DNA from: Asaia bogorensis
GTDB lineage: Bacteria > Pseudomonadota > Alphaproteobacteria > Acetobacterales > Acetobacteraceae
NCBI GenBank assembly: GCA_945897825.1
Contig: CAMDGX010000021.1
Coordinates: 1-58,257 of the forward strand
Direction: 5' to 3'
Length of the DNA stretch: 58,257 nucleotides
Within the stretch, counting starts at the first letter, position 1, and each line of letters starts with the position of its first letter. Positions 1 to 58,257 of the stretch are shown piece after piece. The notes under the pieces are model-generated. The model did no database searches, was not told the DNA's origin, and saw nothing but the letters and a program-made list of their open reading frames with translations. Made by a program: the position numbers and the translations under genes.

Positions 1-587
1 GCGGCCAGGACGTAGGGCTGCAGCGGCGGGTTGAGCGGCGGGAGCTTGGGCGGCTGGGGGCGCGGCGGCCTGGGGGGTGGGGCTGCGCGGGGCGGGGGTG
101 GCGGCAGGCGCAGGGGTTCGGGCAGGTCGACGCCGAGCATGCGGCAGAGCGGGCGCAGGGTTCGGGCCGCGCCGGGGTCGGCGGCGATCGTTTCCGCGAC
201 GCCTGGCTGGTGCAGCAGGGCGGCGAGCTGGGAGGCGGTGGCGCGGACGCGGTGGTCCAGCATGGCGGCGAGCCAGCCGTGGCGGCGGTTGGGGAAGGGG
301 GTGCGCGGGCCGGCGGGGCGCGTGCCGGGGCGCGGATTTCCAAGGAGCGGGGGGCGGGGGGTGCGGCCGGCGGCGAGGTGGGCGAGGGCACGGGCGATGC
401 GCTCGTGGCTGCGCAGGATGCGGGTGATGACGGGGCCTGCGAGGGCGCCGAGCAGGCGGGCGGTGAGCGCGCGGGTCCAGAGCAGGTTGAACAGGGCGCC
501 GAGGATCACATCGAGCGCGCGCGCGATTCCCGGCACCGCTTGCGCGGGGGGCGGGGTGGGCGCGGCGTCGGATGCCATGTCAGTCAT
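1..587 (-). CDS. hypothetical protein, 3' part outside window
   Basis: The frame is open on the minus strand from an ATG at 587 to the left window edge, so about 195 N-terminal residues are visible and the stop is outside. Residues 15-55 form a hydrophobic or amphipathic stretch rich in Leu and Ala. A conserved-looking segment, LRPLCRMLGVDLPEPLRLP, lies near residue 160, and a very proline-rich tail follows (PPPPRAAPPPRPPRPQPPK). I do not recognise a characterised family. The antisense frames over the same bases are Gly/Arg low-complexity and less protein-like, so the minus frame is preferred. No function is assigned. Confidence 0.6.
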   Translation of the reverse strand, partial: MTDMASDAAPTPPPAQAVPGIARALDVILGALFNLLWTRALTARLLGALAGPVITRILRSHERIARALAHLAAGRTPRPPLLGNPRPGTRPAGPRTPFPNRRHGWLAAMLDHRVRATASQLAALLHQPGVAETIAADPGAARTLRPLCRMLGVDLPEPLRLPPPPPRAAPPPRPPRPQPPKLPPLNPPLQPYVLA

Positions 588-592
588 GCGAT

Positions 593-607
593 GATATCTA
601 ACATATC
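593..607. promoter_or_regulatory. small inverted repeat upstream of the partial gene
   Basis: GATAT-N5-ATATC lies 6 bp upstream of the ATG at 587, in an otherwise GC-rich 196-bp spacer between that gene and the acetyltransferase. It could be a regulator half-site pair or simply an AT-rich promoter element. No matching regulator gene is adjacent. Confidence 0.25.
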
Positions 608-783
608 GTCAGAGAGAATGCAAGAGGTCTGGGAGAAAATTCTTTTGCGTCGATGGGGTGTGGCGGCAGGGACGGTTGCCGGGCGCAGGCGGTGGCGATC
701 GTTGCGGCGGATTGACGCGGCGAGGGGATCTCGCGATGAGGACAGGCGCCCGATCCCGGGTTGCCAGGCATCGCGAGTGGCCC

Positions 784-1344
784 ATGACCACATCCCTGTC
801 GCCTCACCCGGTGCTTGCCACCGCCCGGCTGCGCCTGCGGCCGTTCCGCCTGGACGATACCGATGCCATGCATGCGTGCTTCGGCGATGCAGAGGCGATG
901 CGGTTCTGGAACCGGCCGGCGCATGCGCGGCGGATCGAGACCGAGCGCGTGGTGCGGCGGTTCATCGCGTCGGTGCCGTCGAAGCGGCTTGTCTGGGCGG
1001 TGGCGGAGGCCGGCAGCGATGCGTGCCTCGGCATGGTCAACTATCACAACGCCGACCTGCGGCAGCGCAGCGCCGATATCGGGTATTTCATCGCGCCGGC
1101 GCATCAGCGGCGCGGGATCGCGTCCGAGGCGGTGGGCGCGCTGCTGGGGCATTGCTTCGGGCCGCTGGGGCTGCATCGGGTGACGGCGTTCATCGACCCT
1201 GAGAATGTCGCCTCGTGCAGGCTGGTCGAGCGGTTCGGTTTTCGGTGCGAGGGGCGGTTGCGGGAGACGATCTTCCTGGGCGGGGCTTGGCGGGATGACC
1301 TCGTCTATGGGTTGCTGGAGAGGGAGTGGGCTGGGCTTGGGTGA
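784..1344 (+). CDS. GNAT family N-acetyltransferase (RimJ/RimL-like)
   Basis: This 186-residue protein starts TARLRLRPFRLDDTDAM, the standard opening of RimJ/RimL-type acetyltransferases. It continues with the acetyl-CoA binding loop QRRGIA near residue 100 and the typical ENVASCRLVERFGFRCEG segment. The family moves an acetyl group from acetyl-CoA to an amine, often a protein N-terminus or a small molecule; the substrate cannot be told here. The ATG at 784 was chosen because the family homology begins right after it. An in-frame ATG at 736 would add 16 poorly conserved residues. The gene stands alone between two minus-strand genes. Confidence 0.85.
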   Translation: MTTSLSPHPVLATARLRLRPFRLDDTDAMHACFGDAEAMRFWNRPAHARRIETERVVRRFIASVPSKRLVWAVAEAGSDACLGMVNYHNADLRQRSADIGYFIAPAHQRRGIASEAVGALLGHCFGPLGLHRVTAFIDPENVASCRLVERFGFRCEGRLRETIFLGGAWRDDLVYGLLEREWAGLG

Positions 1345-1428
1345 GGCGATTTGCCTTGGCGGGCGACGCGCGTCCCCCCCACCCCGGCCCTCCCCACGAG
1401 GGGGAGGGGGAAGCAGGCGGGGGTAGGT

Positions 1429-2316
1429 TTACTCTGCGGCCTTCACCACGTCGAAGAAGCGGTTCTTCAGGCCTTTCTGGTTTTCGTAGATGCTGCCTTG
1501 CTTGTCGGCGCCGGGGAGGGGCATGCGGACGGGGACCGGGGTGAGGCGGGGGGTGATCGAGGATTCGCCGCAGCACATCAGGCTGTCGAACTCGGCGAGG
1601 TCCTTGACCGGGTTGACGATCGGCCAGGCGTCGGCGGCGCGGAATTGGAAGAGGAGGAGGCGGCGGTCTTTGTTCGACGTGTTCACGGCGCTGCCGTGGA
1701 TGGCGCGGACGTGGTGGATGGTGATGCTGCCGGCGGGGCCGGTGAGGGGGATGGCCTTGCTGTAGTCGATGCCGCCCTTGGTGGGATCCATGGCGCCGCA
1801 GAACTTGCCGTCGAAATGGTGGTCGTGGACGGGGCCCTTGTGGCTGCCGGGGACGATCATGAGTGGGCCGTTGGCCAGCTCCATGTCGTCCATCATGACG
1901 CCGACGGCGGCGAGGTCGTCGTTGGTGTGGGGGTAGAAGGCCCAGTCCTGGTGCCATTCGACGGCGGCGCCGTAGCCGGCCGACTTGAGGTTCAGCTTGG
2001 CGGTGTCGAAGCGGATGTTGGGGCCCCAGAGGTCGCGCAGGGCGGCGAGGATGCGGGGGTGGCGGACGAGGTCGCCATAGGCCGGATCGACGATGTGCGG
2101 CTGCTTGATGCGGCGGACGCGGGGCTGGGCCTGGGAGTGGGTGTCCTCGAGGTCGTAGATGTCGGTGTGGGTGGTCAGCGCGCGGGATTTCTCGACCATG
2201 TCGTCGGTGACGCGGCGCAGGCGGGCGACTTCCTCGGGGGAAAGGATGTCGCGCACGACGATGGCGCCGAGCTCGTTGTATTCGTCGATCTGCGCTTGGG
2301 TCAGGATTTCGGGCAT
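1429..2316 (-). CDS. phytanoyl-CoA dioxygenase (PhyH) family protein
   Basis: This 295-residue protein is a non-heme Fe(II)/2-oxoglutarate dioxygenase of the PhyH family. The metal triad is visible as H122-x-D124 in EWHQDWAFYPH and H207 in HHVRAIHGSA, with an arginine pair shortly after (R218/R219) to hold 2-oxoglutarate. The family hydroxylates small molecules; the substrate is unknown. The start at 2316 is supported by a GGAGG 9 nt upstream. The frame stays open further upstream, through repeat copy A1, and would add a spurious Phe/Lys-rich leader. The 84 bp between this gene and the acetyltransferase at 1344 hold nothing obvious. Confidence 0.9.
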   Translation of the reverse strand: MPEILTQAQIDEYNELGAIVVRDILSPEEVARLRRVTDDMVEKSRALTTHTDIYDLEDTHSQAQPRVRRIKQPHIVDPAYGDLVRHPRILAALRDLWGPNIRFDTAKLNLKSAGYGAAVEWHQDWAFYPHTNDDLAAVGVMMDDMELANGPLMIVPGSHKGPVHDHHFDGKFCGAMDPTKGGIDYSKAIPLTGPAGSITIHHVRAIHGSAVNTSNKDRRLLLFQFRAADAWPIVNPVKDLAEFDSLMCCGESSITPRLTPVPVRMPLPGADKQGSIYENQKGLKNRFFDVVKAAE

Positions 2317-2370
2317 GTGCGCGTTCCTCCGCCTGGTTGGGGAGAGGTTAGCGCGCGCGGGCGGGCGAGG

Positions 2371-2514
2371 GAAGGAAGGGGTTCTTTTTTGGAAAAAAGA
2401 ACCAAAAAACTTTTTGTCCATTGGACCGGGGCCTACGATCGAGGCCGCGGTCCAATGGATGAAAGTCTTTTTGCTTCTTTTTCTTCAGAAAAAGAAGACT
2501 CTTTCTTGCCTTCT
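2371..2514. repeat. palindromic intergenic repeat, family A, copy 1
   Basis: Left hairpin arms are 2381-2390 (GTTCTTTTTT) and 2393-2402 with a GG loop. Right hairpin arms are 2474-2484 (CTTCTTTTTCT) and 2487-2497 with a TC loop. Between them a longer stem pairs 2417-2427 (TCCATTGGACC) with 2449-2459 (GGTCCAATGGA). The copy ends at the 3' end of the DUF1127 gene. It is in the same orientation as copy 2 and opposite to copies 3 and 4. Confidence 0.9.
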
Positions 2515-2516
2515 GC

Positions 2517-2756
2517 CTAGACGAGCGTCCACGGCCTGCGGTTGGCTTCGATGTCGGCTTGCGCACGGACGAGGCCGATATCGGCGAGCATGCGGTCGTC
2601 GAGGCGGTGCAGGGTGCGGCGGGAGAGCTCGTGGCGCAGGGCGAGGTCGTAGTCGCGGCGGAAGCGGCGCCAGGCGAGGCGCAGGGCGAACAGGATGTGC
2701 GGTCCGCGGTCCGCGAGGGTGCGGGCGAGCGGGGTGGGGGAAAGCGATGCCGACAT
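2517..2756 (-). CDS. DUF1127 domain-containing small protein
   Basis: A 79-residue basic protein. The C-terminal segment RRTLHRLDDRMLADIGLVRAQ is the DUF1127 (YjiS-like) hallmark. Such proteins are abundant in Alphaproteobacteria; some are linked to small-RNA or phosphate and carbon regulation, but most are uncharacterised. The start at 2756 has GGAGG upstream (spacing 8). A longer frame from an alternative codon at 2792 lacks this support. It is divergent from the LysR regulator at 2855, so that regulator may control it; this is an inference from position only. Confidence 0.8.
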   Translation of the reverse strand: MSASLSPTPLARTLADRGPHILFALRLAWRRFRRDYDLALRHELSRRTLHRLDDRMLADIGLVRAQADIEANRRPWTLV

Positions 2757-2854
2757 GGCGGGGTCCTCCATGGATGTGCCGACGGAGGGCAATTTGCTCG
2801 CAGGTGCACAATAACGGAAACGAATTGCGTTGATGAGAGGGATCAGGGAAACTG

Positions 2855-3757
2855 ATGGGCATGAGCATGCCCCATGGCCTGGACCCTGACCTTTTGCGCG
2901 CCTTCGTGTTCATCGCGGAGGAGGGGAGTTTTTCGCGCGCGGCGGAGCGGGTGGGGCGGACGCAGTCGGCGGTGTCGATGCAGGTGCAGCGGCTGGAGGC
3001 GGCGCTGGGCAAGCGGCTGTTCGCGCGCGGGCGGGGCGGGCAGGTGAGCCTGACGCCGCATGGGGGGATGCTGCTGGAGCGGGCGCGGGAGCTGTTGCGG
3101 CTGAATGACGAGATCTGGGCGTCGTTCCGCACGCCGGTGGTGCAGGGGCGGGTGCGGCTGGGGTCGCCGGACGATTATGCGCTGCGCTACCTGCCGCCGG
3201 TTCTGAAGAGTTTCGCGGACACGCATCCGGGCATCGAGGTGGCGGTGGATTGCCTGCCGTCGATGGAGTTGCTGCCGAAGCTGCGGGCGGGGGAGCTGGA
3301 CCTGTCGCTGCTGTCGGAGGGGGAGGAGATCGGGGGGTGGCCTTCGATCGAGCTGTGGCGGGGGCCGTTGCGGTGGATCACCTCGGAGCGGTATGCGCCG
3401 CACCGGCTGGACCCGCTGCCGCTGGCGCTGTCGCGGACGTCGTGTTCGTGGGGGAAGGCGGCGATCTCGGCGCTGGAAGGGGCGGGGCGGCGGTATCGGC
3501 TGGCGTATACCTCGGCGTCGCAGATGGGGACCCATGCGCCAGTGATGGCGGGGCTGGCGGTGACGGTCTCCACGATTTCGTGGGTGCCGGAGGGGCTGCG
3601 GGTGGTGCGGCGGGATGAGGGGCTGCCGGACCTGCCGGATTTCGGGATCCTGCTGGCGCGGGGGCGGGATGCGCAGCAGCCGGTGACCGATGTGCTGGCG
3701 CGGCACATCACCGATACGTTCAGGGGGGAGATGCGGCGGATGGATCGGGCGGCTTAA
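2855..3757 (+). CDS. LysR family transcriptional regulator
   Basis: A 300-residue protein with an N-terminal winged helix-turn-helix at residues 8-68, including AFVFIAEEGSFSRAAERVG and RTQSAVSMQVQRLEAALG, the classic LysR signature. A periplasmic-binding-protein-like effector domain follows to about residue 290. It probably regulates the divergent DUF1127 gene or a distant locus; the effector is unknown. ATGs at 2855, 2861 and 2867 are all in frame, and the first is given. The 98-bp divergent intergenic region contains AT-richer DNA but no convincing T-N11-A box. Confidence 0.88.
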   Translation: MGMSMPHGLDPDLLRAFVFIAEEGSFSRAAERVGRTQSAVSMQVQRLEAALGKRLFARGRGGQVSLTPHGGMLLERARELLRLNDEIWASFRTPVVQGRVRLGSPDDYALRYLPPVLKSFADTHPGIEVAVDCLPSMELLPKLRAGELDLSLLSEGEEIGGWPSIELWRGPLRWITSERYAPHRLDPLPLALSRTSCSWGKAAISALEGAGRRYRLAYTSASQMGTHAPVMAGLAVTVSTISWVPEGLRVVRRDEGLPDLPDFGILLARGRDAQQPVTDVLARHITDTFRGEMRRMDRAA

Positions 3758-3895
3758 GGCAAGGAAGCGGTTCTTTTTTGGAAAAAAGAACCAAAAAACT
3801 TTTTTCCATTTGCGACTTTGTTGAATGGGAGAGGCGGGTGCAAATGGATGGAAAGTCTTTTTGCTTCTTTTTCTTCAGAAAAAGAAGGTTCTTGC
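3758..3895. repeat. palindromic intergenic repeat, family A, copy 2
   Basis: Left hairpin is 3770-3779/3782-3791 (GTTCTTTTTT arms). Right hairpin is 3864-3874/3877-3887 (CTTCTTTTTCT arms). The central stem pairs TCCATTTGC (3805-3813) with GCAAATGGA (3840-3848). Outermost GGCAAG and CTTGCC also pair. The copy fills the whole space between the convergent LysR and prolyl-tRNA editing genes, touching both stop codons. Confidence 0.9.
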
Positions 3896-4399
3896 CTAGC
3901 TGAGGAACGCGGGCGCGAGGTCCACCAGGGCGGGGGTGATGCCGTGGTGGGCGAGGAAGCGGGTGAGGTCGGCGGGGGGCATGGCCAGGGTGGCGGTGTT
4001 GACGAGGGGGTGGACGAGGAGGGTTTCGGCCTGCATCAGGCCGGTGTGGATGACGAGGCGGACCTGCTTGCGCGTGTCGTTCATCATGGCGAGCGGGGTG
4101 ACGGAGCCGGGTTCGACGGCGAGGATGGCGCGCAAATCGTCGGCGGAGGCGAAGGAGATGCGCTTGCTGCCGATGAGGGGAGCCATGGCCTTGGTGTCCA
4201 TGCGCGGGTCGCCTGGGACGACGACGAGCCAGTATTGCTTTCCCGCGTCCTTGATGAAGAGGTTCTTGACCTGGGCGCCGGGGAGGTTGTCCCAGATGGC
4301 GTGGGCGTCGTCGACCGTGGCGAGCGGGGGGTGCTCGTGGCAGGGCGGGGCGAGGTTCAGCGCGGCGAGGGCGGCGGCGAGGGGGGCGGGGATTGGCAT
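3896..4399 (-). CDS. prolyl-tRNA editing protein (ProX/YbaK-type deacylase)
   Basis: A 167-residue stand-alone trans-editing domain of the YbaK/ProXp family, which hydrolyses mischarged aminoacyl-tRNA(Pro), commonly Ala-tRNA(Pro). The catalytic lysine region LPGAQVKNLFIKD (K45) and the loop EPGSVTPLAMMND near residue 100 are both present and typical of the PrdX-like branch. Length matches the family. The stop codon sits at the edge of repeat copy A2. The ProXp-ala specificity is inferred from the resemblance to PrdX; the sequence alone does not settle the mischarged amino acid. Confidence 0.87.
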   Translation of the reverse strand: MPIPAPLAAALAALNLAPPCHEHPPLATVDDAHAIWDNLPGAQVKNLFIKDAGKQYWLVVVPGDPRMDTKAMAPLIGSKRISFASADDLRAILAVEPGSVTPLAMMNDTRKQVRLVIHTGLMQAETLLVHPLVNTATLAMPPADLTRFLAHHGITPALVDLAPAFLS

Positions 4400-4460
4400 G
4401 ATTCGCCTGTAGCGGCGCGGCGGTGCCGTGGCAACCGCCGCGCGCCCAGGTGTCAGGTGT

Positions 4461-5882
4461 TCAGGCGGCCATGGCGGGGCGGGGTGGCGATGCGGCGGGC
4501 AGGGGCATGGGGTAGCCGTGCAGGGTGAGGGTGGCGGAGGCCTGCAGGGCGACGGTCAGCAGGGTGGCGTGGATGTCGGCGTCGCCGTTGGTCCAGCGCC
4601 AGGGGCCGTCTTGTGTGGGCTCCGGCGCGTGCCAGCCTTCGGACAGCGCGGGATCGGCGAGGTCGAGGGTGGTTTCGCGGCCGTCATGCGCCAGGGTGGC
4701 GGCGCGCAGGCGCAGGCCGAGGCGGCGGTCGTCGGGCGCGCCGTGTGAGGCGTTTGGCCTGGCCGCGGGGCTGCGCAGCCGCAGCGCGCGCAGGCCGGGC
4801 GGCAGGCGGAAGGTCCAGGTGCCGTTGGGGCCTGGCTGCGGCAGGATGGGCTGGCCGTCGGCCAGGAGGTGTACGCTGTCCGGCGCGACCAGGGCGACGC
4901 GATGGGCGCGCAGGGCCGGCAGGGCGGGGTGGTCGGGCTGGTTCACGTAGGGCAGGCAAGTGGCCTGGATGGCGGGGATGCTGTCCGGGAAGGCGACGCG
5001 GTGGCTGTCGGCATTGTCGAACTGGTCGCGGTTGAGGTGCTCGTAATAGGTTTCCGACCAGGCGCCTTCGGCCAGGACGCAGTCGTGGCTGCCGAGGTCG
5101 ATGTGGAAGTAGGCGATCGCGCCGGTGTGGGGCGGCTGGACGATGGTGGTGCCGTCGACCAGCAGGTAGGCGCAGACGAGGTGGCCATCGAGGAGGACGG
5201 CGTGGCCGGGGCTGACCCAGAGGTCGTGCTGCGGCTGGGCCGGGCCGAGGGCGCCGGCGCGGATGCAGACCGGGGCGAGCATGCCGGCGGCGTTGAGGCC
5301 GACGAAGGTCTGGGTGCCGATCCAGCGCACCGGGCGCAGGCCGCCGAAGCGGGTGGCGACGAGGTCGCCGGGCTGGAGCGTTTCGACCGGGACTTCGCCT
5401 GTCGCGGTGAGGATGCGGGTGCCGCGCAGGTAGCAGGCGGGGGCGGAGAAGACGTTGGTGCCGCTGAAGCTGGGGATGTTCCCGTCGGAATCGGGATAGC
5501 CGGTCTCGGCGAAATCGATCGTCAGGTTGCCGGACGACGTATTGTAGGTGAACTGGAAGGTGGCGCCCGAGTGCCCCGTGCTGTCGAAATTGTAGAGGAG
5601 AGCACCCAGGCTGCCGCCGCTGTAGGCATGGACGTCGAACGTGGCGCCCGGGCCGATGCCCCACATGTAGAGGTTTACCGTGTCGGTGGTGCCGGCTGGC
5701 GTAGGGGCGCCGATCATGATGTCGCTGGCTTCATTGTCGTAGTAGCCGGTGATCGCGATTTGGGTGCCGTTGCTGAACGTGAAGACGAAGACAGTTTCTG
5801 TGGTGATCTCTTCACCAGAGTAAAACTTCGTGGTGTCGCTGTCGGCAATGGTTAGATTGTCGCGTGTGACGGTAACGGTCAT
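4461..5882 (-). CDS. Hint (hedgehog/intein) domain protein
   Basis: A 473-residue protein in three parts. Residues 1-148 form an acidic, Thr/Gly/Asn-rich beta-type region (TDTVNLYMWGIGPGATFDV) with lower GC than its neighbours. Residues 150-310 form a Hint_2 domain starting ACYLRGTRILTATGEVPVETL, with the motif LWVSPGHAVLLDG. Residues 320-473 are an Ala/Leu/Arg-rich tail of unknown role. Hint domains use the first cysteine (C150 here) for an N-to-S acyl shift and can self-process. There is no obvious signal peptide and no partner extein. The start ATG has an AGGA upstream. Related proteins occur in acetic acid bacteria with unknown function. Confidence 0.8.
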   Translation of the reverse strand: MTVTVTRDNLTIADSDTTKFYSGEEITTETVFVFTFSNGTQIAITGYYDNEASDIMIGAPTPAGTTDTVNLYMWGIGPGATFDVHAYSGGSLGALLYNFDSTGHSGATFQFTYNTSSGNLTIDFAETGYPDSDGNIPSFSGTNVFSAPACYLRGTRILTATGEVPVETLQPGDLVATRFGGLRPVRWIGTQTFVGLNAAGMLAPVCIRAGALGPAQPQHDLWVSPGHAVLLDGHLVCAYLLVDGTTIVQPPHTGAIAYFHIDLGSHDCVLAEGAWSETYYEHLNRDQFDNADSHRVAFPDSIPAIQATCLPYVNQPDHPALPALRAHRVALVAPDSVHLLADGQPILPQPGPNGTWTFRLPPGLRALRLRSPAARPNASHGAPDDRRLGLRLRAATLAHDGRETTLDLADPALSEGWHAPEPTQDGPWRWTNGDADIHATLLTVALQASATLTLHGYPMPLPAASPPRPAMAA

Positions 5883-6002
5883 GGGCCTGCGTTCCTATAG
5901 CGCGGTCGCGGAAAACGGGGTGCGATCCGAGGATGGCCGTTATGGCCGGGCAGGCGGAAAGTATTGGTTAACGGATGGCGGGCCGATTGGCCGGCGTGCC
6001 GG

Positions 6003-7871
6003 TCAGGCGGCGGTGGCGGCTTCGAGGGCTTCCTCGGCGGCGAGCCATTCGGCCTCGGCGCCCTGGAGCTGGCGCTTGAGGGCGGCGAGGGTGGATTGGG
6101 TGGAGGCGACCTCGGCCTTGCGGCTGGGGGTGTAGAGGTCGGGGCTGGCGAGCTTGGCTTCGAGTTTCTTCAGCTCGGCGGTGAGGCGGGTGATGCGGGC
6201 CTCGGCGTCTTTCGCGGCCTTGCGCAGGGGGGCGGTGGCGGCGCGGGCCTCGGCGCGTTCCTTGCGGTCGTCGCGGCGGTTGCCGGCGTCGGGCTTGGGG
6301 GCGGGGCGGGCGCGTTCGGTGAGCAGGGCGCGGTAGTCGTCGAGGTCGCCGTCGAAGGGCTTCACGGTGCCGTCGGCGACGAGCCAGAGGGTATCGGCGA
6401 CGAGGTCGACGAGGTGAGGGTCGTGGGTGATGAGGACGACGGCGCCCTGGAAATCGGCAAGGGCGCGGACGAGGGCTTCGCGGGCGTCGATGTCGAGGTG
6501 GTTGGTGGGTTCGTCGAGCAGGAGGAGCTGGGGGGCGTCGCGGGTGGCGAGCGCGAGCAGGAGGCGGGCTTTCTCGCCGCCGGAGCAGTTCTTGACCGGC
6601 GTGGTGGCGCGGTCGGCATCGAGGCCGAAGCGGGCGAGTTGGGAGCGGACCTGGTTCGGCAGGGCGCGGGGGAGGGCGCGCTGCATGTGGTCGATGGGGG
6701 TTTCGTTGGGGATCAGCTCCTCGGCCTGGTGCTGGGCGAAGTAGCCGACGCGCAGCTTGCCGGAGCGGTGCATGGAGCCGGTGTCCGGCGCGAGGCGGCC
6801 GGCGATGAGCTTGGCGAGCGTGGACTTGCCGTTGCCGTTGGCGCCGAGGAGGGCGATGCGGTCGTCCATGTCCACGCGCAGGGAGAGGCCGCGCAGGATG
6901 GGCGGGCCGCCATAGCCGACGGCGACCTTGTCCATGGTGAGGATGGGGGGGGCGAGCTGGGCGGGTTCGGGGAAGTTGAAGCGGGTGACGTGGTCTTCCA
7001 GCACGGAATCGATGGCCGGCAGGCGGGCGATGGCCTTGAGGCGGCTTTGCGCCTGGCGGGCCTTGCTGGCCTTGTAGCGGAAGCGGTCGACATAGGCCTG
7101 CATGTGGGCCTTCTGCGTCGCGATCTTGGCGGCGGCGGCGGCCTGCTGGGCGGCGCGCTCGGTGCGGATGCGGACGAACTCGTCGTAGCCGCCGGGGGTG
7201 ACGCTGATCTTGCCGCGGTCGAGATGGGCGATGCTGTCGACGCAGCGGTCGAGCAGGCCGCGGTCGTGGCTGACGACGATGGCCGCACCCGGAAATTTCT
7301 GCAGCCAGGTTTCGAGCCAGAGGGTGGCTTCGAGGTCGAGGTGGTTGGTGGGTTCGTCCAGCAGCAGGAGGTCGGGGGCGGCGAAGAGGGCGGTGGCGAG
7401 CGCCACGCGCATGCGCCAGCCGCCGGAGAAGCTGCCGACGGGGCGGGCCTGGGCTGCGATGTCGAAGCCGAGGCCGGCGAGGATGGTGGCGGCGCGGGCG
7501 GGGGCGCTGTCGGCGTCGATGGTGAGCAGCCGTTCGTGGATCTCGGCCATTCGCTCGGGCGGCGCGGTGTTGATCTCGGCCAGCAGGGACAGGCGTTCGG
7601 GGTCGCCTTCGAGGACGATGTCGACGAGGGAGCGGTCGCCTTCGGGGGCTTCCTGCTTGACCTGGCCGAGCTTGGCGCGGGCGGCGAGGCGGATGTCGCC
7701 GTCGTCGATGGGGAGTTCGCCGGCGATGGCTTTCAGCAGGGTGGACTTGCCCGCGCCGTTGCGCCCGACCAGGCCGATGCGCCTGCCGGGGTCCACGGTG
7801 AGGTCGGCGTTGTCCAGCAGGGTGCGGCCGCCCAGCCGGATGGTGACGCCGCGTGCGATGAGCAGGCTCAT
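6003..7871 (-). CDS. ABC-F family ATP-binding protein
   Basis: A 622-residue soluble protein with two ABC ATPase domains and no membrane segments. Walker A motifs are GRNGAGKS (36-43) and GANGNGKS (343-350). Signature motifs are FSGGWRMRV and CSGGEKARL, each followed by LLLLDEPTNHLD. A linker helix region (230-285, Ala/Lys/Arg-rich) separates the domains, as expected for the P-site tRNA interaction motif, and a C-terminal coiled coil lies at about 530-620. ABC-F proteins act on the ribosome in translation quality control or antibiotic protection. The layout resembles YheS/Uup-type housekeeping members. It is divergent from ndk across 108 bp. Confidence 0.9.
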   Translation of the reverse strand: MSLLIARGVTIRLGGRTLLDNADLTVDPGRRIGLVGRNGAGKSTLLKAIAGELPIDDGDIRLAARAKLGQVKQEAPEGDRSLVDIVLEGDPERLSLLAEINTAPPERMAEIHERLLTIDADSAPARAATILAGLGFDIAAQARPVGSFSGGWRMRVALATALFAAPDLLLLDEPTNHLDLEATLWLETWLQKFPGAAIVVSHDRGLLDRCVDSIAHLDRGKISVTPGGYDEFVRIRTERAAQQAAAAAKIATQKAHMQAYVDRFRYKASKARQAQSRLKAIARLPAIDSVLEDHVTRFNFPEPAQLAPPILTMDKVAVGYGGPPILRGLSLRVDMDDRIALLGANGNGKSTLAKLIAGRLAPDTGSMHRSGKLRVGYFAQHQAEELIPNETPIDHMQRALPRALPNQVRSQLARFGLDADRATTPVKNCSGGEKARLLLALATRDAPQLLLLDEPTNHLDIDAREALVRALADFQGAVVLITHDPHLVDLVADTLWLVADGTVKPFDGDLDDYRALLTERARPAPKPDAGNRRDDRKERAEARAATAPLRKAAKDAEARITRLTAELKKLEAKLASPDLYTPSRKAEVASTQSTLAALKRQLQGAEAEWLAAEEALEAATAA

Positions 7872-7979
7872 GATGGTGCGGTGTAGCTTCCCGGGCGCTC
7901 AGGGGGAAGGGGTTGCCGCTGGGCGGCGGCTGCTCTAAAGCCCCGCGCCATCACGATATCACAAGAAGGCTCCCACCCC

Positions 7980-8402
7980 ATGGCCCTCGAGCGCACCTTT
8001 TCCATCATCAAGCCGGACGCGACGCGGCGGAACCTGACCGGGGCCGTGAACGCCAAGATCGAGGCCGCGGGCCTGCGGATCGTGGCGCAGAAGCGGATCT
8101 GGATGACGACCGCGCAGGCGGAAACCTTCTACGGCGTGCACAAGGAGCGGGGGTTCTTCCGCGAACTGGTGACGTTCATGACCTCGGGCCCCGTGGTGGT
8201 GCAGGTGCTGGAAGGCGAGGGCGCGATCGCCAAGTACCGCGAAGTGATGGGTGCGACGAACCCGGCCAACGCGGCGCCGGGGACGATCCGCAAGGAATTC
8301 GCGGAAAGCATCGAGGCGAACTCGGCCCATGGGTCGGACAGCGCGGAGAACGCGGCGATCGAGATCGCGTATTTCTTCGCGGGCACCGAGATCGTCGGCT
8401 GA
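7980..8402 (+). CDS. ndk: nucleoside diphosphate kinase
   Basis: A 140-residue enzyme that balances (d)NTP pools by moving the gamma-phosphate through a phospho-histidine. The N-terminus [18 protein letters not shown] and the active-site segment NSAHGSDS, with the catalytic histidine, are both intact, and the length is normal. It is preceded by a short purine-rich stretch (AAGAAGG) about 12 nt before the ATG. It stands alone on the plus strand and converges with the response regulator across palindromic repeat B. Confidence 0.96.
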
Positions 8403-8415
8403 GGCATTCGAGGGG

Positions 8416-8568
8416 GTAAGATAAGGCCAGGGCTCTGCCCGGGACCCGCCGGGGGGCCGAGCCCCCTGGACCCTCACAGCTTTGTTCCGCCGAAGGCGGA
8501 AAAGGTCCGGGGTTCCAAGGGCTCGGCCCTTGGTGGGGTCCAGGGGCAACGCCCCTGGCCTTGCTTAC
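8416..8568. repeat. GC-rich nested palindromic repeat, family B, copy 1
   Basis: The element is a long imperfect palindrome centred on the hairpin TTCCGCC-GAA-GGCGGAA. Moving outward, GGGCCGAGCCCCCTGG faces CCAAGGGCTCGGCCC, and AAGGCCAGGG faces CCCCTGGCCTT. Outermost GTAAG and CTTAC also pair. Individual arms form their own hairpins, for example CCAGGGG-CAACG-CCCCTGG. It fills the gap between the convergent ndk and response-regulator genes and overlaps the latter's stop codon. Confidence 0.85.
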
Positions 8569-9434
8569 TCCGCCCCGAACGCCTCGCCGTTGATCGGGGC
8601 GGCGTTGCTGTTGGCGGGTTGGGGGCGGGGGACGGCGCGGAAGAGGCTGGGGTCGGCGATCATGTAGCCTTGGCGGCGGGCGGAGAGGATGATCCGGTCC
8701 GAGGCGCCTTGGCTGGCGAGTTTGCGGCGCAGTTTCATCACCAGCTGGTCCACGGCGCGGTCGTCGGCGTGGAGCGGGCGCTTCAGGGCGATGCGGCTGA
8801 GCCATTCGCGCGAGACGGAGACGCCGCCGGCATCGAGCAGGGTGTCCAGCGCGGACATTTCGGCTTCGGTGAGCGGGGTGCGTTCGCCGGTGGTGCCGAT
8901 GAGGCAGCGCTGGGCGGAATCGATATAGATGCGCAGCATGCGGTCGGATTGCGGGCGGTTCATGCGGCGGTGCAGTGCGCGGATGCGGGCGACGAGTTCG
9001 CGCGGCGGCGCGGGCTTGACCATGTAGTCGTCGGCGCCGGTTTCGAGCGCCATGACGCGGGCGGATTCCTCGTCGTTGGCGGTGAGCAGGATGATGCCGC
9101 AATCGCCGGCGGCTGCGAAGCGTTCGACCAGGTCGAAGCCTTCGACATCCGGCAGGCCGAGATCGACGAGGGCGATGTCGGGGTGGAAGGCCTCCTTCTG
9201 GACCCAGGCCTCGGCGCCGGTTTCGGCGAGTTCGACGTCCATGCCGGATTGCAGGAGCACGGACTGGACGGTGACGGCCACTGTGCGCACGTCCTCCACC
9301 ACCAGCACGCGGATGCGCGGGGCCGGCTTGGCCGGCTTGCGGAGGGCGGGGCGCAGCGTGAGCGGAGGGGCTGGGGCCATCAGGGCATACGGTCCGTTGT
9401 TCGTGGCGTGGCGCCGCCATGATGCCACAGTCAT
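8565..9434 (-). CDS. OmpR-type response regulator, orphan
   Basis: About 289 residues. After a 40-residue Pro/Arg-rich leader comes a receiver domain: IRVLVVEDVRT, phospho-acceptor Asp in IALVDLGLPD, LLTAND, and the conserved Lys in YMVKPAPP. A winged-helix output domain follows (LTEAEMSALDTLLDAGG, VDQLVMKLRRKL, ILSARRQGYMI). The normally aromatic ARRQGYM end of the OmpR wing is present. No histidine kinase gene is adjacent, so the partner is unknown. The start is uncertain: the ATG at 9434 is given, with a TTG at 9440 and an ATG at 9380 as alternatives, none with a strong ribosome-binding site. The 207 bp up to ligA show nothing clear. Confidence 0.83.
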   Translation of the reverse strand: MTVASWRRHATNNGPYALMAPAPPLTLRPALRKPAKPAPRIRVLVVEDVRTVAVTVQSVLLQSGMDVELAETGAEAWVQKEAFHPDIALVDLGLPDVEGFDLVERFAAAGDCGIILLTANDEESARVMALETGADDYMVKPAPPRELVARIRALHRRMNRPQSDRMLRIYIDSAQRCLIGTTGERTPLTEAEMSALDTLLDAGGVSVSREWLSRIALKRPLHADDRAVDQLVMKLRRKLASQGASDRIILSARRQGYMIADPSLFRAVPRPQPANSNAAPINGEAFGAE

Positions 9435-9641
9435 TGCCAATCTGCATCAGCGACTTGTTCGCAAGCCTGTGAGCGCTGGCCGTGGGGTGGCCGTGGCCCT
9501 GGATGCAAGTGATCGCGCGACGGCGGAATCGTGCGACCACCGCGTTAAACTGCGGTGAACACGGTTGCAGACAGGTTACATTGGATCACGAAACGGTGGG
9601 CGGGACCGCGGATTCCGGCGGGTTCGGGCCTTCGGGGGCGG

Positions 9642-11882
<2,241 letters not shown>

Positions 11883-11884
<2 letters not shown>

Positions 11885-13580
11885 ATAGGCTTGCCAGGAG
11901 GCTGTCGGCGGCGGCGCGGGCCTGTTCGGTGACGGTCTCCCCGGCGAGCATTCGGGCGATCTCCTCGCGGCGTTCGGGGGGGGTGAGCATCTCGACGCGG
12001 GTTTCGGCGCGGCCGCGGGCGACCTGCTTCAGGACGCGCATGTGGGCGGCGCCGCGGGCGGCGACCTGGGGGGAGTGGGTGACGAGCAGGACCTGCACGC
12101 CCTCGGCCACGCGGGCGAGGCGCTCGCCGACGGCCGCGGCCGTGGCGCCGCCGATGCCGCTGTCGACCTCGTCGAAGACCAGGGTGGGGACGGTGGAGCC
12201 GCCTGCGAGCACCACCTTGAGTGCCAGCATCAGGCGGGAGAGCTCGCCGCCGGAGGCCACGCGGGCGAGCGGGCCGGGGGGCTGGCCGGGATTGGTGGAG
12301 ATGAGGAAGCGCACCGCGTCCGCACCGCCGATGCCCCAGCCGGATTCGGGCAGGGGGGTGACCTCGGCCACGAAGCGCGCGCGTTCCAGCTTCAGCGGCG
12401 GGAGTTCGCGGGCGATGGCCTTTTCCAGGCGCGCGGCGGCGGCCTGGCGGGCTTCGGTCAGGCGGGCGCACGCCGCGACATAGCTGGCGCGGGAGGCGGC
12501 GACGGCGCGTTCGAGGTCGGCGACTTCCTCGGCGCCGGTTTCGAGGGCGGCGAGACGGGATTGGAGGCTGGCGAGCAGGGCGGGGAGTTCGGCGACGGTG
12601 ACCGAGTGCTTGCGGGCGGCGGCGCGCAGGGAGAAGAGGCGTTCCTCGGCGGCTTCGAGGCGGCGGGGGTCGGACTCGACGTCCTGCGCGAGGCGGCTGA
12701 GCAGGGATTCGGCGTCGGCCAGCGCGGATTCCGCGGCTTCGAGGGCGGCGAGGGCGGGCTGGGCGGGGTTGGGCGCGTCCGGAGCGGCATTGGTCGGGAT
12801 CAGGCGTTGCAGCGCGCGGCCGGCGGCGCGCAGGGCGGCGGCGGGGCCGGCGTTGCGGCTGCGGCCGGATTGCGGGGCGAGCTCGGACAGTGCTGCAGCG
12901 ACGGCCTCGGCGCGGCGTTCGCCCTGTTGCAGGGCCTGGCGCTCCTCGGCGAGGCGGGTTTCCTCGCCTTCCTCGGGAGCGAGGCGGGAGAGTTCGTCGA
13001 CGGCATGGCCGAGCCATTCGCGGTCGCGCTCGGCGGCGGCGATGGCCTCGCGGGCGGCGGCCAGGGCGGTGGCGGCTTCGCGCAGGGTGCGCCAGTCGGC
13101 GGCGGCGGCGGTGCGCAGCTTCTCCGGCACGCCGAAGGCATCGAGCAGGGCGGCGTGACCGGCGGGGTCGGCGAGGCCCATCTGGTCGTGCTGGCCCTGG
13201 ACCTCGACCAGCAGGCCGCCGAGGCGGCGCAGCAGGGCGGCGCTGACCGGCTGGTCGTTGACGAAGGCGCGGGAGCGGCCGTCGCGGGCGACGATGCGGC
13301 GCAGCACCACCTCGTCCTCCGGCTCGATGCCCTGCTCGGCGAGGAGCTCGAAGGCGGGATGGGTGCGGGGCGGGGCGAAGACGGCGGCGACGCTGGCCTG
13401 CTCGGCTTCGGCGCGGACCAGGCCCTGTTCGGAGCGGGCGCCGAGGGCGAGGCCCAGGCTGTCGAGCAGGATCGACTTGCCGGCGCCGGTCTCGCCGGTC
13501 AGCACGGTGAGGCCGGGGCCGAAGGAGAGGTCGAGGCGCTGGATCAGCACCACGTCGCGGATGGACAGGGCGGTCAGCAT
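11883..13580 (-). CDS. recN: DNA repair protein RecN
   Basis: A 565-residue SMC-like ATPase used in double-strand break repair. Walker A is GETGAGKS (29-36), a long Ala/Glu/Arg-rich coiled coil occupies about 150-390, and the C-terminal half has the ABC signature VASGGELSRLMLALK and Walker B TLVFDEVDSGIGG. Full length for the family. It follows bamD by 25 bp on the same strand. The stop codon lies at the edge of repeat copy A3. Confidence 0.96.
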
Positions 13581-13605
13581 GGCGCGCCGTCCCCTGCTTC
13601 CGGGA

Positions 13606-14466
13606 TCAGAAGACCGAGCGCCACATGCGCTGCAGCATGCCGGGCTGCTCGCGGGGCGTGCGGTCGCCGTCCGGGGCGGCGACGCCCGCGCCGACGAGGT
13701 TGCCGTAGCTGGCGGAATACCAGGAGCTGCCGGGGTAATTGTGGCCGAGCACGGCGGCGGTCTTGCGGGCCTGGTCGGTCAGGCCGAGCAGGAGGTAGAT
13801 CTCGGTGAGGCGGTGCAGCGCCTCGGCGGTGTGGTTGGTGGTCTGGTATTCCTCGACCACGCGCTGGAAGCGGTTGATGGCGGCGGTGTAGAGCTTCTGG
13901 TTGAGGTAGTAGCGGCCGACCTCCATCTCCTTGCCGGCGAGATGGTCGCGGGCGAGGTCGATCTTGAGGCGGGCGTCGCGGCCATAGGCGGATTCTGGGA
14001 AGCGGTTGACGACTTCCTGGAGCGCGCCCATCGCTTCCTGGGTGGCGCGCTGGTCGCGCTGGACGTCGGCGATCTGTTCGTAGTGGGAGAGGGCGCGCAG
14101 GTAGTAGGCGTAGCTGATGTCGCGATGGGCGGGATGGAGCTGGATGAAGCGGTCCAGCGTGGCGATGGCCTGGGTGTACCGGTTCTGCAGGTATTCGGCG
14201 TAGCCCTGCATGAGCTGGGCGTTCACGGCCCAGGAAGAATAGGGGTAGTTCTGCTCGACGAGGTCGAACTGGCGGGCGGCGGTGCCGTAGCGGCGGGCGG
14301 TCAGGGCGTCGACGCCGCGGTTGTAGAGCACCTCGGGCGCGGGGACGGCGATCTCGTCGGCCGTGGGGGTGCTGTCGGCGAAAGGATTCAGCGACGACAT
14401 CGTCTCGCAGCCGGCGAGCGGCAGGGCAAGCAGCACGAGGAGGGCGGCGCAGGCGGGGCGAGTCAT
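13606..14466 (-). CDS. bamD: outer membrane assembly lipoprotein BamD
   Basis: A 286-residue lipoprotein of the BAM complex, which inserts beta-barrel proteins into the outer membrane. A lipoprotein signal ends in LALPLAGC with the lipidated Cys at residue 20. TPR-like repeats follow (YNRGVDALTARRYGTAARQF; AHRDISYAYYLRALSHYEQI), covering the YfiO domain, and there is a short Gly/Pro/Arg C-terminal tail. The start at 14466 is the only one giving the signal peptide. It sits between lpxC and recN, a gene order common in Alphaproteobacteria. Confidence 0.95.
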   Translation of the reverse strand: MTRPACAALLVLLALPLAGCETMSSLNPFADSTPTADEIAVPAPEVLYNRGVDALTARRYGTAARQFDLVEQNYPYSSWAVNAQLMQGYAEYLQNRYTQAIATLDRFIQLHPAHRDISYAYYLRALSHYEQIADVQRDQRATQEAMGALQEVVNRFPESAYGRDARLKIDLARDHLAGKEMEVGRYYLNQKLYTAAINRFQRVVEEYQTTNHTAEALHRLTEIYLLLGLTDQARKTAAVLGHNYPGSSWYSASYGNLVGAGVAAPDGDRTPREQPGMLQRMWRSVF

Positions 14467-14528
14467 CGGGCGATTCCGGACAGGGCAGGGCGCGCTTATA
14501 GCATGTGCGGCGCGCTGGCGAAGCCCAG

Positions 14529-14561
14529 GGGGGCGGGCTGGGGGCGGGCTGGGGGCGGGCT
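14529..14561 (+). repeat. three tandem 11-bp G-rich repeats
   Basis: GGGGGCGGGCT occurs three times head to tail between lpxC and bamD, followed shortly by TCTGGGGGG. The G-rich strand is the template strand for bamD and could form a G-quadruplex. The 113-bp spacer holds no other visible element. Confidence 0.7.
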
Positions 14562-14579
14562 GTCTGGGGGGACGGCCGC

Positions 14580-15566
14580 TCAGGCGAGGGCGGCGCGCCG
14601 TGGCGGTGTGGCGTCGATCGGCAGGGCGCCGCCGACCTGGCGCCAGTTGGCCGGGTCGGCGAAGAGGGCGCGCAGCAGGCGGTTGTTGAGGCCGTGGCCG
14701 GGGCGGTGGGCGCGCAGTCCGGCATGCAGGGTGGCGCCGGCGAGGGCGAGGTCGCCCACCGTGTCGAGCAGCTTGTGGCGGACGAACTCGCCTTCCATGC
14801 GCAGGCCGGCGGGGTTCAGCACCTTCGCGCCATCCACCACCACGGCGTTGTCGAGGCTGCCGCCGCGGGCGAGGCCGGCGGCCTGCATCGCCTCGACCTC
14901 GGAGAGCAGGCAGAAGGTGCGGGCGGCGGCGAGGTCGCGGCGGACGCTGGCGCCCGTGACATGCAGGGTGAGGGCCTGCGAGCCGATGGCGGTGGCGGGA
15001 AAATCGATCGAGATCTCGGCTTGCAACCCCGGCGTGTCGGCGGCGGGGGGGCGCAGCTCGACGAAGGCGCCGTCGGGACCGTCGACGCGGACGGTGCGCG
15101 CGACGGCGATGGCGGGGCGGGGCGATTCCTGCGGCGCGATGCCGGCGCAGTCGATCAGGAAGACGATGTTGGCGGCCGAGCCGTCGAGGATGGGCAGTTC
15201 GGGGCCGTCGAGTTCCACGATGGCGTTGGTGATGCCGGTGGCGGCGAATGCGGCCATGACATGCTCGACGGTGCCGACGCGCGCCTGGGGCATGCCGGGC
15301 AGGGCGAGGACGGTGCAGAGGCGGGTGTCGGCGACGAGGTCGTGGCGGGCGGGGATGTCGATGCCGAGGTCGCGGCGGCGGAAGACGATGCCGTGGTCGA
15401 CCGGGGCGGGGCGCAGGGTCATCGCGACGCGGGCACCGGAATGCAGCGCGGTGCCGACGCAGTCGATCGCGGCCTTGAGGGTGGCCTGGGTGGTGGGTTC
15501 GGCGGCGCCGTCGGCCGCCTGGCCGAAGGGGGCGTAGAGGGTGGCGCTGTGCGGGAAACCGTCCAT
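14580..15566 (-). CDS. lpxC: UDP-3-O-acyl-N-acetylglucosamine deacetylase
   Basis: A 328-residue zinc enzyme that carries out the committed deacetylation step of lipid A synthesis. Zinc ligands H102 (in GTVEHVMAA), H264 and D268 (FVRHKLLDTVGD) and the catalytic H291 (GHGLNN) are all in place, with E101 beside the first. The start at 15566 has AGGAAG upstream and gives the family-length N-terminus. The frame is open 18 residues further upstream without support. It lies downstream of ftsZ, the usual position next to the division cluster. Confidence 0.97.
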   Translation of the reverse strand: MDGFPHSATLYAPFGQAADGAAEPTTQATLKAAIDCVGTALHSGARVAMTLRPAPVDHGIVFRRRDLGIDIPARHDLVADTRLCTVLALPGMPQARVGTVEHVMAAFAATGITNAIVELDGPELPILDGSAANIVFLIDCAGIAPQESPRPAIAVARTVRVDGPDGAFVELRPPAADTPGLQAEISIDFPATAIGSQALTLHVTGASVRRDLAAARTFCLLSEVEAMQAAGLARGGSLDNAVVVDGAKVLNPAGLRMEGEFVRHKLLDTVGDLALAGATLHAGLRAHRPGHGLNNRLLRALFADPANWRQVGGALPIDATPPRRAALA

Positions 15567-15704
15567 GGGCCTGACTTCCTGTCGTGCGCGCCGCCACGGC
15601 GGCCTGCTCGCGGGGCGCAAGCTAGGTCAGCCGGGCGCGCCGCGGCCAGTCAAGCTTTATTTCTCAGTATTTCAGTGTAAGCCATTGATTGAGCGGTAGT
15701 TTTT

Positions 15705-15761
15705 GCACCGCTTTCAGTGCGGTGCAGCACCCCCGGCATGCCATGGCGGCAACCGGGGGTG
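15705..15761 (-). terminator. double hairpin downstream of ftsZ
   Basis: Two stems lie just past the ftsZ stop: CACCCCCGG (15728-15736) with CCGGGGGTG (15753-15761), then GCACCGC (15705-15711) with GCGGTGC (15719-15725). On the ftsZ strand the second stem is followed by AAAAACTA rather than a U-run, so this is not a canonical intrinsic terminator. It may stabilise or end the ftsZ message and separate it from lpxC. Confidence 0.4.
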
Positions 15762-15769
15762 CGACGCGC

Positions 15770-17419
15770 TCAGTGTTGCGTGCCGGAGTGCTGGCGGCGC
15801 AGGAAGGTCGGGATCTCGAGATCGATCTTCTCGCCCGATGCTTGGGAGGTGGCACGCGGCGGTTCGGCCGGGCCGTCCGGCGGGTTTTCGCCCGTCAGGT
15901 TCTGCGGCATGGGCTGGCGGGGTTCGGGCGCCGGGGTCCGGTTGCCGCGCAGCAGGCCGGTGACGCGGTTGAACAGGTTCGGGCCGGTGGCGGGGGCGGG
16001 ACGGGCCACCTCGGTGGTGGCCTGGGCCGGGCGCGCGGCCGGGCGCAGCGGCGGGGCGGCGATCGGGTCGGTGCGGCGGCTGGCGGGGGCGTCCGGCAGG
16101 AGGGACTCCGGCTGGCGGGATTCCATCTGGCGGGGCTCCGCCTGGCGGGGGGCCAGCGGGGGCGGCTCGGTGAAGGGAGCTGCCGTGGTGCCGACGCGCG
16201 GGGCGAGGGCGGGAGCCGGGCCGGCGCCGCGTTCGAGAGGGCGCGGCATCGGGCGGGTGCCGATGCCGGGCGGCAGGGCCGGGGCTGCGGGGCGCAGCGG
16301 GATCGGCTGGGCGCCGACCGTGGGCGCGCCGGCGGAGGAGTCTGCCTCGGCCGGAGGGGCGGAGGCCTGGCTGACCGCATCGCCGCCCTGCTCGACCATG
16401 CCGCCATTGGCGACGGCCACGAGGCGCGGGCGCTCGGCGGTCTTGATCGCCGACTCGATGCCGGTTGCGACGACGGAGACGCGGACCTTGCCGGCGAGGG
16501 TTTCGTCGATCGCCGAGCCGAAGATGATGTTGGCCTCGTCGTCCACTTCCTCGCGGATGCGGTTGGCGGCGGCATCGACCTCGAACAGGGTCATGTCCTC
16601 GCCACCGGTGATGTTGATCAGCAGGCCCTTGGCGCCGCGCATGCAGGTGTCTTCGAGCAGCGGGTTGCTGATGGCGAGTTCGGCGGCGCGGATGGCGCGG
16701 CCTTCGCCGTCGGCCTCGCCGGTGCCCATCATCGCCTTGCCCATCTCGGCCATGACGGTGCGGATGTCGGCGAAGTCGAGGTTCACGAGGCCCGGGGCGA
16801 CCATGAGGTCGGTGACGCCCTTGACGCCCATGTAGAGCACCTGGTCGGCCATCTTGAAGGCTTCCTTCCAGCCGGTGCGCTCGTTGGCCAGGCGGAAGAG
16901 GTTCTGGTTGGGGATGACGATCAGCGTGTCGACGAATTCCTGCAGCTCGGCGATGCCGTGCTCGGCGGCGCGCGCCCGGCGGCTGCCTTCGAAGGTGAAG
17001 GGCTTCGTCACCACGCCGACGGTGAGGATGTTGCGCTCGCGGGCCATGCGGGCGATGACCGGGGCGGCACCCGTGCCGGTGCCGCCGCCCATGCCGGCGG
17101 TGATGAACACCATGTGGGCGCCGTCGAGGTGGCGGTAGAGCTCCTCGGCGGCTTCCTCGGCCGCGGCGCGGCCGACTTCCGGCTTTGCACCGGCGCCGAG
17201 GCCCTGGGTGATGTGCGGGCCGAGCTGGATGCGGCGGTCGGCGCGCGAGTGCATGAGCTGCTGCGCGTCGGTGTTGGCGACGACGAACTCCACGCCCTGG
17301 AGGTTCATGGCGATCATGTTGTCGACTGCGTTCGTGCCGCCGCCACCCACGCCGATCACGGTGATGCGCGGGGTGAAATCCGTGTGCATCGTTTGCGGAA
17401 TGGTCAGGTTCAACGTCAT
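15770..17419 (-). CDS. ftsZ: cell division protein FtsZ
   Basis: A 549-residue tubulin-like GTPase that forms the Z-ring. The core covers about 18-335 with [15 protein letters not shown] and the tubulin signature [10 protein letters not shown] (111-120). A very long Pro/Ala/Arg-rich linker of roughly 190 residues follows, as in other Alphaproteobacteria. The C-terminal partner-binding peptide [11 protein letters not shown], which binds FtsA and other partners, is intact. The start at 17419 has a GGGGAG upstream. It is the last division gene of the cluster, 124 bp after ftsA. Confidence 0.97.
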
Positions 17420-17543
17420 CAGGATGGGCTCCCCAGGAGATTCACTTCTACCGCGCTCAATCGATTCGCAAGTGGCCACGCTGCTGCGTTTCGCAGGCGT
17501 GCCGTGTCGTTTCTTCGTCGTGTGGCAATATGTTTCGCCGCCA

Positions 17544-18851
17544 TCACACCCGCTCCCGCAGGAAGGCGACGATCCGGCTGAACAGCCCGCGCGGAGGATC
17601 CGCGTCGAGATCGAGGTCTGGCAGGCGGCGGCCCTCGCCGGCGCTCCAGGACAGGAGGCCGACGGCGGTGGCGAAGGCCGGGCCCTGGGCCGAGTCGGGC
17701 AGGCCGCGCAGTTGCGGCGGGCGGCCGAGGCGGACCTGGCGGTTCAGCATCTCGGCGGCCATCTCGCGCACGCCGGCGAGCTGGCTGGCGCCGCCGGTGA
17801 GCACGACGCGGTGGCCGGCGACGCGGCCGAGTCCGGAGGCGTCCAGGCGCTGGCGGACCAGCTCGAAGGTTTCCTCCAGGCGCGGGCGGATGATGTTGAC
17901 GATCATGCTGCGCGGCACCTTGGCGATCTGGTGCTCGTCCTCGCCGACCAGCGGGACGGGCAGCATCTCGCGCTCGTCGTCCGGGCTGACCAGCGCGCTG
18001 CCCCAGAGGGTTTTCAGGCGCTCGGCGGCGGTGACGGTGGTGGAGAGCACGCTGGCGATGTCGCGGGTGACGTGCAGGCCGCCGAGGGGGAGCTGTTCCG
18101 TGTGAAGCAGGTGGTTCTCGGCGAACACGGCCATGCCGGTGGTGCCGCCGCCCATGTCGAGCACGGTGGCGCCCAGCAGCTTCTCGTCCTCGACCAGGGT
18201 GGCGATGCCGGCGGCCATGGGGGCGCTGACGAGGTCGCCCATCTCGAGGTCGCAGCGGGCCAGCGAGGCGTCGAGCGTGCGCAGCGCGGTGGTGCCGGCA
18301 TCGACCACGTGCAGGCGGCCGATCAGCTGTTCGCAGTGCAGGCCGCGCGGGTCGCCGACGCCCTGGGCGTCGTCGGCGGAGAAGGCCATCGGCAGGATGT
18401 GGATGATGGAGCGGCCGGGGGATTGGGCGCGGGTGCGGCCTTCCTGCAGGACCCGCCGGATGTCGGCCTCGGTGACGCTGCGGCCGCCCACCGGCCACTG
18501 GACGTTGAACAGGCGGCTTTCCGGCTGGCCGCAGGAGAGGTTGATGGTGACGCGGGAGAGGCGAACACCGGCCTCTTCTTCTGCGCTGCCAACGGCAGCA
18601 CGAATCGCGCGCTCGGCCTCCTCGATGTCGACGATGCCGCCGCCGCGCACGCCGCGGCCCTTCTGCCAGCCGAAGCCGAGCACGCGCAGGGTGCCGTCGG
18701 ATTCGGCGCGGCCGATGACGCAGACGATCTTGGTGGTGCCGATGTCCAGCACGCCGAACGGGCCGGAGTTGCGGGCGCGGCGGTGCGGCGCCTCGTCGCG
18801 CTCGGTCGAGAGGTCGGGCGGGGCCAGGGTGCGGCGCGACATGTCGGTCAT
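17544..18851 (-). CDS. ftsA: cell division protein FtsA
   Basis: A 435-residue actin-like ATPase that anchors FtsZ to the membrane. The N-terminal phosphate loop [16 protein letters not shown] follows a 30-residue basic leader. The second nucleotide motif [16 protein letters not shown] and [12 protein letters not shown] are present. The C-terminal amphipathic membrane-targeting helix is [15 protein letters not shown]. It starts 10 bp after ftsQ, and a second ATG four codons in (MSRRTL) is a possible alternative start. Confidence 0.96.
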
Positions 18852-18861
18852 GGCGTGGTCC

Positions 18862-19716
18862 TCATGTGCGGCGGCCCTGGGCCAGGGGCTTGGGCTCCGG
18901 CAGGGGGCGCACGACCAGGCGGTCGGGCAGGCGCAGGTCCACGACGGCGAGCGGGCGGTCGAGGAGGGCCTGGCTTTCGTGCAGCTCGGCGAGGCGGACC
19001 AGGGCGAGGGCTTCGGCGGCCTCCGGCAGCATGACGTCGGCGCCGTTGGTCATGCGCAGGTTCCAGCGCCGCTCGCCGACGCGCACCGCGGCGACGAGGC
19101 GCTTGTGCAGTTCCGGGTGGGCGGCGACCAGGTCGAGCAGGGCGGCGGCGTGGCGGGGGGCGCCGGCGCCGACGACGAGGGGGAGCTGGTCGTGGAAGAA
19201 GGCGACGTCGGTGTCGGTCACCACCTCGCCGTCGCGGTCGACCAGGAGGAACTTGCCGTCGTTCTGCCAGACGGCGAAGGGGCGGCGCTCGGTGAGGCGG
19301 ACCAGGATGGTGCCGGGCAGGTGGCGTTCGACGGTGGCGCGTTCCACCCACTTGATGCTTTCCAGGCGCTGGCGCGCCTCGTCGAGCGAATAGCTCAGGA
19401 TCGGCTCGCCCGGGCGGATGCCAAGGGCGGCGCGCAGCATCACCTCGGGCGTTTTGGCGCGGCCTTCGACGACGACGTTGGTGACGCGCAGGCCCAGCGT
19501 GGCGGCGACGTCGCCGACGCGTTCGCGCAGGCTGGCGCCGTCGCCCAGCGCCTGGACGCCGTAGAGGCCGCCGAACAGCAGCGCCGCGATGCCGCCGAGC
19601 AGGAGGGCGGAGCGCAGCCGGCGGCGCTGGTTGCGCCAGATGAGCTTCCAGCGCCCCGGCCGGTCCTGCATGCGCGGCGGCGTGGGGGGGATGGCGCGGC
19701 GGCCTACGCGCGACAT
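18862..19716 (-). CDS. ftsQ: cell division protein FtsQ
   Basis: A 284-residue bitopic membrane protein of the divisome core. A basic cytoplasmic stretch (RNQRRRLRS) precedes one transmembrane helix at about 37-56 ([18 protein letters not shown]). The periplasmic POTRA domain ([17 protein letters not shown]) and the FtsQ beta domain follow, up to about 265. It overlaps the end of ddl by 13 nt, so its translation is probably coupled to ddl. Confidence 0.95.
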
Positions 19717-20624
19717 GCGGCGTGCTCCACCATCCAGGCGCAGAGTTGCGGGAAGCTCATGCCCAGGTGCGCGGCCTGCTCGGGCAGCAGCGACGTGGGC
19801 GTGAGGCCGGGCTGGGTGTTGACCTCCAGCAGCACGAGGCGGCCGGGCTCGCCCTTCGTGTCATCGTAGCGGAAGTCGCTGCGGGTGGCGCCGCGGCAGC
19901 CGAGCGCGCGGTGGGCGGTCAGCGCCACGTCGAGCGCGCGGGCGTAGATGTCGGGATGGATGGCGGCGGGGATGACATGGCGGGAGCCGCCATCGGCGTA
20001 TTTCGCCTCGTAGTCGTAGAAGTCGCCGTTGGCGGCCGTGATCTCGGTGACGGCCAGCGCACGTTCGCCCATGACGGCGACGGTGAGTTCGCGGCCGGGG
20101 ATGAATTCCTCCACCAGGGCCTCGGCGCCGAAGGTCCAGCTGGCGGCCACGGCGGCGCGGCGGTTGCCGCCCTCGCGCATGATCTCGACCCCGACCGAGC
20201 TGCCCTCGTTGATCGGCTTGATGACGTAGGGCAGCGGCAGCGGGTCGGCGTGTTCCAGGGCGGCGAGGTCCACCACCTGGCCGCGCGGGACCGGCAGGCC
20301 GGCGGCGGCGAAGACGGCCTTGGCGGCGGCCTTGTCCATCGCGAGTGCGGAGGCGCGCACGCCGGAATGGGTGTAGGGAATGGCGAGCCAGTCCAGCACG
20401 CCCTGGATCGCGCCATCCTCGCCGAAGCGGCCGTGCAGCGCGTTGAACACGGCGTCCGGCCGCGGGTCCAGCGCGCGGATCACGGCGGCGAGGTCGTCGC
20501 GCACTTCGACGGGCGTGACGTCGAAGCCGGCCTCGCGAAGGGCGGCGATCACCTGCCGGCCGGTGGAGAGGGACACCTCACGCTCGGCGGAGATGCCGCC
20601 GTAGAGGACTGCGACGCGGGTCAT
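19704..20624 (-). CDS. ddl: D-alanine--D-alanine ligase
   Basis: A 306-residue ATP-grasp enzyme making the D-Ala-D-Ala dipeptide for peptidoglycan. The N-terminus [19 protein letters not shown], the serine loop [13 protein letters not shown] and the metal-binding end [17 protein letters not shown] are all typical. The start ATG at 20624 shares the ATGA overlap with the murB stop. Full length. Confidence 0.96.
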
Positions 20625-21598
20625 GCGCTTGTCCCCTTGGCCGCGCCGGAGGCGCCGACTTTCGTTTGCGCGCCACTTGGCGCGACGCCGACGCGGCGGA
20701 TTTCCCAGTGCAGCTCGACGCCGCTCATGGCGCGAACGCGGGCGCGTACTTCCTCGCCCAGGCCTTCGATGTCGGCGGCGGTGGCGGTGCCGGTGTTGAT
20801 GAGGAAGTTGCAGTGCTTCTCGCTGACCTGCGCGCCGCCCATGGCGAGGCCGCGGCAGCCGGCAGCGTCGATCAGCTCCCAGGCCTTGTGGCTCGATTCT
20901 GCGGCGGTGGGGTTGCGGAAGGTGGAGCCGCCGGTGCGGGCGCGCACGGGCTGGCTGGCCTCGCGCGCATCGCGGATCGCGGCCATGCGGGCGGCGATGG
21001 TAGCTGGCTCGCCGGGCATGGCGTGGAAGCGGGCGCGGACGACGACGCCGCCGGGGGGCAGGGCGGCGTGGCGGTAGGACAGCGCGAGCGCCTGTGCAGG
21101 CAGGCGCACGAGCTGGCCGTCGCGGGTGACGATCTCGGCCCAGTCGAGGCAGGCGGCCACGTCGCTGCCATAGGCGCCGGCGTTCATGGCAATGGCGCCG
21201 CCGATGGAGCCGGGAATGCCGGAGAGGAATTCGAGCCCAGCGAGGCCGGCGGCGGCGGCGTGTTCGGCGACGGTGACGTCGAGGGCAGCCGCGCCGGCGA
21301 CGATGCCGTTGCCGTCGGTCTCGATGGCGGTGAAGCCGCGCGCGAGCTTGACCACCACGCCGCGCACGCCGCCGTCGCGCACGATGAGGTTGGAGGCAGC
21401 GCCGATTGCCACGGCCGGGACGGTGTGCGGGAGGGCTGCGAGGAAGCGGCAGAGGTCGTCGGTGTCGGCCGGGCGGACGAGCCACTGCGCCGGGCCGCCG
21501 ACGCGGAACCAGGTGGTCGGGCCGAGCGGCGCATCGGCCTGGATGCGGCCGCGCAGGGCGGCGGCGGCGGCGAGGGGTTCCTTCTCGGCGACCATCAT
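20621..21598 (-). CDS. murB: UDP-N-acetylenolpyruvoylglucosamine reductase
   Basis: A 325-residue FAD enzyme that reduces the enolpyruvyl group to form UDP-MurNAc. The FAD-binding motifs [14 protein letters not shown] and [20 protein letters not shown], and the catalytic-serine segment [10 protein letters not shown], are seen. The C-terminus is slightly extended with a basic tail. Two adjacent ATGs (21598, 21595) overlap the murC stop; the first is given. Confidence 0.96.
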
Positions 21599-23034
21599 GC
21601 CGCACCGCCCGCGCGCAGCTTCTGGCCGGCCTGGAGCTTGGACAGTTCCGCCGGCAGGGCGGCGGCCCACTGGGTGATGTTGCCGGCGCCGAGGCAGACG
21701 ACGAAGTCGCCGGGGCGGGCGATGGCGTGCACCATTTCGGCGAGGTGCTCGGGGCCGGGCAGCGGCACGACGCTGCGGTGGCCGCGGGCGCGCAGGCCTT
21801 CGACCAGGGCGTCGCGGTTGGCCCCTTCGAGGGGGGCTTCGCCGGCGGCGTAGGTGTCGGCGACGATGACGGTGCCGGCGTCGTTCATGCAGGTGCAGAA
21901 TTCGGCGAACAGCGATTGCAGGCGGGAGTAGCGGTGCGGCTGCACCACGGCCACCACATCGCGCGCGCCGGCCTGGCGGGCGGCCTTCAGCACGGCGGCG
22001 ATCTCGACCGGGTGGTGGCCGTAGTCGTCGATGACGGTGATGCCGCCGGCCTCGCCGGTTTTGGTGAAGCGGCGCTTGACGCCCTTGAAGCTGGCGAACG
22101 CGGTGCGCAGGGTGGCGTCGTCGATTTCCATCTCGGCCCCGATGGCCACCGCCGCGAGCGCGTTCTGCACGTTGTGCTGGCCGAGCATCGGCAGGCGGAA
22201 CGGGCCCATCTTGCGGCTGCGGCCGCGGGCGCGGTCGGCGATCGTCACCTCGAACGTCGCGCCCAGCTTGTCCATCACCAGCTTGTCGGCGCGCACATCG
22301 GCCTGCGGCGAGAAGCCGTAGGTGATGATGCGGCGGTCGGACAGGCGCGGGATCATCTGCTGCACGGCGGGGTGGTCGATGCACAGCACCGCGAAGCCGT
22401 AGAACGGCACGTTCAGCACGAACTGGTCGTAGCCGGCGAGCATCGCCTCGCCGGTGCCCCAGTGGTCGAGATGCTCGGGGTCCATGTTGGTGACCACCGC
22501 GATGGTGGCGGGCAGGCGCAGGAAGCTGCCGTCGGATTCGTCGGCCTCGACGACCATCCATTCGCCCGCGCCCATGCGCGTGTTGGTGCCGTAGCTGTTG
22601 ATGATGCCGCCGTTGATGACGGTGGGGTCCATCCCGGCGGCTTCCAGCACGGCGGCGACGAGGCTGGTCGTGGTGGTCTTGCCGTGGGTGCCGCCGATGG
22701 CGATGGCCCAGCGCAGGCGCATCAGTTCCGCCAGCATCTCGGCGCGGCGCACCACGGGGATCATGCGGGCGCGCGCGGCCTGGACCTCGGGGTTGTCGGG
22801 CTTCACCGCGGTGGAGACGACGACGACCTGGCTGTTGGCGAGGTTGCGCGCGTCGTGCCCGACGGCGACGGGGATGCCGGCCGCGCGCAGGCGGCGGACA
22901 TTGGCGCCATCGGCGATGTCGCTGCCCTGCACGGAGTAGCCGAGATTGTGCAGCACCTCGGCGATGCCGGACATGCCGATGCCGCCGATGCCGACGAAAT
23001 GGATGGTCCCGATGGACAGCGGGAGCGCCCTCAT
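21595..23034 (-). CDS. murC: UDP-N-acetylmuramate--L-alanine ligase
   Basis: A 479-residue Mur ligase that adds L-Ala to UDP-MurNAc. The Rossmann start is [18 protein letters not shown], the P-loop is [12 protein letters not shown] near residue 115, and [14 protein letters not shown] and [10 protein letters not shown] are MurC-specific. The start at 23034 overlaps the murG stop (ATGA). Full length. Confidence 0.97.
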
Positions 23035-24146
23035 GCCCTGCTCTCCTGGGTGACGGTGGTTAGGACGAGATCGGCGAGGCAGGCTGCGGCATCGGGGCGG
23101 CCGGCGGTGGCGGAGGCGGATGCGGCGCGGGAGAGGGCTTCGGGGTTCGTCAGGAGTTTCGCAAGCCGGTCGGCCAGCATGGCAGGGGTGAGCGTTGCCT
23201 GGTCGATGCGCCAGGCGCCGCCGGTGTGCGCGAGGGCGTCGGCGTTGGCGCGCTGGTGGTCGTCGATCGCACCCGGGAGCGGAACGAGGAACGCGGGGCG
23301 GCCGATGTTGGCGAGCTCGGCGACGGTGGAGGCACCGGCGCGGGCGATGACGAGATGGGCGCGGCACAGCAGGTCGGCGATGTCGGGGAAGAAGGCGGCG
23401 AGGGTCGCGTTCGTTCCGTCGGCTGCGTAGGCGGCGCGCACGCGGTCGATGTCCTCGGCGCGGCATTGCTGGGTGACGTGCAGGCGCGCGCGCAGGTCGG
23501 GTGGCAGCAGGGCGAGGGCCGGGGGCACGATGTCGCTGAAAATGCGCGCACCGAGCGAACCGCCGAGGACGAGGAGGCGGATCGTATCGGTAGGCGGCGC
23601 ATAGGGGGCGGCGGCCAGCGTTGCGATGGCGGGGCGGACCGGGTTGCCGGTGACTTCGGTGCGCGCGCCGGCGGGGATGCGCGTGGTGGCGGCGAGGCTG
23701 AGGGCGAGCACGTCGGCACGCGAGACCAGCCAGCGGTTGGCGCGGCCGAGCACGCCGTTCTGCTCGTGCAGGATCACCGCCGGGCGCGGCGTGACGAAGC
23801 GGCTCGCCAGCACGGGGGCGACGGAGGGATATCCGCCGAAGCCGACGATGGCGGCGGGGCGCAGGCGGGCGAGGATGGCGCGGGCCTGGAGCGTGCCGGC
23901 GGCAAGGGCGGCGAGGGATTTCACCGCGCGGGCGATGCCGCGGCCGGCGATGCCGCTGCCGGACAGGACGAACTTCTCGCGGCCCTCGAAGGTCGGCGAG
24001 GCGAGGCCGCCCGAGCGCGCATCGGTCATCAGCGCCACGCGCTGGCCGCGGCGGGCCAGTTCGGCGGCGAGCGCCTCGGCGGGGAAGAAATGCCCGCCCG
24101 TGCCGCCGGCGGCGATCACGATCGGGCGGATGTCGGCCCCCCTCAT
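23031..24146 (-). CDS. murG: undecaprenyldiphospho-muramoylpentapeptide beta-N-acetylglucosaminyltransferase
   Basis: A 371-residue peripheral membrane GT28 glycosyltransferase that converts lipid I to lipid II. The glycine-rich loop [20 protein letters not shown], the second loop [11 protein letters not shown] and the donor-binding [11 protein letters not shown] and [12 protein letters not shown] are present. It overlaps ftsW (ATGA) at its start and murC at its end. Confidence 0.96.
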
Positions 24147-25273
24147 GTCGTGTCCCCGTGCATGCGGCGGCGGGTGAGGGCCAGCAGCAGCCCGATGCCG
24201 ATCCCGACCGCCAGCGCCGAGGAGCCGCCATAGGAGACGAAGGGCAGGGTCATGCCCTTGGTGGGGATGAGGTGCAGGGTGGAGCCGAGGTTGATGAAGG
24301 CCTGCATGCCGAAGCCGGACGCGAGCCCAGTGGCGGCGAGCACCACGTAGAGGTCGCCTTCCGGCAGCATGCGCAGCAGGCCGCGCAGCGCGATGAAGGC
24401 GAACAGCAGGACGATCACCAGGCAGACGACCAGGCCGAATTCCTCGCCGGCGACGGCGAAGACGAAGTCGGCGTGGGAGTCAGGGATGAAGTCCTTGATG
24501 CGGCCTTCGCCGGGGCCGCGGCCGAGTAGCCCGCCGGAGCCGAACGCCTTGGCGGCAAGGTCGACCTGGAACGTGTCGCCGGCGGCGGGGTCGAGGAACT
24601 TGTCCATGCGGCGGCGGACGTGGTCGAGCGACAGGTAGGCGAGGTAGCCCGCGCTCGCGAGGCCGGCCATGGCGCCGGCAACCAGCACCATGTGCACGCC
24701 CGAGACGAAGAACTGCACCACCAGCACGCCCATGAGCACGGCCAGCATGCCCATGTCCTTCTGCAGCGTGAGCAGGAGCGCGATGAGCCCGGCCATGCCG
24801 AGCGCCATGGCGGGCCAGGCAAGTTGCAGCGCCCAGTTGGTCTCGCGCTTGCCCTGGGCGATCAGCCAGGCGGCGACGACGGCGAAGAAGGGCTTGAGGA
24901 ACTCGCTGGGCTGCATCGACATGCCGGGCAGGCTGAGCCAGCGGCGGGCGCCCTTGATTTCGGTGCCGGACACCAGCGTCATGGCCGTGAGCAGCAGGGC
25001 GACGGCGCAGCCGGCCAAGGCCACCCGGCGCACGCCGCGAGGGGAAAGCAGCGAGACGATGAACATCACGCCCATGGAGGCGCAGAGGAACACCACCTGC
25101 TTGAGCAGGAACATGTCGCGCGAGACGCGGATGTGCTTGGCGACCGCGGGGCTGGCGGCCATCATCATGACGTAGCCGAAGAACACCAGCGTGAGCACGG
25201 CGACCAAGGTCCAGCGGTCGACCGTCCACCACCAGCGGCCCAGGAGCGAGTTGTCGGCGCGCGAGAGCATCAT
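24143..25273 (-). CDS. ftsW: peptidoglycan polymerase FtsW
   Basis: A 376-residue SEDS-family polytopic membrane protein, the septal glycan polymerase that works with FtsI. About ten hydrophobic helices are visible from residue 17 on. The SEDS motifs [32 protein letters not shown] and [14 protein letters not shown] are intact. Two tandem ATGs overlap the murD stop; 25273 is given. Confidence 0.95.
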
Positions 25274-26664
25274 GGGCTGGTCACCTCTGCGCCGTCACCC
25301 GGCGACACCTCGCTGACGCAGGCCTGGGCGAGGGTGCGGAAGCGGTCGCCGCGCTGGTCGAAGCCGGTGAACTGGTCCCAGCTGGCGCAGGCCGGCGACA
25401 GCAGCACGACGATCTCGCCATCGGCATGCCGCGCGATGCGCCACGCCTCGGCCACCGCTGCCTCCAGCGTGTGCAGGGTGCGGTGTGGCACGCGGTGGGC
25501 GGCGAGCGTCGCCGCGAGGATCGGTGCGTCCCGGCCGATCAGCAGCGCCGCGGCGATGCGCGGGAAGAATTCCGCGAGCGGCTCGATGCCGCCTTCCTTG
25601 GCCATTCCGCCGGCGATCCAGAGGATGCGATCGTAGCAGACCAGGGCGCGGGCGGTGCTGTCGGCGTTGGTCGCCTTGCTGTCGTTGATGAAGCGGACAG
25701 TGCCGCGCCGGGCCACGAGTTCCTGCCGGTGCGGCAGGCCGGGATAGGTGCGGATGCCCTCGGCGATCGCGGCGCGCGGGACGCCAAGGTGCAGCGCCAT
25801 CGCCGCGGCGGCGGCGGCGTTCTGCGCGTTGTGCGCGCCTGGCAGGGCGGCGGCCGTGGCGAGGTCGGCGATCGGGGCATCGTTGTCGGACAGGATCGTG
25901 CCGCGCGGCGCGATGTCGGCCGGTTCATGTTCGCTGACCGTGACGATCCGTGCCGCGCCGGTGCGCAGCGTTGCGGCCATGGCGCGGGACGGTGCGTCGT
26001 CGATACCGATGACGGCGAGGTCGCCGGGTTGCTGGCGGTCGAACACATGGCGCTTGGCGGCGGCATAGCCGGCCATGTCGCCGTGGCGGTCGAGATGGTC
26101 GGGGCTGAGGTTGAGCATCGCGGCTGCGTCCAAGCGCAGCGTGGCGAGTCGCTCCAACATGTAGCTGGACATCTCCAGCACATAGACGCCGTGGTCGGGC
26201 AGCAGGGGCAGCGCCAGCGCCGGGGTGCCGAGGTTGCCGCCGGCGGCGGTGGGGATGCGCGCGGTCTCCAGGATGTGGGCGAGCAGCGCGGTGGTGGTGG
26301 ACTTGCCGTTTGTGCCGGTGATGCCGGCGAAACGGGCGTGGGATCCGCTGGCGTGCACGGCGCGGAACAACAGTTCGGCATCGGACCAGATCGGTACGCC
26401 GGCGGCGGTGGCGGCGGCGGCGATGGGATGCGGGCGCGGGTGGGTGTGCGGGATGCCGGGCGAGAGGATCAGCGCGTCGAGACCGGCCATGTCGGGTTCG
26501 CGGACATCGAGGCCGCTGGCGGCGACGCGCGCTTCGGGCGTGTCGTCCCACACGGTGACGGACGCGCCCATGGCCACCAGCGTGCGCGCCACCGGCAGGC
26601 CGTTGCGGCCGAGACCGACGACGGCGAAACGCTTGCCGGCAAACAGGGTGGGGGACCAGGTCAT
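25270..26664 (-). CDS. murD: UDP-N-acetylmuramoylalanine--D-glutamate ligase
   Basis: A 464-residue Mur ligase that adds D-Glu. [17 protein letters not shown] opens the UDP-binding domain, [15 protein letters not shown] is the ATP loop, and [13 protein letters not shown] and [18 protein letters not shown] match the MurD family. The start ATG at 26664 overlaps the mraY stop. Full length. Confidence 0.96.
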
Positions 26665-27749
26665 CGGATTTTGAGCGTCGCCAGGCCGATCAGCGCGAGA
26701 ATCATCGCGATGATCCAGAAGCGGATGACGATGGTAGGTTCGGACCAGCCCTTCTTCTCGAAATGGTGGTGCAACGGCGCCATCAGGAAGACGCGCCGCT
26801 TGGTGCGCTTGTACCAGAACACCTGGATGATGACGGAGACGGTCTCCAGCACGAACAGGCCGCCGACGATGCCCAGCACGATCTCGTGCTTCACCGCCAC
26901 GGCCACGGCGCCAAGCGCGCCGCCGAGGGCGAGGCTGCCGGTGTCGCCCATGAACACCGCGGCGGGCGGGGCGTTGAACCACAGGAACCCGAGCCCGGCG
27001 CCGATCAGGGCCGAGCAGAAGATCGCTAGCTCGCCCACGCCCGGGACGAAGTTCAGCTGCAGGTAGTCGGAGAACACGCGGTTGCCGACGAGGTAGGCGA
27101 TCAGCGCGAACACCCCGGCGGCGATGATGGTCGGCACGATGGCCAAACCGTCGAGCCCGTCGGTGAGGTTCACCGCGTTGGAGAATCCCGTCATCACCAG
27201 CATGCCGACGAGCGGGAAGGCGAGGCCGAGCGGGATCAGGACGTCCTTGAACACCGGCACGGTCAGCACGGTGGCCATCTGGCCGCGCGTGAGCATCATC
27301 AGCGCGATGGCTGCGGCAAGGCCGAACAGCGCCTGGAGCGCCAGCTTGGCGCGGCCGGAGAGACCCTTGTAGTTGGCTTTCGAGAGCTTGATGTAGTCGT
27401 CGACGAAACCGATCGCGCCGTAGGAGAGGGTGAGCAGCAGCACCACCCAGACGAAGCCGTTGCGCAGGTCGGCCCACAGGAGTGTGGAGACGGTCAGCGC
27501 CGAGAGGATCAGCACGCCGCCCATGGTAGGCGTGCCCTTCTTCTCGATCAGATGGCGCTCGGGGCCATCCGGGCGGATCGGCTGGCCCTGGCGCTGGATG
27601 GCGCGCAGGTGGCGGATCAGCGCCGGACCGAACATCAGCGCCAGCACGAACGCCGTGATGCAGGCGGCGCCGGCGCGGAAGGTGAGGTAGCGGAACAGGT
27701 TCGCGGCGATGAACTGGTCCGACAGCGGGGCGATCAGGTTGTAGAACAT
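26661..27749 (-). CDS. mraY: phospho-N-acetylmuramoyl-pentapeptide-transferase
   Basis: A 362-residue integral membrane enzyme that makes lipid I. It has around ten transmembrane segments. Catalytic motifs are [31 protein letters not shown], the Asp-rich [11 protein letters not shown] and [11 protein letters not shown]. The start codon shares one base with the murF stop (TGATG). Confidence 0.97.
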
Positions 27750-29131
27750 CAGGCTGCCTCCCCGCTTGCGGTGGCGGGGCGGTCGATGGCGTCGACGATG
27801 AGCTTCATGCGGCTGCCGAGGCTGCCCTTGACGAGCACGGCGTCGCCGGGGCGCAGGGCGGCGGCGACGAGGGGGGCGAGGGCCGCTGAGTCGGTGGCGT
27901 GGTCGCCGCGCAGGCCCGCCGGAAGGGCATCGCGCAGGTTCTGCATCAGTGGGCCGCAGGTGAACACGATGTCGGCGGCCTCGGCGGCGGCGGGTGCGAG
28001 GGCGGCGTGCTCGGCCGGGCCGAAATCGCCGAGTTCGCGCATGTCCCCCAGCACGGCGACGCGGCGGCTGGCCGGTTGCATCGACAGGACGGTGAAGGCG
28101 GCGCGCACGGCGACGGAGGAGGCGTTGTAGCTTTCGTCCAGCAGCAAGGCCGTGCCGCCGGGCACCGCGATGCGGCGCTGGGCGCCACGGCCGGAGACCG
28201 GCATGAAGCCGTGCAGCGCCTCGGCACCGCGGGCGGGATCGGCGCCGAGCAGGGCGGCGGCGGAAAGCGCGGCGACGGCGTTCATCGCCATGTGCGCGCC
28301 AGGGGCGGCCAGGCGGGTGGTGACGCGGTGGCCGGCGATCTCGGCCTCCACATCGGTGCCCGTGGCGCCGGCGCGCGCGGCGAGCAGGCGGTCATCGGCA
28401 TCGGGATGGCGGCCGAAGGTGCGGACGTGGTGGCGGGCGCCGGCGCGCAGCCGGTCGAACATGGCGCCGTCGCGCGGGAGCACCAGCGTGCCGTCGGCGA
28501 GCCCGTCCTGGATGGCGAGCTTCTCGTCGGCGACGGCTTCCAGGCTGCCGAGATGGCCGACATGCACCCGCTCGACATTGGTGATCAGTGCCACATGCGG
28601 CGCTGCGAGCCGCGCGAGGGGCGAAATCTCGCCCGCATGGTTCATGCCGATCTCGGCGATGCAGAATTCGGCAGCGCGCGGCGTGCGGGCCAGGGTGAGC
28701 GGCAGGCCCCAGTGGTTGTTGTGCGAGGCCTCGGCGGCCCAGGCGCGGCCGTGGGCGGCGAGGATGGCGCGCAGCATCTCCTTGGTGGTGGTCTTGCCGA
28801 CGCTGCCGGTGACGGCGAGCAGCTTGCCGGCGAAGCGGGCGCGGGCGAAGGCGGCGAGGGCCCGCAGGCCTGCGAGCGTGTCCTGCACCGCGAGCAGCGG
28901 GGCGTCGTCGGGCACATCGTCCGGCAGGGCATGAACCATGGCGCCGGCCGCGCCGCGGTCCAGCGCCGCGCCGACCCAGCGGTGGCCGTCGGTCTCGCCG
29001 ACCAGTGCGACGAACAGGTCGCCGGGGCGCAGCGTGCGGGTGTCGATCGACACGCCGGTGGCGCTGAACGGTGCGCGCAGCAGCCCGCCGGTGGCGGCGA
29101 GCAGCTCGGCCGGGGTCCAGAGCGCGCTCAT
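27749..29131 (-). CDS. murF: UDP-N-acetylmuramoyl-tripeptide--D-alanyl-D-alanine ligase
   Basis: A 460-residue Mur ligase that adds the D-Ala-D-Ala made by Ddl. [20 protein letters not shown], the P-loop [15 protein letters not shown] and the segment [10 protein letters not shown] are diagnostic, and VLLVKGSLG-type motifs occur near the end. The start overlaps the murE stop (ATGA). Confidence 0.96.
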
Positions 29132-30612
29132 GCGGTGCCTGCGAGACGGCGGACGACGGCGACGTCGTCGAAGGGGAAGGTCTCGCGGCCGATGGTCTGG
29201 CCCTGCTCGTGGCCCTTGCCGGCGACGGCCAGCACGTCGCCGGGCCGCAGATCGGCCAGGGCCTCGGCGATGGCATCGGCACGGTTGCCGCGGGCGCGGG
29301 CGGTGGGCAGCGTCGCCATGCCGGCCAGCACGGCCTCGCGGATGGCCGCGGGGTTCTCCGTGCGCGGGTTGTCGTCGGTCACGATGGCGATATCGGCATG
29401 CCGCGCCACGGCCTCGCCCATCAGCGGGCGCTTGCCGGGGTCGCGGTCGCCGCCGGCGCCGAACACCACGTGCAGCCGGCCTTCGGTGTGCGGGCGCAGG
29501 GCTGCGAGCAGGCGCTCCAGCGCGTCGGGCGTATGGGCGTAATCGACATAGACGGCCGCGCCGTTGGGCAGTGTGGCCGCCAGTTCCATGCGGCCGCGCA
29601 CGCCGACGAGGCCGGGCAGGCGGGAAAGTGCATCCGGCACGCCGCTGACCTCGGCCAGGGCGGCGGCGACCAGCGCGTTGTCGGCCTGGAAGCGGCCGGG
29701 CAGCGCGATGGCGACTTCGTGCCGCGTGCCGTCCGCCTCGATCTCCATCACTTGGCCGCCGGGACGCGGGGTGGTCCGGACAAGGCGGATCGTCTCGCCC
29801 GCCTCGCCCACGGTCCGCAGGTCGAGCCGGCGCCGGGTGGCGATGTGGCGCAGATCGGCCATCGTTTCGCTATCGAGCGCGGTGCTGGCGATGGCGGGAT
29901 GGCGCGCAGGCAGCAGCTCCTGGAAAAGGCGCAGCTTGGCGGCGCGATAGGCGGCCATGGTGCCGTGGTAGTCCAGGTGGTCGCGGGTGAGGTTGGTGAT
30001 GGCGGCGGCGCGCAGGTAGAGGCCGTCGAGCCGGTGCTGGTGCAGGCCATGCGAGGAGGCTTCCATCGCCGCGCGCCCGATGCCGTCGCGCGCCAGGGCG
30101 GCCAGCGCGCGGGACAGTTCCACCGGGTCGGGCGTGGTCAGGCCGGGGCCGGAGATGCCGGCGGCGGTGACGACGCCGAGCGTGCCCAGGGCGGCGGCCT
30201 TGTGGCCGGCCAGCGCCCAGAGCTGGCGGAGGAAATCGGTGGTGCTCGTCTTGCCGTTGGTGCCGGTGACGGCAACCAGGGTGGCGGGTGCGGGGCCGGC
30301 GAGGAGGGCTGCGATGATCGCCAGGCGGCGGCGCGGCATCGGATCTTCCAGCAGCGTGCAGCCGGGTGGCACCGCGGTGCCGGGCGGGGCGAGCACGGCG
30401 CTGGCGCCGCGGGCCAGGGCCTCGGGGATGAACTTGCGCCCGTCCTGCGCGGCACCGGGCAGGGCTGCGAAGATCACGCCGTGGCGCACCTGGCGGCTGT
30501 CGGCGGTGATGCCGATGACCTCCAACGCCTCGGCCGCGTGCCAGCCCTCGCGCTGGCGTGGGCCAAGCGCCACGAGGTCGGGCATGCGCGCCAGGATGCT
30601 AGCGAACCGCAA
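29128..30612 (-). CDS. murE: UDP-N-acetylmuramoyl-tripeptide synthetase, meso-DAP type
   Basis: A 494-residue Mur ligase if read from a TTG at 30612, or 485 residues from the ATG at 30585. The TTG overlaps the ftsI stop by 14 nt, follows a G-rich stretch at usable spacing and adds RFASILARM, which resembles the normal MurE N-terminus, so it is preferred. ITADSRQVRHG, VTGTNGKTSTTDFL and the DNPR motif (TDDNPRTENP) are present. DNPR indicates use of meso-diaminopimelate, so the peptidoglycan is the Gram-negative A1-gamma type. Confidence 0.93.
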   Translation of the reverse strand: MRFASILARMPDLVALGPRQREGWHAAEALEVIGITADSRQVRHGVIFAALPGAAQDGRKFIPEALARGASAVLAPPGTAVPPGCTLLEDPMPRRRLAIIAALLAGPAPATLVAVTGTNGKTSTTDFLRQLWALAGHKAAALGTLGVVTAAGISGPGLTTPDPVELSRALAALARDGIGRAAMEASSHGLHQHRLDGLYLRAAAITNLTRDHLDYHGTMAAYRAAKLRLFQELLPARHPAIASTALDSETMADLRHIATRRRLDLRTVGEAGETIRLVRTTPRPGGQVMEIEADGTRHEVAIALPGRFQADNALVAAALAEVSGVPDALSRLPGLVGVRGRMELAATLPNGAAVYVDYAHTPDALERLLAALRPHTEGRLHVVFGAGGDRDPGKRPLMGEAVARHADIAIVTDDNPRTENPAAIREAVLAGMATLPTARARGNRADAIAEALADLRPGDVLAVAGKGHEQGQTIGRETFPFDDVAVVRRLAGTA

Positions 30613-32680
30613 CGTAGGTTCCCCCCGGCGTTTGGGAGGGTGGGGCAGCGGCTTCCTGGCGCGGGTCGCGCGGGACGACTACCGGGGGTGTTGCTGGGCG
30701 CTGCGCCGGCGTGGCGCCGGCCGGTGCGCGCGGGGTGCCGGGGGCCGGGGTGGAGGATTGCGGTGGCGCCTGGGGCCGCCCGGCGGGTGCCGGCGGGCGG
30801 GCAGCGGGGGCGGCGCCCGCCGGCCGGCCAGGGACGAGCGGGATCGCCAGGCTCTGGTTGATCGCGGGCGTGTTGGCGACGTCCGGCAGCAGGCCGAGCA
30901 TCGGGCCGATGCGCGCGACCACGCGCCCCGCGCCTGGCGCCGCGACCCAGCCGGCAGTGGCATAGCCGAAGGTGCTGGCGTTCGCCTTCGCCTCGTCGAG
31001 CATGAAATACACCGCGTAGCGCGGCGCGTTCATCGGGAAGACGCTGGTGAAGGCCTGGACGTTCAGCTTCTTCTTGTAGCCGCCGCGGCCGGATTTCTCG
31101 GCCGTGCCGGTCTTGCCGCCGATGAAGTAGCCCGGCACCTCGGCCGATTTGCCGAAGCCGTCGGAGACGATCAGCCGCATGAGGCGGCGCATGGTGTCGG
31201 ACGTTTGCTGGCTCATCACCCGCTCGCCGGCCGGTGGCGGGGCGTCGGGTTCGCGCGCCAGGATGGTCGGGCGCATCAGCAGGCCGTTATGGGCAATGGC
31301 GGCGGTGGCACGGACCACGTGCAGCGGCGTGACGGAGATGCCATGGCCGAAGCCGATGGTCATCGTGGAGATGTCCTTCCAGTTCTGCACCGGCGGCGTG
31401 AGCGTGCGGAAGGTCTCGGGCAGCTCGATCGGCACCGGGGCCATCATGCCCATGCGCTGGTGCCAGGCGCGCTGGCGCTCCGCCCCCACCGCCAGCGCCA
31501 CCTTCGCCGCGGCGATGTTGGACGAATAGGCGAGGAACTCGGGGAAGGAGAGCACCCGCTTCTTGCCCTCGAAGTCGCTGATCGTGAAGCGGCCGACGCG
31601 GATCGGGCTGCTGGCGTCCCACGAGGACCAGAGCGCGGCCGCACCGCTGTCCAGCGCCATGGCGGCGGTTTGCAGCTTGAACGTGCTGCCCGGCTCGTAG
31701 CGGCCGGAGATGGCCCTGTTGAAGCGCTGCTCGTCGGTGGCGCGGCGGTAGTGGTTGGCGTCGTAGTCCGGCAGGCTGACCATCGCCAGCATCTCGCCGG
31801 TGCGCACGTCCATCACGATGCCTGTGCCGCCGATGGCGTTGAACGCCGCCATGGACTTGGCCAGCTCGTCGCGCACCACGGCCTGCACGCGCACGTCGAT
31901 CGACAGGCGCAGCGGCGCGCGATCGGTCTTGAGGCGCTCGTCGAAGAACTTCTCCACCCCGGCCTGGCCGTCGCCCTCGATGCCGACGCCGCCGAGCACC
32001 TGCGCGGCGACGGTGCCGAGCGGGTAGCGGCGGTTCTCGGCGAACTCGAAGTCGATGCCGGGAATGCCGAGGGCGTTGATCTGCAACTGCTCGCGCGTGG
32101 AGATGCGGCGAGCGAGATAGACGAAGTGCTTGGACTGGTCGGTGAGCTGCTGCTTGAGCCGCACCGGATCGAGGCGGGGCAGCACGCCGCGCAGCTTCGC
32201 GATCACCTCGTCCACGTCATAGACGATCTGCGGGTTGGCGTGCAGGTCGGCATAGGGAAGCGAGATCGCCAGCGGTTCGCCGTTGCGGTCGGTGATGGCC
32301 GCGCGCCGGACGCGCGGGCCGAAATCCGTGGCGCCCGGCGGGGCGATGGCGGCGGTGGCGGGCGTTGCCTGCAGCCCGGGCACGGGGGGGGCCGGGGCCG
32401 GCTCCGGCTTGCGGATCTGGGCCTCCATGCGCGGCAGGACCGGATTGACGACCGTGGCATCGACCAGCTTGCCGATGACGGCGGTGAACAGGACCGCGAA
32501 GCCGGCGGCGACAAGCACGATGCGCCCGCGCGTGCGCTCCATCGCCGCGCGACGGTCGAGGTCCGGCGCCGTGACGCGGACATGCTCGGTCCGCGGCACC
32601 GCATCGCCGGGAGCGGCGCCAAAGCGGTGCGCGACGGATGACGGCGATGGCGCGGTCGGGTCGTGCGGGCGGGGGCTCAA
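30599..32680 (-). CDS. ftsI: septal transpeptidase FtsI (PBP3)
   Basis: A 693-residue class B penicillin-binding protein that cross-links septal peptidoglycan. One membrane helix lies at about 53-70. Transpeptidase motifs are S332-TF-K335, S386-S-N388 and K523-T-G. The start is a TTG at 32680 whose TTGA overlaps the ftsL stop and which has GGGGGAGG 6 nt upstream; the first in-frame ATG is residue 47, right before the membrane helix. There are two unusual Pro/Ala-rich segments: about 25 residues after the membrane helix and a periplasmic C-terminal tail of about 75. Confidence 0.95.
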   Translation of the reverse strand: MSPRPHDPTAPSPSSVAHRFGAAPGDAVPRTEHVRVTAPDLDRRAAMERTRGRIVLVAAGFAVLFTAVIGKLVDATVVNPVLPRMEAQIRKPEPAPAPPVPGLQATPATAAIAPPGATDFGPRVRRAAITDRNGEPLAISLPYADLHANPQIVYDVDEVIAKLRGVLPRLDPVRLKQQLTDQSKHFVYLARRISTREQLQINALGIPGIDFEFAENRRYPLGTVAAQVLGGVGIEGDGQAGVEKFFDERLKTDRAPLRLSIDVRVQAVVRDELAKSMAAFNAIGGTGIVMDVRTGEMLAMVSLPDYDANHYRRATDEQRFNRAISGRYEPGSTFKLQTAAMALDSGAAALWSSWDASSPIRVGRFTISDFEGKKRVLSFPEFLAYSSNIAAAKVALAVGAERQRAWHQRMGMMAPVPIELPETFRTLTPPVQNWKDISTMTIGFGHGISVTPLHVVRATAAIAHNGLLMRPTILAREPDAPPPAGERVMSQQTSDTMRRLMRLIVSDGFGKSAEVPGYFIGGKTGTAEKSGRGGYKKKLNVQAFTSVFPMNAPRYAVYFMLDEAKANASTFGYATAGWVAAPGAGRVVARIGPMLGLLPDVANTPAINQSLAIPLVPGRPAGAAPAARPPAPAGRPQAPPQSSTPAPGTPRAPAGATPAQRPATPPVVVPRDPRQEAAAPPSQTPGGTYVAVR

Positions 32681-33612
32681 TTCTCGCCTCCCCCGCCAGG
32701 TCCGGTGGCGGAGTTCATGGTGCTGGGAAGGCGGCGGGCCATGCCGAGCGATGAACGGACGACGACGGGCGCCGCCTCGGCGGGCGGCGGGGGAGCCGCG
32801 GTGGCGGCGCGCGGCGCCGGGTTGGGCGACCGCGGAACAGATACGGCACCGGCCGATGGGGTGGCGGCAGGCATTGGCGTGCTGCGCAGCCCGACCGGGG
32901 TGATCGGTGATGGGGCCGACGCGGGGGGCTGCGCCTGTGCCTGTGCCGGCGCAGGGGCGGGCGGCGGGGCCGGGCGAGCGGCCTGCGGCGTCGCTTGTGC
33001 GGTCGAGCCCGGCAGGGCAAGCGGGGTGGGCGCGCGCGGGGCGGCCGCCACGGATGGCGTGGCGGGGGGTGTCGCCATGGTGGTGGCGCGCGCCGGAGGT
33101 GCCGCGGCGGCGGGCGGGGCCGGAGCGGGGCGCGGAACTGCTGCCGTTACCGTGGGGGCCGCCACGGGCACTCCCCCGGGGGCGATTGCGGGGGCCGTCG
33201 CCGGGGCAGGGCGTTCGACGATCCGTGGCTCGGGCGCGCGCGGGCCGGCTACCGGAACCTTCGGCTCGGGGCGGATGACAGCGGCGGGGATCTCCGGCTC
33301 CGGCGGTGGCTCCGGCGGCGCGAGGCCGACCGGCGGCAGGCGGCGCTCCAGCTCCGCCAGGGTGGTGAACTGGCCCGGCTGGGTGGATTTCAGCTGCAGG
33401 TGCTGGTCGACCAATTCCTGCAGGCGGATCGGGTCGTTCAGCAGGGCGTAGTCGGCGCGCAGCAGGCCGGCGCGCGCCCTCGTTTCGTCGGCGGCGCGCA
33501 GCGTGGCGTGGATCTCGCGGTCCAGCATCTGGGCGGTGTATTTGACGCGATAAAGATACAGCCCGGACCCGATGGCCAGCAGCATGCAGAGCAGGGAGAT
33601 CGGACGCATCAT
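32677..33612 (-). CDS. ftsL: FtsL-like division protein with long Pro/Ala tail
   Basis: A 311-residue protein at the ftsL position. Residues 6-23 form one membrane helix and 26-75 an FtsL-type coiled coil ([32 protein letters not shown]). From about residue 93 to the end the protein is almost pure Pro/Ala/Val/Thr. Typical FtsL is near 100-130 residues, so two thirds is an extension, predicted periplasmic. FtsL links FtsB, FtsQ and FtsWI. The start overlaps the rsmH stop (ATGATG). The assignment rests on position and the N-terminal part. Confidence 0.85.
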
Positions 33613-34562
33613 GGCGCTGCCTCCTGCATCGGGCGTGCCGGCAGCCGCTCCATGGCGCGCAGGCGGGCGCTGCGGGCGCGTGCATTGGCGCCGGTCTCGG
33701 CATCGCCGGGCTTGCCGGCGCCGTGGGCGAGCAGGCGGAACATGGCGTTGGGGCGGGACAGCAGGCCGGCAGGGTCGTGGCGGGACGGGGCGGGGGTGCG
33801 GCCGGTCGCGTCGGCCATGAAGCGCTTGACCAGCCGGTCCTCGAGCGAATGGAACGATACGACGACCAGCCGTCCGCCGGGGGCCAGCAGGCCGGCCGCG
33901 TGGCCCAGCGCGCGCTCGATCTGGCCAAGCTCGTCATTCACGCGGATGCGCAGGGCCTGGAAGCTTCGGGTCGCCGGATGATGTCCGGAGCGGTCCGGCG
34001 GCAGCACGGCGCGGATGACCGAGGCCAGGCGGCCGGTGGTGGTGATCGGCGCCTCGGCGCGCGCGGCGACGATCGCCTTGGCGATGCGGCGCGAGGCGCG
34101 CTCCTCGCCCAGTTCGTACAGCGTGTCGGCCAGCGCGGCTTCCGGCAGCGTGTTGACCAGGTCCGCGGCGCTGGGGCCGGTGCGGGCCATGCGCATGTCG
34201 AGCGGGCCGTCGTGGCGGAAGGAGAAGCCGCGGGCGGGGTCGTCCAGCTGGAACGAGGAAACGCCGAGGTCGAAGACGATCCCGTCCAGCGCCACGACGC
34301 CGTGGGCGGCGAGGAGGTCGACCATGTCGGCGAACGCGCCATGCAGCAGGTGCAGGCGGCCGGGATGGCGGGCGGCCAGCGCGGCGCCGCGGGCGATGGC
34401 GTCGGGGTCGCGGTCGATCGCCCATACGGTGCAGGGCGCCGCGTCGAGGATGGCGGCAGTGTAGCCGCCGCCGCCGAAGGTCGCGTCGAGATAGACGCCG
34501 CCATCGCGAGGGGCCAGGGCCGTGAGCACCTCGGCGAGCATCACGGGGATATGGCCGCTCAC
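33609..34562 (-). CDS. rsmH: 16S rRNA (cytosine(1402)-N4)-methyltransferase
   Basis: A 317-residue SAM-dependent methyltransferase (MraW) acting on the ribosomal decoding site. Motif I is [12 protein letters not shown], followed by [20 protein letters not shown] and [16 protein letters not shown]. The start is a GTG at 34562 ([12 protein letters not shown]) that overlaps the mraZ stop as GTGA and has GGGAGG 6 nt upstream. The frame is open further upstream, over mraZ, without family homology. Confidence 0.96.
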
Positions 34563-35047
34563 TTGCCGCCTCCCGTCGCCATGGCGACCGGTGGCAGGGT
34601 CATGCGCAGCACCCGGGCACGCTCGCGCGCCTCGGCGATGCGGCGCTGGGCGGCGGCGGGCTCCCAGATCTGGAAATGGCTGCCGGCGCCGACGAAGGTC
34701 ACCTCCTCGCCCAATCCGGCATGGTCGGCCAGCTCGCGCGGCAGCACGATGCGTCCTTCCTTGTCCGGCTCGGCATCGACCGCATCGGAATAGAGGGCGA
34801 GCGCCAGGTCGTCCTCCTCGTCGCTGAATCGCGGCAGTTGCTGGATCTGGCTGCCCTGGGCCTCGAAGGCGGCGGGGTGCCAACCTTCGACACAGGGGTA
34901 TTTGTGGGAAGGCCGCAGCACCACGGCGCCATTGGGGCCGGGTGTTGCGGGGTGGTCACCCTTCAGGACAGCACGGAACGCCGCTGGAATGGACACGCGG
35001 CCCTTTCCGTCCCTGCGTACCGTATGGGTGCCCTTGAACTGGGTCAT
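34559..35047 (-). CDS. mraZ: transcriptional regulator MraZ
   Basis: A 162-residue DNA-binding protein with two AbrB-like repeats: [21 protein letters not shown] (residues 5-25) and [19 protein letters not shown] (about 93-111). MraZ represses its own division operon in E. coli by binding TGGG direct repeats; three such repeats lie 110-135 bp upstream here. It is the first gene of the cluster. A purine-rich AAAAGGA lies upstream of the ATG with long spacing, and GCAGGG sits right beside it. Confidence 0.96.
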
Positions 35048-35158
35048 CCCTGCCTGCGCTGTCCTTTTCGCCCGGGTTCAAATTTTCGCGCGACACCGCT
35101 GGTGCCGGCGCTGCGCGCACGCCTGTGCCGACGGCGCGCAGTATCGCCGCGCGCGCCA

Positions 35159-35183
35159 TGGGTGTCCATGGGAGATTATGGGA
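35159..35183. promoter_or_regulatory. predicted MraZ operator, three TGGG boxes
   Basis: On the plus strand TGGGT, TGGGA and TGGGA start at 35159, 35169 and 35179, exactly 10 bp apart, one helical turn each. This is the TGGGN direct-repeat pattern with 5-nt gaps described for E. coli MraZ. The boxes lie in the leader between the predicted promoter and mraZ. Confidence 0.75.
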
Positions 35184-35232
35184 ATTTGCCCCCCAGAGCC
35201 GGGTTTGGAGGGGCTGAGCGGTATCAACTCGG

Positions 35233-35260
35233 ACGATAGTAGGAGTTTTTTTCTTGTCGA
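35233..35260 (-). promoter_or_regulatory. candidate promoter of the division cluster
   Basis: Read on the minus strand, TCGACA (35260-35255) is followed after 16 bp by TATCGT (35238-35233), one and two mismatches from sigma70 consensus. Transcription would start near 35226 and give a leader of about 180 nt holding the TGGG boxes. The wider region 35048-35421 is the only gene-free stretch over 300 bp; it also holds a DnaA-box match and a hairpin. Confidence 0.35.
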
Positions 35261-35304
35261 TTCAGATATTTAGTTACTTTTCGCGCAACTTGTCCCCAGG
35301 AGGC

Positions 35305-35313
35305 TGTGGATAA
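35305..35313 (-). promoter_or_regulatory. single perfect DnaA-box match
   Basis: TTATCCACA on the minus strand matches the E. coli consensus DnaA box exactly. It lies between rnpB and the predicted mraZ promoter. No further boxes or AT-rich unwinding element are seen, so it is not an origin; it could tie division-gene expression to DnaA or be chance. Confidence 0.4.
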
Positions 35314-35324
35314 GTGGAATCGAT

Positions 35325-35366
35325 GCCGATCCGGCCCTGCTGTGCCACGGCCGGGGGCAGATCGGC
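35325..35366. other. stem-loop between rnpB and mraZ
   Basis: GCCGATC (35325-35331) pairs with GATCGGC (35360-35366), and the inner CGGCC pairs with GGCCG. It lies 56 bp past the rnpB 3' end and could end rnpB transcription, though no U-run follows. Confidence 0.35.
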
Positions 35367-35421
35367 GGCGTCAGCAGGCGCGATTCGAGTCGCGTCGAGT
35401 CAAATGAAATCTGCGACAGAA

Positions 35422-35856
35422 GGTGCCAGACGGCCTGTAAGCCGGGTTCTGTCCGACACCGCCTTGCGACGGCGCCGAGACGGCCATTCCTCTGGGACGC
35501 GCATTGCTGCGCGCCTCACGCGACCAACCCGGGCGACGGGGCGAAAACACCCCTGCGTCAACGATCCCCCGTTTCCGGGGGCGCGTCACGCCGGCCGCCC
35601 CTATTCGGTCTTGCTCCCGGTGGGGTTTGCCCTGCCGCCCCTGTTGCCAGGGGCGCGGTGCGCTCTTGCCGCACCGTTTCACCCTTGCCTGCGGCGGACT
35701 CCCCTCGCGGGGCGGCCGGCGCCGGCGGTTTGTTTTCTGTGGCACTTTCCCTGGGGTCGCCCCCGCCGGCTGTTGGCCGGCACCGTGTTTCCGTGGAGCC
35801 CGGACTTTCCTCCACCGGGGTTCCCCCCGGCAGCGGCCGTCCGGCCGTCTGGCACC
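35422..35856 (-). ncRNA. rnpB: RNase P RNA, class A
   Basis: The catalytic RNA that trims tRNA 5' leaders. The ends pair as helix P1: GGTGCCAGACGGCC at the 5' end (35856-35843) and GGCCGTCTGGCACC at the 3' end (35435-35422). Universally conserved blocks are present on the minus strand: GAGGAAAGTCCGGGCTCC (35812-35795), GGGTGAAACGGTGCGGCAAG, AGAGCGCACC, and ACAGAACCCGGC near the 3' end (35452-35441). Length of about 435 nt is normal for bacteria; the exact ends are set from P1. It begins about 33 nt after the djlA-like stop, so its promoter lies inside that gene or it is cotranscribed and processed. Confidence 0.97.
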
Positions 35857-35888
35857 GGGGAGATGCGCCCGGCGGGGCGCCACGTCAA

Positions 35889-36692
35889 CTACAGGCCGCG
35901 CTCGCGCTTGATCCTGTCCCAGGCGGCGTTGATCCGGGCGACCTTGTCGCTGGCGCGGGCGACGAACTCGGGCGGCACGCCGCGGCTGGCCAGGCTGTCC
36001 GGGTGGTTCTCGCGCATCAGCTGCTTCCACGCGGCGCGCAGCGCATCGTCGGCGATGTCGCGCGGGACGCCGAGCACCTGGTAGGGGTCCTCCTCATCCG
36101 CGGCCGGGCGGCGAATGCCGGCGCGGCCGGAGGCACGGGCCCAGGCATCCGCGCCCAGCCCGAAGCCGCGCCAGACGCCCTCGAGGAACGCCTGTTCGGT
36201 GCCGTTCAGTGGCTTGTCGGCGCGCGCAATGGCGAACAGCGCGGTCAGCACGTCCTCCAGCAGGCCGTGATTGTCGGCAAAGGCCTCGCCCATGTGCAGG
36301 GCGTAGCCCTCGAATCCCTCGGGGCTGTCCCGCGCCTGGTCGAACAGCCGGCCGACATCGCGCGCGGCTTCGGGCGGGGCGCGGAAATGGCGCTTGAACT
36401 CGTCGATCTCGGCCCGGTTGACCCCGCCATCGCACTTGCACAGCTTCGCGGCGATCACCACGACGCCAATGGCGAAAACCTGGTCGCGGCCAAGCCCCGC
36501 CGGGGCGGCGAACAGGGCCGGGCGCGCGCGTCCGGCCGGGCCGAGCAGGCCGCCCACCGCGTTCATCCCGGCGCTGCCGATGCGCCCAAGCCCGCCCGAT
36601 TCCGCGGCGTGGCCGAGCGCCATGCCGGCAACCGCTCCGAACGGGCCGCCCATCGCGAAGCCGGCCACGCTGCCGATGATCTTGCCCCACAC
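35889..36692 (-). CDS. DjlA-like TerB/J-domain co-chaperone
   Basis: About 267 residues. The N-terminal VWGKIIGSVAGFAMGGPFGAVAGMALGH is the glycine-rich hydrophobic segment of DjlA proteins. A TerB-like helical domain follows (FAIGVVVIAAKLCKCDGGVNRAEIDEF), and the C-terminal J domain (DPYQVLGVPRDIADDALRAAW) carries the HPD motif in RENHPDSL, which stimulates DnaK. The start is taken as the GTG at 36692, where family homology begins; a GTG at 36731 would add 13 residues. It converges with nothing and leads into rnpB on the same strand. Confidence 0.87.
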   Translation of the reverse strand: MWGKIIGSVAGFAMGGPFGAVAGMALGHAAESGGLGRIGSAGMNAVGGLLGPAGRARPALFAAPAGLGRDQVFAIGVVVIAAKLCKCDGGVNRAEIDEFKRHFRAPPEAARDVGRLFDQARDSPEGFEGYALHMGEAFADNHGLLEDVLTALFAIARADKPLNGTEQAFLEGVWRGFGLGADAWARASGRAGIRRPAADEEDPYQVLGVPRDIADDALRAAWKQLMRENHPDSLASRGVPPEFVARASDKVARINAAWDRIKRERGL

Positions 36693-36797
36693 GACGCTGC
36701 ACCCGATCCTGAGCCAAGCCGGGAGTAGCACGGAGCGGTGAACAACCGCAAAACACGCGCGGCGGCGGGAATCGTCGCCGGGGCTGCGCGGCGCATC

Positions 36798-36834
36798 TTG
36801 GCCGGGCTGTCCGGGGTCTGTATAAGCCCCGGAC
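36798..36834 (+). promoter_or_regulatory. candidate promoter with overlapping palindrome
   Basis: TTGGCC (36798-36803), 17 bp, then TATAAG (36821-36826) forms a sigma70-like promoter pointing at the oxoprolinase gene. A perfect inverted repeat, GTCCGGGG (36809-36816) and CCCCGGAC (36827-36834), brackets the -10 box. This looks like an operator, although as RNA it could also be a hairpin. Confidence 0.45.
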
Positions 36835-36926
36835 TAACTGATTGAAAAATCTCGACACGCCCAGCTGCCCCGGTTGTCCTCTTCGCCGGCGGCCGCAAAC
36901 GTGCCGGGCAAGGAGTGTTCGGCTTC

Positions 36927-40517
<3,591 letters not shown>

Positions 40518-40523
40518 CCGCCG

Positions 40524-43439
40524 ATGACCGCCCTGCGCCACATTTCCAGCGGGCTTGTGGCGCTGCTCGTGCTGATGCTGGGCGGCGCCTGGTTGGTGCC
40601 GTCGTGGCTGGATTGGAGCCGCTACCGCGACGATGTGGCCGCCCTGGCGTCCGACGTCCTGGGCCAAGCGGTGCGCATCGACGGCGCCATCACCCTGCGC
40701 ATCCTGCCGCAGCCGCTGCTGGTCGCCGAGCGGATCTCCGTGGCGGACGGCGCAGCGAGCGATGGCGCAGGTGGCGGCACGGCCATCACCGCGGACCAGC
40801 TGCGGCTGCGCGTGGCCCTGGCACCGCTGCTCGCCGGGCGCGTCGATGCCCGGGAACTGGTCCTGCGCGGCGCCGATATCCGTCTCCCCTGGCCGCTCGA
40901 CCCCGCCGCATTGGCGCTGCGCACTCCTTCATGGCTCTCGGCGCTGTCGGCGCGGATCGAGGGCGGCCGGCTGCGGGTCGGCGAGGTGGTGGTGACCGGG
41001 CTCGAAGCCACGCTGGCGACCAGCGACGTCTCCGGCAGCTTTTTCAGCGCGGGGCGGGCGCACGGCGGCGGGCGCGACTGGGTCTTCACCGCGCGGGTCA
41101 GCCGGCCGGGCGGCGACGGGGCCGTCGGGCTGGACATGACCCTGGACGGGCAGGGGACGGCGCAGGGCCTGGGGGTGGTCGTCTCCGGCCAGATGCAGCC
41201 GGATGGCACCTTGCTGGGCCGGATCGCGCTGCGTGGGCCGGACCTGTCGCAGCTTCTCCCCGCGCCGCCCGTCGCGTTCCGTGCCGAGGGGCGTCTGACC
41301 TCGGGCGGGGGCCTGGTCGCGGCAGACGAGATGACGGGCGAGCTGGCCGGCGCGCCGGTGCAGGGCGCGGTGGCGCTGCGCCTGACGCCGCACGTGCGGC
41401 TGGACGTGGCCGTCACCGCAAGCCGCATGGACCTGGATGCCTGGCTGCCGGCGCTGCTGAAAGGAGCCGAAAGCGGCGGTTTCGCGCGCCTGCCGGTGGG
41501 GATCGACCTGTCCGCCGAGGCCGCGCCGCTGGCCGGCGGCACCTTGCGCGGCGTGCGCGGTGCCTTCGACATCGAGGCGGGGACGGTGCAGGTGCGCGAG
41601 GCCCGCGCGGTGTTGCCCGGCGATGCGGTGCTGCGCCTCGCAGGCGAGGCCGCGGGGGCGGGGCCGAATGGCCGGCTGCGCTTCGAGGGCGATGCGCGCC
41701 TGTCCGCGCCGTCGCTGCGCACCACGCTCGCCTGGGCCGGCGCCGCCGGTCTCGGCCCGGTCGACACGCTGCCGCCGCAGGTGCTGCGCCGCGCCGACCT
41801 CGCCGCCCGCGTCGTGCTGGAGGCCGGGCTGGTGAGCCTGCTGGATACGGTGGGCGAGGTCGACGGCGCCGAGCTGGCCGCGAACCTCTCGTGGCGCCCG
41901 GGCGTGCGCCCGCAGCTGAAGGCCGCCGTCGTGCTCGACCGGCTCGACCTGGGCGCCTGGCTGCCCGCCGCATGGCCCGGCCTGGGCGCCGCAGCTGCAG
42001 GGTTCGGGGCCTTGTCGCTCGACCTCCAACTGGAGGCGGCGCGCGCGTCGTGGCACGGCTGGGACCTGGAGTCGCTGGGGCTGGACCTCGCCGCCGAGCC
42101 AGGGCGCACCGTGCTGCGGCGGCTGGCGGTGCAGGGGATGGGGGCGACGGTCTCGGCCTCCGGCACGCTGCTGGAAAGCGGACGGCTTGCCGAGGCGAAG
42201 GCCGAGCTGCGGTCCGAGCGGGCGGAGGGGCTGTCCGGGTTGTTGACGCCGATGCTGGCCGCCGGCCCCGCCGCGCGCCTTGCACCACTGCTGCGGGGCG
42301 GGGTGCTGGTGCAGGTGCAGGGTGGCGGGGCGCCGGACGCGCTGGGCCTGCGCATCGCCGCCAGCCTGGGCGACCTGCGCGTGGAGGCGACCCCCACGCT
42401 CGATATTCCGGGCGGGCGCTGGGCCGGTACCCTGTCGCTGCGCCATCCCGGCGCGCCCCGCCTCGCCGAGACCCTGGGGATGGCCGGTGCGCCAGGATGG
42501 CTGGGGGATGGATCGTTCGGCCTCGTGGCGAACCTCGCGGTCGGCCCGGACCGCATCGCCGCCGAGCCGTTCGATCTTGCCGCCGGCGGGCTGCGGGCGA
42601 AAGGAGCGCTGCGGTTGGACCGGCGCGCGGTGCCGCGGCTGACCGGACGGATCGAGGCGGAATCCCTGCCGCTGCCGCTGCCCTTTCCGCGCAGCCCGGA
42701 TCCGCTGCCTCTGGAACTGCTGGCCGGATGGGAGGCCGCGCTCACGATTGCGGCGGCGCAGGTGCTCGTCGCCCAGGAGCCGTTGCTGGACGACATGCGG
42801 GCGAGCGTGAACCTTGCCCAGGGCGTGCTGCGCATCGACGCGCTGACCGCGAAGCGCGCCGGTGGCGCCGTGGCGGCTGCGCTGACGTTCGACACCGCGT
42901 CCCGTCCGCCGGCGCTGGCGTTGCAGGCAACCCTGGCCGGCGCGATGGTAACCGGGCCGATATTCGACCTGCCGGTGGATATCGCCGGCGGCACGCTCGA
43001 TGCCTCGGTCCGGCTGACGGCCGCCGGGTTCTCGCCGGGCGGGCTGCTGGCCAGCCTGGACGGCGCGTTCAGCCTCTCCGGGCGCGACGGGGTGCTGTCC
43101 GGCATCGATGTCGCGCGCATGGGCCCGCTTCTGGAGGAGGCCGCCTTGCGCGCGGCGCTGTCCGGCGGCGCCACGTCGTTCGAGCGTCTGGCCGTGGAGG
43201 GCGCCATCGACCGCGGCGGCATCACCCTGGCCCGTGCGGCGATCGCGGGCCCGGCCGGAACGGTCGCGCTGTCCGGCACGATCGACCTGACGCGCGCGCT
43301 GCTGGGATTGCGCCTCGCGGTGGTGCCGGCGGTGCCGGATGCGCCCGAGATCGGCTTGCGGATCAACGGACCGGCGGATGCCGCGGTGCGGGTGCCGGAA
43401 CTGGCCGGCGCGGTGCGCTGGCGCTCGGAGCGGCCGTAG
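40524..43439 (+). CDS. AsmA family protein
   Basis: A 971-residue envelope protein. A membrane anchor at about 7-28 (SGLVALLVLMLGGAWLV) is followed by WLDWSRYRDDVAALASDVLGQAVRIDG, typical of the AsmA N-terminus, and a long repetitive beta region. The C-terminal AsmA domain includes DGAFSLSGRDGVLSGIDVARMGP. AsmA-like proteins are thought to bridge the periplasm and move phospholipids to the outer membrane. It starts 6 bp after the oxoprolinase stop. Its own stop is only 4 bp from the stop of the convergent ilvA gene. Confidence 0.9.
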   Translation: MTALRHISSGLVALLVLMLGGAWLVPSWLDWSRYRDDVAALASDVLGQAVRIDGAITLRILPQPLLVAERISVADGAASDGAGGGTAITADQLRLRVALAPLLAGRVDARELVLRGADIRLPWPLDPAALALRTPSWLSALSARIEGGRLRVGEVVVTGLEATLATSDVSGSFFSAGRAHGGGRDWVFTARVSRPGGDGAVGLDMTLDGQGTAQGLGVVVSGQMQPDGTLLGRIALRGPDLSQLLPAPPVAFRAEGRLTSGGGLVAADEMTGELAGAPVQGAVALRLTPHVRLDVAVTASRMDLDAWLPALLKGAESGGFARLPVGIDLSAEAAPLAGGTLRGVRGAFDIEAGTVQVREARAVLPGDAVLRLAGEAAGAGPNGRLRFEGDARLSAPSLRTTLAWAGAAGLGPVDTLPPQVLRRADLAARVVLEAGLVSLLDTVGEVDGAELAANLSWRPGVRPQLKAAVVLDRLDLGAWLPAAWPGLGAAAAGFGALSLDLQLEAARASWHGWDLESLGLDLAAEPGRTVLRRLAVQGMGATVSASGTLLESGRLAEAKAELRSERAEGLSGLLTPMLAAGPAARLAPLLRGGVLVQVQGGGAPDALGLRIAASLGDLRVEATPTLDIPGGRWAGTLSLRHPGAPRLAETLGMAGAPGWLGDGSFGLVANLAVGPDRIAAEPFDLAAGGLRAKGALRLDRRAVPRLTGRIEAESLPLPLPFPRSPDPLPLELLAGWEAALTIAAAQVLVAQEPLLDDMRASVNLAQGVLRIDALTAKRAGGAVAAALTFDTASRPPALALQATLAGAMVTGPIFDLPVDIAGGTLDASVRLTAAGFSPGGLLASLDGAFSLSGRDGVLSGIDVARMGPLLEEAALRAALSGGATSFERLAVEGAIDRGGITLARAAIAGPAGTVALSGTIDLTRALLGLRLAVVPAVPDAPEIGLRINGPADAAVRVPELAGAVRWRSERP

Positions 43440-43443
43440 CGCC

Positions 43444-44646
43444 TCAGATCCGGCGTATCGTGTAGATCTGCTCCAGCGAGCGCACGATGGCCGCCCCGTG
43501 CTCCGGGTCGCGCGCCTCGAACATCACCTCCAGCTGCGCCGCCTGCACGCTGGGCGAGGCGAACAGGCGATGGTGCGACACGTCGATGATGTTGCCGCCG
43601 GCGGTGCCGATGCGCCCGGCGATGTCGGCCAGCACGCCGGGGCGGTCGGGGATCTCCAGCACCAGGCGCACCAGCCGCCCGTCGCGCAGCAGGTTGCGCA
43701 GCAGCACGTTGGCCAGGATACGCGGATCGATGTTGCCGCCGCAGATCGCCACGCCGACCTTCCTGCCGGCGAAACGGTCCGGCATGGCCAGCAGCGCTGC
43801 CACGCCCGCAGCACCCGCGCCTTCGGCCACCACCTTGGCCCCTTCGGCGAGCAGCGCGATGGCCTCCTCCACCGCACGCTCCGGCACCACGACCACGTCG
43901 GCGACATGGGCGCGGATATGGCGCAGCGGGATTTCGCCGATGTCGCGCACCGCAATGCCTTCGGCGATGGTCGCCCCCCCGACCGAGACCGGCTGACCGG
44001 CCAACCGCTGCGCCAGGGCGGCATAGGCCGCGACCTCCACGCCGATCACCTCGATGCCCGGCTTGAGGCCGGCGGCCGCCACCGCGCACCCGGCCAGCAG
44101 CCCGCCGCCACCGACCGGAATCACCAGCATGTCCAGATCGGGTGCGTCTTCCAGCAACTCGAGCGCCAACGTCCCCTGGCCGGCCATCACGGCGGGATCG
44201 TCATAGGGATGGACGAACACCAATCCCTCGCTGGCGGCCAGCGCGTGGGCGTGCTCCGCGGCCTCGGCCAGCGTATCGCCGTGCAACACCACGCGCGCGC
44301 CCCAGCCGGCAGTGCGCGTCACCTTGGTGGCCGGGGTGTGCCTCGGCATCACGATCACCGCGGCAACGCCGAGCAGGCTGGCATGGCGCGCCACCGCCTG
44401 GGCATGGTTGCCGGCCGACATGGCGATCACGCCCGCCCGTCGCTCGGCCTCGCTCAGAAGGGCGAGGCGGTTGGCAGCGCCGCGCTCCTTGAATGCGCCG
44501 GTCGCCTGCAGGTTGTCGAGCTTCAGCACCACCTGCGCCCCGGTTGCCCGCGAGATCGCATCGCTGGCAAGCGCCGGTGTGCGGATCACACGGCCATGGA
44601 TGCGCGCGGCGGCGGCCCGCACATCGGCCAGGCTGATCATCGGCAT
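43444..44646 (-). CDS. ilvA: threonine ammonia-lyase (threonine dehydratase)
   Basis: A 400-residue fold-type II PLP enzyme that converts threonine to 2-oxobutanoate and ammonia. The PLP lysine is K53 in ATGAFKERGAANRL, and the phosphate-binding loop is PVGGGGLLAG. One C-terminal ACT domain (VRLVLEIPDRPGVLADIAG) suggests allosteric control. The start is taken as the ATG at 44646 (MPMISL), 10 bp after greA; upstream frame extension overlaps greA. The single ACT domain also fits catabolic types, so isoleucine biosynthesis is probable but not certain. Confidence 0.9.
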   Translation of the reverse strand: MPMISLADVRAAAARIHGRVIRTPALASDAISRATGAQVVLKLDNLQATGAFKERGAANRLALLSEAERRAGVIAMSAGNHAQAVARHASLLGVAAVIVMPRHTPATKVTRTAGWGARVVLHGDTLAEAAEHAHALAASEGLVFVHPYDDPAVMAGQGTLALELLEDAPDLDMLVIPVGGGGLLAGCAVAAAGLKPGIEVIGVEVAAYAALAQRLAGQPVSVGGATIAEGIAVRDIGEIPLRHIRAHVADVVVVPERAVEEAIALLAEGAKVVAEGAGAAGVAALLAMPDRFAGRKVGVAICGGNIDPRILANVLLRNLLRDGRLVRLVLEIPDRPGVLADIAGRIGTAGGNIIDVSHHRLFASPSVQAAQLEVMFEARDPEHGAAIVRSLEQIYTIRRI

Positions 44647-44656
44647 GGTGTGGCGA

Positions 44657-45130
44657 TCAGCCGAAGCGAACGGACAGGATCTCGTATTGCCGGTCACCGC
44701 CGGGAGCCGGCACCGAAACCGTGTCGCCGATCTTCTTGCCGATCAGGGCCTTTGCCAGCGGCGAGGAGATGGACAGCCGCGCCTCCTTGATGTCGGCCTC
44801 GTGCACACCGACGATCTGGTAGGTGGCTTCCTTCTCGGTCTCCTCGTCCACCACGCGGACATGGGCCCCGAACTTCACATGGTCGCCCGACAGCGAAGCC
44901 GGGTCGATCACCTCGACGGCCGAGATGACGGCTTCCAGCTCCTCGATGCGCCCCTCAATGAACGATTGGCGCTCTCGCGCGGCATGGTACTCGGCGTTCT
45001 CGCTGAGGTCGCCATGGCTGCGCGCCTCCGCGATCGCGCGAATGACCGCCGGTCGCTCTACGCCCTTGAGCGTCCTGAGCTCTTCCTCCAGTCGCTGCAG
45101 ACCGGGCGCGGTCATCGGGAATTTCTGCAC
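44657..45130 (-). CDS. greA: transcription elongation factor GreA
   Basis: A 157-residue factor that rescues backtracked RNA polymerase by stimulating transcript cleavage. The N-terminal coiled coil carries the acidic tip (EARSHGDLSENAEYHAARE), and the C-terminal FKBP-like domain has ISSPLAKALIGKKIGD. It starts at a GTG (45130, QKFPMTAPG) with GAGG upstream; this N-terminus is the usual one. It lies between carB and ilvA on one strand. Confidence 0.97.
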   Translation of the reverse strand: MQKFPMTAPGLQRLEEELRTLKGVERPAVIRAIAEARSHGDLSENAEYHAARERQSFIEGRIEELEAVISAVEVIDPASLSGDHVKFGAHVRVVDEETEKEATYQIVGVHEADIKEARLSISSPLAKALIGKKIGDTVSVPAPGGDRQYEILSVRFG

Positions 45131-45250
45131 TGCGTGAACCTCGAGCGAAGAAGAAGGCGAACGTCACGGCACGTGGCGACGAAGTGGCGCCGTCGCAAGC
45201 CCTGAAACGCCACCGCCGCGACGCGGCGCCGGGCCGGTCACGACGGGATG

Positions 45251-48200
45251 TCAGAACGATCCACGAAAATACGCTTGCAGGGGGGCCACTTCAAGGGTGC
45301 CCGATTTCAGCGCCGCAATCGCATGGGCGGCGGCGCGCGCGCCGGCGATCGTCGTGTAGTGCGGCACCCCCTGCGTCAGCGCGCTGCGGCGGATGTCGAA
45401 GCTGTCGGTCACCGACTGCGCCCCGGCGGCGGTATTGATCACGATCTGGATATCGCCGGACTTGATCGCATCCACGCAATGCGGCCGCCCCTCCAGCACC
45501 TTGTTCACCACGGTGACCGCCAGCCCGGCTTCGCGCAGGCGCGTCGCAGTGCCGCGCGTCGCCAGGATCGCGAAGCCGCTGTCGATCAGCCGCCGCGCCA
45601 CCCCGATCGCCGCCGCCTTGTCGCTGTCGCGCACCGACAGGAACGCGGTGCCGGACTCCGGCAGCTTCACGCCTGCGCCAAGCTGACTTTTCGCGAAGGC
45701 GCGCTCGAAGCTCGAATCCAACCCCATCACCTCGCCGGTGGACTTCATCTCCGGGCCCAGGATGGTGTCCACGTTCGGGAAGCGGTTGAACGGGAACACC
45801 GCCTCCTTCACCGCCACGTGCGGCGCGATGCTGTCGTCGTCCAGCTTGAACTCGCGCAGCTTGGCGCCGGCCATCACCCGCGCGCCGATCTTGGCGATCG
45901 GAACACCGGTGGCCTTGGCCACGAAGGGCGCGGTGCGCGAGGCGCGGGGGTTCACTTCCAGCACGTAGATCTCGTTGTCCTTGATGGCATACTGAACGTT
46001 CATCAGGCCGACGACGCCGAGCGCCTTGGCCATCACTTCCGTCTCCGCCTTCAGCTCCGTCACCATCGCCGGGGACAGCGTATAGGGCGGCAGCGCGCAG
46101 GCGGAATCGCCGGAGTGAATGCCGGCTTCCTCGATATGTTCCATCACGCCGGCGACATACACCTCCTCGCCGTCGCAGATGCAGTCCACATCCACCTCGA
46201 TCGCATCGTTGAGGTAGCGGTCGATCAGCAGCGGCCCGGTCGACAGCGCCGCCTCGCCGGAGTCGCGCATGTAGCGCGCCAGCCCCGTGCGATCGTACAG
46301 GATCTCCATCGCCCGCCCGCCCAGCACGTAGCTGGGGCGGATCACGATCGGGAAGCCGATGCGAACGGTGATCGCCTCCGCCTCCTCGGCCGAGCGCGCG
46401 ATGCCGTTCTCCGGCTGGCGCAGCCCCAGCTTCTGCAGCAGCTGCTGGAACCGCTCGCGATCCTCCGCGAGGTCGATCGCGTCGGCCGAGGTGCCTAGAA
46501 TCGGGATGTCGGCCTTGGCCAGCGCCTGGCTCAGCTTCAGTGGCGTCTGCCCGCCATACTGCACGATGCAGCCCAAGACCGTCCCGTTCGCCTGCTCGCG
46601 CCGGATCAGCGCGATCACGTCCTCGGCGGTCAACGGCTCGAAATACAGCCGGTCGGAGGTGTCGTAGTCAGTCGAGACGGTTTCGGGATTGCAATTGACC
46701 ATGATGGTCTCGAACCCCGCCTCCTTCAGCGCATAGGCGGCATGGACGCAGCAATAGTCGAACTCGATGCCCTGGCCGATCCGGTTCGGCCCGCCGCCGA
46801 GGATGATGATCTTCTGCCGGTCGGTCGGCTCGGACTCGCACATCGGCGTGCCGAACCCGCCCTCGTAGGTCGAATACATATAGGGCGTGGCTGCGGCGAA
46901 CTCGGCGGCACAGGTGTCGATGCGCTTGTACACCGGCAACACGCCCAGTTTGGCGCGGATCGTCCCGATCTCGGCCTCGGTCGCGTTGGCCAGCACCGAA
47001 AGCCGCTTGTCGGAGAAACCCATCGCCTTCAGCCGGCGCAGCCTGGTCGCATCCTTCGGCAGCCCATGGGCCGTCACCTCACGCTCGGCGGCGACGATCT
47101 TCTCCAGCTCGCGCAGGAACCACGGGTCGAACTTGCTCGCCTCATGGATCTCCTCCACCGACAGCCCCGCGCGCAGCGCCTGCGCCGCCATCAGGATGCG
47201 GTCCGGCTTCGGCTGGCTCAGTGCCGCGCGAAACGCATCGGTCCCGCCATCGCCCGGCGCCTCGACCGGATCGAGGCCCGCCAGCCCCGTCTCCATGCTG
47301 CGCAACCCCTTCTGCAGCGCCTCCGCGAAGCTGCGCCCGATCGCCATCGCCTCGCCCACCGACTTCATGCTGGTCGACAGCAGCGCCGGCGTGCCGGGAA
47401 ACTTCTCGAAGGTGAAGCGCGGGATCTTCACCACCACATAGTCGATCGTCGGCTCGAAGCTTGCCGGCGTCACCATCGTGATGTCGTTGGCCAACTCATC
47501 GAGCGTGTACCCCACCGCCAGCCGCGCCGCGACCTTGGCGATCGGAAATCCGGTGGCCTTGGACGCCAGCGCCGAGGACCGCGACACCCGCGGGTTCATC
47601 TCGATCACCACCATGCGCCCATCGGCCGGGTTCAGCGCGAACTGCACGTTGGAGCCGCCGGTATCCACCCCGATCTTGCGCAGGCACGCGATCGAGGCAT
47701 CGCGCATCACCTGGTATTCCTTGTCGGTCAGCGTCAGCGCCGGCGCGACGGTCACGGAATCCCCGGTATGGATGCCCATCGGATCGACGTTCTCGATGGC
47801 GCAGATGATGATGCAGTTGTCCTTGCTGTCGCGCACCACCTCCATCTCGAACTCCTTCCAGCCGAGCACGGATTCCTCGACCAGCACCTCGGAGGTGGGC
47901 GAGGCATCCAGCCCGCCCGCCACGATCTGCTCGAACTCCTCGCGGTTGTAGGCGATGCCGCCCCCGGTCCCGCCCAGCGTGAAGCTCGGCCGGATCACCG
48001 CCGGCAGCCCGATCTCCGCCAGCGCCGCGCGCGCCTCCTCCATGGTGTGGGCAATCGCGCTGCGCGGGCTCTCGATGCCGATCTCGCTCATCGCGTCGCG
48101 GAATTTCAGCCGGTCCTCGGCGCGGTCGATCACATCGGCCTTCGCGCCGATCAGCTCCACGTTGTACTTCTCCAGCACCCCGCTCGCCGCCAGCTTCATG

Positions 48201-48496
48201 GCGGTGTTCAGCGCCGTCTGCCCGCCCATGGTCGGCAGCAGCGCGTCCGGCCGCTCCTTGGCGATGATCTTCTCGACGATGTCCGGCGTGATCGGCTCCA
48301 CATAGGTGGCATCGGCCAGCCCCGGATCGGTCATGATCGTCGCCGGGTTGGAGTTCACCAGGATCACCCGGTACCCTTCCGCCCGCAGCGCCTTGCAGGC
48401 CTGCGCCCCGGAATAGTCGAACTCGCAGGCCTGCCCGATGACGATCGGCCCCGCGCCGATGATCAGAATGCTCTTGAGGTCGGTGCGCTTCGGCAT
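45251..48496 (-). CDS. carB: carbamoyl-phosphate synthase large subunit
   Basis: A 1081-residue enzyme with two homologous ATP-grasp halves (about 1-545 and 555-930) and a C-terminal MGS-like allosteric domain. It makes carbamoyl phosphate from bicarbonate, ATP and ammonia supplied by CarA, for pyrimidines and arginine. [23 protein letters not shown] and [20 protein letters not shown] mark the two halves. The start overlaps nothing; it lies 1 nt past the small ORF upstream. Confidence 0.97.
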
Positions 48497-48497
48497 C

Positions 48498-48761
48498 TCA
48501 GGCTCCGGTCAGGGTGCGGGCGAGGGTCACGCCGTCGGGCGTAAGCTCCAGGCGCCAGTGGCATTGCAGCGCCTGGTCTTCCAGGCGGATCGGGTCGCGG
48601 ATCAGCCCGCGGGACAGCAGGTCGGCGATGGCTGTGGCGAAGTCGCCGGCATCGATCTCTTGTCCGGCAAGGCGCTCGATCTCACCCAGCGCCAGTTCCG
48701 CACTGGGCGCCGAGACGAAATGCGTCAGGCCGGTGCGCAACAGCAGCGCCTCCAGCGCCAC
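48498..48761 (-). CDS. small conserved-looking ORF between carA and carB
   Basis: An 87-residue frame starting with GTG 2 nt after the carA stop and ending 1 nt before the carB start, so it is tightly built into the operon. A usable GAGG lies at the end of carA. The sequence contains [38 protein letters not shown] and [16 protein letters not shown], which looks like a small alpha/beta or winged-helix fold. I do not recognise the family and assign no function. Confidence 0.7.
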
Positions 48762-48763
48762 GG

Positions 48764-50173
48764 TCAGGCCTGCGCCTCGATCAGGTCGACGAAGCGGCGG
48801 AACAGGTAGTGGCTATCGCTCGGCCCCGGGCTCGCCTCGGGATGGTACTGCACGCTGAAGGCGCGCTTGCCCGGGCACGCGATGCCCTCGTTGCTGCGGT
48901 CGAACAGGCTGACATGCGTCACCTGAACCCCCTCCGGCAGGCTCTCGCCATCGACCGCGAAGCCGTGGTTCTGGCTGGTGATCTCCACCCGCCCGGTGGT
49001 CAGGTCCTGCACCGGCTGGTTCGCCCCGCGATGCCCGCGCGCGAGCTTGTACGTCTTCCCCCCCAGCGCCAGCGCCAGCAACTGGTGCCCCAGGCAGATG
49101 CCGAACACCGGCTTGCCCGCCGCCAGCACGCCCTGGATCGCCGGCACCGCATACTCCCCGGTCGCCGCCGGATCGCCCGGCCCGTTCGAAAGGAACACCC
49201 CATCCGGCGCATGGCGCAGGATATCCTCGGCCGTCGCCGTCGCCGGCACCACCGTCACCCGGCACCCCGCCGCCGCCAGGCAGCGCAGGATGTTGCGCTT
49301 GGCCCCGTAGTCGACGGCCACCACATGATGCTTCGGCGCGGTCTGCCGACCATACCCCTCGGGCCACGCCCAGGTCGTCTGGTCCCATTCATAGGCCTGG
49401 GTGCAGGCGACCGTCTTGGCCAGGTCCATCCCCACCAGCCCCGGCCACGCCTTCGCCCGCCCGACCGCCCCGGCGATGTCGAACCGTCCATCCGCCGGGA
49501 ACAGCAACACCCCATGCGGCGCCCCCCCATCGCGGATGCGGATCGTCAGCGCCCGCGTGTCGATACCCGCCACCCCCGTCACCCCCTGGCCGCGCAGCCA
49601 CGCATCCAGGTGCTGGTGGCTGCGCCAGTTGCTCGGCTCGGTCACGTCCTGCTTCACGATCACCCCGCGCGCGGCGATCGTCACGGCCTCGATATCCTCG
49701 CCGTTGGTCCCCACATTGCCGATATGCGGAAAGGTGAAGGTAATGACCTGCCCGGCATAGGAAGGATCGGTCAGCGTCTCCTGGTAGCCCGTCATGCCCG
49801 TGTTGAAGCAGATCTCGGCCGGCTCGGTGCCGCTCGTATGGGCGCCGATGCCGCTGCCCCACAGCACGCTGCCATCGGCGAGCACGAGCGCCGCGGTGGC
49901 ACCCTCGGGAACGCCGTGCGCGGCAGCGGTGGGTTCGGGCATGGTCGTGCCTTCTGGCTGGGGGGCGGCGGCCCCGGAAATGTCTGCCCCGGGGATGGCG
50001 GCGAGGGTAAGCCCGGTCGCGGCGATCACCGCCGCCCAGTGCCTGGCCGGAATGCTTCGGCTCTGGCGCCACTTGCGCACCGCCTCCGTGCCCACGCCGA
50101 GCTGCCGGGCGACGGCGTCCGCCCCGCCCATGGCTTCGATAATGGCATCGACGGTGGTGGGTGCACTGGTCAT
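48764..50173 (-). CDS. carA: carbamoyl-phosphate synthase small subunit with N-terminal HTH domain
   Basis: A 469-residue protein. Residues 1-60 form a Cro/YdaS-like helix-turn-helix (GGADAVARQLGVGTEAVRKW, then RSIPARHWAAVIAATG). Residues 61-77 are a Pro/Gly/Ala linker, and 78-469 are an ordinary CarA with the amidotransferase Cys in FGICLGHQLLAL and His-Glu in QYHPEASPGP. CarA supplies ammonia from glutamine to CarB. The frame is continuous, with no frameshift. The ATG at 50173 has no ribosome-binding site and lies where transcription should begin. An internal ATG at 49942 has AGAAGG at good spacing and would give a normal 392-residue CarA. Confidence 0.93.
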   Translation of the reverse strand: MTSAPTTVDAIIEAMGGADAVARQLGVGTEAVRKWRQSRSIPARHWAAVIAATGLTLAAIPGADISGAAAPQPEGTTMPEPTAAAHGVPEGATAALVLADGSVLWGSGIGAHTSGTEPAEICFNTGMTGYQETLTDPSYAGQVITFTFPHIGNVGTNGEDIEAVTIAARGVIVKQDVTEPSNWRSHQHLDAWLRGQGVTGVAGIDTRALTIRIRDGGAPHGVLLFPADGRFDIAGAVGRAKAWPGLVGMDLAKTVACTQAYEWDQTTWAWPEGYGRQTAPKHHVVAVDYGAKRNILRCLAAAGCRVTVVPATATAEDILRHAPDGVFLSNGPGDPAATGEYAVPAIQGVLAAGKPVFGICLGHQLLALALGGKTYKLARGHRGANQPVQDLTTGRVEITSQNHGFAVDGESLPEGVQVTHVSLFDRSNEGIACPGKRAFSVQYHPEASPGPSDSHYLFRRFVDLIEAQA

Positions 50174-50179
50174 GACTGG

Positions 50180-50208
50180 GCTATATGGGAAAAAACTTCC
50201 CACTTCAA
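50180..50208 (-). promoter_or_regulatory. predicted carA promoter, possibly leaderless
   Basis: On the minus strand TTGAAG (50208-50203), a 17-bp spacer and TATAGC (50185-50180) form a sigma70-like promoter. The expected start, 6-7 bp past the -10 box, falls at 50174-50173, the first base of the carA ATG. Confidence 0.6.
50185..50203. promoter_or_regulatory. operator-like inverted repeat 1
   Basis: ATGGGAAAAAACTTCCCAC contains the inverted repeat TGGGAA-N5-TTCCCA. It fills the spacer of the predicted carA promoter, so a bound protein would block RNA polymerase. It differs from site 2 at only three of 19 positions. Confidence 0.7.
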
Positions 50209-50223
50209 CGATCCGAGCGGCGC

Positions 50224-50242
50224 GTGGGAGAAAAATTCCCAC
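50224..50242. promoter_or_regulatory. operator-like inverted repeat 2
   Basis: GTGGGAGAAAAATTCCCAC contains GTGGGA-N7-TCCCAC. Its centre is 39 bp from that of site 1, on the upstream side of the carA -35 box and between carA and the divergent yqeY gene. Confidence 0.7.
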
Positions 50243-50285
50243 TCATTCCCCCCATGCACGCATCGCCCCTGCCGCGGGCCAATCA

Positions 50286-50296
50286 CTATAGTATAG
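50286..50296 (+). promoter_or_regulatory. possible -10 region of the yqeY-dnaG-rpoD run
   Basis: The palindrome CTATAGTATAG contains TATAGT (50287-50292), close to the -10 consensus, 32 bp before the yqeY ATG. No convincing -35 box lies 17 bp upstream. Confidence 0.35.
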
Positions 50297-50323
50297 AGGG
50301 ATGTTGATCCGGAGACCGCCGCC

Positions 50324-50782
50324 ATGAGCCTGCGCGACCAATTCACCGCCGAGCTGAAAACCGCCATGCTGGCCAAGGACGCCCCGCGCGTCTCCGCCAT
50401 CCGCATGATCACCGCCCGGCTGAAGGACGTGGACATCGCCGCCCGGCCAAAGGGCATCGCCGCAGTGCCGGACGAGGAGGTCATCGCCATGCTGCGCGGC
50501 ATGGTGAAATCCCGCCGCGAAAGCGCCGATCTCTACCGCCAAGGCAACCGTCCCGAACTCGTCGCCAAGGAGGAGGCCGAGATCGCCGTCATCGAAGGCT
50601 TCCTGCCGCAACAGATGGACGACGCCGCCACCGAGGCCGCCGTGTCCGCCGCCATCGCCGAGACCGGGGCCGCCGGCATCAAGGAAATGGGCAAGGTCAT
50701 GGCCGCCCTGAAGGCAAAGCACGGCGCCGTGCTGGACATGGGCAAGGTCGGCCCGATCGTGAAGGCCAAGCTGGGAGGCTGA
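50324..50782 (+). CDS. GatB/YqeY domain-containing protein
   Basis: A 152-residue YqeY-family protein. SLRDQFTAELKTAMLAKDAPRVSAIRMI, RRESADLYRQGNRPELVAKEEAEIAVIEGFLP and GIKEMGKVMAALKAKH are typical. The domain resembles the tail of GatB and may bind tRNA, but its role is unproven. GGAGA precedes the ATG. It is the first gene before dnaG and rpoD, an arrangement common in Alphaproteobacteria, and diverges from carA. Confidence 0.92.
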   Translation: MSLRDQFTAELKTAMLAKDAPRVSAIRMITARLKDVDIAARPKGIAAVPDEEVIAMLRGMVKSRRESADLYRQGNRPELVAKEEAEIAVIEGFLPQQMDDAATEAAVSAAIAETGAAGIKEMGKVMAALKAKHGAVLDMGKVGPIVKAKLGG

Positions 50783-50786
50783 CCGC

Positions 50787-52613
50787 GTGGCCCTGCCGGC
50801 CGGCTTCCTCGACGAACTGCGCGCCCGCACCCCGCTCGCCGCGGTGGTCGGGCGGCGCGTGAAGCTGTCCCGCTCCGGTCGCAACTTCAAGGGTTGCTGC
50901 CCCTTCCACAACGAGAAGACCCCCAGCTTCTACGTCTACGAAAACGGCTTCCACTGCTTCGGCTGCGGCCAGCACGGCGACGCCATCAGCTTCGTCATGC
51001 AAACCCAGGGCCTGGCCTTCATGGAGGCGGTCGAGCAACTCGCCGGCGAAGCGGGGCTCGACGTCCCCAAGCCCACCCCCGCCGCCGCCGAGGCCGAACG
51101 GGTGCGCCACTCCCTGCAGGAGGTGCTGGTCGCCGCCGGCGAGTCCTATCGCCGCCGCCTGCGCCTGCCCGAGGGCGCCCGCGCGCTCGACTACCTGCGC
51201 GGCCGCGGCCTGACCGACGCCACGATCGACCGCTTCGGCCTCGGCTGGTCCGGCGAAGGCCGCGGCGCGCTCGCCGCCGACCTGGCCCGCGAGGGCATCA
51301 CGCCAGACCTGCTGCTGGAAGCCGGGCTGATGCGTCCCGGCGACGAGGGCAGGGCGCCCTACGACCTGTTCTTCAACCGCGTGATGTTCCCCATCCGCGA
51401 CCGCCGTGGCCGCGTGATCAGCTTCGGCGGCCGCATCCTGGGCGATGGCCAGCCAAAATACGTGAATGGCCCCGAAACGGCGGTGTTCTCCAAGCGCCGC
51501 ACCCTGTTCGCTCTGGACCTCGCGCGCGAGGCGGTGCGCACCGGCGCCGCGGCCGTGGCGGTCGAGGGCTACATGGACGTCATCGCGCTCCACCAGGCCG
51601 GCTTCGGCGGCGCGGTTGCCCCGCTCGGCACGGCGCTGACCGAGGAGCAGCTGGAGGAACTCTGGCGCCTCTCCCCCGTCCCGGTGCTGTGCTTCGACGG
51701 CGACGCCGCCGGCACCCGTGCGGCCGTGCGGACCGCCGAACTCGCCCTGCCCATGCTCGGCGCCGAACGGAGCCTGCGCCTGGCCGCTCTCCCGCCGGGC
51801 GAGGACCCCGACACCCTGGTCCGCCGCCACGGCGCGGCCGGCTTCCAGGCGGTGCTGGACGCCGCCCGCCCGGTGGCCGAGGCGCTGTTCGGCCTCCTTT
51901 CCGAAGGCGTCGGCCCTGCCGTCGAAGCACGCGCTGCCCTGTCCCGCCGCCTGGATTCGGTCGCCGACCGTGTCGCCGACAAGGCCCTGGCCTGGGAAAT
52001 GCGGCGCTACTTCCGCGAGCGGATGCGCGCCCGCCCCGACGCCCCGCGCCGTCCGAATGCGTCCCAAGGCTTCCGCACCGGCGGCCGCGCCGCCCCGCCA
52101 CGCGCCCCCTTGCGCGTCCAGCGCGTGCCCCCCGCACCGCACCATGCGGCCGCGGAACGGGCGCGCTTCATGGTCGCGATCCTGCTGCACCACCCCGCCC
52201 TGCTGCCCGATGTGGAGGAGGCCTTCGCCACGCTGGCCCTGCCCGCGGGGCTCGCGCGGCTCCGCGATGTGATTCTGCAGTGGTCCCAGACCACGGAGAT
52301 GCTTGACAGCGCAGGCCTCATGTCCCACCTGACCCATTCCGGATTGGCGGCGGAGGCGGCCCAAGCCCTGTCGGCGGCGCCCGTGCCGCTGCCTGGCTGT
52401 GCTTCCCCTGACGCGATGCCGGCGGAGGCCGGGGCTGGCTGGTGGCATTTTTTCGGGCTGATGAACCCAGAGCGGCTGGACGAGGAGGTCGAGGCGGCGC
52501 GCGCCGCCTTCGCCGTCCAGGCCGACGAAGCGGCGCAGCGGCGGCTCATCGTCCTGACCGCGACCCGCGCGGCCTTGCTGCGCGGAGAGGCGGGCGAGAC
52601 CGACGCCCCGTGA
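50787..52613 (+). CDS. dnaG: DNA primase
   Basis: A 608-residue primase that lays down RNA primers for replication. The N-terminal CHC2 zinc ribbon has C38, H41, C57 and C60 (GCCPFHNEK and FHCFGCG). The TOPRIM core has AVEGYMDVIALHQAG and VLCFDGDAAGTRAA, and a helicase-binding C-terminal region follows. It starts at a GTG with GGGAGG from the end of the yqeY gene, 4 bp downstream of it. Confidence 0.96.
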   Translation: MALPAGFLDELRARTPLAAVVGRRVKLSRSGRNFKGCCPFHNEKTPSFYVYENGFHCFGCGQHGDAISFVMQTQGLAFMEAVEQLAGEAGLDVPKPTPAAAEAERVRHSLQEVLVAAGESYRRRLRLPEGARALDYLRGRGLTDATIDRFGLGWSGEGRGALAADLAREGITPDLLLEAGLMRPGDEGRAPYDLFFNRVMFPIRDRRGRVISFGGRILGDGQPKYVNGPETAVFSKRRTLFALDLAREAVRTGAAAVAVEGYMDVIALHQAGFGGAVAPLGTALTEEQLEELWRLSPVPVLCFDGDAAGTRAAVRTAELALPMLGAERSLRLAALPPGEDPDTLVRRHGAAGFQAVLDAARPVAEALFGLLSEGVGPAVEARAALSRRLDSVADRVADKALAWEMRRYFRERMRARPDAPRRPNASQGFRTGGRAAPPRAPLRVQRVPPAPHHAAAERARFMVAILLHHPALLPDVEEAFATLALPAGLARLRDVILQWSQTTEMLDSAGLMSHLTHSGLAAEAAQALSAAPVPLPGCASPDAMPAEAGAGWWHFFGLMNPERLDEEVEAARAAFAVQADEAAQRRLIVLTATRAALLRGEAGETDAP

Positions 52614-52698
52614 GTGATCGTGCCGACCAGCCCATGGGGGCCGCACGGGCCCCCGGGCCTGCCTATTGCGGCTCCCTCGTATTGGAGTGAACGGATCC

Positions 52699-54651
<1,953 letters not shown>

Positions 54652-54664
54652 CCCAGGCACCGCC

Positions 54665-55222
54665 GTGGAACCGGTTGTTCGTGTTGGCGTGGTAGTGACG
54701 TTCCTGCGCATGGACCGCCCGCCCGCCGAGCCCGCCGCACCGCTGCCCGACGACGTGGCGGTGCGCCACGTGCCCAACTGTTCTGTCGAACTCTACCGCC
54801 GCCTCTACGACACCGTCGGCGCCGACTACGTCTGGTGGCTCCGCCGCACCCTGTCCGACCGCCAGCTCGCCGCCCTGCTGCGCGACCCGAACATCTCCAT
54901 CCACGTGCTGGAGCGCGGCGGGGAACTGCTCGGGTTCTATGAGCTGGACCGCAACCCCTGGCCGGTGGTCAACCTCAGCTACTTCGGCCTGATGCCGCAA
55001 GCGGTCGGCCAACGCCTCGGCCACGCCTTCCTGCGCCACGCCGTCGATGCCTGCTGGCGCATGGGCCCCCGCGCCGTCACGGTGAACACCTGCACCGCCG
55101 ACCACCCCCGCGCCCTGCCCAACTACCTGCGCGTCGGCTTCCGCAAGCTGCGCGAGGTGCCGGAGGACTGGCACGTGCCGCTGCGCCTGGGCTTGGTCAT
55201 CCCGGAGCATCTCAAGATCTAG
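54665..55222 (+). CDS. GNAT family N-acetyltransferase
   Basis: A 185-residue acetyltransferase. [32 protein letters not shown] and [26 protein letters not shown] include the acetyl-CoA loop (QAVGQRLG), and [20 protein letters not shown] is characteristic of a subgroup. The substrate is unknown. The start is uncertain: a GTG at 54665 keeps the [10 protein letters not shown] segment that related proteins appear to have, whereas the first ATG is at 54710. It begins 13 bp after rpoD and may be cotranscribed. Confidence 0.82.
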
Positions 55223-55228
55223 GCCAAG

Positions 55229-55366
55229 AAAGAACCTTCTTTTTCTGAAGAAAAAGAAGGAAAAAGACTTCCATCCATTTGCGCCGCGCATAGCCGTTGA
55301 AACACGGCGCAAATGGACAAAAGTTTTTTGGTTCTTTTTTTCAAAAAAGAACGCCTTCCCTTTCTT
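55229..55366. repeat. palindromic intergenic repeat, family A, copy 4 (inverted)
   Basis: CTTCTTTTTCT hairpin at 55236-55246/55249-55259 and GTTCTTTTTT hairpin at 55331-55340/55343-55352. The central stem is the longest of the four: TCCATTTGCGCCG (55274-55286) with CGGCGCAAATGGA (55305-55317). It begins 6 bp after the acetyltransferase stop. Confidence 0.9.
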
Positions 55367-55465
55367 CCCTTGCCCCAGGGCTTGACGCCCCTCGCCCCCC
55401 CTCGTCCAATGTCGACAATCGCCCCGGCCCCATGGCCGCGGGCACCGACAATGGGAGTGGTGACG

Positions 55466-55687
55466 TTGGCTGAACTCAAGGTGCTTTCCGACCTCAACGC
55501 CAAGGTATGGAAGATCGAGGTCGCGGTCGGTGACGCCGTGGAGGCCGACGCCACGCTCATCATCCTGGAGTCCATGAAGACCGAGATCCCCATCGACGCC
55601 CCGAAGGCCGGCAAGGTCGCGTCGATCCTGGTCGGCGAGGGCGATGCCGTCGAGGAAGGCCAGGTCGTCGCAATCCTCAACGTCTAG
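55466..55687 (+). CDS. biotin/lipoyl carrier protein (BCCP-like)
   Basis: A 73-residue single-domain biotin carrier. LNAKVWKIEVAVGDAVEAD, the attachment site ESMKTEIPIDAP and GKVASILVGEGDAVEEGQVV cover the whole fold. The biotinyl lysine follows Met as usual, but the next residue is Thr rather than Met (MKT for MKM). The TTG at 55466 is chosen because GGGAG sits 8 nt upstream and it gives the normal small-carrier length; an ATG at 55451 is the alternative. An open frame upstream runs into repeat A4 and is not credible. The partner carboxylase is not in the window. Confidence 0.85.
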   Translation: MAELKVLSDLNAKVWKIEVAVGDAVEADATLIILESMKTEIPIDAPKAGKVASILVGEGDAVEEGQVVAILNV

Positions 55688-55718
55688 CCGGCCGCACCTG
55701 ACACGGGAGGAGGCGCCA

Positions 55719-58178
55719 ATGAGCGCAGCGCAACAACCGGCCCCGCGTGCCAGCGCGCTGGCCGGCATCCGCGTGGCTGAGCTGGGAGAAGGCGCCGGCC
55801 TCGCCTATGCCGGCAAGCTCTTTGCCGACCTCGGCGCCCAGGTGGCCAAGCTGGAGGCCGAAGCAGGCGATCCGCTCCGCCGCCTGCCCCCCCTGGTCGA
55901 GGTTGCTCCCGGCCAGCACGAAAGCGGCTGGTTCGCCTGGCTCAACACCAACAAGCGCAGCCTCACCGCCACCCCCGAGCGCATCGCCGCCATCCTGGCC
56001 GCCAGCGACGTCCTGCTCGATGGCCGCCCCGTCGCCGAACAACTCTCCCCCGCCACCGGCCACGCCGTCCTGCGCGCCGCCCACCCCAACCTGCACATCA
56101 TCTCGCTCAGCTGGTTCGGCCTCAGCGGCCCCTACCGCGACCACGCCGCCACCGACAGCACCATGCGCGCGCTGGCCGGCCTGGTGAAGAACACCGGCCC
56201 CGTCGAACGCCCTGCGATGATGCCGGATTACCAGGGCTTCGCCCCCCAGGGCCTCACCGCCTTCACCGCCGCCTGCGCCGCGCTCTGGTCCGGCAGCGCC
56301 GGCCGCCTGTTCGAGATCAGCGCGCACGACGCGAACGCGGTGATCTCCGAATACCAGGCCGTCATCACCTTCAGCCCCGGCCCGCCGGAGCAACGCCGCG
56401 GCATCAACCGCTGGCACCCGACCTTCCCCATGGGCTGCTACCCCTGCAAGGAAGGCTGGCTCGGCATCACCGTCCTGACGCCCGACCAGTGGCGCAACTG
56501 GTGCGCCATGCTCGGCACGGACGACCTCGCCGAGGAACCCCGCTTCGCCACCTCCCCGCAACGCCTCGAAGCCGCCGACGAACTGGAATCCCTCTACCGC
56601 CCCATCCTGCTCACCCGCACCGCCCGCGAATGGTTCGAGGAGGGGCTGCGCCGCCGCATCCCCCTGGTCATGGTCCCCAGCATGGCCGACCTGCTGGCCG
56701 AGCCCGTGCACCAGGGCCGCGGCGCCTTCGGCACGGTGAAGATCGGCAGCGCAAGCTTCCAGGCCCCGGTGATCCCGCAGCGCCTGAACGACACCCCGCC
56801 CGCCCCCGGAGGCACGTCGCCCCGCGCCGGCGCCGACAACGCCATGCCTCTCCCCGAACCCCGCGCCCGCGTCGCGGCCCCGGCACCGGCCAACCTGCCC
56901 CTCGCCGGCCTGCGCATCGTCGACATGGCCATGGGCTGGGCCGGCCCGCTCACCACCCGCCAGATGGCCGACCTCGGCGCCGAGGTCATCAAGATCGAGG
57001 GGCGCGCCTACCCCGACTGGTGGCGCGGCCACGACTATTCCGACCAGTCGATCAAGGACCACGTCTACGAAACCCGCCTCAACTTCAACGCGCTCAACCG
57101 CAACAAGCACGGCATCACGCTCGACCTCACCCGCCCCGAAGGTGCGGACCTCGCCCGCAAGCTGGTCATGACCGCCGATGCGGTGGTGGAAAACTACTCC
57201 CAGGGCGTCCTCCCCAAGCTCGGCCTCGACTACCCGAACCTGGTCAAGATCAAGCCCGACCTCGTCATGGTCACGATGCCCGCCTACGCCGCCGGCACCG
57301 CCTGGGCCGAAACCCGCGCCTACGGCTCCACCCTCGAACAGGGCTCCGGCCTGCCCAGCATCACCGGCGAGGAGGGCTGGCCCCCCACCATGAACCACGT
57401 CGCCGGCGGCGACCCCAATGGCGGCTTCAACGCCGCCGCCGCCCTCATCGCCGCCCTCCTGCACAGGAAGCGCACGGGGCAGGGGCAGCTCATCGACCTC
57501 AGCCAGGTCGAATGCATGCTGCCGCTGGCCGCCTCCGGCATCATCGCCCAATCCACCACCGGCCAGCCGCCCCGCCGCTGGGGCAATCGCCACCCGCTCT
57601 TCGTCCCGCACGGCGCCTTCCGCTGCCGCGGCGCCGATGCCTGGCTCGTTGTGGCGATCACCAGCGACACCGCCTTCCGCCGCCTCTGCCACATCATCGG
57701 CCGCCCCGACCTCGGCGACGACCCCACCCTGGCCACCGCCGAAGGCCGCCGCGTCCGCGAGGCCGAGCTCGAAGCCGCCATCACCAATTGGACCGAAACC
57801 CAGCTGCCCGACGACGCCATGGCCGAACTCCAGGTCAAGGGCATCGCCGCCGGCGTGGCGCGCGGCTTCAACGAGCTGATCACCGGCGAAACCCACCTCC
57901 TCGCCCGCGGCTTCTGGCAACAAATCGACCGCCCGATCCTCGGCCGCCACTGGCAGCCCACCCCCACCTTCCGCGAGAACGCCCGCCCCTACGCCATCCG
58001 CTCGCCCGCCCCCACGCTGGGCCAATACACCCGCGATGTGCTCTCCCGCATCCTCGGCCTGTCGAATTCCGAGCTGGACCGCCTGGAATCCGATCGCATC
58101 ATCGGCGAAGCTCCCATCCCAACCAGCGAACGCGCCCCCCGCAGCGCGGCACAACTCCGGGAAGCATCCAAGGCATGA
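55719..58178 (+). CDS. class III CoA-transferase, two fused CaiB/BaiF domains
   Basis: An 819-residue protein made of two CaiB/BaiF-type halves: about 15-390 (LAGIRVAELGEGAGLAYAGK) and about 400-790 (LAGLRIVDMAMGWAGPLTTR). The family moves CoA between carboxylic acids through an aspartyl intermediate. The Asp is visible in the first half (AATDSTMRALAGL) but the matching spot in the second half reads RAYGSTLEQGSGL. The start has GGGAGGAGG upstream, and the gene lies 31 bp after the biotin carrier, so the two are probably cotranscribed. Substrate unknown. Confidence 0.88.
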   Translation: MSAAQQPAPRASALAGIRVAELGEGAGLAYAGKLFADLGAQVAKLEAEAGDPLRRLPPLVEVAPGQHESGWFAWLNTNKRSLTATPERIAAILAASDVLLDGRPVAEQLSPATGHAVLRAAHPNLHIISLSWFGLSGPYRDHAATDSTMRALAGLVKNTGPVERPAMMPDYQGFAPQGLTAFTAACAALWSGSAGRLFEISAHDANAVISEYQAVITFSPGPPEQRRGINRWHPTFPMGCYPCKEGWLGITVLTPDQWRNWCAMLGTDDLAEEPRFATSPQRLEAADELESLYRPILLTRTAREWFEEGLRRRIPLVMVPSMADLLAEPVHQGRGAFGTVKIGSASFQAPVIPQRLNDTPPAPGGTSPRAGADNAMPLPEPRARVAAPAPANLPLAGLRIVDMAMGWAGPLTTRQMADLGAEVIKIEGRAYPDWWRGHDYSDQSIKDHVYETRLNFNALNRNKHGITLDLTRPEGADLARKLVMTADAVVENYSQGVLPKLGLDYPNLVKIKPDLVMVTMPAYAAGTAWAETRAYGSTLEQGSGLPSITGEEGWPPTMNHVAGGDPNGGFNAAAALIAALLHRKRTGQGQLIDLSQVECMLPLAASGIIAQSTTGQPPRRWGNRHPLFVPHGAFRCRGADAWLVVAITSDTAFRRLCHIIGRPDLGDDPTLATAEGRRVREAELEAAITNWTETQLPDDAMAELQVKGIAAGVARGFNELITGETHLLARGFWQQIDRPILGRHWQPTPTFRENARPYAIRSPAPTLGQYTRDVLSRILGLSNSELDRLESDRIIGEAPIPTSERAPRSAAQLREASKA

Positions 58179-58183
58179 AGGCA

Positions 58184-58257
58184 AGGAAGCAGCGGGGCTT
58201 TGCCCCGCGCCCCACCAGGGGGCCGAGCCCCCTGGACCCTCAAATGATGGGGGTCTG
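58184..58257. repeat. GC-rich palindromic repeat, family B, copy 2, cut by window end
   Basis: Hairpins GCGGGGC-TTT-GCCCCGC and CCAGGGGGC-CGA-GCCCCCTGG are followed by GACCCTCA, matching the left half of copy 1 (GGGGGGCCGAGCCCCCTGGA and CCCTCA). It begins 6 bp after the CoA-transferase stop and continues out of the window. Confidence 0.75.

Follow-up and report, generated by a model that had tools for sequence, protein, structure and literature searches.

In the Acetobacteraceae, the CarA subunit of carbamoyl phosphate synthase is preceded in the same reading frame by a Cro/YdaS-like helix-turn-helix (HTH) domain, and comparative sequence evidence supports the original prediction that this fusion protein, HTH-CarA, represses its own operon. 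HTH-CarA very probably binds two operators that are private to its own promoter and blocks that promoter, so placing the carA operon under self-repression. We favor this reading because of the position of the operators, their overlap with the predicted promoter, their absence together with the HTH domain, and a hint of covariation between the operator and the recognition residue. The gene was analyzed in a stretch of 58,257 nucleotides of Asaia bogorensis DNA (contig CAMDGX010000021.1), hereafter the window.

The carA gene encodes an HTH domain, a linker and a complete CarA

The HTH-CarA gene (48,764–50,173, minus strand) encodes a protein of 469 amino acids that matches both the CarA profile TIGR01368 (E 4.9e-131) and the NCBI carph-isopro profile NF046037 (E 5.4e-18). 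The frame, open from a GTG onward (48,764–50,242, minus strand), was predicted to run uninterrupted from the HTH into a complete CarA, and it does so in the order HTH, linker, CarA, with both profiles above their cut-offs: 64.9 bits against 38 for NF046037, and 437 bits against 307.35 for TIGR01368, of which model positions 1 to 360 of 361 are covered. The motifs GICLGHQ at residue 358 and SVQYHPEAS at residue 440, which we take to represent the Cys-His-Glu triad of class-I amidotransferases, are invariant in an alignment of 45 sequences. The end of the frame at 50,242 had been taken as the gene start; a GTG is in frame there, but the true start is most likely the ATG at 50,171–50,173, which gives the 469 residues, and 50,174–50,242 is most likely promoter rather than protein-coding. 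Residues 1–60, originally assigned to the HTH, hold when counted from this ATG; the profile match and the predicted model together place the domain at residues 1–65 (49,979–50,173, minus strand).

Downstream of carA lies an ORF of 87 amino acids (48,498–48,761, minus strand, as carA), for which a Pfam search returned no family and which presumably belongs to the same operon, and then carB, encoding the large subunit (45,251–48,496, minus strand), presumed to be cotranscribed with carA. Upstream of carA is the divergent yqeY, and beyond it a DnaG-like and an RpoD-like ORF, both named by reading their translations. At 50,242–50,324 (plus strand), the divergent yqeY and the carA operators have one intergenic region in common.

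The HTH domain is a carph-isopro domain resembling phage Cro

The suggestion that the domain might be NCBI's carph-isopro proved right, the head being a clear member of NF046037 by the score given above. Pfam YdaS also matches the head alone above its cut-off (32.2 against 30 bits), and P22_Cro matches below its cut-off. The predicted model contains helices at residues 8–14, 18–25, 29–38 and 43–53, the third of which is by position the recognition helix, and block mean pLDDT values are 91 to 96 for residues 11–50. Among solved proteins, XPH1, Xfaso 1 Cro, P22 Cro and N15 Cro come closest in sequence (E 0.001 to 0.03). The fold search ranked Xfaso 1 Cro and N15 Cro highest, with modest statistics, and matched N15 Cro also in its complex with operator DNA. 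P22 Cro is likewise among the nearest fold and sequence matches, with weak fold statistics. When phage sequences were searched with the head by tblastn for a direct phage source, the best full-length-type matches had E 7e-4 and 40% identity. We read the name carph-isopro as possibly alluding to fusions with carbamoyl-phosphate synthase and with isopropylmalate synthase.

The fusion is a family trait of the Acetobacteraceae

Among 150 Acetobacteraceae genomes, the window's own included, 144 contained a match to NF046037, which was above the cut-off in 142. The best match in all 142 was read at its locus, together with eight more (seven short stand-alone ORFs, L149–L155, and a second match in G038). 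HTH and CarA are found in one open frame in 139 of the 150 genomes, with less than 340 amino acids of CarA read in frame in three of them: G006 and G065, where CarA is cut by contig or region ends, and G033 (L027). In L027, which is from the same genus as the window, 66 residues of CarA can be read before the frame ends, either genuinely or through a sequence error. The other genomes comprise G088, with a frame change between HTH and CarA; G035, whose HTH and CarA lie on contig ends; G029 and G116, with a complete CarA lacking the HTH; G026, G146 and G069, where CarA is fragmentary or cut by contig ends; and G019, G039, G075 and G110, where no CarA was found at E 1e-30. Elsewhere in its genome, G116 also contains a short carph-isopro ORF that stands alone.

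The domain was present in 119 of 120 genomes of an order-level sample, all of which belong to the same family and partly repeat the same genomes, and the sole exception, G155, has a CarA without the HTH. Among named relatives, which include Rhodopila globiformis, Roseomonas-group species, Belnapia arida and Acidicaldus organivorans, HTH and CarA share one frame at 79 of 80 loci, and a contig end cuts the remaining one. The HTH-CarA fusion is thus a family trait of the Acetobacteraceae. Outside the family, 48 loci, a subset of the domain matches, were tested, and none had a CarA fusion. A separate control of carA from other alphaproteobacterial families consisted of 30 loci from 44 genomes with CarA, of which one Acetobacteraceae locus was left out, and a simple HTH pattern search was negative at all 29.

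Two putative operators are almost private to the carA promoter

Operator O1 (50,186–50,202) has the sequence TGGGAA-N5-TTCCCA and is conserved across the family; operator O2 (50,225–50,241), 39 bp upstream of O1, has one mismatch to this strict motif. The inverted repeats had been described as two 19-mers directly upstream of the gene, identical at 16 of 19 positions, and comparison by eye of 50,185–50,203 with 50,224–50,242 gave the same count again. The exact motif TGGGA-N7-TCCCA occurs at two places in the 4,926,293 bases of the 4.93-Mb genome, both in the carA promoter, and a reversed control pattern does not occur in it at all. Within the window alone, allowing one mismatch gives three matches against 1.34 expected, a number reached in 17 of 100 shuffles. 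Taken alone this window count is weak, and it is the whole-genome and family-wide counts that make the evidence strong.

For the family-wide count, the 200 bp upstream of the domain were scanned for TGGGAA-N5-TTCCCA at the 139 fusion loci, with expectations obtained by first-order resampling. The best site has no mismatch at 88 loci, at most one at 124, and at most two of 12 at 131, against 1.6 loci expected at the last threshold. A second, separate site with at most two mismatches is present at 92 of 139 loci (0.02 expected), and the spacing between the two sites is 36–42 bp at 101 of the 119 loci where both have at most three mismatches. A control region of 200 bp inside CarA contained no site at any of the 139 loci even at three mismatches, and the region from −500 to −300 contained none at 138 loci at up to two mismatches and four at three. 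In an enlarged, de-duplicated set, 192 of 201 fusions have a site with at most two of 12 mismatches. Absence of the repeats upstream of other HTH-CarA genes had been named as the result that would speak against the original prediction; they are present in these 131 of 139 and 192 of 201 cases. The comparison that it had proposed, of carA genes with and without the extension, gives 131 of 139 against 0 of 29 in other families and 0 of 3 within the family.

The palindromes might instead belong to a separate, unfused regulator of carAB, with the HTH of CarA serving another purpose, for instance in assembly; the fold matches of the head do include HTH-enzyme proteins, HppE among them. This we consider improbable. 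The HTH and the operators are jointly missing in three HTH-less genomes of two genera: upstream of carA in G155, and in G029 and G116 of another genus, no site better than three mismatches was found within approximately 600 bp. Nor do carA genes without the HTH from other families of alphaproteobacteria have the sites: none of the 29 has an operator with at most two mismatches in the 400 bp upstream. When the window's genome was searched, CarA was the only carph-isopro protein recovered. Furthermore, the sites are almost private to the carA promoter, as seen in the genome count above and across the family, where 95 of 150 genomes hold an exact strict site and where, among the matches listed for the 150 genomes, 67 of 75 exact sites are in the carA promoter; the other 8 of the 75 listed lie away from carA, in other genomes. 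Covariation of operator and recognition residue, described below and uncorrected for kinship, likewise speaks against a separate regulator and for binding by HTH-CarA itself.

A wider regulon was considered and rejected: in G072 the exact operator motif occurs 11 times, and these copies are a dispersed repeat with near-identical spacers (for example, L307–L312). Stand-alone carph-isopro proteins were also rejected as binders of the same sites, none of the eight short ORFs L148–L155 having a TGGGAA site within two mismatches. Three further loci have no CarA in frame, namely L071, with a frame change after the HTH, L076, where a contig end interrupts the HTH, and L091, which is another kind of fusion; operators are present at L071 and L076. 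At L091, in G038, the HTH head is on a further protein, and TTTACATGTAAA adjoins its start.

The recognition residue and the operator may covary

Domain column 30, which is Gln37 in the window's protein, has the highest mutual information with position 2 of the operator half-site. C occupies at least half of position 2 at 7 of 11 loci with a residue other than Gln, against 13 of 190 with Gln (raw Fisher 8.5e-6, uncorrected for kinship). A test of this covariation based on the CarA tree was not significant because there are few independent pairs. Within one clade, CGGAA sites accompany Ser (L104, L056, L084 and L113), and a TGGGAA or CGGGAA site accompanies Gln (L030 and L109). These data hint that the recognition residue and the operator vary together.

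The operators overlap the predicted core promoter

In the window, the promoter reads TTGAAG, 17 bp corresponding to O1, TATAGC, CCAGTC and ATG, with the predicted −35 box at 50,203–50,208 and the predicted −10 box at 50,180–50,185 directly after O1 (both minus strand). O1 therefore fits the predicted 17-bp spacer exactly and occupies all of it, as had been claimed for one of the repeats. The 192 loci with a good site fall into two layouts. At 140 of them the operator is near the gene, as in the window: a TTG starts six bases before the operator at 128 of the 140, a TA-rich −10 follows directly, and the ATG is 12–13 nt past the operator at 116. From these distances O1 would be the 17-bp spacer, and the mRNA would start at or beside the ATG (50,171–50,173, minus strand), so that the carA mRNA is probably leaderless. 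At the other 52 loci, a −10-like TA is found at +18/+19 after the operator (T 0.79, A 0.69); the −35 would therefore coincide with the operator's right half, and the operator appears to overlap it. In both layouts the predicted core promoter is covered by the operator, which argues for repression. In Gluconobacter oxydans, the promoters mapped for abundant transcripts show ttGnnn at −35 and Tatnnn at −10, and leaderless mRNAs occur in this species (PMC5756330); the terms "carA" and "carbamoyl" are absent from the main text of that paper. An attenuator or riboswitch in the carA leader was rejected, an Rfam search of the leader having returned nothing above chance.

Phage repressors can combine polymerase recruitment at one site with repression at another. 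HTH-CarA could thus be an activator or a dual regulator, for example with a dimer on O2 recruiting polymerase and O1 repressing, or it could also control the divergent yqeY side, as the paired sites with their near-constant spacing and the intergenic region shared by yqeY and carA would allow. In one layout O1 takes up the spacer and in the other it covers the predicted −35, which fits occlusion instead, and we hold activation or dual regulation to be as improbable as a separate regulator. Repression by occlusion of the promoter is the reading retained below.

A linker start codon would probably also yield CarA without the HTH

The linker (49,937–49,987, minus strand; residues 63–79) is predicted to be disordered (pLDDT < 50). 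Only the HTH and linker of the full-length AlphaFold model were used, since its CarA part is only partly confident (mean pLDDT 71). In 201 relatives the linker is 10–67 amino acids long, with a median of 22. An in-frame ATG within it (49,940–49,942, minus strand), preceded at a distance of 7 nt by the Shine-Dalgarno-like AGAAGG (49,950–49,955, minus strand), is a candidate start for an HTH-less CarA. Among the relatives, an in-frame Met occurs in the linker of 145 of 201 genes, and in 109 of 201 it is accompanied by a Shine-Dalgarno motif of at least 4 nt at a fitting distance; counted per codon, such a motif precedes 110 of 160 linker Met codons, compared with 539 of 4850 linker codons of other kinds. 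Since a linker ATG is so frequent and so strongly enriched for Shine-Dalgarno motifs, a CarA-only form made from the internal start is likely, which the original prediction had not anticipated. The CarA start of the HTH-less G155 has an ACAGGA motif, as does the internal start in 3 of the 5 genus-mates compared (L020, L098, L156, L158 and L159). Together with the enrichment, this suggests that the ancestral carA start has probably been kept and used inside the fusion gene.

These same observations, the 109 of 201 genes with linker ATG and Shine-Dalgarno motif and the shared ACAGGA, would be expected if the HTH region were only a translated relic or a regulatory leader with working CarA made from the internal ATG, but 56 of 201 genes have no linker ATG and yet keep the frame open, and several HTH residues are invariant in alignments of 13 and 28 sequences, so that this explanation is the least probable of all and very improbable indeed.

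Related HTH heads precede other enzymes

Pfam searches outside the family identified heads on aspartate/ornithine carbamoyltransferase, a histidyl-tRNA-synthetase-like (HisZ-like) protein, CoaBC and zinc alcohol dehydrogenase, and further on amino-acid kinase (ArgB-like), GlmU-like and NnrDE proteins, the finer names being our reading. In a phylum-level sample, from which one locus was read, L343 encodes an HTH-LeuA-type protein. HTH heads stand before other proteobacterial enzymes at L188, L208, L210, L213, L217, L219, L222, L226 and L343, those of L213, L217 and L219 being below the carph-isopro cut-off. Several non-CarA fusions have palindromes beside the start codon, for example TTGTACGTATTTTACGTACAA in L188. 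The L188 palindrome was reached by none of 200 shuffles, that of L226 by 6, and those of L210 and L212 by 15 each; palindromes at the other 11 of 15 loci were reached by 20 to 160. In a set of 16 loci, four have arms of at least 7 bp at a gap of 5, against 0.39 expected, and gaps of 1, 2, 3, 7 and 10 also give three or four. Perfect palindromes before other HTH-enzyme fusions were accordingly rejected as a signal, being mostly not significant singly and their gap-5 excess being matched by other gaps.

Four loci were tested for Pfam Mitofilin, which is present in L178 and L224 and absent in L170 and L207. Mic60/Mitofilin-like proteins are probably also found among L169–L187, L189, L190, L193, L194, L196, L197, L207, L220, L221, L223 and L225, and the putative Mic60/Mitofilin-like HTH gene may follow hemD. 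GTACG/CGTAC words cluster mostly 100–600 bp upstream: over 48 non-CarA loci, GTACG was counted 33 and 48 times in two 250-bp upstream bins against twice downstream.

We take the related HTH heads on other biosynthetic enzymes only as suggestive of a wider pattern. The chances seem evenly balanced that there is a general design in which a Cro/YdaS-like head was repeatedly joined to biosynthetic enzymes, each with a private palindromic operator at its start. No more and no less probable is its proposed membership of CarA, PyrB/OTCase-type, HisZ-like, LeuA, ArgB-like kinase, CoaBC, GlmU-like and NnrDE proteins, with Mic60-like proteins in several families. If true, the design would provide self-metering enzymes without a separate regulator.

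Discussion

We propose that an ancestor of the Acetobacteraceae acquired an in-frame fusion of a phage-Cro-type HTH to the N-terminus of CarA. A dimer of HTH-CarA would bind O1, in the promoter spacer, and O2 upstream of it, and the bound protein would block RNA polymerase, so that the first product of the carA operon would exert negative feedback on the operon. The full-length protein would be translated from the probably leaderless mRNA, and in over half of the genes the linker ATG with its Shine-Dalgarno motif would also yield plain CarA, so that the repressor head would be needed on only part of the enzyme pool. The extent of repression may be set by assembly state, that is, by free HTH-CarA versus HTH-CarA in CarAB complexes, with relief by CarB as a guess. 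Because the linker varies in length and is predicted to be disordered, our guess is that assembly state is more likely to set repression than a rigid ligand-driven switch.

Several enzymes with a fused DNA-binding domain, such as PutA, BirA and NadR, repress their own genes, and their ligand switches are established. HTH-CarA resembles them in having the DNA-binding domain on the enzyme (in one frame in 139 of 150 genomes) and conserved operators in its own promoter (131 of 139) that are predicted to overlap that promoter. PutA, BirA and NadR differ in their DNA-binding folds and in the enzymes themselves, and the likely internal CarA-only start sets HTH-CarA apart. Phage Cro proteins of Xfaso 1, N15 and P22 are alike in sequence, in fold and in their paired palindromic operators over a promoter; unlike phage Cro, the Cro-like head of HTH-CarA is tethered to a metabolic enzyme. 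The same operon in E. coli, carAB, is controlled by ArgR, which is a separate repressor, and a CarA-borne HTH is not mentioned in the part of that source consulted (PMC6245113).

HTH-CarA would be a further case of a self-regulating enzyme, the domain itself being already in the NCBI library. The window's HTH is a member of NF046037, and the NCBI model describes the domain only; what is added here are the candidate operators, the predicted promoter layout, the likely internal start and the proposed self-repression. Searches of one open-access library yielded no paper on HTH-CarA, its operators, its isoforms or its self-repression.

Carbamoyl phosphate feeds pyrimidine and arginine biosynthesis, and to our knowledge its synthase has been little studied in alphaproteobacteria with regard to control. 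A whole family, the Acetobacteraceae, appears to carry the regulator on the enzyme itself. Enzyme-level feedback could be tested cleanly in this family, which includes natural genomes lacking the HTH, may include specificity variants (Gln37 versus Ser, with TGGGAA versus CGGAA) and probably makes two forms of the protein per gene. Should other pathway enzymes prove to share the design, it would represent a broad and unrecognized style of metabolic control.
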